Below are positions 1 to 64,000 of a stretch of 64,000 nt of DNA, piece by piece (position 1 is the first letter of the stretch; each line of letters begins with the position of its first letter). Under the pieces are notes generated by a model. It worked only from the letters and a program-made list of their open reading frames with translations. It was not told where the DNA came from and ran no database searches. A program made the position numbers and the translations under genes. This stretch comes from Glandiceps talaboti (taxonomy: Eukaryota > Hemichordata > Enteropneusta > Spengelidae): the NCBI RefSeq assembly GCF_964340395.1, contig NC_135563.1:20473651-20537650 (forward strand), given 5' to 3'.

Positions 1-1
1 C

Positions 2-748
2 AATGTTGATGAATTGATTCAAGTTGATGACTTTCCTAACGACAACAACTTGGGTACTAATAATGTCATTGGAAAACAAACAGAGAGCGAGAGTGAAACT
101 AGTATCAAGGAAAACAACATTGATGTGACACCAGATGTTGCAGCTTGTCAGTCAGTAACACAGGGAGAATTTGTTGATAAGAATAGTATACAAGACTGCA
201 TAGCAAATCAGAATATAGATCCTTCCAACTCAGATACAAGGGAAGAAACATCAGGTGCTGATTTAATCTCTGAAAATACTTCACCTAGATTAAGTGATCA
301 CATATCTAGTGGCAATCTATTTGATGAAACTCAAGGGCCTAACCCATTCGATGAAGAACCAGGTGCAAATCCATTTGACGAAGAACCAGGTGCAAATCCA
401 TTCTATGAAGAACCAGGTGTGAATCCATTTGATGAAGAACCAGGTGCAAATCCATTTGACGAAGAAGAAAGTGTAAATTCTTCAGATGAAGCACAGAATT
501 CAAATCCATTTTTAGAGTCAACAGATATGAATGAAAACCAGGAGACATTAAATGAAGTTGGTGAACTCATAGAGGATATCTTTGATGATGTGGCTAACAA
601 ACTAGCTATCCAGAAAACACACAAGACATCGACAGAATCACAAAATAAAGATGGAGAGAAATCAGCCAGACCTAGCTCACCATTGTTGAATAAACAACCA
701 CCACAACCACCACCACCACCACCACCAGCACGAGATGTGGAAGTCTAA
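2..748 (+). CDS. C-terminal exon of an NPF-repeat protein (partial, 5' end outside window)
   Basis: The frame is open from the first bases of the window, so the true start lies upstream; a Met at base 14 would be an artefact of a TTG codon. About 248 residues are visible. From about base 316 the protein carries six NPF motifs, five in a near-perfect nine-residue repeat of the form NPFDEEPGA. Next comes a short acidic, probably helical stretch (ELIEDIFDDVANKL), then a polar linker, a proline run and the C-terminus ARDVEV followed by TAA. NPF tripeptides are known ligands of EH domains, and NPF followed by acidic residues is the form preferred by EHD-family proteins. I infer an endocytic or recycling adaptor. 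The last residues V-x-V also fit a class II PDZ ligand. The parent family cannot be named without the upstream exons. Confidence 0.75.
   Translation, partial: NVDELIQVDDFPNDNNLGTNNVIGKQTESESETSIKENNIDVTPDVAACQSVTQGEFVDKNSIQDCIANQNIDPSNSDTREETSGADLISENTSPRLSDHISSGNLFDETQGPNPFDEEPGANPFDEEPGANPFYEEPGVNPFDEEPGANPFDEEESVNSSDEAQNSNPFLESTDMNENQETLNEVGELIEDIFDDVANKLAIQKTHKTSTESQNKDGEKSARPSSPLLNKQPPQPPPPPPPARDVEV
316..520 (+). repeat. Coding minisatellite (27-bp unit) encoding NPFDEE repeats
   Basis: A 27-bp unit is repeated in frame about five times inside the partial gene. Each unit encodes Asn-Pro-Phe plus acidic residues and a Pro-Gly spacer. One unit has Tyr for Asp after NPF and one has Val for Ala, so the copies are diverging. 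The last two units lose regularity (NSSDEA, NPFLES). A copy-number-variable array would change the number of EH-domain binding sites. Confidence 0.8.
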
Positions 749-3700
749 ACAACATCCACAACCAGCACCACTGCCAGCAACACCGGCACAAGATGTTGAA
801 GTGTAGTCTAGATACAAACCCCCACTAGCTACAACATATATATAACTGACTGCCAACATGAACATTGTAAATATTTACATGATTGGGTTTTGTTGCAATA
901 CATCTTACAAGTTTTACTTTGGATGCTATACATGATTAGCCAAGCAATCCACACAAAATATAGGGTACAAATGATCCCTGGTATATGATTTGTAATTGGA
1001 ATGTTTTAATTTTAAAGATTGGGGTGTTGGTAATTGTTGTAGAATTTGACATTAGGACAAATATTATTTAGTTGAAAAATTCCTCCATTTTTTCCAGACA
1101 ATCCAAATGTGTCCCTTTCCTTATTTACAATGTGTTTAGTATTTGTAACCTACAGTTTAGGGGCCATACAGGTCACATCCATGACTTTCAATGAAATATT
1201 TACTGTTAAAATTGACTTTCTAGAAATAGTTAAATCTAAGAAACAAGTGACACAGCTCATATCTAAGTAAATCTAACAAGATCATCATGAAATCAATGCA
1301 GCTGGGATGTGAACTTGTATATTGAGTACTGATTTATATATATCATATATCAATATTTTATGTCATTAGTATGTAAACTTTACTTTAACTTATTAGTTTA
1401 TCATTTTACCAGGGAGCCCACTGTAGTTGTGGTTGAATGTTCTAGATATAGAGATAATATTACCAGACTTTCCCAGTATGTTTATTAGATGACCAAAGCG
1501 TCGTCAATCTACCAATGCAAAACTTATCTTTCTATACCAGTGTAATGCTAACATCATAAAAATTGTAAACCTTGCTTTCCGCAGACTTTTTACATAACTT
1601 GATATCGGAATTATTTACAAGTTATATTTGGGTTTTCAGCATTAATGATAGCTCATCGTCTAAAAATGTAATGTGATTGTTGATTGGCTAATTAGCCATG
1701 GAATTTAATTATTCTAATTCTGACAACCAGTTAGAACCATTGTTACATCTAGTGCAAAAGTTTCTCTTTTTTGTATGTACAAAATATATAATGTATTTAA
1801 GTCGTATTTATTACTTGTTAGAATATATTTATTTTTGTGGATGTGAAAATATTTCCTTAGTTGTTATATCAAAGTTCTAAGTATTATTTAGCAAGAAAGG
1901 AACACCACTGTGAGGAAGATTATTACTTTTGTAATCAGTGAATCATTCAGTCATTTTATCATGGGATTTTACTTTATCGCTCAAATTACCAGATATTATT
2001 GCAAACTTCCAAGTTATTACTCACATGGAGCAATATCATATGCCTAAGAGTCATCTTGGAATGTGATATTACGCCAGCAAAATCACTTTCAACTAGCTAA
2101 GACAGAAACAAACGAAACTTATTATAGCTACCATAGACATTGATATGATTACACTCACAGTAGTTCTCGCAAACCAGAGGTGATGTTTCTTTCACGACAC
2201 TGTGAAATGAACGGTACCGTAAAAGAGGCTGATGAGTAGGAGTGATTCTATCTATTGGAAGATCTATGCTGCTAGCTGTGTGTTTAGATTTCCAGTGTAC
2301 ATTTCGGGGACGTACCGTGTTTCAACTATCTTTAGTACATGGTAATCATATACACATTACCAAGTCACTGCTATCACCCATATATGTAAGCTACTATATG
2401 TATGATAATAGCCATACTTTATGTCTCTGTGAGTCTCTTGAAATTAATCGTGCCATAGTGGTATTGGTTAATGTAGGATAACCATTGCAATTACAACTTA
2501 CAAGTGAAACAGAATGATAAATTATTATGCAAGACTCACTGGTTACAAATAATTGACTATTTTTACACTGTGTTCCTATTTAAAGAAAAACTAAAAAAAA
2601 AATGCAGGTGATTCATTGGTTGAAATTTACTTACAAAGTCGCAACTTGGGAAGATTTTTTTTTGTGAGAAACACCAAAGTTTTCCTAGTTTGGTGACAGT
2701 TAGCTAAATCAAAGCTTGTGCCAATTGATATTTGTGAAGCGCAAGGAGAATTAGGAGTAAACCATATTGTTTCTGTAGTTATAAAAAATATATCAGGGTA
2801 TTGTATTTGTTCCAAGATCTATAGTTCCACAGGTTTTAAGATTGTTGAGCAGTGTACTGTCTTCATAATCTGAATTGTTATATTATTACATCAGTTTTGA
2901 GTTATTTTAATATCCATTTATTTTAACAGAGATTTAGTCTAACTTTCCTTCCATGTATAAGCCTTAGTTTTTCCTATTTTTAACAGCTTTAATGTGATGA
3001 AATCAGCTTGATGATTATAAAAATATATAATTTGTCATTTTAATCTTGAAACCTCAGTGTTTAGTTTTAAAGTGTTGGTTAGATAACTAGCAAGAAATGT
3101 CAAACACTACTTTCAAAGTCAAGTTTTTGACATGGTTTGTAAGGCTTTGTGTTCATTGACCACATTTAGTGACTTCACAAATAATGTACACTTGATAAGT
3201 AAACCTTGATGAAGAAAATGAGTTATACATTCTGTTCTATGTCTGAAATATCTCATACTTAATTATCACAAGCTGAGCTGAAAACATTCTTTACTCCAGT
3301 GAAAATACTTATAAAAAACCTTAAAGTATATATATTTATTTAAAGTATACAAGTTTGATATTAATTGATGCCGTTAGGATTATCTTCTGACATTGTTAGC
3401 ATGTGGGTTTCCCCAGTATTTCAGTATACGCATACTAAATAATATCATCAAATTGTCTACATATTATGCCTCAATACCTGGTTTTAGTTTTGCCAATACC
3501 AAGTGATAGTAAAGTATGTTTCAGTTAGTAAAATACTACAGATATACAGCAAAAATCCTCGCTCAAAAATCTTACAAACTTTGGCAAGGATTTCTTTCCC
3601 TGCCAGCTACTTGAAATGTTGTGGTCACTTATATTTCAAAGTACTCCTTGCTTGTATTATTTGATATTTTAAGTATTATGAAAATTTGAAATGAAGTAAT

Positions 3701-3870
3701 GTTATGTTATATTATCCTTGTCCAATATAATCTCTGCTGAAATAGAGTATATTTGCTATGAGATATGAACATAGAGCGTGACAAGGTGAATAAACTCTGT
3801 CATAGGAGTGAGGGCATAACTGTATCAATGGCTGGGGTACATGTGCCATAGGCCCTAGGGTAGTATGAAA
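749..3870. other. Probable 3' UTR and intergenic AT-rich sequence
   Basis: No coding exon is seen. The stretch begins with a duplicate of the upstream gene's terminal coding segment in another frame (753–806). A Pumilio-type TGTAAATA motif lies near 866. The rest is AT-rich and without long open frames. A repeat family member sits at 2165–2228. How far the 3' UTR runs is unclear: AATAAA occurs near 3789 and again near 6444. Confidence 0.4.
2165..2228 (+). repeat. Dispersed repeat with CTCGCAAACCAGAG core (copy 1)
   Basis: The core TTCTCGCAAACCAGAG is followed by a diverged TTTCTxxCxCACAxTxxGAAAT block and GGTACCGTAAAA. The same blocks in the same order occur at 30715–30815 (+) and, reverse-complemented, at 58415–58480. 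This is the most diverged of the three. The family is unknown to me. Confidence 0.5.
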
Positions 3871-4213
3871 GTGTCACATTACCTGGGATATATATGCCGT
3901 ATGGGTAACGTGTCATATTAATTTGGGTAGGGATGTACATGTCATAGGGATAGCATGTAGTTGTCACATTGGGTAGGGTGTAATTGTCACATTGGGTGGG
4001 TTGTACATACCATAGGGGTAGAGTGTAAGTTTCACATTGGGTGGGGTGTACATGCCATAGGGGTAGAGAGTAAGTTTCACATTGGGTGGGGTGTAATTGT
4101 CACATTGGGTGGGGTGTACGAGTGTAAGTTTCACATCGGGTGGGGTGTACGTGCCATAGGGGTAGAATGTACTACAGTCACATTGGGTGGAGTGTACATT
4201 GGTGTCACATTGG
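3871..4213. repeat. Minisatellite with about 20-bp TCACATTGGGTGGGGTGTA units
   Basis: The motif TCACATTGGGTGGGGTGTA recurs about nine times with point changes. It is organised into a higher-order unit that also contains CATGCCATAGGGGTAGAGTG. Open frames of 89 codons on both strands are by-products of the repeat having no stop codon. Degeneration increases toward the left end. Confidence 0.85.
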
Positions 4214-6504
4214 ACATACTTGAAAGCTAACAAACTGCCAAGTCAAATCTATTGTTTCCTCATAATGGTAGAAATAAGTGTACTTTAGGGGTTGGACATA
4301 CTTATAAAATAGCATGCTGTCATGTCAAGCATATCATTGGCTTGTTCAAATCCTTAGTGTGGGTTTATATGGCTGTGTTAACACATATTACATCAAGGTT
4401 TTTGTCATATAAATCATAATTTCACGTCCTTCTCCATTTCATGGGACAATCTTGAAATCATTGCCATAGTAACTACAAGCCATTACTCTGCTTGGAAATC
4501 ACCCAAATCTGTTAAGTTTGTTTAAAATGTTGATGTACTTGTCAATGACTGTACATGCTAAGCCCATGACAACAAATGGCTGACAGTAAGAATTCACACT
4601 TCACTCCCACTATGTAATGCTGTTGATTTTCTATATTGTAAATTTCAGTTTAAGGTCAGTTTTCTTTTTCAGCGTAATGACCTGTGACATTTGTTGGGTA
4701 AATATACAGCTTGATCATTTGGTGATCATACATTATTTAGTAGATGGTACATAAGGTCGCCACCATATTGGTTAGAAATAGTTTTAAAATTCTATACAGA
4801 GTTACTACAACAGTTACTGAAATTCAAGGATACCGCTGACTTCTTATTCCTAATCAATGAATGTGTTACAGAATCAAGATAAAAGTTGTGAATATTTGCC
4901 AATGAAATAGCTCCTTACCTACTTAATCAGCTAATGTACGCCAGGACAAGTAACATACATACATACATCGCCATGCCATGCTTCACATGCAAAATGTTAC
5001 CAGTTCTTCATTTGTGACACCTTTTGTCAAGTGGGCTGACATTTAACCCTTAACCTTTGACCTTCTCGAAACTGACTTTAACAACACATGAGTGATTGTA
5101 AATTGTAAATTTTGTGCTTCAGTTCCACAGAAATTTGGGCAGTGTTTAAAAACTGAAATAACACCATTTGATAGATGTGAACTTTACAGAGAGATGAAGT
5201 TATTTGACCGGTACTCAGAGGACTTGTTTTCTTAAATAGATATGAAGAACAACACAACTGTACAGAAAACTGTACATCTTCTGTTACTATGACAACTGTA
5301 TATGTAGGTAGATATTGGATATTGACCTTGGCATTTGCTGTGAAAGTCACCTTCATATCTACACGTACAGCATTGCTGCATATGCTGTCATTATGCTATA
5401 TAATATAATGCTGCATTCTTATATTTGCTGACCATTCTGTCTAGCTCAGAAAAAGATACAGAGACTCGACACACTCACCTGTCCAGTTTTCAACTATTTT
5501 CATGTCCAGTAATGTGTAGACTGAAGAAAAACTAGCCAGATCACCCATTCAGTGTTAGATTTTCTATTTCAATGTAGTTAGTGTAGGATAGACTTAAAAG
5601 ACCTTGGAAACTCAGCTATCCTGTAGTCGGCTTATAATGTGCAATAATGGAAATGTACTCAGTTTTATGATAAATTGATGTAATATTGACTTTATCACTT
5701 AGTATGGCAGCATTTATATATCCAACGTTTTCCCAAAATCATACACATACATACAAACGTTACATCTTTGATTTAGTAGTACATTCAGGTACAATAAGTG
5801 TGATTATTTAAGTTATAAATTGTATTTGTCATATAATTTATTTATAGTTTATTTTAAGTAGATACTTTGTGAAGTTATTCCAGTAAGTAATGTAATGTAC
5901 GGATGTTTGCAATCGAGACAAAAAAGCATGTAAAGAGTATTTTTCATGGGTGGAGGTATCAACTTAGTCCAAACCCTTTATATGGTTTCTGAGTACTTCC
6001 CTGTAGCCAGGTGTATTATACAAAATAACAAATCTCAGTTAACAGAAAATGGGATAAGGATTACACTACAGTAATTTGAACGCTGTTCTATTATCTGAAA
6101 TATGAAGAAATTGGATACCACTCTAACAAGTACTAGAAATCCATGTACTTTTTTCCTTTTGACTTTTTTAATTATACCGTACGTTTAGTGCAATGAGAAT
6201 AGATTTGGATGGGATAGTCAAGGCTCTACCCATTTTATTGGGGGTTTTTTCAAATTAAAATTGCAAAATTATTTGTGTACAGGATAGTTTTTACATTGAG
6301 TAAATGGGAATTTGATATAAATGATTTGTTTTTCTTCCTGGTGATCCAGCAATGTAAATATTAGCATGTCTGATAGCATGTACATTAAGACAAGTATTAT
6401 GTAGGTAGGGTGTAAATAATACTACATATACATAGGGTCATACAATAAAGTCATATTTCATTCCACCAGTCCAGTCTATGTAGTTTTTACTAACACAAAT
6501 GAGG
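4214..6504. other. Non-coding AT-rich stretch
   Basis: No coding exon, RNA gene or clear mobile element is seen. The sequence has short AT-rich tracts and a possible polyadenylation signal AATAAA near 6444 that could serve the upstream NPF-repeat gene on the + strand. Pumilio-like TGTAAATA motifs appear around 6353 and 6411, which would suit a long 3' UTR, but this is only suggestive. Confidence 0.3.
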
Positions 6505-7062
6505 TAGTCTTGCTGCTATACGTTCAGGCTTTCTTCCTATACGATAAGCGAACAAAGTTCGCATTGAGGGCTTGCCCGAACGTCAAGCTAATGTCATTTT
6601 CAGACTTCACATTCCATTGAGATGACATATGGCCGTGGGTTGGACCATGTATGCATATATATATGTTAATATATTCAATAACCCATGACCTCTATAATGC
6701 TAATGCTCTATAATACTAATGTCCAATATCACATGATGATAACAAATTACTAACTATTATGTGTTATCAATTTATGGTAATTGTGAGTTTGATGAGTGTG
6801 TAGACATTGTCATTCACGCATTTCAGTTAAGGCATTGGTGGTTATTTTTACAAGCCCCTCCTTAAGCTGAATATGCATGAAAAATAACCGTTGTCCTCTG
6901 TTTGTGCTTGTCACCAATGCGGTTCTCTGATTGGGAGTTATTTACATCCCAGAACTGCAGAGACGACTTTTGCTAGACCTCGGATGTTCCATCCTCGATA
7001 GCGATGTTCGGTCGTGTGTCGTATTGTATCGGAAGAACATCCGCGGTCTAGCAGATAGACTA
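6505..7062. mobile_element. Non-autonomous DNA transposon, TAGTCT family, long copy with 9-bp target duplication
   Basis: The element starts TAGTCTTGCTGCTA and ends with the inverted equivalent TAGCAGATAGACTA. It is flanked by a perfect 9-bp direct repeat CAAATGAGG (6496–6504 and 7063–7071), so both ends are precise. About 90 bp at each end match the two halves of the element at 26711–26862 in reverse orientation. The middle 370 bp is absent from that copy and contains its own inverted arms (GCATTGGTG…CACCAATGC around 6831–6921). No transposase frame is seen. TSDs of 9 bp occur in Mutator-like and Merlin-type elements; superfamily not settled. Confidence 0.8.
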
Positions 7063-7193
7063 CAAATGAGGCTGGTTTGGCCCTAAGTAGCATTTCTCAT
7101 GCTTTATTAAACCCAGAAAAGGCATTTCCATCAACCTCTCTAGAACAGAATTAGACAAATTTACAAATCTGGCATAGGAGAGACCTGCCTGAG

Positions 7194-7312
7194 ACTGGGG
7201 CAAAGCATCATGGGTAAGTAAACAATGATAGTTGGTGTCAATTGTTGGTCAAGGTTTTAAGAAGTGTGAAGCTTCAAATATTGTTTATTTACCCATGATG
7301 CCTCACTCCAGT
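7194..7312. mobile_element. Short MITE-like hairpin with arms of about 33 bp
   Basis: The left arm ACTGGGGCAAAGCATCATGG continues through GGTAAGTAAACAAT. It pairs with the right arm ATTGTTTATTTACCCATGAT and GCCTCACTCCAGT with few mismatches. The inner 22 bp (7205–7226 against 7280–7301) pair almost perfectly. About 50 bp separates the arms. No target duplication is evident. It could be a MITE or a transcribed hairpin. Confidence 0.55.
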
Positions 7313-8201
7313 GTAAAACAGCTCTTCAAGATTTGGCAACTATTGTATCTCCATTTCAGAGAGATTGTATGTGGTAGTGTCAGTGCTTTACAGTTACTGA
7401 AAAATTAACCGAAGTCAAAGCCAGCCTCACTTCTGTTATTCTTTCAGAAAGGCATCTTACCTTGACTTTCACTGCTTGAAATTACTCTAAAATGAACACA
7501 TGTATATAAACATCAGTTAGATCATAATAAATTATAGTGTAGGAAAGCTATCCATTTTATTCCAAGTGTATGTATGTCAGGGGTTACAAAGCTAAACCAA
7601 CATACTTGGTTACTGTGGTGACAAAACACAACTTGTACAAATGGTATGGAGCTCACATCATATTTCATTGAAATGTATCCACACAGGTGATATTTAAACT
7701 GTTCTTGTATAATTTATCCTTCCTTTCTGGGTGTGAAATGTTAGAATTTTTGCAAAAAAAACCAACAAAACAATTCCACTTAGTGGTTGATTTACGATTC
7801 ACAAGAACACGATCTTGTATGTTGAAAACAGTGCCCTCTTGTGGTCACATTTGTTTATGACTGGGAAGTCAGGATTGATGTTTCCATGGGAATTATAGAT
7901 ATAGCGATTGAAAGGCGATTGCAATATCTATTTCTAATCAGAAAATCCAGAAAATATACTGCCATTCAAAAAAACATGTACTTAGTGTTTAATATTGTAA
8001 GTTTATACATGAATGGGAGGAATATGGATGATGCAATACCTCTCCTGCAAAGTTACTAGTAACTACATGTTCCATCGGATGAGATCATATAATGATAATG
8101 TCGACTGAGAATGGAAAACAATTTTAAATTTATGAGGCTCTGTCATCTAGATAAATGTTTTGACCACCGTATGTGTAAAAAAAATATGTTGGGAGTTCCA
8201 T

Positions 8202-8272
8202 GCCGTGACCAGGATTCGAACCTGGGTTATTGCGGCCACAACGCAATGTACTAACCACTATACGATCACGGC
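8202..8272 (-). tRNA. tRNA-His (anticodon GTG)
   Basis: On the minus strand the 7-bp acceptor stem GCCGTGA pairs with TCACGGC. The A-box region ATAGTGGTTAGT is intact, and the B-box/T-arm reads CCAGG-TTCGAAT-CCTGG. The anticodon arm TTGCG-TTGTGGC-CGCAA presents GTG. The body is nearly the same as the standard metazoan nuclear tRNA-His, with compensatory changes in the anticodon and T stems, so it looks functional. There is no intron and CCA is not encoded. It lies 272 bp downstream of the ectoine-synthase-like gene on the same strand. Confidence 0.95.
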
Positions 8273-8544
8273 GAGCTAAACACCTCATTGATTGACATTA
8301 GAATAGCAAATTATAAGTACCAAAAAGACGTACAATAAAAATTGGCATTGTCTGAAAGATTCATATTATGGTTGTTACAGCTAGGTTTTCTTTTGTTCAT
8401 TCTCACAATTCATTGTCCTTTCTTCAATGCAATGAATACATTGATTACGAAACCAATTTAGAAATTATCATAAAGTACAATAAAAAGACAATCAAAGTAT
8501 TGCAGAGTAGGACTGCGAAAAAAAGAAATAGCAGATTGGTACGT

Positions 8545-9363
8545 TTATGGATCATAACTGGAATAACTACCATCGTGGACATGGTTCTCTGTCCCTTTGA
8601 GCACCGGGTAGAAGACAGTGAGTACCTTGGCATCTTCTTCCGCCACCAAAATATGTTTATCGTGTTCATTCATATTGTAAATAGTACCACTGTCACGACC
8701 AACACGAGTTTGTATCATTTCTCTGCCATCGTTCCATTCATAAGTAACCTTTCCAGTGATGAAGTAGGTAGACTCCATGTGATACAAATATCCAAGCTTC
8801 GTGGTGTGTCCACTTTTAGCCAAAGAGCTATGGAAACTCACTGGGAATCCATCTTTTTTCACTAGTAGACGTCGACTGTATCCATGCCCCCAGTCGATAT
8901 CTCGTTCGGTACCAATGACATCATTCAAGGACCGAGACACGATACGATCATTTGAGGGGTCAGAATCTTCACAGTAGACGATGTACACTCTCATGCGTGT
9001 CTCAGCTGATAGTTGAGCAGATACACCAGAAGACATTGCTATAAATTGGTCAGGTTTCATAGCATACGTTTGACTATTGCAAGTCTTGATACTTCCAGAA
9101 CCAGAAATACAATAGTACATGTGATTCAGTTTTGGGTTCTCTGGAGATTTCAATATCACTGTCATCTTGGTTTCAATGAATACCTCGTAAGACATGCAAC
9201 CCATTCCATCACCATCAGCTATCAGCTCTTTCCCTTCTAATTCTGTATTAGGGAGTGTGGTTATCAGGACGTCTTCTGAATGACGGACAATCATGTTTAA
9301 ATTTGGGTAGGTATTCAACAAGCCTTGGAATACAACAACTGCAATATCATAGAAAGGACACAT
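8545..9363 (-). CDS. Tandem double-cupin protein, L-ectoine synthase (EctC)-like
   Basis: A single uninterrupted frame of 272 codons ends in TAA at 8545. Met24 (9294–9292) begins MIVRHSED, where bacterial EctC proteins begin, so the likely product is 249 residues. The leading 23 residues overlap a plausible splice acceptor (TATTGCAG) and may be non-coding. Residues 141–272 carry the EctC signature: SRRLLVKKDG, SFH, the beta-strand YHMESTYFITG, IYNMNEHDKHIL and FYPVLKGTE…HDGSYS. By alignment Glu197, Tyr229 and His237 match the metal ligands described for bacterial EctC. Residues 24–140 form a second, more diverged EctC-like cupin in which these positions are His81, Ile108 and Ala116. EctC closes N-gamma-acetyl-diaminobutyrate to ectoine, but activity here is unproven. 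Bacterial EctC is about 130 residues, so this is a fused duplication. No ectA/ectB-like gene is nearby. Codon usage looks native. Confidence 0.8.
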   Translation of the reverse strand: MCPFYDIAVVVFQGLLNTYPNLNMIVRHSEDVLITTLPNTELEGKELIADGDGMGCMSYEVFIETKMTVILKSPENPKLNHMYYCISGSGSIKTCNSQTYAMKPDQFIAMSSGVSAQLSAETRMRVYIVYCEDSDPSNDRIVSRSLNDVIGTERDIDWGHGYSRRLLVKKDGFPVSFHSSLAKSGHTTKLGYLYHMESTYFITGKVTYEWNDGREMIQTRVGRDSGTIYNMNEHDKHILVAEEDAKVLTVFYPVLKGTENHVHDGSYSSYDP

Positions 9364-9426
9364 TCTCTCATTTCAATTCAAAAGTAGACTAATGACAATA
9401 CTAACTATTCTACGTTCAAAGATAAA

Positions 9427-9463
9427 GCCCCCCCCCCCCACACACACACACACACACACACAC
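9427..9463. repeat. Poly(C) plus (CA)n microsatellite
   Basis: A run of C is followed by CACACA… to about 9463. It lies upstream of the EctC-like gene on the minus strand, possibly in its 5' flank or first intron. Confidence 0.9.
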
Positions 9464-10316
9464 GGCCTGTGACTTAATTCCTTGGATTATATGTATACCA
9501 CCTTCTCGCTTTAATATACATATTACTGTAGTATATAGTGTAATTTGCCAATGACCTGCACTTTTGACAATTAATGACCTTGAATACCACACAGCACTGT
9601 GTACTGACAATCATTCCATACAAAAAATCCTCTTTACATTAATTCAATTCAACGTAGATATGTGGCATATCATACAGGTTTAGGGACACTTACATTCATG
9701 CAGACTTGATTGGGTGCCAGGATGAATGATGTCTTTCTGTTGCAAGATGAAGTCGATCAGGGTACAAATGACAAATGTATATGTACATTTCTGTACAAAG
9801 TCTTCGTTCTGTGCAAATAGCTATTTTCATATGCATGGGTTAGCATATCGGGAAGGACACACCCTGTTCTTACTTGTATATTGGATATTTCGTATCAAAT
9901 TCGTTATAGATTCATTATAATCTATCAAAACTCCTAGCACGAGATGATACATAAACTTGATCACTCTGGTTTGGTAGAAAAGTGTAGCAGTGTTGGAGAG
10001 ATTTTTTGTCAAACAAGACGATGTTTGTTTCAGGTTTCCTACGTTTCGTTACAGCCCAAAATCGGGATCACATACCCCTGACCCTCTATGCTACAGAACT
10101 TGTGACCTGAGCTATAAGGACAACATTCACAATATTCATTATCAAACGTCACATTACTGTCTATACATATGCGATTCCTTGTCCGTAATGTGATAGATCA
10201 GAGCCTGAGGGCCCTTCTAACATGTCCAATTTACAAATATCCAAATTACAATACCTAATAGTCAATCTCGGTTGTGACTCGTACCGTAAAACGACCCAGT
10301 CTTCGTACATGAGCGA
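9464..10316. other. Non-coding stretch upstream of the EctC-like gene
   Basis: If the EctC-like gene has a 5' non-coding exon it would be here on the minus strand, but no TATA–Inr pair or strong donor stands out. Short open frames on both strands have no recognisable homology. Confidence 0.3.
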
Positions 10317-11272
10317 CATAAGGGACCAGTCAGTTTCTTCGGCCTGGGGGGGGGGTCCGGTGGATTGGTAGGGGGGGGGGGGGTCACCCTGTTTTTGAAA
10401 TTGGTAGTAGGGGGGGGGGTCATGCTGTTTTGAAAATTGTGGATAGGGGGGTCATTGTGTTTTAAATTCTGATGGAAGAAAAAATCCTTTCTACAATGGC
10501 ATATAGCCTTGTCTGAAATGTGGTACATGTCAATATTTGTTCTTGTCCCTGTTTCTTACATGAATTCTTTAATATTACTTATTAGTTCAAACATATACAT
10601 ATACATGTATTACCTAGCTACCACACTAGTTACAGAACATGTCATGTAAATACTTGGCTGTTTCACAATCAATGCTTCACTTATAGTGCAGTTTGGGGCA
10701 AAAGTGAACTTGAAGGTTTCGTAATGGCAATTTTCATAGATAGTTTATAAATGAAGTTAATCTAAATTGTTCTACTCGTCATGTTGTTGACACTACAAAT
10801 CACCACATCTCATCAGATTCCAGTTTCTATTATACACTAGGTATGACCAACTAAAGTTCTCTAACATACCGGTGACTTTATTATACATATATTAATGCCC
10901 CTATACTAATGTTACATGTCTATTTTATGTGATATAGGAAACTCATTTAAAACGTACATTTACGTTAGCTTTTCGAAGCTTGGAAATATTACCTCAAAGG
11001 TTATGAATAACCTAAACATTGCCTTAGTATCTCAAGCAAAAAACTCCATATCTGCCAGGGGAAAGCCCCAAGGACTTCCTCACCCCCAGAGGTCACTCAT
11101 GCATTCAACCAACAATCAGATGCACCAACAACCTTTTTACTGTCATAATGGTATTAAACTTTTCTGTTTGGGTTTTACAGATAGGGGGGGGTCAGTGACT
11201 TTTTGTCGGCCCAATTTAAGAATCCACCGCCCCCCCCCCCCCCCCCAGGCTGGAGAAACTGACTGGTCCCTA
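10317..11272. mobile_element. Inverted-repeat element with GGGACCAGTCAGTTT ends and long G/C runs
   Basis: The left end (10317–10372) reads AGGGACCAGTCAGTTTCTTC followed by GGCCTGGGGG. The right end (about 11212–11272) is its reverse complement, with the same order of blocks: the GGGACCAGTCAGTTTCT arm, a G run and GGTGGATT. The arms share roughly 55 bp and the total is about 950 bp. Both arms hold G runs of 9–16. No transposase frame is seen between them. It may be a foldback/MITE-type element or two independently inserted inverted copies of a shorter repeat. Confidence 0.5.
10340..10458. repeat. G-run tandem repeat (about 45–50 bp unit)
   Basis: Three diverged units each contain a run of G followed by GTCAxxxTGTTTT and an AAATTxT block. 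Multiple G runs of 6–13 in about 120 bp give strong G-quadruplex potential. Confidence 0.6.
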
Positions 11273-11537
11273 AAGGCCGATTTTTTAATGTTTGAGACTA
11301 CACCTTGTTTTGCATGAACGATCTTGATCGTTCAAGGACATACACTGACCCAATCAACTCGTGGCACTGTCACATAAAGTTTACGAGTGCACTCGTACCT
11401 CGGAGCGCTAGTAAGCATGGTAAGGGTGCACGCACTCCGTATGTTGCTCGACCATCAGGCTTTTTTCCCGATTCAACTCAGACTACTGGTCTGAGGATAC
11501 GATAGTCGACCTAAGGTATGCAGCAAGACTAGAAGAC

Positions 11538-11692
11538 AATCTGATTAAAATCTGAGATGTGGTGAATACGGCTCGATTTCTTTATTTTAGTTTAATTTTG
11601 TCGTTTTTTCGTTTTGTTTGTTTCGGGAGTGATCGCCGCCTTCCGATAAAGGTAAATAAACAAAACGCACCACATCAGATTTTAATCAGATT
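11538..11692. mobile_element. MITE, AATCTGATTAAAATC family (copy 1)
   Basis: The left end AATCTGATTAAAATCTGA plus GATGTGGTG is mirrored by the right end CACCACATCAGATTTTAA plus TCAGATT, giving terminal inverted repeats of about 25 bp around a 155-bp element. The interior is T-rich on one side and A-rich on the other, so the whole element folds. A second copy with the same termini lies at 25845–26057. Confidence 0.75.
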
Positions 11693-11942
11693 GGACTAGT
11701 AGAGTGCAATCCCCCATATTAAAAGAAGGTGTTAGAATGTTTCAAAGTACCTAGCTAGCCGATGTCAGCAATGATAGAAACCGAAAACATAAAAGTACAG
11801 TCATACACTGACAAGATATACGGTCCTTAAAAGTGGCCGTATGGATGGAGGATTTTGGTATTTATTTTGGATTTTATATTTATAAAACAATTATATCATG
11901 GCTTCCTACTTGGATAATCAATGTGATACAACATCTGAGCTG

Positions 11943-12096
<154 letters not shown>

Positions 12097-12109
12097 CGAC
12101 AAAGTCCGG

Positions 12110-12450
12110 GACGGGGACTTATGGATTGGGTTCCGTCTGTCCGTGCATCCGCAGCTGTTTCTTGGAGATGCGATTTTGTTTGTGAATTTTCCATGTCCAA
12201 AGCCATAACTCAGACATGCTTGAACAGATCTCATTCAAAGTTGGTATTAGGACAGTGTTCTATGACAGTGTGAAGTTCTATGACAGTGTTCTATGACATA
12301 CATGTGCATATTCATTGTTGTTGTAATATGATCTAATATGGCCACCTGGCAGACATTTTGTTTGCAATTTTTCTATGTCCAAAGCCATAACTCAGACATG
12401 CTTGAACAGATCACATTCAAAGTTGGTATTAGAACAGTGTTCTATGACAT
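12110..12450. repeat. Dispersed repeat with internal duplication (182-bp period)
   Basis: A block containing ATGTCCAAAGCCATAACTCA, GACATGCTTGAACAGAT and TTCAAAGTTGGTATTAG occurs at about 12190–12262 and again at 12372–12449, about 95% alike. The segment starts with a CCGTCTGTCCGTGCATCCG stretch next to the TC microsatellite. The preserved codon-like spacing suggests decayed transposable-element sequence, but no intact frame remains. Confidence 0.6.
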
Positions 12451-13660
12451 ACATGTGCATATCCATTTTCATCGTGATATGATCCCCCATACCTGACCAA
12501 TCCTTTATTGTTGTAGGCATGTTCCATGTCCAACAAGCAGACACAACATATCTAAGTCTGTTTGATTTAGGTTCACAAGTGTTGTTGCGTGATCAGAGTA
12601 GTGATAATTGTGGGGATATGTCATTCTCAATGACTTGTTTATGATAGAGGGGCTGTACTGACCAAAGAGAGCACAATACAGTACACACAATACAACAAAG
12701 GTCATCAGCCTGTGCTATCTGAAAGGAGCTGGCCTCCAGCTTTGCTCCTAGTATACTCAATTTACAACTGTACAATTCCTGCTGAAAAGGGTTGACCAAC
12801 TTGACCTATATGAGAGGGTGCCCGCCCTGGCTCAACTCACATGCATGTTTATATAAATTTATCTAAATGTCAATGTTTATTTGACTGTTAAACAGTTATA
12901 TATTTACAATACTAGTAACGTGTACAGGACATCTTGTTGTAAATACAATGTTTTCAAACTACATGTACTTCTGAATAAAATTTCACAATAACTAACGCAT
13001 TTCAAAGGAAACTGCTTAGGTGTAAAAAAAAAAATGTGTGGTTCCGATTACATTCAATTTTAGAATTGGTGGGGTAGGTAGATTTTTTTTATTTTATTTT
13101 TTTAAGTTTTTATATTTTTTTTCATATGTGAGTGTCTAGTTCAGGTAGTTATGTTTTCCGATGTTTTCCATATGGTCTCTGTGTTATTGGTTTCTTCTCA
13201 TCAGATGTACAGCCATTACAGATTGGAAGAACAGTTTTATATTGTCTTTTCAAGTTGATGTCAGTTTCCACATCCATTATTTCTTGTGAGACTTCACAAT
13301 TTTGGTGATTTTCTTTTTTTTTTTCTTGAATACGTAAAAAAAATTTAGGGTCAGCGTGAAAAACTAGGTCGGGGTCAGGTAACCAGAACCAAACAACTTT
13401 TTTTATTTAGCCTTATCAGTAAATGATGGAATTTAACATTGTCTATTTTCATCTAACACCGTCACTTGTATACATGTATTGTCCATTTTACTTACCACAC
13501 TCAGCCCTATATGACAATTTCTATTGTCAACCATCAGATATACCTAACATTATAAAAGCTTAATACCCAATTCAAAATTCCCTCAATGAAATATTTCTAT
13601 AGAGTTACTAAACTATGTAAAATCTGTAGTGTTCAGTGGACATTGTATTATTATTTATGG
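12451..13660. other. Non-coding stretch downstream of the transporter gene
   Basis: No coding exon is found. The stretch contains A- and T-rich tracts (for example 13080–13130). On the minus strand an AATAAA (13661–13666) just beyond it could be the polyadenylation signal for the transporter gene, giving a 3' UTR of about 0.5 kb, but other AATAAA sites exist near 13090. Confidence 0.3.
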
Positions 13661-13684
13661 TTTATTTATATTGTACATAGCAGC

Positions 13685-13685
<1 letters not shown>

Positions 13686-13747
<62 letters not shown>

Positions 13748-13773
13748 TGTCTGTCACAGTGTGTGTGTGTGTT
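13686..13773. repeat. (GT)n microsatellite
   Basis: About 30 GT units are followed by a CTGT/CACAGT interruption and more GT. It lies in the probable 3' region of the transporter gene. Confidence 0.97.
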
Positions 13774-14172
13774 TACAGGTCTTTAAAAAGGTCAGACCCT
13801 TCTGCCTAATATCCGAATACAACCTCATTCCCCAAAATCCATATCTGAGTAGTACTGTAGAATTCAAATAATTCCAAGGTCACACATACTTAACACTAGA
13901 TTAAAATCTGACTGTAACTTGTACCAGAAATTCAAGTACATGTACTGTAAATGACATTAATTAGGTGCAGATAAATAGTAATTGCAACCCTCCAAGATTT
14001 CAACATTCCAATTTTGGTGAAAAATAACAATAACTCTCCCTGCCTAATCACAAATGGACAGAGATTTAGCTTTCTGATTTGGCAACACACTGTTTGCTAG
14101 AATAGCTGATATGTCTAGTCAAATAGCCACAGAGAATTTAAAACTAACCCATACTGACATAAAATACAATGA

Positions 14173-17100
14173 CTATAATTGTCCCTGTCTCATTAGTACC
14201 ATTTGTTGAATGACAACTACCAAACTAACAATACCACCAGTAGTACCAACAATAATTATGGATATATCTTTGACTATGAGTGCTTTGCTCAACTCATTCC
14301 ATTTTAACTTCAAATGGAAGATACATGGTAGGATGAAGGCCAATAATGAGCTGCCAACAGCACCTGACAAAAGAGAGACATACAAAAGTTAACTTTACAA
14401 TGACTTGACAAATAAACGTGTGATCCTCATCTTTAATGTACATGATAATTTCATTTACCAATTTGTTTGGTCTTGACAAAGGCATTCAAAAATCAACCCC
14501 TTTGACTTTTCCAGTGTCAGATACTATTTCACTGAATCAATATTTCATAGGGACGATCACACACAATGTCACACAAGCTCAATAAATGAACTTTTTTTTG
14601 TTTAGGGAGCATCAATGCAATTGCTGACTTCATTTTCGCACTTCCAACCAAATTCGAAAACTTTCATGCCTTCAATGATAACAGGTTCTGTATTTACTAC
14701 TGAAGCTGTGGATAAGTTGATTAAAATTTACTTCTAATGTGATATACAGTGTTGGGTTTCTGGTTAGTATTTTAATGTGTTTACCATCATGTTTTTTACA
14801 TTGCATCGATTGTAGTGGTGTGACCTTTACAATTTTCATCATGGTTTACACCATACATAGTGTTGATGTCTAAGTTGTGAATGTTTGTTTAGGGGAGGTG
14901 GTTTTGTCCTAAATGAACAAACTTTGATTACTGAACTTGTGTGACTGTACGACCATCAGGACTGATCATATGTATCATAGTAGATATGGGTCAGTACTAA
15001 AATGATGATGTTGCTATGACAACTGGTGAAATGAACATACCTACAACAGCTGTAATATATGCAAATGAGTCAGAGAACAGGATGGCAAAAACCAGTGTAG
15101 TGATTACCAAGAATATCCTCAGAATGTTACGTTTCCATGCGGAAACCTGGAATACACAAAAAAGATTATATATAACTACATGTATAACTATCTGTTGAAA
15201 TGACTGAAACAATATCAATACATGAACATATATTAAACTTCTATCACTTAAAACTGCACTCGCTGCAAGTGGGACTTTTTAAAAAACATTTTTATATTCA
15301 CTAAAAATTGGTCAATTACGTATGTTCGTATGTTAATTGTCAAGTTGGTCAATATTATCTGTAGGTAGTGTAGTGACAAGTTGAAATCTTATTAAAACTG
15401 TACTAGTTGTCACATGAAGTATCATTTTCAATCAGACAACCATAATATATTCACTGAAAATTGTTAAAAATACCAATAATTAGACATTTTGCATGTTAAT
15501 CAGTGATAAATATTTTCCATAACCAGTACAGAAACAGGTTGAAATCATGATCATCGTTGAGGGTGCTGATTTTTGGGTGCAGACCCAAACATCAATTTGA
15601 TTCGATTTATCTTGTATACAGCTACAAAAATGTGTTCACTGACAGGTGATGCAATACTTTTCACAGTGTATGATATTACTTATTAGTTACTGTACCTAAC
15701 AACCTTTCTTTTTTAAATGTTACAGTCGTAGCGTTAAAAGACAGAGTCTAGTATAGCAACTGCTACTGTTTACAAACTTTCACTTACTGAGTCAGATACA
15801 GGAACGAACATAGTACATTGTTTGTATATGTATATAAATTTTTAGTCAGACACAGAAATGAACACAGTATATAAACTTTACTTACAGAGTTTGGTATAGG
15901 TACTGCTACAGTGTGGAGGCTATGAAAGTGGTCATCAGATGACCTTTGACCCTTGGGTTCTGATTTAATAAGGGGTGATGCTTCATCTTCATCTCCTTTC
16001 ACTTTATCCTTCTTTGGTCCAAAAATACGTCCTTGGAAAATTTGGAAGATGAAAAGAGAAATACATTTACAAAGATGATAGAGGGATTATTGACCTGACA
16101 TCCAACATAATAGATGAATACTAAAAGAAAGGTCCTCAAATCTTTTTCCGATATCTCAAAGTGAAAATTCAGTTTTCTAATGTAGTACTAATAGGAATAT
16201 ATCGGAAACAAGAAACATGAGAAATTCAATATTTCTTGTAAGATTTTCATGAAACCTGTTGTATTGTCAAGTCGTTGACATAACTTGCCATTTCTAGTAT
16301 AATATGGGGGAGGGGGTCCAAGCTCTGAACACTGGAATAGGTAAGGGAAGATTTACTGCAACTTGCAAGTTCTATTAACATCTCATCTTCAAGTATGAGG
16401 GTGGGGGAGGGAAGGGGAGGTTCTACTTCTGCAAAAATGTATTATGCCTTTCAAAACACTTACGTGACTTGGGTATCGCTAAATTATGTATTCAGTTGCA
16501 GGAAACTCAGATCCATCTGATTGACTTACCTGGGGCAAACAGAATTGCTTCAAAGATCTCAATCACTGGGAACATTTGCAGTGGATATGTAAGTAGTATA
16601 CCAACACATACAGTTGCCTTGACGATATAAACAACTTCTGATTGTGGTGGGAAGTTCTCTGTGATTATTTGATTGACATCTGTTCCATAATGAAAGTAAC
16701 CAATCACACCAAACAAACCCAGTATGACTGTCAACAGCAGCACAGCTCCATGAAGGAATGCTGGGAAATTTGTACGGTTGCCTTTCATGCTAGATTCAAC
16801 TGGTATCACCTTGTATAAAATGGTACACAAAAAAATACATCTCAATTAGCCGTGGAATAAATATGTATAATGTAGTGTAATGTAATGTAATGTAGTGTAA
16901 CGTAATTGTGCTTCTATAGTGCTTTCCAACATTGTGCTCAATTATTACCCTGGCACAGACCTATAACGGTACAACAGCCATCCATTGCAACCTCCGTAAA
17001 TGTGTAAGACTAAATCCTTCATATAGCAACCTCTATCCTACCAGGTCCAAAATGACACAGCTGGGTTGACTCATAGACCCTCCATAGACCCTCATCACGT

Positions 17101-20100
17101 GGAGGGTAACCGGCTGGGGTACAATCATGGTTCAAATCTTGGAAGAGGGATCTTAGCCATTTTGAAACAAATGGCAGTGGCAAGGCCTGCAGCAGTGAAT
17201 TGCAGTTTCAAGGCCAGTAACTTTTATCATTTCATAATCATGACTATTAACTGTACATGGCAAATAACAATTTATAAAGTTATAATGCATTCACTTTGCT
17301 CATTTATCTACTTAATTTATTTTGCATTTTATCAACTGTGATTTGTCAATTTTATGATACTTTGCACTCCAAACTATCAGAGAAACAGGTGGTGTGGTAT
17401 TTACTACTACTACTACTGAGACTACAGAGTTTCAATTTAGGCAGCACAATGTTTGTGTGTCTCACGCAAGATTAGTTTTGTTGCACATTATATACAACAA
17501 AATACTGACACAGATAAGTGCACAAGCATATACAGTGATACATTTGATATCACTTTGGACATAAACCCCATCACTGTGGAATGAAACAAGGAAGACTCAA
17601 ATTCAAATACACTGTTTATTTGTTTTCAGTCAGATAAAATGTAACATCTTATATGCATGTGCATTATCAGTGTCTGTATTTTGTTTGTGTAACTCACAAC
17701 AAATAAATTGTATGAGACGTAAAAACATCATGTTGACCGATTAAAACTCTATACTCTCTCCAGTTTGGTAGTAACAGCATTTCCAATACTTACCACTCCA
17801 ATGCCTTCATAAGCTGCAGTCATATGTCCCCAAAAGACAGGAAATGTTGCCCACCTAAATAACACTACATCTTCATGTATTTCAAGATCTGAAAGATTTC
17901 AACAATAAATATTAGCAGAGCAAAAATATTTATCGATGATGTAAAGTTTTATGACACAAGATATAAGCATATGAAATGTAATGAGAATGATTTTAAAATG
18001 TCACACCTATCGACAGTCAAAAGTTTAATTCCTGTAGACAATGTCAAATTCTGATTAAAATTAGGTTGTGGAAAAAGTTGCCTGCCAGAGCTATTGAAAA
18101 ATTTGATCCTCAAAAAAAGGAAAGGTATATTTAATCGACATAGCTGCATTGGAAACAAAGTTACTGTAGTAATCCAGGACCATTCTAATATAACTGTAAA
18201 TAGTAAGAATTCTATGATTCAGATATTCACTGATAGTAATCATCTTATCATGTAGCACAACATCATCTGTGTTGCAGTAATCTGTGCTGTGTACCATGTA
18301 CAATGCTATTCTCTATTGTAGTGCGTTGAACTGTACGGCACTGTTCTGTACTTTGTGTCTGCTGTATTGTTCTATATAAATGTACTGCACTACACTCTAC
18401 TGTAATATACTGTACTGTGGTATCAAACTGTGTAATGCTGTACAGCATCACACTGTACTGTACTGTATTCCACTGTTGTGTCCCGTTACTGAACTGTTTT
18501 GTATTGCACTGTACTGTATTGTTGTACTGTGCTGTGCCGTGCTGTGCTGCACTGTGCTGTATAGCATGGCACTATACTGCTACTGTATTGTCCTGTCCTG
18601 TGACTTTTGTGCACTGATGAATCCTTGTACAACATTATACAACTCTAAATGCAATAAAAACTTATAGAAACACATAATGATCACTTTGAATGCTAAATCT
18701 AGATATCTATTCATTTATAATTCTAATCCTACAATGTCTGAACACACATAAAGCAAAACATTGGTCAATAAATCCACTATCTATTTTACTATCTTTCCAA
18801 ATAAATTCAAAATCATTATTTATTATCTATTTATTTATTTTTTAATATTTTTGCATGTTTGAAAAACTAAAAACATCCTTACCAATGATTAGATAGAGTA
18901 ACAAAGCTAGAAATCCAAGACAAAGTGCTAAATTAGCAATTGCACTCATTGGTCCAAGGGTACGCATGTTACGTACGAAGGAAAATATTATAAAAATTGG
19001 AAAAGGTATCAAGACAAGGAAATAAAATGATGGCGCTGTTGACTCTTGAAGTGGACTCTCACATTCTGTACTGTTTGCAGTAGATTCTGTTGAAGCAATG
19101 TCCATATCTTGAGAAGGTGTGGTCAAATTGGAGGCTAGATACATATTTAATCTATGTACAATTTTCTGTGTCGTTGGACTTGTATTCGTTTTCTTTGTCT
19201 CTATATACGATTCGTTATTCAATATCTGAGTAATGTCAAAATCAGCTGCTTCACTCTTGTTGCCATGGCGAATATGTAAATCGGTTTCAACCACTGCTTG
19301 AAGATTGAAACTGACAGACAGGGATGGTGATATGGTTTTCATATGTGTAGCATCTTCTGTTACATTATTCACAACATCTTGGAGAGGAAAGAATGATCCG
19401 ATTGTTGTTCCAAGAAAAATTAAATAAGCAGTGCAGAAACCCAGCTGTGTTATACATAATCCAATATTAACTAACACAATCCCTATCTCACCCATACAAA
19501 GTTTTCCAAGGTCACCATAGGTAAGAGATGCTTCAAAATGCTCCAGAAGTTCTTCACCACTCTTTGCCAATTCACCATCATTACTGTCCTCTGCTTCTAA
19601 ATCAACTTTAGATGGAGTGTAATGAATTGAATGTAGACGACTGATGGCTTCATTTTTGCATTTAATAATGAGATGACAACAATGATCTGTCATGGATGCA
19701 ATGATGATGAGTCCAATTATACCAAGCTGGTGGAAAAAACGAAATAGTGCAAAGAAATACATTACACTTATCTAACCAAAAGTTTACACTTCTGTATAAA
19801 CTTTATCTTGTTATTTTATTATTACTCTAGTTTATATATTTACTAGTTTGTTTAGCACCATATACTTATTGCAGAAAATCCAATGAAATAATGTAGTTTT
19901 CTTAACGGATGCAATAAAGATTTTATTCTACTCATGATAACAATCAATTTACTGTTACTATGAAATTTACACTGAATTATAATTGATTTTCTTTTTACAT
20001 GTTTATAACATTGATGATGATAATAATGATAGTGATGACAACAACAATGAATTTGAATAATTAACAAACACTGACAAAAAAGTGTTGTATCAAGACACAG

Positions 20101-22863
20101 ACACTGACATGAGGTGTGAACTCAAAACTTTTCAAATACCCATTTTGGATTGCAAAAACACTGAAGTACTAGGTTAGCTCTGGTTGGTAGATTGCTTAGC
20201 ACTGATGGGTTGGTTAGCTTGGTTGGTAGTTTTCTTCAAATTGATAAGTTAAAATTGAGAGTGAGTCTCATACATTGACAGCGACGGATGTTTTAATGTT
20301 GAATTATCAATTACTGTGGGAATACAAAGACTTAGATCTCAATTACTGTACCAGAACCTTGATGGTACAAATCTAGATCTGTTACTGGTCAAGACAAAAA
20401 AATAACTGTTAAACTGTGTTAAAATCATAATATACCACAGTTGGCATGCATTCGAGTGGCCCTGAATGACATTTATTTATGAGCAATAAACTTTCCCAAC
20501 TAATGCATACATTCTCTGCACAGTAATTCATGTTTAAATATAAAATGTATGCTCTGCATAAATTCAACTTACCACCATACCACTCTGCATAAAGTCAAAG
20601 GGTACAGATAGGAAATTTGCACCAATGAAAGCTTTGAAGATATTAGCAAAATCTCCAACATTTCGAGCCACACCAGGCTTCTCTCTATTGAAAACAAACA
20701 CAGTGATCAAGAGATATTAAGCAGAGCCTATACGAAGAACAAGACAAATGTAGTGCAATTTTTTTAATAGATTAGATATAACTTTATTACAACTGTACAG
20801 AAAATTGAATGACAATTCTATTCAGGTACATAACTTGATAATTGTACTAAAGATATTGAAGAACACTACAATGAAATAGGCTAATGTGAGGTCATCAAAT
20901 CATGTAGATATTAGATGGCCATTTCTGGTTACAACTGGATTCTATATGTAACCAGATGATATAAACAAAAGTATTGGCAGCTCTACCACGAGGGCGCTAT
21001 GACTCGACCTAACTAAGGAACCCTGGGACTTGACCTTGGGCAGTTGTAACTTTTAGCTAGAACTTAGTGGAAGCATGAAGCACGTATGAAGCAGAGGAGA
21101 CGCAAAGAATGGTAGAAGATAGAGGAGTTAGACAAAGAGAGAGAGAGAATTGAAGCTGAGGAGAAGGAGCAGAAAAGGCATGTTGCTGAAGCTACTGAGC
21201 TGAATTATGAAGTTGAATGGTACAGAGAGCTACTCGTCTGCAAGTACATGTATTTCTACACATGTGGAGTGCATGTTCAGTAAATTACTTATTTTGCCTG
21301 TAAATCTAATGATATTGTCACTGTCCATTGAATGATTAATTAGTTGTATTTGATTCCTCATGCAGTTGAACTGAACTATGAATTAATGATATTGTCACTG
21401 AATGAATTGGTTCCATTGTATAATTAATTAGTTTGTATTTGATTCCTGATACAGTTGATCTGAACTATGAATTAATTATATTGTCATTGAAGATATTGAT
21501 TCCTTTGAATAATTAATTAGTTTGTATTTGATTCTTCATATAGCTGATCTGAACTATGGATTAATTATATTGTCACTGAATACATTAATTCCGTCGAATA
21601 ATTGATTAACTTTATTGATACTTAACCTCTGATTTTGAGCACCTTGATTGGTGAATGAAGACAATAAAACAATAATAGAATCTAGATTGAATTTATAGAG
21701 TGTTACGTGGGAATATACCGAGTTTCCTACAGCTACTAAGTATTTCATTGAAGCGTTGCATTCTAAATTGAGATTTTGACAAGCCGGTATCCTACCTCGA
21801 CGAGACTCAGAATTCATTGGAAATTAATTGAAGTAGATGTTAGAATTTATTGTGTTTGACTAAAGTATTTGAATATTGAACTATTTATATACTTGGCATA
21901 AGTCATTAATCCATCAAAGCATACTGTCCAGTTGGATTACAATTAATTGATGACACCTATTGTATTAATTAGATGTTTGATGTATGTAATTGTATGTATT
22001 GAGTATTTTTTGTATGTATTTGTATCTCTTGTGCCGATTGCAATTATAGATGTGAACATTGAAAACTCAGACTTTGTGTGGTTGTTGTTTCTTCATAACT
22101 GTACACTTAGAACTTGCATCCCAAACAAAGCCAACGGTGACACCTCAGGCCCCAATATAAATTATTATATGCAACTGGTACTTGTTCATAGCTGGGCAAC
22201 AGGAAATTGGTTACATATAATTTGCTACACAACATAGTATACTATAGTCAGGTGTAGTGTATTTCATTTGACATTAAATAATTGATGAATACAAAGCTTA
22301 TACAAGCCAAGTTAAACACGTTCAGACAAAAAATACATGAAACATATGTCATTAGTTTTGCAGTGTTAAAAATATGAGTCAAAATGTTTATAACCACCAT
22401 GTATCACATTTTTTTATAAATTATGTTGGTATACTCAATGAATGAATGTATTCATGTGTTTGTATAAAACATTAAACTGAGACCATGAACTGAGTCTCAG
22501 TTTGCAAAAAATCGCCTTCTAACATTAAGACAGACATTAAGCTAAGACGAAGGCACTAGTTTATAACTAGACTCGTTAGATACGAAGATAGAATCAAATG
22601 AACAAATTTTGCTAAGATATTGGCAATTAAACCATCAACTGTGATTCTTCTGTGGATACCTGTAATTTGAGATCATCAGAAATTCCAATAACATACTAAA
22701 GAGGGTCGAATTCTGGCAGCATTTATTGCTCATGTGACGTCATACCATAATTCCGTCCATCATATATCAGTGCAGTGGGTTATCTGGTCATTCGACGTAT
22801 TATATAGTCTATGCAATATGATCATGTACAGAAGATGGAGACTCACCTTCCTCTAATCTTCAT
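14173..22863 (-). CDS. Amino-acid transporter, AAAP superfamily, SLC36 / AVT3-like (eight coding exons)
   Basis: Exons (high to low): 22847–22863, 20573–20684, 18883–19726, 17794–17888, 16530–16809, 15886–16031, 15041–15146, 14173–14363. All have AG/GT borders and the phases (2,0,1,0,1,0,1) join to 596 residues, start ATG, stop TAG. The start of the AAAP fold is VGDFANIFKAFIGANFLSVP, followed by TDHCCHLIIKC, YGDLG and QLGFCTAYLIFLG, as in SLC36 and plant AVT3. Later come LxFVRNMR, WATFPVFWGHMTAAYEGIGV (family W-FPVFFG…EGIGM region) and LTYPLQMFP. Around ten or eleven membrane segments are expected. A loop at about residues 157–277 carries six N-glycosylation sequons (164, 199, 214, 224, 243, 261), so it is likely lumenal. 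The loop at 451–498, cytosolic by SLC36 topology, has an acidic dileucine EASPLI (466–471), a lysosomal/endosomal sorting signal type. The family is mostly proton-coupled; the substrate cannot be told. Confidence 0.9.
16860..16912. repeat. (AATGT)n degenerate microsatellite
   Basis: Units of GTAATGTAATGTAGT lie in the transporter intron between coding exons 4 and 5. Confidence 0.7.
17072..17107. mobile_element. Nested CATAGACCC mini-element ends
   Basis: CATAGACCCTC occurs twice, 11 bp apart (17072 and 17083), and is followed by GTGGAGGGT (17099–17107). This resembles one copy of the CATAGACCC/GGGTCTATG family inserted in or duplicated beside another, with a truncated right end. It lies in the intron between exons 4 and 5 of the transporter gene. 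Confidence 0.45.
18300..18605. repeat. Degenerate pentameric ACTGT repeat
   Basis: TGTACTGTACTGTATT-like sequence with a 5-bp rhythm extends over about 300 bp in the transporter intron between exons 3 and 4. The flanking intron (17889–18882) contains nothing else recognisable. Confidence 0.7.
19727..20572. other. Transporter intron 2 (between coding exons 2 and 3)
   Basis: AT-rich intron with GTAAGT donor (minus strand, 20572–20567) and TTTTTTCCACCAG acceptor at 19727. No embedded gene or element is recognised. Confidence 0.8.
21059..21290 (+). pseudogene. Decayed coding fragment, probably transposable-element derived
   Basis: One frame reads KHEARMKQRRRKEW, a stop, then KIEELDKERERIEAEEKEQK and RHVAEATELNYEVEW before running out. 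The charged, coiled-coil-like composition and the GA-rich codons are unlike the AT-rich intron around it, and the bias is only on this strand. I infer a remnant of a retroelement gag-like or other transposon protein; a chance A/G-rich run is the alternative. It sits in intron 1 of the transporter gene, antisense to it. Confidence 0.35.
21305..21610. repeat. Tandem repeat, 88–89-bp unit, about 3.4 copies
   Basis: Units begin near ATTAATTAGTTTGTATTTGA at 21335, 21423 and 21512. Each contains CTGAACTATGAATTAAT and ATTGTCA blocks. Copies are roughly 85–90% alike. The repeat lies in intron 1 of the transporter gene. Confidence 0.85.
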
Positions 22864-23954
22864 ACCGATTGTAACAGCGTTTTAACAGACTCCAAGAACT
22901 TTAGTGTGTCAAGTATCTTTGTGAACTGAGTAATAACTTGACTGTACAGCACGTGATGTGATGTAATCAGTGACGAAGACAATCACAACAAGAGAGATTT
23001 AGAATGTGTTGTGAGGTCAACGTACTTATACGCGATGTGCACAAAGAACACATTAATTTACACGTACGCACTTTCTCGCTGTGGGTACTTTTTAGGCACC
23101 GTAATCGGACTATAAATGCTATAAGTATTTCCCACTCATATGGCACTGTAGTAGCGATGTTTAAGGTTTGTGTCGACCTTATAAAATCTGCTCAGTTCAC
23201 CTGCCGGTAGCCATCATGATCATGTTATGACAGCAACTTTCACCACGCATACTACAATGGCGCGCCTGCCCCTTGTTATGAGTTCAACTGAGGTCAAAGT
23301 TGACGGTTTTCTCGTGCTCATATCGTCACTCGATTTATTTAAATACAATGTACTTTTCATTCCCGCATTGGTGATCGATCGATTGTTACATTCGGCTAGA
23401 CTTTGATGTTAATAGGGAAAAGTCATCACTTCGAACCTGAAAGCAATACTCAACGGTAATATTTACACTGCAAATACTATGTAGCATAACAAATAGCGCC
23501 ACCATGGGGCACAACTGAACCAGTTGCTCTCATGTGTTACTGTCGTATCCTACAGCTACATAGGGATGTACCTTGCAAGGATGTACATACTAACTATATG
23601 CGTTCACTTATTGATAACAAATGAGTTCGTTTGCACTTTTGTATGACATTTATTTGCTGGTTTCTTTTATTGTCGCCATCACTAACACATGGAATGACAG
23701 AAAGGTCAAGCGGGCGGATCCTAAAATAGAAACATCGCCAATTAATGTCACAATTATACAGGTGATGATACAATAGCATTGACAGTAAGATTAATGATTA
23801 ATGAGTAGTAAGATGTGCATGAAAACTTACTTTGATCATGGATCTATTATCTCAGTAATAGAACCATGCGTTGATGTAATTAACGTTGATTGCGGTTGTT
23901 ACATCCAGACACCATATGAAACAAACAATCAATGCATATGTGTTGGCTACTTCA
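22864..23954. other. 5' flank of the transporter gene
   Basis: The minus-strand promoter and 5' UTR of the transporter should lie here. Composition is less AT-rich than elsewhere and CpG-bearing, with ACGT motifs, but I see no convincing TATA–Inr pair on the minus strand. A perfect Kozak GCCACCATGG at 23498–23507 (+) opens only a four-codon frame. Confidence 0.35.
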
Positions 23955-23998
23955 CTTGTACCTCAGACCACTAACGTTTTAGTGGACTGAACTTGTAC
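23955..23998. repeat. Palindromic mini-element, CCTCAGACCACTAA family (copy 1)
   Basis: GTACCTCAGACCACTAA is mirrored by TTAGTGGACTGAACTTGTAC around a spacer of a few bases. A second palindrome built from the same arms lies at 25765–25809. Arms here have a few mismatches. Confidence 0.55.
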
Positions 23999-24235
23999 TC
24001 ACTGCACGTAGGCCTAGCGTGTTCATTGTTTTTTTTTCAAATTGACAAATATTATGCTTCCGAATCGTATAGTTGCTAATGAATGTTATCCATAGATAAA
24101 GATGTTACTTGTCTGTGACGTAATTATGATGAATTGGTACTACAATGGTACACAGAGTCCCTTCATCATCGATGATAACATATCACCGGCATTTTTTTGA
24201 AAAACCATATCAAAGATCCCGCCCATGTATTGTAT

Positions 24236-24425
24236 GTGTTTGCGAATAGCAAAGTGTGAAAGGTGGTGGGCCTTCATGAATGTTTGACAGCCATAAAAGA
24301 ATCGGCCGCCAAGAGACGATTAACGTGTATTTGTTTGCGAATAGCAAAGTGTGAAAGGTGATGGGCCGTCAAGAATGATTGACAACCGTAGAATAAGCGG
24401 CTGCCAAGAGACGATTGACGCACGG
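24236..24425. repeat. Tandem duplication, 95-bp unit
   Basis: Two adjacent copies each contain GTTTGCGAATAGCAAAGTGT, GAAAGGTG, a TTGACA block and GCCAAGAGACGATT. They start near 24242 and 24337 and are about 85% alike. The sequence is GC-richer than its surroundings. No frame is conserved. Confidence 0.75.
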
Positions 24426-24591
24426 TCAGTGCCGAAAAGGGAAGTCGTTGTCTAGTGCTAAAATACGCAAATTAGGCACTGGCCACTTCTGTCGAAAGAG
24501 TAAAATGAGAAATCGTCAATTGTGGGCTTTCAAAGATTTTCAATGAAACTGTGAGGTACCAGGTTACATGTATGGCCTTGACATCAGGTTT

Positions 24592-24714
24592 ATTCATTCA
24601 TTCATTCATTCATTCATTCATTCATTCGTTCGTTCGTTCGTTCATTCATTCATTCATTCATTCGTTCATTCATTCATTCATTCATTCATTCATTCATTCA
24701 TTCATTCATTTATT
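24592..24714. repeat. (ATTC)n microsatellite
   Basis: About 30 tetramers of TTCA with GTTC variants. The frame across it gives Ser-Phe-Ile-His repeats, which are not a gene. Confidence 0.97.
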
Positions 24715-24940
24715 CCATGATCTATCCATCCACCTATAGATGTCCATCAATCCGTCCATCCCCCAGTATAATATATGTAACACCAGAACGTTACAACAGT
24801 TAATTATTTTGTTTTCGTATATATATATAGTATCGGGCAATTAATCCGTTGATCCGTGTTTACAGTCAACATTGATAGCTTCTGTCAGACCTGGCGGAAG
24901 TCAGACTATTGGCGCCATCAACGACATTCACTGGTTCTAG

Positions 24941-24952
24941 CATAGACCCTCG
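24941..24952. mobile_element. Solo end of CATAGACCC mini-element
   Basis: A single CATAGACCCTCG end is followed by GTGTTACCC. No mirrored end is seen, so it is a truncated copy or a chance match. Confidence 0.25.
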
Positions 24953-25322
24953 TGTTACCCACTATATACATCATGCACATGTGTATTTTGTATATGTATA
25001 CAGTACATGTAAATATGGGCAAAATCGACAGTCGTTCGTGTAAATGCAATGTTCTCTATATCATGTGTGTATTACCACTTTCTACTAGATCATCCATATA
25101 GTGTCAGTGTACGTATGATTGTACTTTCATGGTTTCAGTTTCTATCATTGTTAAGATCTGTCATGTATTATACATGTACTTTACATTCCAACACCTTCTT
25201 ACTGAGGATGTTGATGGTATTAGGGGAGTGAATGTCTTGACAGACAAGATGTCCTCGTCATTACACCGATAGGGGAATTGGATTACGATGGCGTGGGAAA
25301 GGTAAACGATACAGGATCGCAG

Positions 25323-25397
25323 CATAGACCACCACCACCACCACCCCCACCACCACCACCACCACCACCACCACCAACGTTGGCGGAGGGGTCTATG
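25323..25397. mobile_element. CATAGACC mini-element with internal (CCA)n and 7-bp target duplication
   Basis: The 75-bp unit begins CATAGACC and ends GGGGTCTATG. It is flanked by the direct repeat ATCGCAG at 25316–25322 and 25398–25404. The interior is almost entirely a CCA/CCCA microsatellite followed by ACGTTGGCGGAG. The precise flanking duplication marks a real insertion. Confidence 0.7.
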
Positions 25398-25764
25398 ATC
25401 GCAGCCATCAAGTGTATGTGTTTTTGACAGACTAATGGAAAACATGGATTCGAGGGAAATGATGTGAGGCAGGAGAATCGGTGACGACAATACCAATATG
25501 TACGATAAATCAGGACTGCAAAAAAAGAGTATCATATGATAGACAGTGGAGAAACACTGGAAAATAAAAATTATGAAATAATTAATACCAGCAATAAAAT
25601 TGGATGATGTCAGAGAGCAGTACTTTGTTTTGTTTTTCGTCATGCTTGTGATACATGTCCTTAAAATATAGTTTGGCCGAAGTGCCAGGAATAACTCCTA
25701 CATAGCGTCTAGTGTTAGTACTCGTAATAGGCCTACACATATTGCACACAACCAAGTATTGTAT

Positions 25765-25809
25765 GTGCACCTCAGACCACTAAAAATACGTTAGTGGTTT
25801 GAGGTGCAC
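25765..25809. repeat. Palindromic mini-element, CCTCAGACCACTAA family (copy 2)
   Basis: GTGCACCTCAGACCACTAA pairs with TTAGTGGTTTGAGGTGCAC around a 7-bp spacer, with arms of about 19 bp and one mismatch. It shares both arms with 23955–23998. It lies 35 bp before the MITE at 25845. Confidence 0.65.
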
Positions 25810-25844
25810 CTAATATGAACCAGCAAGGAATCTCTTTGAAAATC

Positions 25845-26057
25845 AATTTGATTAAAATCTGATGTGGTGAATACTTTACTTACCTCTGTTTCCTTAGTTT
25901 TGTGTCGTTTCTTTCGACTTAGTTGTTCCAGGAGTGATAGGAAGGTGCCCCCCCCCCCCCGAACAACAAAATCGAAAACAAACGACACTGAGCTGAAGGA
26001 AATAATGGTAAATAAAGAAATCGAACTGTATTCACCGCATCAGATTTTAATAAGATT
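25845..26057. mobile_element. MITE, AATCTGATTAAAATC family (copy 2)
   Basis: The left end AATTTGATTAAAATCTGATG plus TGGTGAATAC is mirrored by the right end GTATTCACCGCATCAGATTT plus TAATAAGATT. The element is 213 bp. The interior includes a poly(C) run near 25949–25959. It has the same termini and similar interior words (GTGTCGTTT, GGAGTGAT) as 11538–11692. Confidence 0.75.
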
Positions 26058-26221
26058 GGTAAATAATGAACAAATATCAAAATTAGAAACGCCGTCCGCG
26101 CTAGATCTGATGAGGATCATCGACCAAGACTGGTCGAAAGCCCATTGCTAAAAACCCTTGAAGAGCTTGTGCGTAATAATACTTGTAAATCAACTCTAGA
26201 CAGGTTTAGATACGTAAATTC

Positions 26222-26239
26222 GAGGAGGAGGGTCTATGA
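26222..26239. mobile_element. Very small GGGTCTATG element remnant with 7-bp direct repeats
   Basis: GAGGAGGAGGGTCTATGA is flanked by TAAATTC at 26215–26221 and 26240–26246. Only the right end of the family remains between the duplicated target, as expected for an internally deleted copy. Confidence 0.5.
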
Positions 26240-26710
26240 TAAATTCTATCGATAACGAAGGAACTTTCCATGGTGTAGCTTTATAGGACGAGTCTTTCAA
26301 GTAATATTCTCTGGACATATATTGTAAAGAGAACACCGGCCTGGGGCATGACTATTTGAATTTCAGGACTAATAGCAGATATTGAGCTTTATAAAATGAA
26401 ATAGTTATTTTGAATGCAGAGTTGTCAAACTTCTTGTCTTACCCAGGACACCTTAGACCAGGTGGTGTTTATTGTGGTTTTCATATCTTGAATGAATAAA
26501 TTTAATGGTTATTGGTTGCAGGTCTCGGGTTCTCTCCATTTTTAAGGAACAAGCCATGTGGGTTATTATGAAACCATAGACAGTGGAGGGGACATACACA
26601 TGCCGGTAAAAAGTCAAAGTATTATGTTTTAGTGATACACACGATAACGATAACCCAGATTGATGTGTGATCTATATATCTATATATGTGGACCCTGGCA
26701 TGGAGTCAAG

Positions 26711-26862
26711 TAGTCTATCTGCTAGACCTTGGATGTTCTGATACAATACGACACACGACCGAACATCGCTATCGAGGATGGAACATCCAAGGCAAGTCCT
26801 CACTGCGAACTTCGTTCGCTTATAGTATCGAAAGAAAGCCCGAACGTCTAGCAGCAAGACTA
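26711..26862. mobile_element. Non-autonomous DNA transposon, TAGTCT family, internally deleted copy
   Basis: Left end TAGTCTATCTGCTAGAC and right end GTCTAGCAGCAAGACTA are inverted repeats. Flanks GGAGTCAAG (26702–26710) and AGAGTCAAA (26863–26871) match at 7 of 9 positions, consistent with the 9-bp duplication at the long copy (6505–7062). The two halves equal the two ends of that copy in reverse orientation, with the middle missing. Inner subterminal inverted arms (TTGGATGTTC…GAACATCCAA) are also present. Confidence 0.75.
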
Positions 26863-26871
26863 AGAGTCAAA

Positions 26872-27424
26872 TGGCTATGGACTATCCTGTGTTGACATGG
26901 CAACAGTCAACGTATGACATCATCAACGATGGGAATTCGTATGACGCGAAAATTTTCTCTATTGAAATCTTTTATCTCTGAACAAGGTTTCTAAAGTTGT
27001 AAGAGAACCATGGGAGCAAAAGAACACTTAATGTGAAAGAGTGACATACAAGTATGTTTGTTGAATTCGCATTCTTTGAACTTTGACAGAATTGTCACTT
27101 TAGTCTTTGGTCAGAAGCAGCCGACAGTTTGATCGGTTTGGAAGTCAACACTTAATTAACCTAATCTGCATAATTAGGATAGCCGACAACGATTTCCTTG
27201 TCGGTGCTGAAGATATGTTAATCGGCTCTTACCTTTCATGGCTGTCAATCGCTAATGGAGGCCCATCCCTTTTCACACTTTGTCAATACCAAACAAATAC
27301 AATAGATGGGCGGGATCTCTGATATGGTTATCAAAGACATTCCGGCGATAGTGTATTATTCGTGTTATTGTTTTCATCCCATCAAATCGCAAACTAAATG
27401 TTAGGCACGCGACCAGGATACCAC
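26872..27424. other. Intergenic, upstream flank of zinc finger gene
   Basis: No coding exon is seen. The stretch is mixed in composition with few repeats, and as the proximal 5' flank of the zinc finger gene it is the natural place for its regulatory elements. I could not identify specific sites with confidence. Confidence 0.3.
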
Positions 27425-27460
27425 ATAAAAGCAACGAAGTGTTAGAGGTAAATCAGTTAC
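27425..27460 (+). promoter_or_regulatory. Core promoter of zinc finger gene (TATA-like box plus initiator)
   Basis: ATAAAAG at 27425–27431 lies 30 bp before the A of TCAGTT (27453–27458), which matches the Inr consensus. The spacing is canonical, so transcription is expected to start at about 27455. A GT donor (CG|GTAAGT at 27582/27583) follows, giving a non-coding first exon of about 128 bp. Confidence 0.55.
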
Positions 27461-30232
27461 TCACAGAGTTTGTAGAGTGAACATCAACAACCGTTCTGCG
27501 TCTCAAACCATACAACTTGCTCCCTTTCGTTCCAGTTCGTTCCCACTAGTATTCAATCAACAATTTGCAGTTTAAGTTATCGGTAAGTTCAAAATCTCCA
27601 CTTATGTATATATGATAGGTCATTCAATGATGTCTTGTGGTAGTATAGTTAGTATGTTTTAGCATGGTTTTAGTATGGCATCTTTTTTGCGTTTCACAGT
27701 TGCAAGTCTCGGTTTGTTGGTATGGGCAAAACAAGTGTATCTCTCTGTTGAGTGAATAGTTCTAAATGTTCTCGATCTAGAAGTACATTATATTGAACGA
27801 TCCTTTTAGTGTACGTGATACATCAAGATAAACTAACCATTTTTCCATCTCTCATCAGTTTCGTTGATCCTACAAGCAAGAAAGATGGCTAGAGTTCATT
27901 GTAATGTTTCCGATCCCAGTACATCTATCTTATCACAGCAATCCAATTCAACAGTTCTTACAACGCCGTCTAAATGGTACGTATATACTTTCTGCTTCTA
28001 GGATGTTACTTTTTTGTACTTTTTTATGCAAGAGTAAACTTCTAAGTCAATGCGCCTACTACAAGAGAACTCTATCCTGCTATACCGTGTAGACTCGAAG
28101 GACTAGGCGCTGCTACGTCAGTTGCTATCCTAACTGACATTTTGATTTTTTGAATGTTCCTCAAAGGGACAGTAAAATTATAATGTCAGGTAGCAGCGCT
28201 AGTCCTTCGAGTCTGCAGTAAGGCTAAGAGAACTATGGGGAGTTCATTAAGACCGTAAATTCGTGGGTTTCTCATGTAGACGTGACCGACTATCGCTACA
28301 CTATTCCGCTATCCTATTTTTTTTAATTTTCGCTATCTGACCACAGACTTGTCTGTGATCTAACGGAGCGAAAATTCAAAAATGAAAATGCCAGTTAGGA
28401 TAGCGGAATAGTGTAGTGGCGATAGTGGTTCAAGTCTACAGGTACGTTATGTGAAACATACGATTGCTATTCACTTCGCCCCAATATCAATTCTCACTCC
28501 CTTTCAAGATTACGTAGTAATTAAAAGTAATCTGCCGACCGTTGCAATATGATGTACGTGTGCATGTATAAAAATCGTGAATGCATGGAAATACGTAAAC
28601 TAGGTAAAGCCCATTCCACGCCTATTTGTGCCCATCGTTCACCTCGATTTCCATCCGATCAAAAAACTTACTATAGTGTCTTCTCAGCCTGAGATTCAAA
28701 TGATAACGGTACAAAGATCATTAGGATTACTATTGTCACAATTCCTGGAAGCCAGTAAAGTTGCATCAGGATTAGTATGGTGTGGTCACGATTGCGTTTG
28801 CTGATTTAGTTATAACAGACGTTATGGTAGACGTAAAAACATCGTTTGCTCGCCTTATTGACTTTGGTTTATCCCGCCATCGTTTTGGTAAGAAAGCCAA
28901 ACTTTTGATGTTAACATATAAACAGAATCAGCCCATAGATACGTTGCACTAAAATTGAGGTTGTGTTATATTAAAGTATCTTTGTTATAGACATTGAAAG
29001 TAGTTATGGGGTTTCGGGGATTGAAATGTGTGATGGTAGATACATAACATTTTGTGTCCAGTAGTTTGCTTTTCCCACGCCAATTTCTTAGAGTCGACAC
29101 AGTCTTACTTAATCCAGTCTAGTTTTTAGATAAAACCTATTGTGAAGGGTATTTGAGGTGTGAAACTGGAACTTCCTTAGTTATCGTAGTTTTGAGAAAC
29201 AATGCAACAACATATTAACAGTTTCTCTTGTTTGTTTACAGGTACGCTGATTGTGATCGTAATGTGGCAGCTATGGCACTCCTAGAACTATCAGTTGGTA
29301 CTTCACCCTATTTTGATAATACGCGTACTACTACGTCATCCCCAGCGATCGCCAATACATGTCCTTCCCGTGAAGACGATCCAACCACCTGTCTTGGCGA
29401 AGTCGACGACACTCGTACTCGTGAGATTACACCTGACTATTCGGTGAACTTCAATGTTTCTATGGTGCCAAATCGTGTCTCTGATAGCACTGCAATCTCT
29501 GCTCCTGTAATGTTCAATCCCTTCTCCAGTAGTCGTTCTGAATTAGAGTCCACCGTGGTCCGTGCTTTACTAGAACGCTTGCTACCTCTCCAGACTATCA
29601 AAGAAGAACAACGTCCGTCATCATCGGAAGGTGCAACTGAAGTCGATCATCTCCCGGATTGTGAATGCGTAGAAAATCGACCACGTAGTTGCACGACCAG
29701 TCCAATTTCTGCTCCAGAGGTCGAAATCGAATCCCCTGTACCGTCACAAGTTAGACCAATTAAGAGGCGAAGACTCGCCAATAACACAGAGCGCAAAGAG
29801 TGTACAGAATGTAATCGTTCATTTTCCCGGTCAAGTTCATTGAAGATTCACCTCAGAATGCACAACGGCGAGAAACCTTACACATGTCATGTTTGTCAGA
29901 TGGGGTTCAGTCAAAAAGCCAATATGGTATCGCATATGAGAGTCCACAGCAAGGAGAGACCGTACCACTGCGACGAATGCGGCAAAAACTTCACCCAGAA
30001 CTCGTCACTAAAGGCACATCTCCGTATCCACAGCGGTGAGAAGCCCTTCCAATGTAGCAGTTGTAAGAACACTTTCAGCGATGCATCGACACTCAGAAAA
30101 CACGTTCGCATCCACACCGGAGAGAAACCATACGTCTGTGAATTTCCAGGTTGCAAGAAAACCTTCTCGCAGTCCGGTAATCTGAAGAGGCATAGTTTGC
30201 TCCACGTATCGTCATGTCGCAGAGACCAGTAA
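27455..30232 (+). CDS. C2H2 zinc finger transcription factor, five fingers (two coding exons)
   Basis: The gene has a non-coding exon of about 27455–27582, exon 2 at 27859–27976 (ATG at 27885, preceded by CAAGAAAG) and exon 3 at 29242 to stop TAA 30230–30232. Exon 2 ends in phase 2 and splices to complete Trp31, giving 360 residues. N-terminal region 30–48 (KWYADCDRNVAAMALLELS) spans the junction and looks like a short conserved motif. A Ser/Pro-rich low-complexity region follows, with a sumoylation-type site IKEE (Lys151), a basic KRRR (205–208) and five C2H2 fingers: C218–H238, C246–H266, C274–H294, C302–H322 and C330–H352. Linkers are of the TGEKPY type. Finger 5 has CX4C spacing. It should bind DNA in the nucleus. 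I do not recognise the orthologue. A polyadenylation signal ATTAAA is at 30403. Confidence 0.88.
28089..28218. mobile_element. Intronic MITE with GTAGACTCGAAGGACTAG ends (copy 1)
   Basis: The left end GTAGACTCGAAGGACTAG plus GCGCTGCTAC is mirrored at the right by GTAGCAGCGCTAGTCCTTCG plus AGTCTGCAG, giving arms of about 28 bp. The subterminal CTATCCTAACTGACATTTT is shared with the neighbouring element at 28275–28441. It lies in the second intron of the zinc finger gene (27977–29241). Confidence 0.7.
28275..28441. mobile_element. Intronic MITE with GTAGAC ends (copy 2)
   Basis: The left half (GTAGACGTGACC, then CGCTACACTATTCCGCTATC) folds onto the right half (GGATAGCGGAATAGTGTAGT, then GGCGATAGTGGTT and GTCTAC), so nearly the whole 167-bp element is a hairpin. 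It shares the GTAGAC terminus and the CTATCCTAACTGxCATTTT block with 28089–28218, 57 bp away. Confidence 0.75.
28442..29241. other. Remainder of zinc finger gene intron 2
   Basis: Ends with a pyrimidine-rich TTTCTCTTGTTTGTTTACAG acceptor at 29241. Nothing else is recognised. Confidence 0.7.
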
Positions 30233-30714
30233 TATTCAGTCGATAAGCGTGTTCTGTCGAATTAAGTTGAGAACTATGTGTACGAAGTATGCACAAGTTT
30301 ATTTTCGCGTTCACGTATCTTTGAATTTTCAATCGCATTTACCATTTTACTTTGTCAAATAGTACTGTAAACTAAATAGACTTACTTTATTTTTATCATT
30401 GTATTAAAAAAATTGTTTTTGAAGAAATTATTGCTTGCCCTTGCTTTGATTTTTACCAGTAACGAGCGGTGTGTGTGTGTGTGTGTGTAATCGAATACAC
30501 ACGTCTATATAATAATACTGTCAATGCTCTTTCCAAACAATGCATGGCCTTCCATCCAGTAGAATTCTCCTATCTTAGAGATTATATGGAGGGGGGGGGG
30601 GGGTCATTTTGAAGTGTGACAGCTTGGTCCCATTTGTCAGATCACGCTTACAATCTGGGAACGCATTAAAACAGCTTTGGACAGAAAATCTATGCCCCGC
30701 ATCTTCGACAAACA
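30233..30714 (+). other. 3' UTR and downstream flank of zinc finger gene
   Basis: The 3' UTR probably ends soon after ATTAAA (30403–30408). Beyond it are a short (GT)n run (30470–30488) and a poly(G) run (30592–30602). Confidence 0.5.
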
Positions 30715-30815
30715 CCCAACTAAATACCCATTCTCGCAAACCAGAGCTATTATTTCTTCTGCTACACTTCGAAATAAAAGTAGGGACCGACTCGTTAAGA
30801 ACGGTACCGTAAAAC
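30715..30815 (+). repeat. Dispersed repeat with CTCGCAAACCAGAG core (copy 2)
   Basis: ATTCTCGCAAACCAGAGCTA is followed by TTATTTCTTCTGCTACACTT and CGAAATAA, then GGTACCGTAAAACG. It matches 2165–2228 and the reverse complement of 58415–58480. In one frame it reads FSQTRAIISSATLRNK, and copy 3 reads FSQTRVIISTTTFRNK in the corresponding frame. Confidence 0.6.
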
Positions 30816-31898
<1,083 letters not shown>

Positions 31899-32015
31899 GT
31901 ATGGGGTGAGGTGGGGTTAACTCATTTTCTGCCCTTGTCTCCGATCAGGACCATCTACATCTTAGTCACTAAGCTTAGGCTACCTGTCATTCTTGCAGAC
32001 GTAGTATTAAAGTCT

Positions 32016-32058
32016 GGACTCGATTCTGTTTTTTTTCCAAGTGTCAGAATCGAGTTCC
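32016..32058. repeat. Short inverted repeat
   Basis: GGACTCGATTCTG (32016–32028) pairs with CAGAATCGAGTTCC (32045–32058) with one bulge, around a 16-bp T-rich loop. It could be a small hairpin in RNA or a MITE remnant. Confidence 0.5.
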
Positions 32059-32339
32059 AAATTACTACTCTTTATTTTGGAGAATCATTTTTTCATGAAT
32101 CAATATAGGACAGCGTATTATATAGTTTTGCGTGATCAAGGTCTGCGTAGCGAAATGGCGCATTCGTTTCCAATGTATAAGCTTAAAGCTTAGTTCCAAG
32201 CCAAAGTAATTATACTAGTATTGTACTTTCCTACTCATTATTTTGTTTACATCACCATTTTACAGCTTTACTTGAAATTTTTTAAAGGAGTTTGTCTTGT
32301 TCCTCTTTTTTAATCATACACATCCGTTGCGTCGCGTCG

Positions 32340-32508
32340 CATCGCAACAATAAACCCCGCCCCGGAAGTTTTTGACCGGAAGAGCGGCTTTGAGAAGTTT
32401 CATCTGACATCGATCGACCCGGTGCATACAGCAGATCCTTTGGTCTACACGGACAGGCCTAAAATGAAGTGATCTACGATATTGTCAGACCCAGAAACAT
32501 CAGATACG
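32340..32508 (+). promoter_or_regulatory. Probable promoter and 5' non-coding first exon of a downstream gene
   Basis: A GC box CCCCGCCCC (32355–32363) overlaps an ETS site CCGGAAGT (32362–32369). A second ETS-like site, CCGGAAGA, lies 14 bp on (32376–32383). Upstream is CpG-rich (GCGTCGCGTCGCATCGC). The composition is unlike the AT-rich neighbours. A strong donor TACG|GTAAGT ends the presumed exon at 32508. The only ATG just before it (32464) opens a two-codon frame. I infer a housekeeping-type TATA-less promoter firing around 32390–32420, with coding exons beyond the window. Confidence 0.55.
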
Positions 32509-32591
32509 GTAAGTTATATTACAAATCTTTATATTTTGGGTGCTCAGGCAAAATCAGATCCGGTGTAGCACGCCTGTTGGAAGAGTCGTTC

Positions 32592-32637
32592 GTGATCGTG
32601 CACTGCACGATCACTGCACTGCACTGCACTGCACGTG
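32592..32637. repeat. Perfect palindrome plus (TGCAC)n and E-box
   Basis: GTGATCGTGCA-C-TGCACGATCAC (32592–32614) has perfect 11-bp arms. It is followed by TGCAC tandem units and CACGTG (32632–32637). It begins 84 bp after the splice donor of the presumed first exon. It may be a regulatory cluster or just simple-sequence growth. Confidence 0.6.
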
Positions 32638-33299
32638 AACGATCGTGACATTCGCAGTCAACATTGTGATCTTGTGAAGTCTCAGGTTTATAATTTTGAA
32701 AGTGACAGTATCTCAACCCGGGAGCTCAACTTTGACATTTCAGTAAATTCATGTTTCCGAAAAGCCATGATCATAATCAGCAGCAAAGTCTTTCAAGATT
32801 GATAACAGTTTCTTTCTACCATACTTGTGGTCTGTGAAAAGAAGAGCGCGAAGTTGATAACGGTGCCTTGTTACACGGAGGTCAAAAGGTCAACCTGTTT
32901 TGTTCAACAGTTCCGGTGATTTGTACGTTGCCCACTTTACTTGTATCCATCACGTCATCACGTCCATTCATTGAATGGTTCATGGTTGGAAGTCCCGGGC
33001 TTTTCAAACTGATTTTTATAACTTAGCACGATTTGAAAATACTGTAAATTTCCGTTTCAGAACATTTTAAGACGGAAAAGTGAAGATTTGAGTATTTTAG
33101 TCGTCTGGAATTTGTTTGCAAACATGTCTCGGTGTAAATACATGAGATAAGGAAAAAATACATATGAATTATGATTTACAGATGACCTAGTCACGCTGTG
33201 CACCATCTTATTCAACAGGTGTGTTTCAAAGCTTACAGTTTTGTTTTGGGTGAAATCCCACCGAAATCGTTTTTATTAACTCATACAAGCCATGGTTTG

Positions 33300-33445
33300 G
33301 AAATTACAGTTTTTATATTGTATATTTCGTTTTGTAAATTTCATTTCATAACTTGTAATTGTATATTTCATTTTGTAAATTTCATTTTTATAACTTGTAT
33401 ATTATATTTTGTATATTTCATTTTATAACTTGTATATTTCATTTT
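33300..33445. repeat. AT-rich minisatellite
   Basis: Several diverged repeats of TTGTATATTTCATTTTGTAA and TTTATAACTTG. Confidence 0.65.
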
Positions 33446-36400
33446 GATTTGTACCATACTGCACTCTCTGGTAGAATGTGTAGCATATATTAGATTGATT
33501 GATCCATTATTTTCCAAGAAAAATAGTGAAAATTGAGTAAACACTACTAAAAATCTCTGCTACTATGGAAATTGTCACACACATTTTTTTATATTCATAG
33601 CCAAGAAACATACATGTATTATGTGCTCGCTGAATAGAGAAAAGAGCTGTCTGCCTTGTAAAAGTTGCCAAAGTGACAGTGTACAGCGCCCTCTACGATG
33701 ACCCTCTGACGTGCCTCTGTGCACACATCAACTTACTAACTGTAACTCACAATTTCACACAACAGTTACACTTTTGTGTATTTTCAGCAGCAGATCTGAA
33801 AAAAAAATCTGATAACCACAGATGAAAATCCACACTTTTACTCTTACAAAAAAAGTTACTAAGCATTTAATATGTTTTGGCTGATTTGGGTCCAAAACAA
33901 GTTACTACACTCCCCACAAAGATAATAGCTTTGGCGGCAACCTAAGTGTCTTTATGTTCTGTGTCCTATAAAGACATTTGCAGTATGGTGAAACATTTAC
34001 ATTACTGTGGATGTGGTTGGTAGAGAAGAAGAAACAGTTACCAGTTGGGTGTTTCTTGTGGTTTTTAAGAAAGGTCTGAAGTTTCTTGTGGACTGGGATT
34101 AAGCTAGAAGCTTAGATTATGTGAAGTGAAGTGTTAAGAATCATACATAGAAAAAGACATGACATTTCTAAAGGCAATAAAAGCAAAGAGAGATTTACTA
34201 ATTACATCACCCAACATAACTGTACCTGTTTTAACTACTCATTTATAACAGGATTTTGCATGGAAGTTGACAACTAAAGACCACACATAGCTAAAGATAT
34301 TGTTGTCTTTGTATTGACAAGACAAGCAGAGACTAATTCCGTTCAACTAATGAGAATGTAATCAGTGCTAATCTCTTGACATTATTTGCATTGAGTATAA
34401 CAAACCACTAAGACTAGTGAAGTACAGTCTTTACATGTCTTGTCACTGTAAATGATTCTATGTATACAAGTGTGTTTACCCAAGGTTTGGGAACACCTGG
34501 GTGTAACAGATGTGGAAATCAGGTAAAATTGTGTTTCTCCTTTTTGTCTCATGTGGTCATTATTGACATGTACATATTGACTTTCAAATTGGCAATAAAT
34601 AAATGAATGAATTTTAGTTACCTTGTACCATACTTTTTTATGGGGAAACACTTCCGAAACTCAAAATTTACCGACACATCGATATAGTGTCTTTCAATTA
34701 GTTATGGAACTTGACATTCTGACTAATGAAGAAAAGTAAAAAAAAAAGTCACAAGTGATATGATCTCTCCTCAACACCCTCCTGCCCCCCCCCCCCCCCC
34801 ACAGTGTTACTTATATTATGAAATGAATGAAACAAAGTGCATGACCTATTCTCAGTCAAATCACTTATTCACCCTGTCCTCTCACTTGTTAGCTATAAGC
34901 ATCATCAAGGACATTGGACGATGTCGGTGTTATTAAACCATGAAGTGAGTTCACCTACAAAGTGAAGTGAAAGTGGGTCATTTGAAACAGGAGACTTTTT
35001 AATGGGTCACACAATATTTGATTGACAGTTTTGACAGTCTGTCTGTAGTCATCACAGTAGTTTTACAACAAACAATTTTATCTATGCTTGTTTAGGCACA
35101 AAATATTATGCGTAAATACTTTTATCATGACGATATCCATATCACATTTTTGTACACTGTATACGTACATATACTACTGTTTAACATCACTGTCTGACAG
35201 TGTGGTGTGTGTGTGCTTGCATTATACATCACAGCTCAACACTGCCAAGCTGTGTATGTGTCAACTAGCTTGCAAAATCCATTATTGCTTTAGCAAGTAC
35301 TTTTTTATAGTTATTTATTTGTAGGATATTTTTTTCCTTTCATTTGCAGTGAATTTATGTCAGTTTGCCTGGAAAGATAGATGAGGCTGTCCATTGCATG
35401 ACATGCCTCAATAAGCCTACTACATGTAATGTATTTCTAGTCGTCTGAATCCATTGGCACAGCTGTAGCTTGTAGCAACTGAAGCAGCTGTATGCAGCTT
35501 GGGCAAGAGATGTACAACTAGATGTGAATACCAAACTTGAATACTTAAGTAAGTATGACTCTTCATGTACGAGATATTTTACATTGCGTTGTACTTTATC
35601 TGTCAATATGTAAATGAATGTCTATCGGTCCAGCCAGCACTTGTCAGTCACTGTTAGGGGTGTATGTCTGTACTGTCCGAAGGATCTTTCCCCGCAGGTA
35701 CGTACAATCTGTTTTTGTCACATCAAAATATATGTATATGTATCACTTTGCCATAATCCCCAAAGGTTGAATGGAATAGACTGGATCGGATGTCTTGGTT
35801 AAACTTTACTGAGATTGTTGATATTATGCTTGCAGATTGTTCACATGGTGAGGCGTGATATGAAAACCAAGACATACTGTGGTATATATGTTTGGTAATA
35901 TTCATATATTACTCATAGAAATTGGCAAAAGTACGCAATGATTGTAGAGTAAAGTATGTCAAAATGTAATAGTCTATGAATTTATATTAATACAGTGAAG
36001 ATATGCAGACATTCAATATGTATCATAATTATTATTATATTATTTAGAAGGTTTAGATTACTGTCTGTTTTTTTCACCTTCATCACTTACATTCGTGTAT
36101 AATTTATAGGGACTTTCCAGTGATATCATGAAGGCATAAAAACATACATATATAATATTGGGTATGCTGAATTAGTGTGAGAAATTTGTACTCTCTTATA
36201 CAAGGGACACATTGACTCTATGAAGGAAGTTATTTCCAATGTGTATAAACAAAATTCCATTACTGATAATAACCTTAGAGGCCTGATACTTATTAGAAGA
36301 TGAGTCAACAGGCCATAAGGTGAATAACCCTGTTAATGAGAACTCTGTATTAATAGCATAGCCCCCTCTACTTCATAATAATGCAAAGGAGTACTTTGGT

Positions 36401-36660
36401 TGCATTGGGTTGTACCATTCTTAATGGGGGTGTAGTCCCTCTAGATAATGTGAAGGTAATTGTTGCCATTTTGCTGAGCCATAGTAAATAAATGATGTAA
36501 TCTTTGCTACTTAGATCTAATGTAAGAGTCAAATTGCATTGCCCTCAAGCTGTATGATTTTAATGAGTTATCGCTTCTTTTCATTCTTGTCATTTTGCCA
36601 ACAGATAGTTTTTGACCTTCATACTTGGTAATATCCTTGAAAAGGGATGTACTGTGTATA

Positions 36661-39600
36661 TATGTGTTTGTTTGTTTGTTTGTGTGTTTGTGTATGTTTG
36701 TTCACAGTCCTTCTATCAGAGGGAACTCTGGTCTGTACCACCGATATCTTCAATAATTGTATGAAGTTTGGTACACATCAGGGATGTAGATAAGGGCTGG
36801 TAGTCAGCAAACACAACCAACCTCTTTGCAATGTTTTGCTGACTCTTTAGTTTTCAAAACTTAGGCAAAGTGCATAGTGTTCATACTAGCATTTTAGTGA
36901 TATTTCAGAGCTATGTTTGTAGTTTGTAGATAATTTATGAAACATTATTAACTTAATGATTGCAGTCCAGTGTGCCCTCAGAGCCAATTTGATGTGCCAC
37001 TGACACACAATTTCTAGTGACACAACAGCATTTGGTGTTTCCATATCTCTTACTATGGGGTGACTCAAAAGAAATCCCAGTTTTTCTCATTTTGACTCAC
37101 AACAACAAAATTTGGCTATCATTAGAGGGCACATTGAGTCCAGTTCACCTTTCAACTTTATTTTGTCAGTCTGATTTGTTCTTCATGTCCATTATTTTAC
37201 ACTGAAACCTGATAAAAACAAGAAAGTAAACAAATTAATTGGATTAATAACACTTGGCTCTCTCCCCAATTACAAAAAAGGATGAGTCTGAGGTGAAACT
37301 AAATACATTCAGTTTTTATTTATTTTTTGTTCATTATCTTCATTGAAATTACAACTTAATTTATAATCAAGACAACAGGAAACTGTAAACATCTTTCTGA
37401 TACTATCACCGTCAAATAAAGATTCCCTTCTGTTTTGGTGTTAGAGGAGACTTCTGCAGTGCTTGATAAATGAGTTGAACTAAACAGTCATCACATTAAC
37501 CAGTATCAAGTTGCTGGAAAGTTTCAAAACATTCTTGTGACCTATGACCTTTGTTGACTTTAAGTGATTCAGTGTATCATGTGATGAAAAGTAGAATAGA
37601 TATAGATTTATGCAACCCTGAAAACTATTTTCATCTTGTTTGCTATTTGTAATCCGATTTTGAATTTTGAACAAACAATATTGAACCCCATATTGAAGAA
37701 GCTGGAAAAGACGCAAAGGTGGAGGTACTGATAGTAAGTGTCTGGGGATTTCACAAAGTGATATTATGACATACAACAAGTGTATGTGCTTTTCATATAT
37801 CCTCAACTACTTTCTCCTCATATATCCCAGACTTAGCAAGTTGGCTTGACGATGTCATTTGCCACTATGTCAGCCAGATAGTCAACTATCTGGCCAACTC
37901 CTCAGTCATATAACATATGACATGAATGAGTCAGGCTAAGGCCTTTTTTGTCATAAACTTTGAAACTAGTACACAGGAAACTGTAGATAAGAGCAGAATT
38001 CAACTTCCATGTGAATGTGTACTTCCTGCAACCACATCAAAAAGACTTTGGTAGTGCCAAACAAAACATGTGGTTCTGTCAAACAGAGTAACAGTGCAGT
38101 GTTGGACTTCTTTCAGTTGATTTATGAAGTATACACTTTCTGTATTTGTTATGACAAGAACAAACATAAATGATTGAACAATGCAGACTATTAAAAAACC
38201 TGTCTAGAATTTCATGCACTAATGGGCCGATAAAGTGATATCTTTTCAATTTCCCATGAACTCATTCTTCAGTGGTTTCCTTTCAGTGTGGTTCTAACAA
38301 ATAGAAAGTTTTATGTTGGTGAATGTTTCCAGAAGTCCGAGTCCAGGGTTCTTATAAAGAGAAAGTTTTATGTTGGTAAACATTTCAAAAGTTAAGTCCA
38401 GGGTTCTTATATTCTGGATGCCAACGTGGTCTCTGAAAAAGAGATCTGAAAGATTTGATGACTTGAAGAGTAGTACTAATATATATACTATGCTAAGGTT
38501 CTTATAAATAGAATGTTTCATGTTGGTAAAGTTAAAGTCTAAGAAAATAACAATGAAAAGTGTCACAAGTTGAAAAACTGATTGGAAAACTTAGTGACAT
38601 CATCAAGTTTAAACTAATCAACAATTCTGTTTTTCCCAACTTGTAGATTTATGTACAAATAAATGACAAGTAAATGCGTGACTGTAAATTCAACAAATGG
38701 TAATGAGGTGTATGTATCGTTCGCTTGTCCAACAACCTTGAAGAATATGTGAATGGTCTGATTTCATAGTTCCTATTACCAGTTGACAATGATATTATAA
38801 TTAGAAGACCAAAATTGGGCCATTTGACTGTTTGCACAAGACGTTGTTGATGAATGATAGGCAGTAAACATTACTGACGGTTGTTCTTTTATCATATTTC
38901 TTCACTAAGTGTTAGCTGTCATGTACTGATATATAGGACATCACAAATGTGCAAATGTACATGTCAAAACTAGCTATATGTACTATCAGTACAGATTTCA
39001 CATTCAATTCTAAGTCTTTCAACACTATAATCTTACCGCAACTAAAGAGAGTTTCATTGATTTTGTTTTCTTTGACAATTTTGTTTTGCCAGTTTCCCAA
39101 AATTGTATTTATATTTTGGGAAACCATTCCACAAATATAATTGGTTGCTGGTTTCCCAAAATTATGTTAACATTTCGAAAATCATGAATGAATTCGTAAT
39201 AATTAAAAGTAATTACATTTACAATTGTTAAATAAACAACATAGTAATCTTAGCAGTCGGCAACCTTCATGGTTTGAAATGCAGACAAAACACTTCAGTG
39301 CTTTCTGTACGTTATCCCATATTTGGAAAACACTTCAGTGCTTTTAAAAGAAAGCATATCTTTTGTTTTGTCATTATTATGTCTGTGGTGATGTTTTCTT
39401 AGGATACTTCATTGCTGATCAATTAACCTGTAGGCCGATACCGACAAAAAGGTAGTTGTCTTTTCAACTTGTTCAGTTGTTATGACAGTCCCCCTTTTGA
39501 TGTAGCAGTGTCGGCCCTCAGAAGTCCTCAGATGTGTTGGATTCTTTTGTTTCATAAAAGAAAGACAGAAATAAACTATAGAATCAATTGTATCTTTTTC

Positions 39601-41360
39601 ATGGGACAAAATCAACTTCATCTGATGTGTGGAATTTTTTGTGACAATTTATCACAAAATCCTTGAAGCTTTCAATAAAGGGTGGAGACTTAACATGGTG
39701 TCAGTCATGTATTACAAGTCCTGGAAAGTTTGCCTGGAGATGATGTTAGGATATATAGAAAAGAAGCTGCCAGATCAGAGTCCTCAGTCAGACATCATTT
39801 TGACCCCAGTGCTTGTGACAACATCAATACTGTGAATTCCAAAATATTGGCTGACAATGGCCTTGGGTTCACAAGTTCAAGTTCTCCTCATCTCATCTCA
39901 AAACTTCAGAGCTGTCTTGACATGAATTGCTGAGATCAACATGCCTCAATTCTCTGAGTGATATAGTATATCTTAAGAACACAGAACCCTGCCAATACTG
40001 TTTGACCTGTTGTTGTTTTGCCCTAAGCTACTGTAGTCTAGAGTCTCACCAGTTTCAATGAGCTGTGTTCAGGTTGTCTCAATTTACCCACTGTCACCTC
40101 CTGACTAAAATAACACAAGTAGGACTTGAGAAAACATACAGGTTTAACCAGTTCAGCTACTTAGGCTTGGTAGGTCATTTCTCATGTTGAAAGCTGAAAC
40201 TGTTCTTACGAGAAAGTGACAGACTAACTAGTAGGAATGTAACAAAGCTAGGAATAAAAAATGTAACTGCAACATGTTGATATAAACTATGAATTGTACA
40301 GATGTAGATGTAATTACGCTCACAATGGGGCAGTGTCTCTGAAACTTACATGTAAAGCACTCAGGTTTTTCGCAAGTGATGAAACATTCAACCTCATTCA
40401 ATGTTTACACTGTCTTGATTACAGGGTGATTATATCCATGTAACCAAGGCACTGCTATCACCACTTGTGTGATCTAATATAGATGCAACTTCAAGTTCAA
40501 CAGTTTTAGTTTGTTTTATGTTTGTTTTGCTAATAGCACATTTTCCTTAATAAGATGAAGTCAGTAAATAATAAGATTTTTAACCTTGTAAGGTCAGATA
40601 TGCCTCCCAGTTAAAGTCTGGTCTACGTTACTCTAAAAAGTCTCTTGTATTTGCCTAAAACATGCACTATATAGTATAACAAAACTACTTATCTCTTGAT
40701 TTTGCAAAGATCGTTTTTTGAGGGGAAGGGAGGGGAGAGGAGGTGATGCTTTCAATAGAGTACAATGACAGAGATGTATTCCTAATATAACTCTAACAAA
40801 GATACCACTTATTTTTCTCTCTATTTTTGTGATAAATCCATTTAAAACAAGTATTGAGTTTCAATTTATGTATTTGTAGGGTGTCCTCTATAGGCTTGCA
40901 TGTCTCTTATTTATGCATTTACAGGGTTTCCTTTTCCTTTGTCTAAAAGTGTCATTACTTCAATATTTGTTTTACAGCTTTGGTTTTGACTTGAAGACAA
41001 ATATTTAACACATGACATGTGACAGCTTAATTAATTGTAACAATACCTGGTGAAAAAGACTGACTAGTTCTTGTCTAAGTCAGCTGACATAACATTACCA
41101 GCTCTACATATCCAGGGGTGCAGTAGAACTTCAAAGTTGCGAATAACACTTCACATCTGTTCATACTATTTTAGGTAAAAACTCCTCAAAAACTCTTGAG
41201 GACTAATCCTTTCATTTGAGGGTGTGTTTAAAACAGAGAGAAGTTTGTAGTTTATTTTGTAAGCCTTTAAGGTTTATTTAATGGACCAGCTGTTTGTTCA
41301 TTCAAGGAGTCAGAGATAACATAGTTGATTGGTGTTTTTATTCATCAGTCAGCCAACCAA
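36661..41360. other. Presumed intron, no exon recognised
   Basis: AT-rich sequence throughout. It contains a TGTTTG simple repeat (36665–36705) and a partial repeat at 38300–38530 in which an AGAAAGTTTTATGTTGGTAA unit and CAGGGTTCTTAT recur at a spacing of about 60 bp. CTGGATGCCAACGTGGT (38414) reappears at 42317 as CTGGATGCCAACATGGT. Nothing with coding character is seen. Confidence 0.35.
38300..38530. repeat. Degenerate repeat, about 60-bp unit
   Basis: The block AGAAAGTTTTATGTTGGT followed by AAGTCCAGGGTTCTTAT recurs twice in tandem near 38306 and 38360, with a third diverged copy near 38500. Confidence 0.6.
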
Positions 41361-41364
41361 ACAT

Positions 41365-41470
41365 GTGGTGATCGGTCAACGCTCTGAGTGAGAAGAAAGT
41401 GGTTCAACAATTGCAGTGTGGTGATCGGTTAGAGCTCTGAGAGAAGAGAGTAACTCAACAGTTGTGGTGT
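41365..41470. repeat. Tandem duplication, about 50-bp unit
   Basis: GTGGTGATCGGT…GCTCTGAG…AGAAG…CAACAxTTG appears twice with about 80% identity. Confidence 0.6.
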
Positions 41471-42007
41471 CATTCATGGAATTTAGTTGTATCTGAAATT
41501 CAAGCTTACTGCACCTCTTTCTATGGAAATATTAGCATCTGAAATAAGAGAGAATTGAGAACTGAGAGAGTCACAAAGGTAATGTACCATTAACTATTCA
41601 CTTAGAATCATTGTAAGGTTTACATAGCCCAGAGAGTTGTCTTCAAGAAGCTTGGTGTAGAGAACTTCTTGTGATATATTAACACCAAGACAAGTCTCAG
41701 ATCTGGGCTAGGATTTATACTGCTCTATGCTAGGAATCCCTTGCCCTTGTCTTTGAATTGTCATTAAAGTCATCATCAACTTGGTAACAAGAATTGTCAT
41801 TGTCAGGTCAGCAACTGTTATGTCCAAAATGTCCACATGCCAACTTGGACTGATATGTACATTGGTTATATGCACAGAAATAGCCACAAGGTCAGTTTAC
41901 CAACTTGTCAGTGCAGTTCCTCAATATATACAATACAGAACAGAAAAAAATGATATTCAAAATCGGGATAGAAATAGTGACATTTAAGCATATCCTTCCT
42001 CCCTGTT

Positions 42008-42009
<2 letters not shown>

Positions 42010-42078
<69 letters not shown>

Positions 42079-42082
42079 ACAC
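42010..42082. repeat. (CA)n microsatellite
   Basis: About 35 CA units, one TA interruption. Confidence 0.98.
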
Positions 42083-42345
42083 AAAACAAAACAAAAAAAC
42101 AGTGACATACATACATGTATACACAGAGTGACACATACACACATCTGTTTGTACTTTGTCTGAAATCATTATCACAGGTTTCCCAAAGTATGTTTATTGT
42201 GACACGTGTACAGTTGGTCTAGATGCTATCCATGGCATCAAATCATCTCTTCACCCCGTCTAGCTCAATGAGAAATCATGAACCAAAAGTAAAGAGAGAT
42301 TGATGCCAGACATAGTCTGGATGCCAACATGGTTTCTAACTAAGT

Positions 42346-42430
42346 GGTGTAAATGGTAACGATACTGTATAGGAACTAGAATGTGAGTGGGAGGTGTAAA
42401 TGGTAACGATACTGTATAGGAACTAGACCA
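42346..42430. repeat. Tandem duplication, 47-bp unit
   Basis: GGTGTAAATGGTAACGATAC plus TGTATAGGAACTAGA occurs at 42346 and 42393, essentially identical over 37 bp, so the duplication is recent. Confidence 0.85.
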
Positions 42431-43464
42431 TGCCAAAGATAACTCAAGACTAATATACAATTTGTAGAACAATTCACTTGGAAGAAAAGAAAAAAACTGT
42501 TACTCTACATTAGAATATTTTACCCCAATACTTTCATCTCCTCGCTATATGGGCAATGACCCTTTAGAACTGAGAAGTATTAGTTGCAAATCTTTTATTT
42601 GAGTAGTTAAGTAGTGGTAATGTTGTGTCAGTACAGGTCTGGAGTGATCTCAAGGATGTGAAAATTATTGTGAGGAAATTCACATCATTTGGGTTATAAC
42701 CACTGTACAAACCATAAATATTTGTGGCATTATAAAGTAAACTTAGTATGATGTGGTGCAAGTCAGTTTGTGAGGTCCGACAGTTTGGTCTTATTTATAT
42801 GTGATCAACTAATGATAATGAAAGGGTATACACATTGTAATTATAGTAAGTTATGGCGTCATGATGGTTACATGGTTAAATCCCTGATATGTGTAATTAT
42901 TAGCAGTAAATGCATGAGTAAAAAAATGACATGACCAGTGTTGTTGAGGGGACTTATATATCAAGAAATTTGAGATTGGTCTGTGCAATTATAATACTTT
43001 GTGATGGTAAAATGGTTAGATTGCTGGTCTTGGCATTGATGCTGCTAAATGGCTGAAGTCCTTGGTCAACATTTGAACCATCATTGTGCATCGGTCAACT
43101 CAAATGTATAAATGGGGGCCTGGTAGGACAGGTATTGCTATTGTGAAGGATTTAATCCAAATTTGTGCTTATAGAGGGAGCAGGGATTTGAAGGCTACCT
43201 AATAATTTGAGGATTTCAGTAGAGTCATTTGGAGAATTACATAAAATAAATAAGTTTGTAAAGTATTTTTTGCTTAGAACGTCATTTCTTGTCGTAAAAA
43301 CTTGGAGCGCCAACATTTTATAGAGACAGGTGAACTCATGTAGTGAACCACACAGCATTTTATAAGAATACCAAACCACATCATAGACTAAGAGATTCGT
43401 TGTGTTGGCACTCCTGTTTGTAGGGAATGAGTGTACATTATAATGACCCAATCTTTCCGTCTAA

Positions 43465-43593
43465 CCACATCAAAGGATGCAGCTTTCAGAGTTAGGGACA
43501 GTCCTGGTGAAGTTGGTCTAAGAAAATATCCAGTAAATTTGTTGGCATGGCAACCTGTTTTGTCAGTGCAGATTAAGACGTCCTTTGATGTGG
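43465..43593. mobile_element. Possible MITE with CCACATCAAAGGA ends
   Basis: CCACATCAAAGGA (43465–43477) is perfectly mirrored by TCCTTTGATGTGG (43581–43593). The interior lacks coding signs and no clear target duplication is seen. Confidence 0.4.
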
Positions 43594-46500
43594 TCTTTAT
43601 GACTGTAAATTATGTGGTCTGTGGTTCAGTTGATGCTGAGCGCTTAAACATAACGCCTTTATTGGGAAGATACAAAAGATTGAGCACATGGATTTGAGTC
43701 AATGTTAATTACTACTAAATGACCCTTACCTACATCATGGGACATACTGTACTTTAAATTAACCCTACACCATGTCCCACATAATAAACAAAATGGATGT
43801 CACAATCATTTATTATACTATCGCCAATTTCAACCTAAAATAAGAACAGAAAAAACAAAATACTGTATTTACCTTAACAGTTTTCATTGCAATATTGGAT
43901 AAATTTACATGAGTAAACGTGAGGTGAAACTTCATAAACATGACTCAGTGCTTGAGTCATTCATTGTTCTTCATTTGAAAGAAAACAAAAAGAAATATTG
44001 TTCAAGATCATTGTTTTACATACCAGTACTTTGGCAAGATAAAATCAGAAGAAAGAAAGCAGGTGAAAAGTAATATTCAACACCGATCAGATACACCATG
44101 AAACTTGATCCTGTGATTCTTTGTGAAAAGCTCAAGGTCAGATTTCAAGGTCAGTCAAAGATTGCTATCAGTTTGAAGTGTAATGAGAGATGATAACATT
44201 GATAACATACCAGACTGACTGATCAGGTTACCATGGTAATTCAGTAACAAATCTGAATCAACAGGTTGAAATGGGGACACAGCGTGACAGAAAGACATTT
44301 GACAAATAAGGTGAAGTAATAATAATAATAATGATACATGGTTTATTAAAACAAAAATGACCAAAATAAAATAAGTTCACATATCAGTAAAATAAGCATC
44401 TTGAGAAACAAAAGTAGAGCATTAATGTGCAGTTTTATGGAGTTCTCTTAGAAAGGTTTTTCATTTGGGTCCATAGGGCAATATGTTAATAATAACGTAC
44501 CCACATAGTTACATGTACGATACCGTGGAGTAGAATAGAAATTGGTGCTCGATTTCCTCTTAAGTCCATTGGATTATGAATATGATAAAATTATCTTAAC
44601 ACATTTATATCTGGGATTATCCTCACTGGAGACACCTAGTCTCTCACCTGAAGTATTTGCTAAGGTATAGTTTGAATACACAGATTATTATTACTGTCAA
44701 CCAATCACAAATGAACAACAAGGAGAAACACAAAAATGGTTAATTTCAAATAATTCCAAACTGTAACAGTAGAGATTTTCATATTTCAAGATAGCAATAC
44801 TAAGTTGTATTTTGAGTGTTGGCATAGTCTGGTATGAAAAATAGAAAAGTATGAAATGTGATCATATGAATTATTGTAGTGTTTTCAACCAGTACGTGGT
44901 TGCCGTCGGTTTCCTGCCAGAATTACCCCAGCCCTATAAATACAGAAAATCAAGTGTAATATGAAATATCAGTAACTGTTAATACTACTACTAAACCGGT
45001 AGAATTACCCCCATCAGTTTGCTGGGTTCTGTAACTACAGTAAATAGAATGTAATAAATACCTGGGATTCCTACAATCCAAATTAGATATCTTTTATTGC
45101 TACTGATTTCCATTTGGTATTTATACCTGAATGAGTTTAAAGGCACTAATGCTTTGATGAGGGTTAAATATGATGTTTACTGCATGAAATTGTATCAGAG
45201 AATTTCAAATCATTTTACCAAAAACACATTCATTTAGCGGGAAGTATACTTTATAGCAGCATTTTTGTGTAAATGTATTTGATGAAATAATATTTAGGAA
45301 AAATCATGTAGTTTTACTGGTTGTAAGTTGTTCAACTGACTGTCTGTGTTTAGTAAATGTAACTTTACCTGAGTCAATTCTGAATGAATTTGCTATGTAC
45401 AACTTAAAAATCATGTAGTTTTACTGGTAGTAAGCTGTTTGATTGACATTGTTAAGAAAATGTAACTTTACCAAAGTCAATTCTGAATGAACTTACCATG
45501 TACAACTTAAAAAGGTATTTCCTGACCAGAGTTTGGCGTCACATCTATCTGTACATTGATAAAATCAAGTGAATCAATGTATGTATCAGTTGGAAGTGTT
45601 TTGCAAACCAACGCATATCTCCTGTAGATGATCCTTGTAAGGTCAGAGGTCAAATATATGTTGAATGTGTGCATTGTACATGACTGATGTTATCAACAGA
45701 AATATAATCCCAAATATATCCTCAAAAGATTTTAGAAGGTCTGTAAAAACTTGATTAATCCTGTTTTGCTCAACTTGTGGTTATTTGTGTACAAAAGGTA
45801 GTGAGACAGGATTAAGATAGCAAAGTGTGACCAAATTATGACTTGTTTGTAACGTTTCACCTGTTTCAGTCGACTGCCTAGGGCTAAAGAAAGCTGATGT
45901 ATAGTACGTGACAAAAGCCTGTCGATTGGAACAGACAAAACATTTGCATCAGGTAATGTGTATGTTATCAGAATTTCCTCCAACTTTATCATAATTAAGT
46001 TAACATATATTTTCTATTTACACACACAGTCATGATGTAGAGTTTGAATTTATTAGTGGTGTTGAGTCCAAATTGAATAACTACTGCATTTCATATTGGA
46101 CTCGTCCAGCAAATTCAATTTGGAGTGGTCCAAATGGACAACTGATTGTTTTCAAATTATGGATTAAGCTGTACAGTTACTTGGAAACATCTGATGAGAT
46201 AGTGATTCTGATGTTTATCACAGACGGAACGCTTGCCGGAGGAAATATTAGTTTGGAAATTTTTGGAGATTTGTAGAGAACAATATAAACATGCCAAATT
46301 GATAGGAAAAGCCCAGAAAAAATGACCCCACATTGACTAATATATGGACCACTGACATCTAAAACAGGTCCACATGGACCATGTGATTTAAAAGTAGATT
46401 TCCAACCTGCCAGTGTATGTGATGTGTTTGCATCTTGGATTTAAACATTGCTGTTTTTTCTTAAAGGGAATTTTGTAGAAGATAAGATCACACTATTAAT

Positions 46501-48079
46501 CATCAGAATATATGTACGTAGTGTTTTCACACAATGACTGTATCATTAGTTATAGTCTTATTGTGTATCTGTTACTAATGCAGTGAACCAAAATATGAAC
46601 TCATCCGTGTGGGAGTTAGAAAGCTGAAAGATTGTTGGTTTAGCGACAAATAAATGGTTGATTGAAAATTGTACAGCATTCCAATATAGTTAGTCACAGA
46701 TAAGCTTGTTTAGTCACAAAGTTGTTACACCAGGTATTATTATGATCAGCTGGCCAGCTCAGCAACAGTTTGGCCAGGTTCCAAAGTGTAGGAGAAAAGG
46801 AAAACAAGGCACCATTGTTTCCTGTATGGGTAATTGTTATTGAAGTAAGAAAAACATCTACATGTGTATCTCTTTGTAAGCCACAGGTCACCTCTATCAA
46901 TGATTTATAATTCTCTGATAACTTGTTTTCGTTTTCAAAATTTGGAAAGTGTTGTTTATTCCATTTTCAGCTATATGACATAGATTCTTTCTGAAATATG
47001 AATGGAATAAGTGCTTTTGGAACGGTTCTTTCTGAAAACTCTTTAACTATTTATGAGGAAATCGATGTTCGTGTTTGTCATTTAAACTCAATTTGAAACT
47101 ATGAACAATACATAAAATAGTTGAATATATCCATGGAAAAAAGAGCAGTTGATTGTTTCTGTAAACTTAACGCCAAGTTTACTATTGTTAGAAATTGAGG
47201 CTAGGTAACAGAAAATTCAGTAAAGAGAGAAAAATTTAACTCCAAAGCATTTGAAGATGCAATTCTGTGATTTGATTTGTTCTGTGAAATGTATACTATC
47301 AAAGATAAAAAGTGGGCAACTAAAGTACAATTTGTTGGAAAATGAATTTTTTTTTTCAAGTCTTGAACATTTTTGTTTGGTTGCCAGGGAAAAAGTACAC
47401 TACAATTTCTTACCTAAATTACCTCCATGAGGAAACAAATAACGAATTAACAGGCACTCTCTGCATACTTCAGCCAATGCTGAACAGTTTATCCTCATCA
47501 ACCAGTCATCATAACGTACAAAACAAAAAGCAAAGAAGGGTGCCCTCAAGGGTTAGACCTTGATGGCTGATGAAAGTCATGCCATCCTTGGCATCATTAA
47601 AATCCAGATCGACAACCAGATCTCAGATCTCCACCAAAAGTTGACCTTGTCTAATTAGTAATTGTTTTACCCTGTTTCATCTGTAATGCATCCATATTTG
47701 TTTTGCGATATCCTGCTAACTGACAAACAAGGATGACAACAAAGCCTTTGTCCAACAGGTTGATGATGAAAAAGTGGTAGATAAATTTGTAAAGAATTGT
47801 GTAGGAAGTGAACAGAATAGTCAGCATTTGTAAAGTTGAAAAAAAAAATGTTTAGTCAGTTTTATTAGTGAATTCATATAATTTTGAGACAATACCCTCA
47901 ACAAGGTAATCAGTAGCCACCTGTCAGCCGTTCCTGTAAACATGCTGAAAAAAACAGCAGCAGTTAAAAATTGATGGCCTAAATTGTTTTTGTGATCTGA
48001 ATTGCACTATTTCATACATCAGTGTGTCTGTGTATACTAGGTGTAAGTCATTCTGATACATTCAGTGATCATATTTTGG
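43594..48079. other. Presumed intron, no exon recognised
   Basis: AT-rich sequence with one tandem duplication (45299–45515). No coding exon or RNA gene is supported. Confidence 0.35.
45299..45515. repeat. Tandem duplication, 107-bp unit
   Basis: AAATCATGTAGTTTTACTGG…GTAACTTTACC…AGTCAATTCTGAATGAA…ATGTACAACTTAAAAA is present twice in tandem, about 85% alike. Confidence 0.85.
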
Positions 48080-48300
48080 TAGTACCCCCCACCCCCACAT
48101 CCTAGTCTAATTTGATGGTTCCCCGCTCCCACAGTTTGCAGGTATATCACCATTTGATGGTTTCCCCCTCCATAGTCACAGTCAAGGTCAAATGATGGAT
48201 TCCCCTCCCCCTGAGTTTACAGTCTAATTTGATGGCTCCCTCCTCTTCATTTTATAGTCCAATTTGATAGTTTCCTCCTCCCCCCATAGTTTAAAGTTAC
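48080..48300. repeat. Degenerate tandem repeat, about 45–50-bp unit
   Basis: About five diverged copies of an AGTCTAATTTGATGGTTCCC plus CCTCCCC block followed by ATAGTTTA/CAGTTTGC. One strand is strongly pyrimidine-rich. Confidence 0.65.
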
Positions 48301-51300
48301 ATCACCAAGGTGAGAGTGGTGTACCTAAAGATGCATAAACCATATGTAAATTGACTCAAGTAGCATGTGTATAGTGAGCCCTCAGTCCTGGGTACAGTAA
48401 TATAATCAGTTAGTGTTTCTTCAAAGGTTTCTATGCAATCCTGACACAATTCATCGGTGTTAGCGTTTCTGATTACCACTCGGTTTCCCTACCAATACAC
48501 ACACTCATTCACATACTAATGGCAATTTGTTGAAAGGGACCCATTCTAGTGGAGTGTTTTCATTCACCTCAAAGATAACACTGTAAAAGTGCACGTACTG
48601 TGTAGTACAACAACCAATCCAGCTAGCCTGTAGTATCGAGAACAACACCATGCATGCATGCTAGATTGTTGCTAGATCAGTGTTACGTATGCATGCATCC
48701 AGACCAGACCTATCCTTGGGAGCTGCAGTGTGTGCTGACATTCAGACTAAGTGTGTTCAAGTAGGCTTATTTTCAAAGACTGTTTAGAATTTGAGCCACC
48801 AGCACGCAGGAAACGACAAAACCAATGAACAGAATATGATTGTGTATCCCAAGGTGGGTACCATTACCGATGTCTTGTCTATCTTACTTATTGCGGCACT
48901 GGGATAAAAGGGGTAGATTTATTTCACTAACACGCTGTCAGTTTTGTTTCTCTTTTCTTTTGTCAACAAGTTATTGTGTCTAGTATGTTACTCAAACCGA
49001 GTCAAAGAAGTCTTTTCTTGTGCAACATAAAGCCATTTAATGATGCTGAGTCTTATCCCAGTGTCAAAAGAATCACCTTGTATATGTTATTTCGTCTTTT
49101 GTAAGCGTCAAAGTAAGGTAGGAGTATTCAACAGAGAACACTTACAATTTGTACATCATGTACTTACTAGTGGGAGTAAGGGGAAGAGAGACGCCTGCCA
49201 TTTGTTCACTCAGGTGAGAATTAATAGTTTCTGTGTTTATGAGTTGTTCACTGAGAATGCTGGAAGTTTTTACATACCGACTAGAATATCTCATCCTTGT
49301 GTCCCCTCACGTCCCCATTGTGTCTGCTATGCTGGAATATCCTAACTCCCCTCCCCCCTCCCCCCCCCCCCTCCTTCTTCATTGTATTTTATACTGTACA
49401 GTATATCTTCTCTTGTGGTAGGTTCCCCATATACCTGCTGCTGGAATACATTTCCTAGCATCTATCCATTCCGTCATAGTGGCATGTGTCATACGGCATG
49501 AATTCCTGGTATAGCATCATCCCGCCCCACCCAGCCCCACCATACATGCACTGATAGTAGTACATTTACTTGTATTTACATAGCATTTCATTATCTTTGC
49601 AATGGTCAGTGGAAAAAAGACATGTAAAACTGTTGCTGCAACGTAGACATTGTAATGTACATTATCAAGCAGAAGGGTGGTATATATACTGTGCTAACAT
49701 CAAGCAGATCGACAAAATAATAACTGTTACTATTCACTAAACTTCCAGGCACATCATTTTTTTGATGATATATGTCAGTTTGCTGGTTTAGATGAAATTT
49801 GAAACGTGGGATGTAAATAATACAGATATTTGTCTGTGATGATGATTTTAGTTGTCGTAATGACATCATGTTTGTACAAAATAGGTGGTGAGATGTTTGA
49901 CATGCAGTGAAAAACGACTCAACTGTTTGTTTGTTTATTTTCTGACAACAGAACTATAGAAATGTGTGCAAAGTAAAGCATTTATCACTGTTAATTGTAC
50001 CTAGTTTGTTTCTGTCATTGCATAGAAAATGATATTGAGAGATTCCAAAGCCTGGCCTTACTTGTACAAAATCTATAAACGTGAATATCAGATCCATGTG
50101 AAACGTCACCTTTCTGGTAACTTGACCGAATCTAAAAAAAAGTCATTATCAATGGAGTGTATCACAGCTAACTGTTTTTACAGCTTTTAAGAATGACAAG
50201 CATTGAGTTGCAGTGGCACAGTTGGCGACTGTGTGGGCATGTTAGAAAGGGACAAAGTGACAGGCTCTCAGTTGCACTGACACAGTCGATGACTGTGTAG
50301 GTACGTAAAGAAACCGCTTTGTCAGAGCATGGAATGCTGTTATCTCAGTGGTCATTAGCATAACAATGTGTGGCCTTTCTAAACGTAATAATGGCTGGGT
50401 CATACTCCGTACAGTATATAACAACAGGGAATGATTAAGTCTGCCTACCAGCTTTCAATACTTTGAATCAAGTAGTGTGAGCAAAGAGGTTGTTTTTATG
50501 GCCTGGCTCTTTGTCACAGTCGCACTTTCTGAGACCTCACATAGCTGTCAACATTTCCTGTGAATTAGATTTGAACTTCTTGACAATACTGTGAACACTG
50601 TAAAGAGGAGAGTGATGTTACAGAGAGAGACAGTTGTTGAAAGGTAGGAAAAAAAGATAACTTTGAAGTTGAAGTATCAAGTTTGTATTGGAGTTATGTC
50701 GATGCTGATGGAGGGATGTCAGTGATGATGATTTCAGTGGTCAAGTGAACAACTTTCAATTTGAGTCTCCATTCATTACTTTGTGAATGGTTTCATTTTA
50801 GTGTTGTCAAAATAGTGAAATATATAGAGGGATATATATGTTTATCAATACTTTACTCATATTGTCAAGTTCAATATGGTATACGTACGGTAACCATAAA
50901 ATCTAATTGTCCATTTGTTTCAATGTCTCCTGTGTCCTTAGTAGAAGAGACTCAAATAAATTGAAACTTAGATAGTACTATGTTAAGAATATTGTGCAGA
51001 AAAAGAAGTGTAATCACGGAACAAATTATGTAACAAATTTGACACGATTTGGTGTTCTCTGAGTCTCCAATGGTCTTATCTTTTTGACCTCAGTACACCC
51101 AACACAAAATATTGAATTCGTAGTGAATAAGTGTAAAGCTTTGCAAAAACAACATATTGTTCCTTGTAGTCTCACTTTGTTACATGAATGTTTTCGGCCT
51201 GAGTGGACAAAGTGATTTACAATATCCACATCTCTACCATAACAAATACTATGTTTGGTCTATCAAAACTCCAATAACATGCATGACAGCACATTTCTAA

Positions 51301-52180
51301 TTTCAAATGCTGACCAAGATAAAGTCAGCCCTGTGAACCTCTTTGAACACAAACATTGTGAATACATTTAGCTTGTAAAAACAGAATTCAAAACTATATC
51401 CCAAGTTGGTTATGTATAAGAAATTTCTGTTTTTGTTTGTCACTGTTTTTTTTTAAGAATACCAAACTTGGGTAAACATATACACAATGCCACTTGTTTG
51501 TAGATAGATTGAACTTTACTAAACTTATCATGAACATAAAGAAAATCAAAGTTGTGTAGATCATTGAGATCTGAGAGGAATTTCAGTTTCTAATTCAAGT
51601 TAAGATATGCATTTTACTATTCTATATGTAGTTAAAACAGACATATTTTCAGCTGAGTTTTAATAGCTTGAAATAGTAAGAATCAAATGTAACAAATTTA
51701 ACACACTGGTATTATGGTAATGTCCAGGTATGAAATTATATGACACTGACAAACACAACCAGAACATTTTGTCTTTTGAGGAAACTGCTAAGTAGAATGT
51801 GTTGAGTACAACCACATTGACCTTTGAACTTAAAGGGGGAAAAAAAGCATTTGCCACTTTGGGTTAGTATGTGTTGCATTATTCTGCATGCAATGATTCA
51901 TGGGAAAATTCAACTGTCAGTAACCGTTGTGCTTGTATGCCATTTTGAATATCAGAAAATGTCAACAAATGTTTCATTATGTAAATAGATTTAAGAATTC
52001 TACAAATTTTATAGACATTAATTTGAAGAACATGTATTGGCTGGAAAAACAGTTACCTAACTTGGAGGAGTTATAGTTGGTCCAGAACAACAGAATAGTC
52101 CTCTGTGTTTCTTGTAACTCTACTGAGATGATAATACTGATGCTAGAACCCAGGATTCAAAGGATTGGGTTTTAAAGGCC
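48301..52180. other. Presumed intron; possible minor promoter-like segment near 48600–48860
   Basis: 48600–48860 is less AT-rich than the surroundings and ends in CCCAAG|GTGGGT, a possible donor. It could be an alternative non-coding first exon, but I have no supporting motif pair. A 64-bp diverged duplication (GTTGCAGTGGCACAGT… at 50207 and 50271) is also present. No coding exon is seen. Confidence 0.25.
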
Positions 52181-52182
52181 CT

Positions 52183-52470
52183 CTTAGGATTAGGATTAGG
52201 ATTAGGATTAAAATCTAGATCTGAAATATGGTTGTTTGGTAGAGTTGTGGGAAAAGTTAGCCCATATCAAAAGAATGACTCCATGTAAGCCTTATTAAGA
52301 TAACACTAATGTGATGACCTAGGATTATAAAATAAGCTATGGGTTTAGATTAGGATTAAAAATAGATGTGAAAAACAGTTGCTATAGAAAAAGTTAGCCC
52401 AGAACAAAAGTATGATCCCATGTAATCCTTATTAAGATAATACTAATGTGATGATCAAGGATTGAAACAT
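52183..52470. repeat. (AGGATT)n plus 137-bp tandem duplication
   Basis: Four TTAGGA units (52183–52210) precede two copies of a block with AAAAGTTAGCCCAxAxCAAA, CCATGTAAxCCTTATTAAGA and TAATGTGATGA, offset by 137 bp and about 85% alike. The hexamer is not the TTAGGG telomere repeat. Confidence 0.75.
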
Positions 52471-55381
52471 GGCCCTTTAAGGACTAGAATACATATATGC
52501 CTGTGGATTCTTTTGTTATCTGAGTATGAAGTGAAAGTAGTAAATAATATGATGTTTCAAATTACACAGTATCATGAAAGTTTACAAAAGTTAAATGGAC
52601 CAATCAAGAACAAGATAGATTTTATGCAAGTTACTTGCAAGTAGTGATGTGTTTAATTTTACTTAGAGAATGGTGTGTACATCAAAAAGAAAAAGTTATG
52701 GTTGTCATACGGCTTTTTTTCAGAATGATTAAATTTTAAACAGATAATAGTTTGCTTTGAACTGTCAGAGTGAAGTATTTGTTTATGTAAATCTCTTGAA
52801 GACAAGTATGTGCAACTCCATCACCTGCAGTCGAAAATTGTGTTTTTATGTATAAAACTATGACACTTTGGTTGGAAAGTCTTTCATTCACATTTCAATA
52901 CCTGTCTGGACATGCTGAGATTTTTTACCCTTATCTCATCTGAATGAACATTTTACTCAAGAGAATTTTGTAACAGGTGTTCACAAAGTGAAAGAAAATT
53001 GGATTTTTTCCCAAGCTCAAGAATGGTAAAAGATAGTAGAATTATTTACAACGTATTATGACAACAGCCGAGTTGTTTTCATGTGATGTCATTAAAGGAA
53101 TCAAATCAAGTCAACCATGGAGACATTTACAATCCACAGATGTTCACAAAATACATTACTCAGGGATTTTTCCCAGCTCAGTTAAAGAGATTAGTAGAAG
53201 TGATTGTGTTTAATCTTAATTAATGTACTGTGTCAAGACTGTCATTGTGTGTAAGTGAACAATGTAACTCATAGGTTGTGAATCAATTCACAGAGGAAGA
53301 AAACAATCTGGAAATAGCTACTTTTTCCAAAAAAAAGCCTTTATTTCTGGTTGATGAAAATACTGAATATATGTTGAATTCAAAGGTTAAAATAACATCA
53401 CATTTGTTAATTTCTGAATAGATACATTTGAAAAGGTTATATCTTTTTTACTTGATTAAATAAACAACCATTTATTCATTCATTCATTAGAGATGGGGTG
53501 ATTTCCTTGCCAGAGGAAAGGCCTTGGTTGTAACAAATGCATTCCATTTTAATTATTTCAACAATAGTATTAAATCTAATACAAAAAATGTCAAATTTCT
53601 ATCCTTCTCTGCTTTTTTGTCTGCAATAATGGATCGACTGGCATATTTCCAAAATGAAAGGAACTTAAGAACTGTTGGTTTATGATAACATTAATTGTAC
53701 TTACCTTTTGTAAAGATTTTAGCCACCACAAATGGACTGCCAATCAAACAAGTGTTTGTCTGGTCTCACGACAGTGAAATCAGTAGAGTGGTATTTCCGG
53801 TCAGTTCAGATCTTTTGCTAACCTCATTTATAGTTGTGTGTGAGAATGCAGACCAGCGACATATTCTTTGTTGTATTTCAAGAGTTCTCCCACTTAAGTA
53901 ACAATGAAATTTGTTTGCTAGAATTGAAATCATTCAATGTACACCTTGTTTAGCTCAGCTGGTCATTGCCTTGGTCATTATAGATCGCTTGTAAACATTT
54001 TTATGAATTTGAAATTGGTTCCTGCATCATCTGTTTTACTATATCAGTGTGAACAATCCTGCCTTAGCCTTTGTTAACTGAACTTCTGTATTCCTTTACA
54101 TATTATTCTTTCAGTTGTGGAGAGACACAGTAACACTGAATTGCATGATCAAGGTCCATAGATGGATTGAAATGTCAAATTCATTTATAGTTTACTGTTC
54201 CAAAGTTACATTTTACTGTCTTGAACTTCTACGTTTAGCAGCAGATTTCATCATATCTTTGAGATGTTGTAACTTCTCCTTAGCAGAGTTTTAGAAGGTC
54301 AGAAGTGAAGTAAGTTTAAAAAAGAACAGGTTGGTTTCGACTGGAAGTTTTCCAAATCAAGTTACAAGTGAAAACAATGTAGATGGGACACCAGTCTGTT
54401 CAGGAAAGATAAAATGAATTGAAGCTTTCACGAAGGGTATAATGGAATTGTTGATTGATTAATAGTTGCAGACATGATCTTTGCCATACAACTCATTCAT
54501 CTCACTATTATATATAGTAATAATATGAATGCTGTCGAACATTTCGCGGCCTGTTAAGACAGGTGTCACCTAGCCACAACATCTATACAAATGGCTATGC
54601 TATAGCATATGTCTGCATTTTAAGTGGTGATCACTAATTTTCTACAAATAAAGCTCAGGGAGATTTTCTTTCCTAGATCTCGTCATTTTATAAGTATGGA
54701 AAAAAATTAGATTGCTGTTAGTATAACTCTTTTCAAGCTAAATACAATGGTTGGTATAATTTTACAGGTTTATGACAAGTATTTGTTTAGAAAATGTATT
54801 ACAGTGGTTGGCATCAATTTTCATGATATTGATGTTTTACTAGAGGCATGAAAATAAACGGAACACAGATACATGTATTTGAAAATAGGTTGCCTTTGTT
54901 TGGCATGTTTTCAGTGATATGACCATTTTCCTGCTGGAATGGAAATAGCCAGAATACAGAAATATTTGTGTTTAAAGTAATTTGATAATGTCTTTAGCCT
55001 GGAGGTCATGTATATTGGTATACTAATAGTAGCAACATGTGTGTACTATACTATACTTGGTAGTAAGTATTCATGTGGAGTAGAATGACATGAATAGACC
55101 ACAATGAGGTCCATTTTTGGAGTATTTGAAATGTGTCTACATTGTCATCTGGAGAAAGCAATGAGTTTGGAATCTGGACATTTGATTTAGAAATTTAAGG
55201 AGTGGGCAGATACTAAAATTGAAGTGACTTAAACTATAAGTTACTAGTAGAGGCTCAAGTTCTCTTGACAACGGTAGATTTAATACTTTGGGTTATAGCT
55301 ACCTAGGTTATGACAAACTTAATTCCCACGCAAAAGATAACTGCAGGTTATAATTAGCTCAGAGTCTCTTAAGTTTATACC
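52471..55381. other. Presumed intron, no exon recognised
   Basis: AT-rich, no supported coding exon. A tRNA A-box-like TAGCTCAGCTGG (53951–53962) has no matching T arm. Confidence 0.35.
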
Positions 55382-55625
55382 AGCTATCTAGGTTATTGGT
55401 AGTTACGTATGTTATAGCTAGTAACCTCTCTAGGTAGTAGCTAGCTATCTAGGTTGTTGGTAGTTACCTATGTTGTAACCAGTAACCTCTCTAGGTAATA
55501 ACTAGTTATCTAGGTTGTTGGTAGTTACCTATGTTGTAACCAGTAACCTCTCTAGGTAGTAGCTAGCTATCTAGGTTATTGGTAGTTACATATGTTGTAA
55601 CTAGTAACCTCTCTAGGTTACAGCT
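55382..55625. repeat. Tandem repeat, 61-bp unit, four copies
   Basis: Units beginning AGCTATCTAGGTTxTTGGTA start at 55382, 55443, 55504 and 55565 and include GTTACCTATGTTGTAACCAG and TAACCTCTCTAGGTA. Copies are about 90% alike. The unit itself contains short palindromes (GGTTAC/GTAACC, CTAGCTAG). Flanking sequence shows older, decayed copies. Confidence 0.9.
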
Positions 55626-58414
55626 AGCTATATACCACTAGTTATTAAGTTATCACTAGCTATCTAAGATACAGCTAGTTATAAAGTTATTGCTAGCTAT
55701 TTAAGTCACAGCCAGCTCTCTAGGTTTTTAGTGCACATCTCCAAGTATATTGCAAGCTACAGACAGCTCTTAATGTTATACTGAAATTCTTTGGCTTTCA
55801 GTCAGCTTTTAGGCATGGTGACAAGACTTGATATGAACCACAGGGGCATGCAACCTTTTAATTTCTGTTTCAAAAGAATAACCATTTAGTTTAGAGTGTA
55901 ATTGTGTTGTTTTTTTCATACCATACAATCAAGGTCTGACAGCTGTCGAAACCAAAATATAGCCTGTTTTGTAGTAGTTAATGTTTTCACTAATAGTTTG
56001 TATTCTGTCTAAAAGAATGCTCAGCACCGTGACCATACAATGACATGTTCAGCTATTTCTAAAAACAATGAGTTGATAGTTAGGAGGGGAAACTATGGTG
56101 ACGAGTCAAATCAATACGATGAAAGTATGGAAGGCCAAAATTAACATTTTGTTGGAAGACATCTGAACTTGTCCTCCATACTTGGTCATTGACCCCTGCA
56201 TGATTGAGATTTGCCTTTGACTTAGTGCAAAACATCTGACTTTTAAAACTTGATATCCTCACCAATTTGGCAAGGAGCCTTTCCAACTTATCATACAGTA
56301 CACAAAAACTGGCAACTCATTCAACCATTCCTTTGATTTTCATAGCTGTGTGTATGCAAATCCGAAATGAAGACAACCAGGTATGTTTTTGTAGAATTCA
56401 TGAATGTTTTCTGTGGACTAAGCTATAGTTTGTCCTTTTCATCCAGAAACACAATATTTAACTTAAAGATAGTAGCAGTATGTCGCCAGGTGTTTTCACC
56501 TTGAAATTGGATTCCTATTAGTGGGTGTGATATCTAGAAGCAAACTACTATTGTCAATTTACAAGGTTTACAGATGACAGTTTGTTGTTAATGGCATTAT
56601 ATCAAAAAGTCTCTAGTTCTGTACATTGTCAGTCAAGTTAGTACACACTTCAGATGAAAGCTAGTCTAATGGCAATCTGTAGCTTCTAAATAGCCTCAAG
56701 ACTAGGAGAATGCAAAAGTTGGGAGGAACTTCTCCAAGTGACACATACATGTTACGTACTAGAAATTTTTGCACTTGAAAATTTTTTTATTTTGCTTTCT
56801 TGAACTAGTTCCCAAGACTACTGTTTACACATTTCTAAGCATGGTGTACTATTTATATACAAGAAGGCACTTAGCCAATACTTATTTTCACGTTTTCGTT
56901 TTTTTGTGGAATAAAGTGAAAATGCTAATATTTATTGACAGTGACATTTATGATACTGCAAGAAAAATGATATCCTTCAATTGCAGTAAGAGGAGGAGTG
57001 GGAAGAACAAACATTTAATGTCCGTGTCATGGCATATTTGGGGATGGGGGGAGGGGGGGATTAAGTTCCATTTTCCATTAAAGGCCCATATCTGAGTGAT
57101 TAAATTTGTGATAGATGGATTGTCTCCAAAAGCAAATAGCCTCCTAGATTCTAAGGAATCAGGTAATTAGGGGATGTTAAAAGGTCACCTAATTGACCTC
57201 TCTCAGGTGTGATATGGTATTCTGTGATTGTTTCATGTCAAATTTACCCCTGCCTAATTTATTGTTATGTACTGTGCTGGATTCAGTAATTACAATGTCC
57301 TTGCTATAACAGTGATTACAGCCGTAGAGGTGTTGTAGTTGTCATGGAGATGACCTCTACAAATTATTGAAGAATTAATTCATCTCTTGGGATACAAATA
57401 AAAAATTGAGGTTATTTGAGTGGATGTGTTTTAAGAACTCACGTCGTGTGTAATAGAGTTGGGGTAGTGTATATAGCTTCATGGTAAATGTAACATTGTG
57501 GTGAAATAAAATAGATGTTCGAATGGTCAACACAACAAAATACTACATTCAGAACATAACTACTGATCAGTATTTTACAATGGAAATGTCATATTAGGAT
57601 ATATTTACTGTCTTGAATTATACAACACCCTAAAATCTTTCATATCAAATTGTGTGGTTATATTTCTTAATAGATTTAACTAAAAGTAATACCCTTTTGT
57701 TTCCAGTGTATTTGCTTATTTTTTGTTTCGTGTTTTTTTAATATATATTTGTATGTATGCTAATTTCCATTGAGGGGGTGACCTAATAGAGAATTAATAG
57801 CACACATTGTGTAAACTAATTATAAACCAAGAAAATTATTACAAGATCAATTTATCATGACACAGCAATTTATCACAACATAACGATGTCAAATATCAAG
57901 AAATTAATACTATTAACTGTGAATGAACTTTCAAAATTGAAAACAAATGGGAGAATAAGGCATTACGTTTAATTCCATCAAAAAATTGCAAAAAATAAGA
58001 AAAGATAATAAAATTTCAGCCATATCATAATAGTTATAAATAAAAAAGGAAAACAAAATGGGTCATTTGTAGACAGCATTGAATTGCATAGAAATAGGGT
58101 CATTATAAATTGCAATGGATATATATATATATAGATCACATTGTTGGATTGCATGGTATCCCGCCTATTCACATCTAGCTATTTCATGTACAACAATAGA
58201 GGCTCAGTGTTAGTGGAAAAAAAAGATACACAGTGTGAGTGAGTCGGTTCATGTAATGGTACCCATGCTAGTACTGGGGAGAGAAAAGTCATACGTAGGG
58301 ATGAAAGAAGGCCATGTTGCAGTGTCCAGGCTACGGTAAGTGAAATACAAGTGATGAAAATAGATAAGGAATATGAAAGTTCATGTAATCATTAATGGTT
58401 ATTTGATCACTGAC
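55626..58414. other. Presumed intron, no exon recognised
   Basis: AT-rich sequence with no supported gene or mobile element. Confidence 0.35.
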
Positions 58415-58480
58415 GTGGTACTTATTTCGAAATGTAGTGGTAGAAATAATAACTCTGGTTTGCGAGAATGTGGTAAGCGT
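58415..58480 (-). repeat. Dispersed repeat with CTCGCAAACCAGAG core (copy 3)
   Basis: On the minus strand, ATTCTCGCAAACCAGAGTTA then TTATTTCTACCACTACATTT and CGAAATAA. It is the closest relative of the copy at 30715–30815. Confidence 0.6.
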
Positions 58481-61426
58481 GAAAACTGTTTGCCAGAAAT
58501 TAACATAATTTGTACATAAACTGTATAATAGCAAAATATAATTAAAAAAATATTTGAAGTAAAAGGCTTATACAGTAACAGACATTTATATTTGGATAAT
58601 TGTGGTGTTTAAGTAGTTTTCTGAATGTACCCTGATATAAGGACCCATGATACTGGTAGTTGTTTACAGTTCATCTTGTACATACTAAATAGGCCCATAG
58701 GGTGAATGTGTACAATACATATGGTACTGTAATTTGTAAACCTAGATAATTTCACCACTAGAAAATTATGTGATTTATAGTCTTCTGCTAGTTCTCAAAC
58801 TTTAATTTTACATATATTACCAGATTGTGTTCATGTAGCAGAAGACATTTTAGTAACTCACTATTTATTTTTGCATTGTTGTACAACAAAATAAGTGAAA
58901 GTAAGTCTTTGCCGAAAATGTCCAGATTTACAGTATCTGACAAGTATTATATCTAGCTAGATTATCTACATATTGTTGTAATTACACTTTACTTTGTAGG
59001 AAATGACAAACAGACTATAATTCCAGTACGTGTACTATATATAATAAGTTTGTTTTGACAACTGACCTAATTTCCTAGGTTTCCAAACCAAAGACCATCA
59101 GATGTGAACATTCAGATGGGTGAAGTTTAAATTACTTTAAAACTTTTCCTTTGAAAGCACCCTGTTTATCCCTGTACTATTTTACTATGTCATCACAGTC
59201 ATCATAAGTACTAAGTACTCCATAGCATAAGATACTATAATAGTTAAATCTTAGTAAGTGTGTGATGTTCTTCCGATACACAGGCAAAACTTCTGTTGGT
59301 TTTTGTAAAACAAGGACAGACCAGTAGAGACCAATAACAAACAATAACTAGCCAGGTATAGTAAAGAACAAGCTAGAACCACCCAAACACAAACTTATAT
59401 TACTCTCAGTACCCAACAGTAATCTTTCACCTGGTCAGGAGAGGTACCAGTTAGAGGCCCATTATTCAATCCAAGGTTTATGCATTAGTGTTATCTTATC
59501 AGTGGAGTCACAAGGATTACATAGAACCTTTGTTGTCCTGGACAAAGCTCTGCCAGACAACTTGTCGCCCCCCCCCCCCCCCCCCCCCTCCTCCTCCTCC
59601 ACCACCACTTAAATTTTCATCTGAATCAGAACCAGGCCAGGCCCTTTAGGCTAGCAAACAAGATAACAACACATGTCTGTGAGAACAGGATAAACATTAC
59701 TTGAAAGAACTTTATACTAAGTTTTACTTTCCCGGAGAACATTTTCAAGGAGTTCGGTCAATGTACTCTGAAAAGTAGGTGATCTTTTAAACCATCCAGG
59801 CACTATAGTACCATGGTTGAACTATCCCTTTAAGTCTAAGTTTAACTTATTTATACAGTCCCTTTTTTGTGCCATCAGAATTAGGTCTAGATAAGACATT
59901 AGATTAGATTCAAGCCACGTCTAGCAAATATCAAAAGTGAGTTAAATATACAAATGTCAACTCCTTTATAGTGTCTTGTAAATTAGGTATACTTCAGTCT
60001 AGATATTACATTTCACAAGTATGGGTGGAGTCACAGTAGTGGTATAATACTATACAGCAAGATACATTTTAGTGCTTGAGGCAAAGTATACTTTAGAGGC
60101 TACGTAATCCGAGTGGCTAATTCTGTTCGTCCACCGATTCTTAAAATTGTCTCCCTTTGTACAGTTATGTGGATTATTTGATTTGAAAAAAAATTGACAC
60201 AAGCATTGAAAGTAACTGGAGCAATTGTCAAAAACTTTATTGTATGTCTTAAAAAGGCCTAAACACATTCCAAAAAGTTATCGAAAGTCCACAGCCCACA
60301 AATTGAACTGCAATTTGGCCCACGGCCTGCAAATTGGCCCACAATTTGGCCCGTAGCCTGCAAATTGGCCTGCAGCCCGCAAATAGATCCACAATTTGGC
60401 CTGCAGCCTGAACACTAGTCACACTCTCTGAGTTGACTTGGTATTTTCGAAAAAGTATTTCAACCATCAAAACATAAATACGAGTGCAAAACACAAAGAA
60501 TTGTCCAAAAATGACCCATTGTATAACTGTACAATTTAAATAGAATTTGCAGCCAAGAGATATTCAATGCAACCTGCCATCTTTCGCTGTTTTAAAATGC
60601 AACGACTCACCAAACTAACTATGTATAACAGACAAATAGTCCTTTGTTATCAATTACTTCTGAATTTTAGACTGTCAATTTGAATTTATTCATGGTTTTG
60701 GAGTCCCAGGTAATGGAGGAAGGATTGACATGTCAAACTTACATCATACGTCAGACTTTAATTTTCATCCCTTACTGTAATTTTGGAAGGTAACCCTGGT
60801 AACAGAGGAGGAAAATCTGGTAAAAGTTAGTACATAGATTTCCATACCTTTTTGACTGTAATTTGGTGTGAATTTAAGGATTATACTCACATACATGTAT
60901 GACCTACCTACCTCTCTAAACAAAGAGACATTTATTTGTGCTGTTTCATCTTAATTTGTATGCCCAAATAAAAGTAATGCATCAATGTACAAGTTCATAT
61001 TATTTTGATTATTGTATCTATTGATCACTGAAATTCAATGTCAAGTGGGATGTTATCATTGCTTAGTTTCCATGGCAACAACATTTAATAAAATCAATTA
61101 CATATTATAATCGAAAGTATTTGAGGTATCTGAAAATGACTATTTGCTGGCCTTGGTGGTATTTACATTGAAAGGGTATGAATTACACAGGGTGCCATTC
61201 TGTACAGTTATACTGGTATTGACATTCTTGAAGTATAAGCCATGTGGTCAGTGAACTTGAATTTGTGATAGAGTATTGATATGACAACATCTACTTTGTA
61301 AGACCTTTGTATGTTAATTAGCGTTTAGTTGTCACTGTTAGCTCACTCTATAGTAAGTCCTTTCTGTTTCACACTGAGTCATCATTACATGTAAGCCTCA
61401 CTATATATCACATGAGCCAACAGACT
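58481..61426. other. Presumed intron with short local repeats
   Basis: Contains poly(C) plus CTC/CCA runs (59568–59608) and a local repeat at 60290–60415. No exon is supported. Confidence 0.35.
60290..60415. repeat. Short tandem repeat, about 16–20-bp unit
   Basis: CACAATTTGGCCxGxAGCC alternates with TGCAAATTGGCC several times. The minus-strand frame is Ala/Gly/Cys-rich by repetition only. Confidence 0.7.
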
Positions 61427-61453
61427 ATAGACCCTTCACAAGTAGGGTCTATG
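61427..61453. mobile_element. 27-bp palindromic mini-element with perfect 8-bp target duplication
   Basis: ATAGACCCT and AGGGTCTAT are perfect inverted arms around 8 bases, followed by G. The unit is flanked by AACAGACT at 61419–61426 and again at 61454–61461. It carries the same ends as the 25323 element but essentially no interior. Confidence 0.7.
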
Positions 61454-61880
61454 AACAGACTCGCTTCACTCACTATGGTGCAGTCAGTCAGTCAGTCAGT
61501 TATTCCAAGTACCGTTTGTGATGATGATGATGTCAGAATCTAGGAATAGAAGGAAGTAAGTAGTTTTTTCTCTAACAAAAGTTTTTTCCCTGACCTAAAT
61601 GAGAGATTTTTGTATAATAAGATTTTGTCTGTTAGATTTCATGTCTTTCAGTGGGATGCAACATTGATGGCTCTACATTGACAATGATAGTGACAAAATT
61701 TGTACAAAGTTTGTCAATTCAATAGTCTTCAGATTGTAAACACATAGGAAAACTTGAGTTATGAATTCATCTAGGAGCAGATTCAAAACTTGCGACAATT
61801 TGGGTTGCGAATTCATGGAGGTGGGATTGGAGGGGGGAGGGGGGAATTGCCCAAATTCACAGTTACAAGGAAAGTCCCCT

Positions 61881-61899
61881 CGTTGGTGGAGGGTCTATG
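61881..61899. mobile_element. Solo right end of CATAGACCC family
   Basis: CGTTGGTGGAGGGTCTATG matches the right end of the 25323–25397 element (CGTTGGCGGAGGGGTCTATG). No left end or duplication is seen. Confidence 0.4.
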
Positions 61900-64000
61900 G
61901 TACTGACTTAGCTTTCTCTGTTTCCCATTGTTCAAAATCACACCAGTTGTTTGAGCAACCTATTGTTTTAGTTCAATAAGAAAGACCCTTTGTACACAAT
62001 GCAGCCATTCAAACCTTTGTGACTCATCATTGAGGGGTATACCACCCACTGTCATACCAGTAATTTGCATAACAAAGGAAAGACAATTGTGTATCAGTTT
62101 TTTATTAAAAATCTCATTAGTAGGCCATGGGTGTGTCAATATTTAATTGAACTACATGTATTCATAAATGGGTGAGTCATATTTTAATTGACCTGATCTC
62201 TGTGCAAAAAAAGTCTGAGGTATGGTTTAAATACTTCTTTTTGAAAAAGTGAAAGAAGTAAGGTAAAAAGAACAATATAGTGGGTACTTACAAGAAGAGA
62301 TTTTTGTTACTACTACCTGTAAATTGAAACTTTAGATCAGGTTTTTTTTTTCTTTTGAGTCGGTGTATGCTCTGTTTGAATATTGAGTTATACACCACAT
62401 TTATTATTGATTAGTAATGCGTCTCAATTATTCACAACTGAGGAAGTTTGACTACCTTTTGTATTGCAATACTGTAAGTCTGTAGCTTCGGGGTATGACT
62501 TCATTGTTGTAGGCTGTATAAACACCGCGATTTTGTCTCTACTTGTTACTTGGACCACAAAAAATGGGAATTCCTGGCCTATGCAGTTATGTCACATGTC
62601 ATTGTGAGTAACGTTGTAGCAGTGTACAGCTGTGAGTAAAGACACTCACTTCAAAACTGGTGCAAGTACATTTGATGTTTGTACCTCCTGTGGAGTCGAG
62701 TTGTAGCCTCTAGGTAAAAAGTGTGTCAGGTATGTATTGTATGTCTGTGTTCAAATCCTAGATTGCCTTTGTCAAAGTTGTGTATCTGAGTCAACGAAAA
62801 CGTGCCAACAAGTGCCAAAAGGCTTTCAAAACTTGATGGAGGCACTCAACTTCTCTCTGTATTTTGAAATAAGATGAATGACAACTTTGTGGAAAGCTGA
62901 GGTATCTAAAAGTCAGAACAGGTATAATCAAATGACTTTTGTTATAGAGTTATACCTACAGTTGGGTCATAGAAACAATTGTGTGTCACGGAAAATAATT
63001 GTGTGCTGTTCGGTTAAAGTTTGTACAGTAGCTGTCACGTAAGTAATGAGTCCCCCCCCCCCTCCGCAGGGTTGAAAACTTAACCTATGTATAACTGCTA
63101 GTCTGTAAGAATTTTTACCTAAGGCAGTCACATATGATACCGTAAAACTAAATACCTAATTAAGTATGGAAAGTCTACCTTTCTTTTTAAAGAACACTTG
63201 GTCCTCGTTCAATTTGTAAGAGTTGAAGTTAACCTGTTTCTCCTCTCTTTGATAATGTTTTAATCACCACAATGAAAGTATCATATTTCATATCTAAAGA
63301 TAAACATAATCTTATGAACAGGAAAAGTTACAACATCATATTTTTTTTCTTCTGTGTTTTTGTTTAATTAATTAAGGTTTTGGATTCAGTCAGTGGATAC
63401 CCAAGGATTACGTAGGGTTATTCTTTTGTTCATGACCACTTTATTTATAGCTTTGCAAAGCAATTGTTTCACACCCAAAGTTTAGTCCAAACTTGAACCA
63501 TGTCTTCAACATTTCAGAAGGAGTTGTTCTAAAGTGTAAAAGGTTGCAGCAACTGTAGTCCCAGGTCCCTTGCATGGTGTTAATGTTTTGGTCTAAGATA
63601 TAGTAAGTGAAAGCTCATACAAATTTGTTCTTCAGTCTAAGAAAGTAATAACAAATACATCAAAAAGATGACAAACTAGTCACCTATTCAGCCATGTTTG
63701 GTCAGCAAGTAGTTTGGTAAACTTTTACAGACTTGTTGAATGTTGTCTTCACATTTATACACACATAGTTCAAATGATTAGATAGTACTGACTTCCACCC
63801 CTCCCAGTCAATAAACAAACATTTCTTTTATTCTTAGCCGATGTATTCAAGTTGTTTCACAGAGCGACAGTTTTCACCTTTAAGTCATTATCACTTTTAG
63901 CTTTCATCTGAAATGTCGCTGTAATTTGATACCATGCATTGTTTCACATACTGTCCTTATTTTTTGAAAAAAGTCTAGCCTAGAGGAATCATCGTTTGTT
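61900..64000. other. Presumed intron, no exon recognised, to window end
   Basis: AT-rich, with a poly(C) run at 63052–63062. A GTTCAAATCCTAG near 62752 resembles a polymerase III B-box but no tRNA fold is present. Confidence 0.3.

Follow-up and report, generated by a model that had tools for sequence, protein, structure and literature searches.

The locus described here raises two questions: where an animal gene made of two lobes of the ectoine synthase (EctC) type comes from, and what its product could do. Animals are not known to make cyclic-amidine compatible solutes. EctC-type genes have already been published for animals: passages of two later papers (PMC5924519, PMC5796728) credit Harding et al. 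with finding sequences related to ectA/ectC among eukaryotes, Branchiostoma floridae and Saccoglossus kowalevskii among them, and one of the two (PMC5796728) adds several instances of ectA-ectC fusion. Like Glandiceps talaboti, the source of the gene studied here, both species are deuterostomes; the comparison with them relies on excerpts of the citing papers, whose descriptions give no domain layout, and Harding et al. may already describe a two-lobed form. The portion of PMC5447177 available to us mentions nothing on animals. Among the literature matches listed (titles and beginnings of abstracts, mostly from non-subscription sources), no paper describing a two-lobed EctC was recognised. What appears to be new is the two-lobed architecture, its bacterial counterpart and the multicopy animal family.

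The gene and its paralogues

The features of the window, by which we mean the whole stretch of 64,000 nucleotides that was analysed, are collected in Table 1. The long reverse-strand frame noticed in the preliminary description is indeed open over its full length. The same description called the gene single-exon: this holds for the coding part, but a 5′ non-coding exon is likely from the sequence, because a stretch resembling a splice acceptor precedes Met24. By reading, such a stretch is also found upstream of the MIVR start in the paralogues on the same contig (C16), so that initiation at Met24 and a product of 249 residues are likely. Met24 also aligns with Met1 of a bacterial two-lobed protein (see below), and three other C16 copies have the same start.

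Table 1. Features of the window (residues numbered from the first codon of the full open frame).
Feature	Position	Strand	Remarks
Full open frame	8545..9363	-	272 codons and stop; open throughout
Likely coding sequence	8545..9294	-	249 aa from Met24 (MIVR...) and stop
N-lobe, residues 24-138	8950..9294	-	degenerate EctC-like cupin without metal ligands or C-terminal lid
C-lobe, residues 139-272	8548..8949	-	EctC-like cupin with E197, Y229, H237
Splice-acceptor-like stretch	9339..9358	-	pyrimidine-rich, ends TTGCAG; upstream of Met24; from sequence reading
tRNA-His	8201-8272	-	neighbour of the two-lobed gene
Aa_trans transporter matches	14176 to 19771	-	three separate ORFs, exon-like
C2H2 zinc-finger ORF	29219-30229	+	same window

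The neighbouring tRNA, the exon-like transporter ORFs and the zinc-finger ORF agree with the setting described previously, between a tRNA and intron-bearing animal genes. The window holds no second EctC-like stretch besides this gene. Long runs of C, CA and G occur upstream of it, at 9428-9462 and 10345-10425.

The assembly that contains the window (590 Mb in 47 contigs) has at least six copies of the two-lobed gene on three contigs (C16, C22 and C11), which makes contamination very unlikely; a contaminant or chimeric origin was rejected on this count, and the earlier claim of a genuine nuclear animal gene is upheld. Besides the window copy, contig C16 carries three copies at 20.106-20.117 Mb with 78-81% identity to it. 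The C22 copy is 36% identical. A divergent copy on C11 (19853912-19854517, L226; 40% identity) has a C-lobe that runs on in another frame, and from its sequence would be either a pseudogene or an intron-bearing gene. The four C16 copies, compared with one another, give dN/dS ratios of 0.16-0.48 (N-lobe) and 0.19-0.37 (C-lobe). The N-lobe values are affected by codons 62-150, where the window copy shares 96-97% DNA identity with the other three; this segment looks homogenised.

One intact and one degenerate lobe

The preliminary description read the protein as two EctC cupins in tandem. Pfam and NCBIfam models support the homology of both halves to EctC, but only one of the lobes is intact and the other is degenerate. 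The Ectoine_synth profile (PF06339) matches the whole protein over two stretches with 112.6 bits (E=2e-32), well over its curated cut-off of 27; taken alone, the C-half scores 91 bits, and the N-half scores 24.4 bits (E=3.7e-5), under the same cut-off. With the ectoine synthase model of NCBIfam (PRK13290.1) the protein reaches 110.7 bits, under a cut-off of 128. The closest believable structure in a sequence search of the PDB is Paenibacillus lautus EctC (5onm, 5e-15), matched by the C-half only. TAL-effector entries also appeared in this search, one of them in first place, and were discarded as a repeat artefact, since no stretch passes alone. A search of PHROGs gave no match.

According to the available part of PMC6344544, the iron ligands of EctC are Glu57, Tyr84 and His92, and its substrate contacts are Trp21, Arg25, Asn38, Thr40, Tyr52 and Glu57. 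In our alignment E197, Y229 and H237 of the C-lobe correspond to the P. lautus ligands E57, Y84 and H92, and the equivalents of S23, R25, Y52, H55, E57, Y84, H92 and F106 are all kept. Two contacts are substituted: Asn38 by His, a residue found there in 36/167 relatives, and Thr40 by Ser, at a position that is Thr in all 167 single-domain rows. The Trp is displaced by two residues, giving the WGxG form, a displacement known in some orphan EctC proteins (PMC6344544, in the part seen). The fuller motif WGxGxS is absent from P. lautus EctC and present in 71 of the 167 single-domain rows (5/7 plasmid, 66/79 genome, 0/80 viral). The C-lobe thus resembles the solitary (orphan) bacterial EctC proteins in its WGxG form; unlike the two-lobed animal protein, the orphans examined are single-domain, with about 125-130 residues. 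The spacing between E57 and Y84 is 31 residues in the window protein, 29 in four bacterial two-lobed proteins and 25-27 in every one of the 167 single-domain rows. Relative to EctC proper (PF06339; P. lautus 5onm, 5bxx), the likeness of the C-lobe lies in the iron ligands, most substrate contacts and the family match; the differences are the two-lobed layout, an N-lobe lacking metal site and lid, the lengthened spacing of the two cupin motifs, and partner enzymes EctA and EctB that were not found.

The N-lobe carries none of the iron ligands and ends before the lid. The column of E57 pairs with a Tyr of the N-lobe in one alignment and with a His in another, owing to a nearby gap, and never with Glu; a second active site in this lobe is ruled out by the lack of metal ligands. 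A structure model calculated from 52 sequences has a pLDDT of 86.9 and a pTM of 0.87, with strands running through both lobes. A model built from two sequences was poor (pLDDT 47.3) and was set aside.

The state of the metal site in the paralogues bears on whether the family is catalytic at all. The C-lobe of the C22 copy is without Tyr84 and His92, two of the three ligands, and its E57-Y84 spacing is an ordinary 27, so that it also lacks the lengthened spacing of the bacterial two-lobed proteins. This copy and the ligand-free N-lobe are what would be expected of a metal-free or repurposed ligand-binding protein, such as a sensor or carrier, on a non-catalytic EctC fold, and cupins do include non-enzymatic members, as stated in the excerpt of PMC6344544; we nonetheless hold this reading of the animal protein to be quite unlikely, as the window copy and two other aligned C16 copies have the complete ligand set together with F106.

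Bacterial proteins of the same architecture

A pattern-filtered scan of one genome per species (84,980 species) returned 502 relatives, and among the best 80 of these, which were kept, there is one two-lobed protein, encoded in a metagenome-assembled genome of the Salinarimonadaceae (L088). It has 241 residues and is 30% identical to the window protein across both lobes (blastp 3e-39); with PF06339 its lobes show the same pattern as those of the window protein, 25.7 bits for the N-lobe alone and 77.9 for the C-lobe. Full two-lobed proteins were found in 4/199 genomes of the order to which L088 belongs; further draws, which overlap, yielded 3/297 genomes when centred on G147 and 1/398 for the phylum. 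Besides L088, the genomes concerned are G147, G174 and G196, and in G147 the gene lies on a contig of 5.1 Mb and is therefore no stray fragment. These proteins share with the animal protein a similar length, the order of the lobes, the start, the lid-less N-lobe and the lengthened spacing. They differ from it in overall sequence and at ligand 84, where all four bacterial C-lobes have Phe and the window protein has Tyr; this replacement suggests that their chemistry, and that of the animal protein, may have changed. When tested against the animal N-lobe, a profile of the bacterial N-lobes scores 27.6 bits versus 24.0 for generic EctC, a slight preference, and it beats the generic profile in 32/64 rows, four of which are its own members.

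In plasmids none of 118 matching records covers 80% of the window protein. A scan of viral contigs for the two-lobed form with two short patterns hit 28 stretches, and no relative is encoded in any of them. One plasmid record covers 81% of the L088 protein; its match was interpreted as an EctC of a single domain preceded by an unrelated frame. Three motifs (MNxHD, GYS[RK]R and RLLV[KR][KR]DG), which had been chosen after viewing the window protein and L088 and which 0/167 relatives carry, were dropped as evidence, as none occurs exactly in the later-found L169-L171.

Bacteria also have a second type of double EctC, met in L218 (3598-4446, minus strand) and L220 (3259-4218, minus strand). Like the animal protein these have two EctC-like lobes in one frame, but both lobes read as intact, with HWEAN motifs, and the two-lobed model gives them far lower scores. 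L219 (about 2156-2911, plus strand) probably encodes a further double EctC, to judge from two neighbouring matches in one frame of the match table. By reading, 2-oxoglutarate-dioxygenase-like ORFs lie near the double EctC of L218 and L219.

Single EctC-like genes were also recorded in several other settings. In viral contigs (IMG/VR) 150 of 176 pattern-matched stretches encode a relative, and 80 loci were kept (L008-L087); the 12 viral rows in the 103-row tree described below form one clade (100/100), and these genes are possible auxiliary metabolic genes. The neighbours of plasmid orphan EctC genes include an NRPS (L001), a tryptophan 7-halogenase (L003), a type I PKS (L004) and trp-like biosynthetic genes (L007). 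At L002, L089, L129 and L144 the orphan EctC adjoins an amidase-like ORF, accompanied in L002 and L129 by a cyclase-like one, as read from translations; this setting hints at a catabolic role.

Origin of the fusion

The gene had been proposed to result from an old acquisition followed by duplication. We entered the two halves as separate tips in a series of trees. With a single animal copy, the animal and bacterial two-lobed proteins pair lobe by lobe: support is 99/95 for the C-lobes and 93/98 for the N-lobes in a 103-row tree (103 of 171 rows, 68 viral rows being left out by choice), 98/94 and 68/94 in a 64-row tree, and 80/90 and 99/96 in a 47-row tree, which, like a C-lobe-only tree that unites the two-lobed C-lobes with 83/87, is a smaller hand-picked set. 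Paralogues were included in a 52-row tree, from which 19 rows were removed by name to shorten the calculation and which leaves out the broken C11 C-lobe and the copy L224; with nine animal lobes (five N-lobes and four C-lobes), support for the union of animal and bacterial members is 100/99 for the N-lobes and 100/98 for the C-lobes.

Under the alternative history, the animal would have received a bacterial EctC with one lobe, the gene would then have been duplicated internally, and the two-lobed proteins of bacteria would have an independent origin; this predicts that the animal lobes form one clade. With one animal copy such a clade was not rejected by AU tests (p=0.21 in the 47-row tree, p=0.33 in the 64-row tree); with the nine animal lobes of the 52-row tree it was rejected, at p=0.025 and a log-likelihood 21.4 lower. 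These p-values, from three AU tests in all, are uncorrected, and long branches remain, in particular that of the C22 C-lobe; when one of the two long C-lobes was left out, the other joined no starred bacterial group. Given this rejection, the two mixed clades, and the lobe order, lid-less N-lobe and lengthened C-lobe spacing that the animal and bacterial proteins have in common, duplication within the animal appears decidedly improbable, and the proposed sequence of acquisition then duplication is not supported. Since N-lobes group with N-lobes and C-lobes with C-lobes across the animal/bacterial divide, the fusion probably came before the animal and bacterial two-lobed genes diverged, and the animal lineage probably acquired the gene already fused. 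Transfer from bacteria to animal is inferred to be more probable than the reverse, given that the remaining relatives found are prokaryotic or lie on viral contigs (the collections searched being prokaryote, plasmid, phage and viral).

The place of the C-lobe among single-domain proteins is less clear. In the 103-row tree it falls weakly (80/78) with L092, L096, L112, L113 and L151, in a group that includes neither P. lautus EctC nor the EctC of L005, a member of an ectABC cluster; in the 52-row tree its placement is unresolved. No ectAB-like neighbour was seen at L092, L096, L112 or L151 in the first 60 residues of each ORF.

Partner enzymes and possible function

As stated in the preliminary description, the window contains neither ectA nor ectB: queries with EctA, EctB and EctD of Sphingobium (L005) found no significant match there, EctD included. 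A genome-wide search likewise brought neither enzyme above its cut-off. For EctA the best match reaches 19.3 bits (cut-off 120.6). For EctB there are seven exon-sized matches, the strongest with 30.2 bits (cut-off 552.2), which we take to be ordinary animal class-III aminotransferases; the search was blind to introns and had no positive control, so that these scores do not prove absence, and none of 14 control genomes exceeded either cut-off.

These findings can be read together as follows. We consider it probable that the animal family descends from a bacterial, fused, orphan-type EctC-like protein, with the C-lobe acting as an iron enzyme, the N-lobe as its partner and the substrate coming from a non-canonical source. 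The two-lobed, orphan-type protein would have been fused before its entry into the animal lineage and would have multiplied there. From the ligands and contacts that it keeps, the C-lobe would be an iron-dependent enzyme of the EctC type that forms a small cyclic amidine out of an acylated diamino acid or some comparable amide, or else catalyses the reverse ring opening. EctC itself acts as a homodimer. The N-lobe would have no chemistry of its own and would most likely serve as an integral partner subunit, giving the catalytic lobe its shape or stability, a role suggested by the loss of ligands and lid, by the confident beta-rich model and by dN/dS values below 0.5. Because EctA and EctB were not found, the substrate probably does not come from the canonical ectoine pathway, and could be supplied by the diet, by microbes or by another host pathway.

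The retained iron ligands and most substrate contacts of the C-lobe would also suit a canonical animal ectoine synthase, which converts N-gamma-acetyl-diaminobutyrate, obtained from the host or from symbionts, into ectoine as an osmolyte. There is a precedent in the solitary EctC of Pseudomonas syringae, with which a Halomonas elongata ectC mutant reportedly produced ectoine, although the excerpt of the paper that reports this terms the dataset not yet conclusive (PMC5924519). We regard this possibility as unlikely in view of the sub-threshold EctA and EctB scores from the intron-blind search, the PRK13290.1 score below cut-off, the WGxG form, the weakly supported separation from P. lautus EctC and the L005 EctC, and the lack of visible ectAB-like neighbours at the four loci just listed. 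Returning to the fused iron enzyme with its partner lobe, a more specific version is offered tentatively: a bacterial EctC with one catalytic and one dead lobe may have been captured whole, have spread to at least six loci and form an animal enzyme family so far unrecognised. Its reaction would be the closing or opening of some cyclic amidine that is not ectoine, and one paralogue would have lost the metal site and turned into a non-catalytic protein.

What solitary EctC proteins do physiologically is called unresolved in a passage of PMC5924519. An animal homologue with low dN/dS, for which partner enzymes were not found and which has a fused bacterial relative, offers an assay target for the role of orphan EctC.
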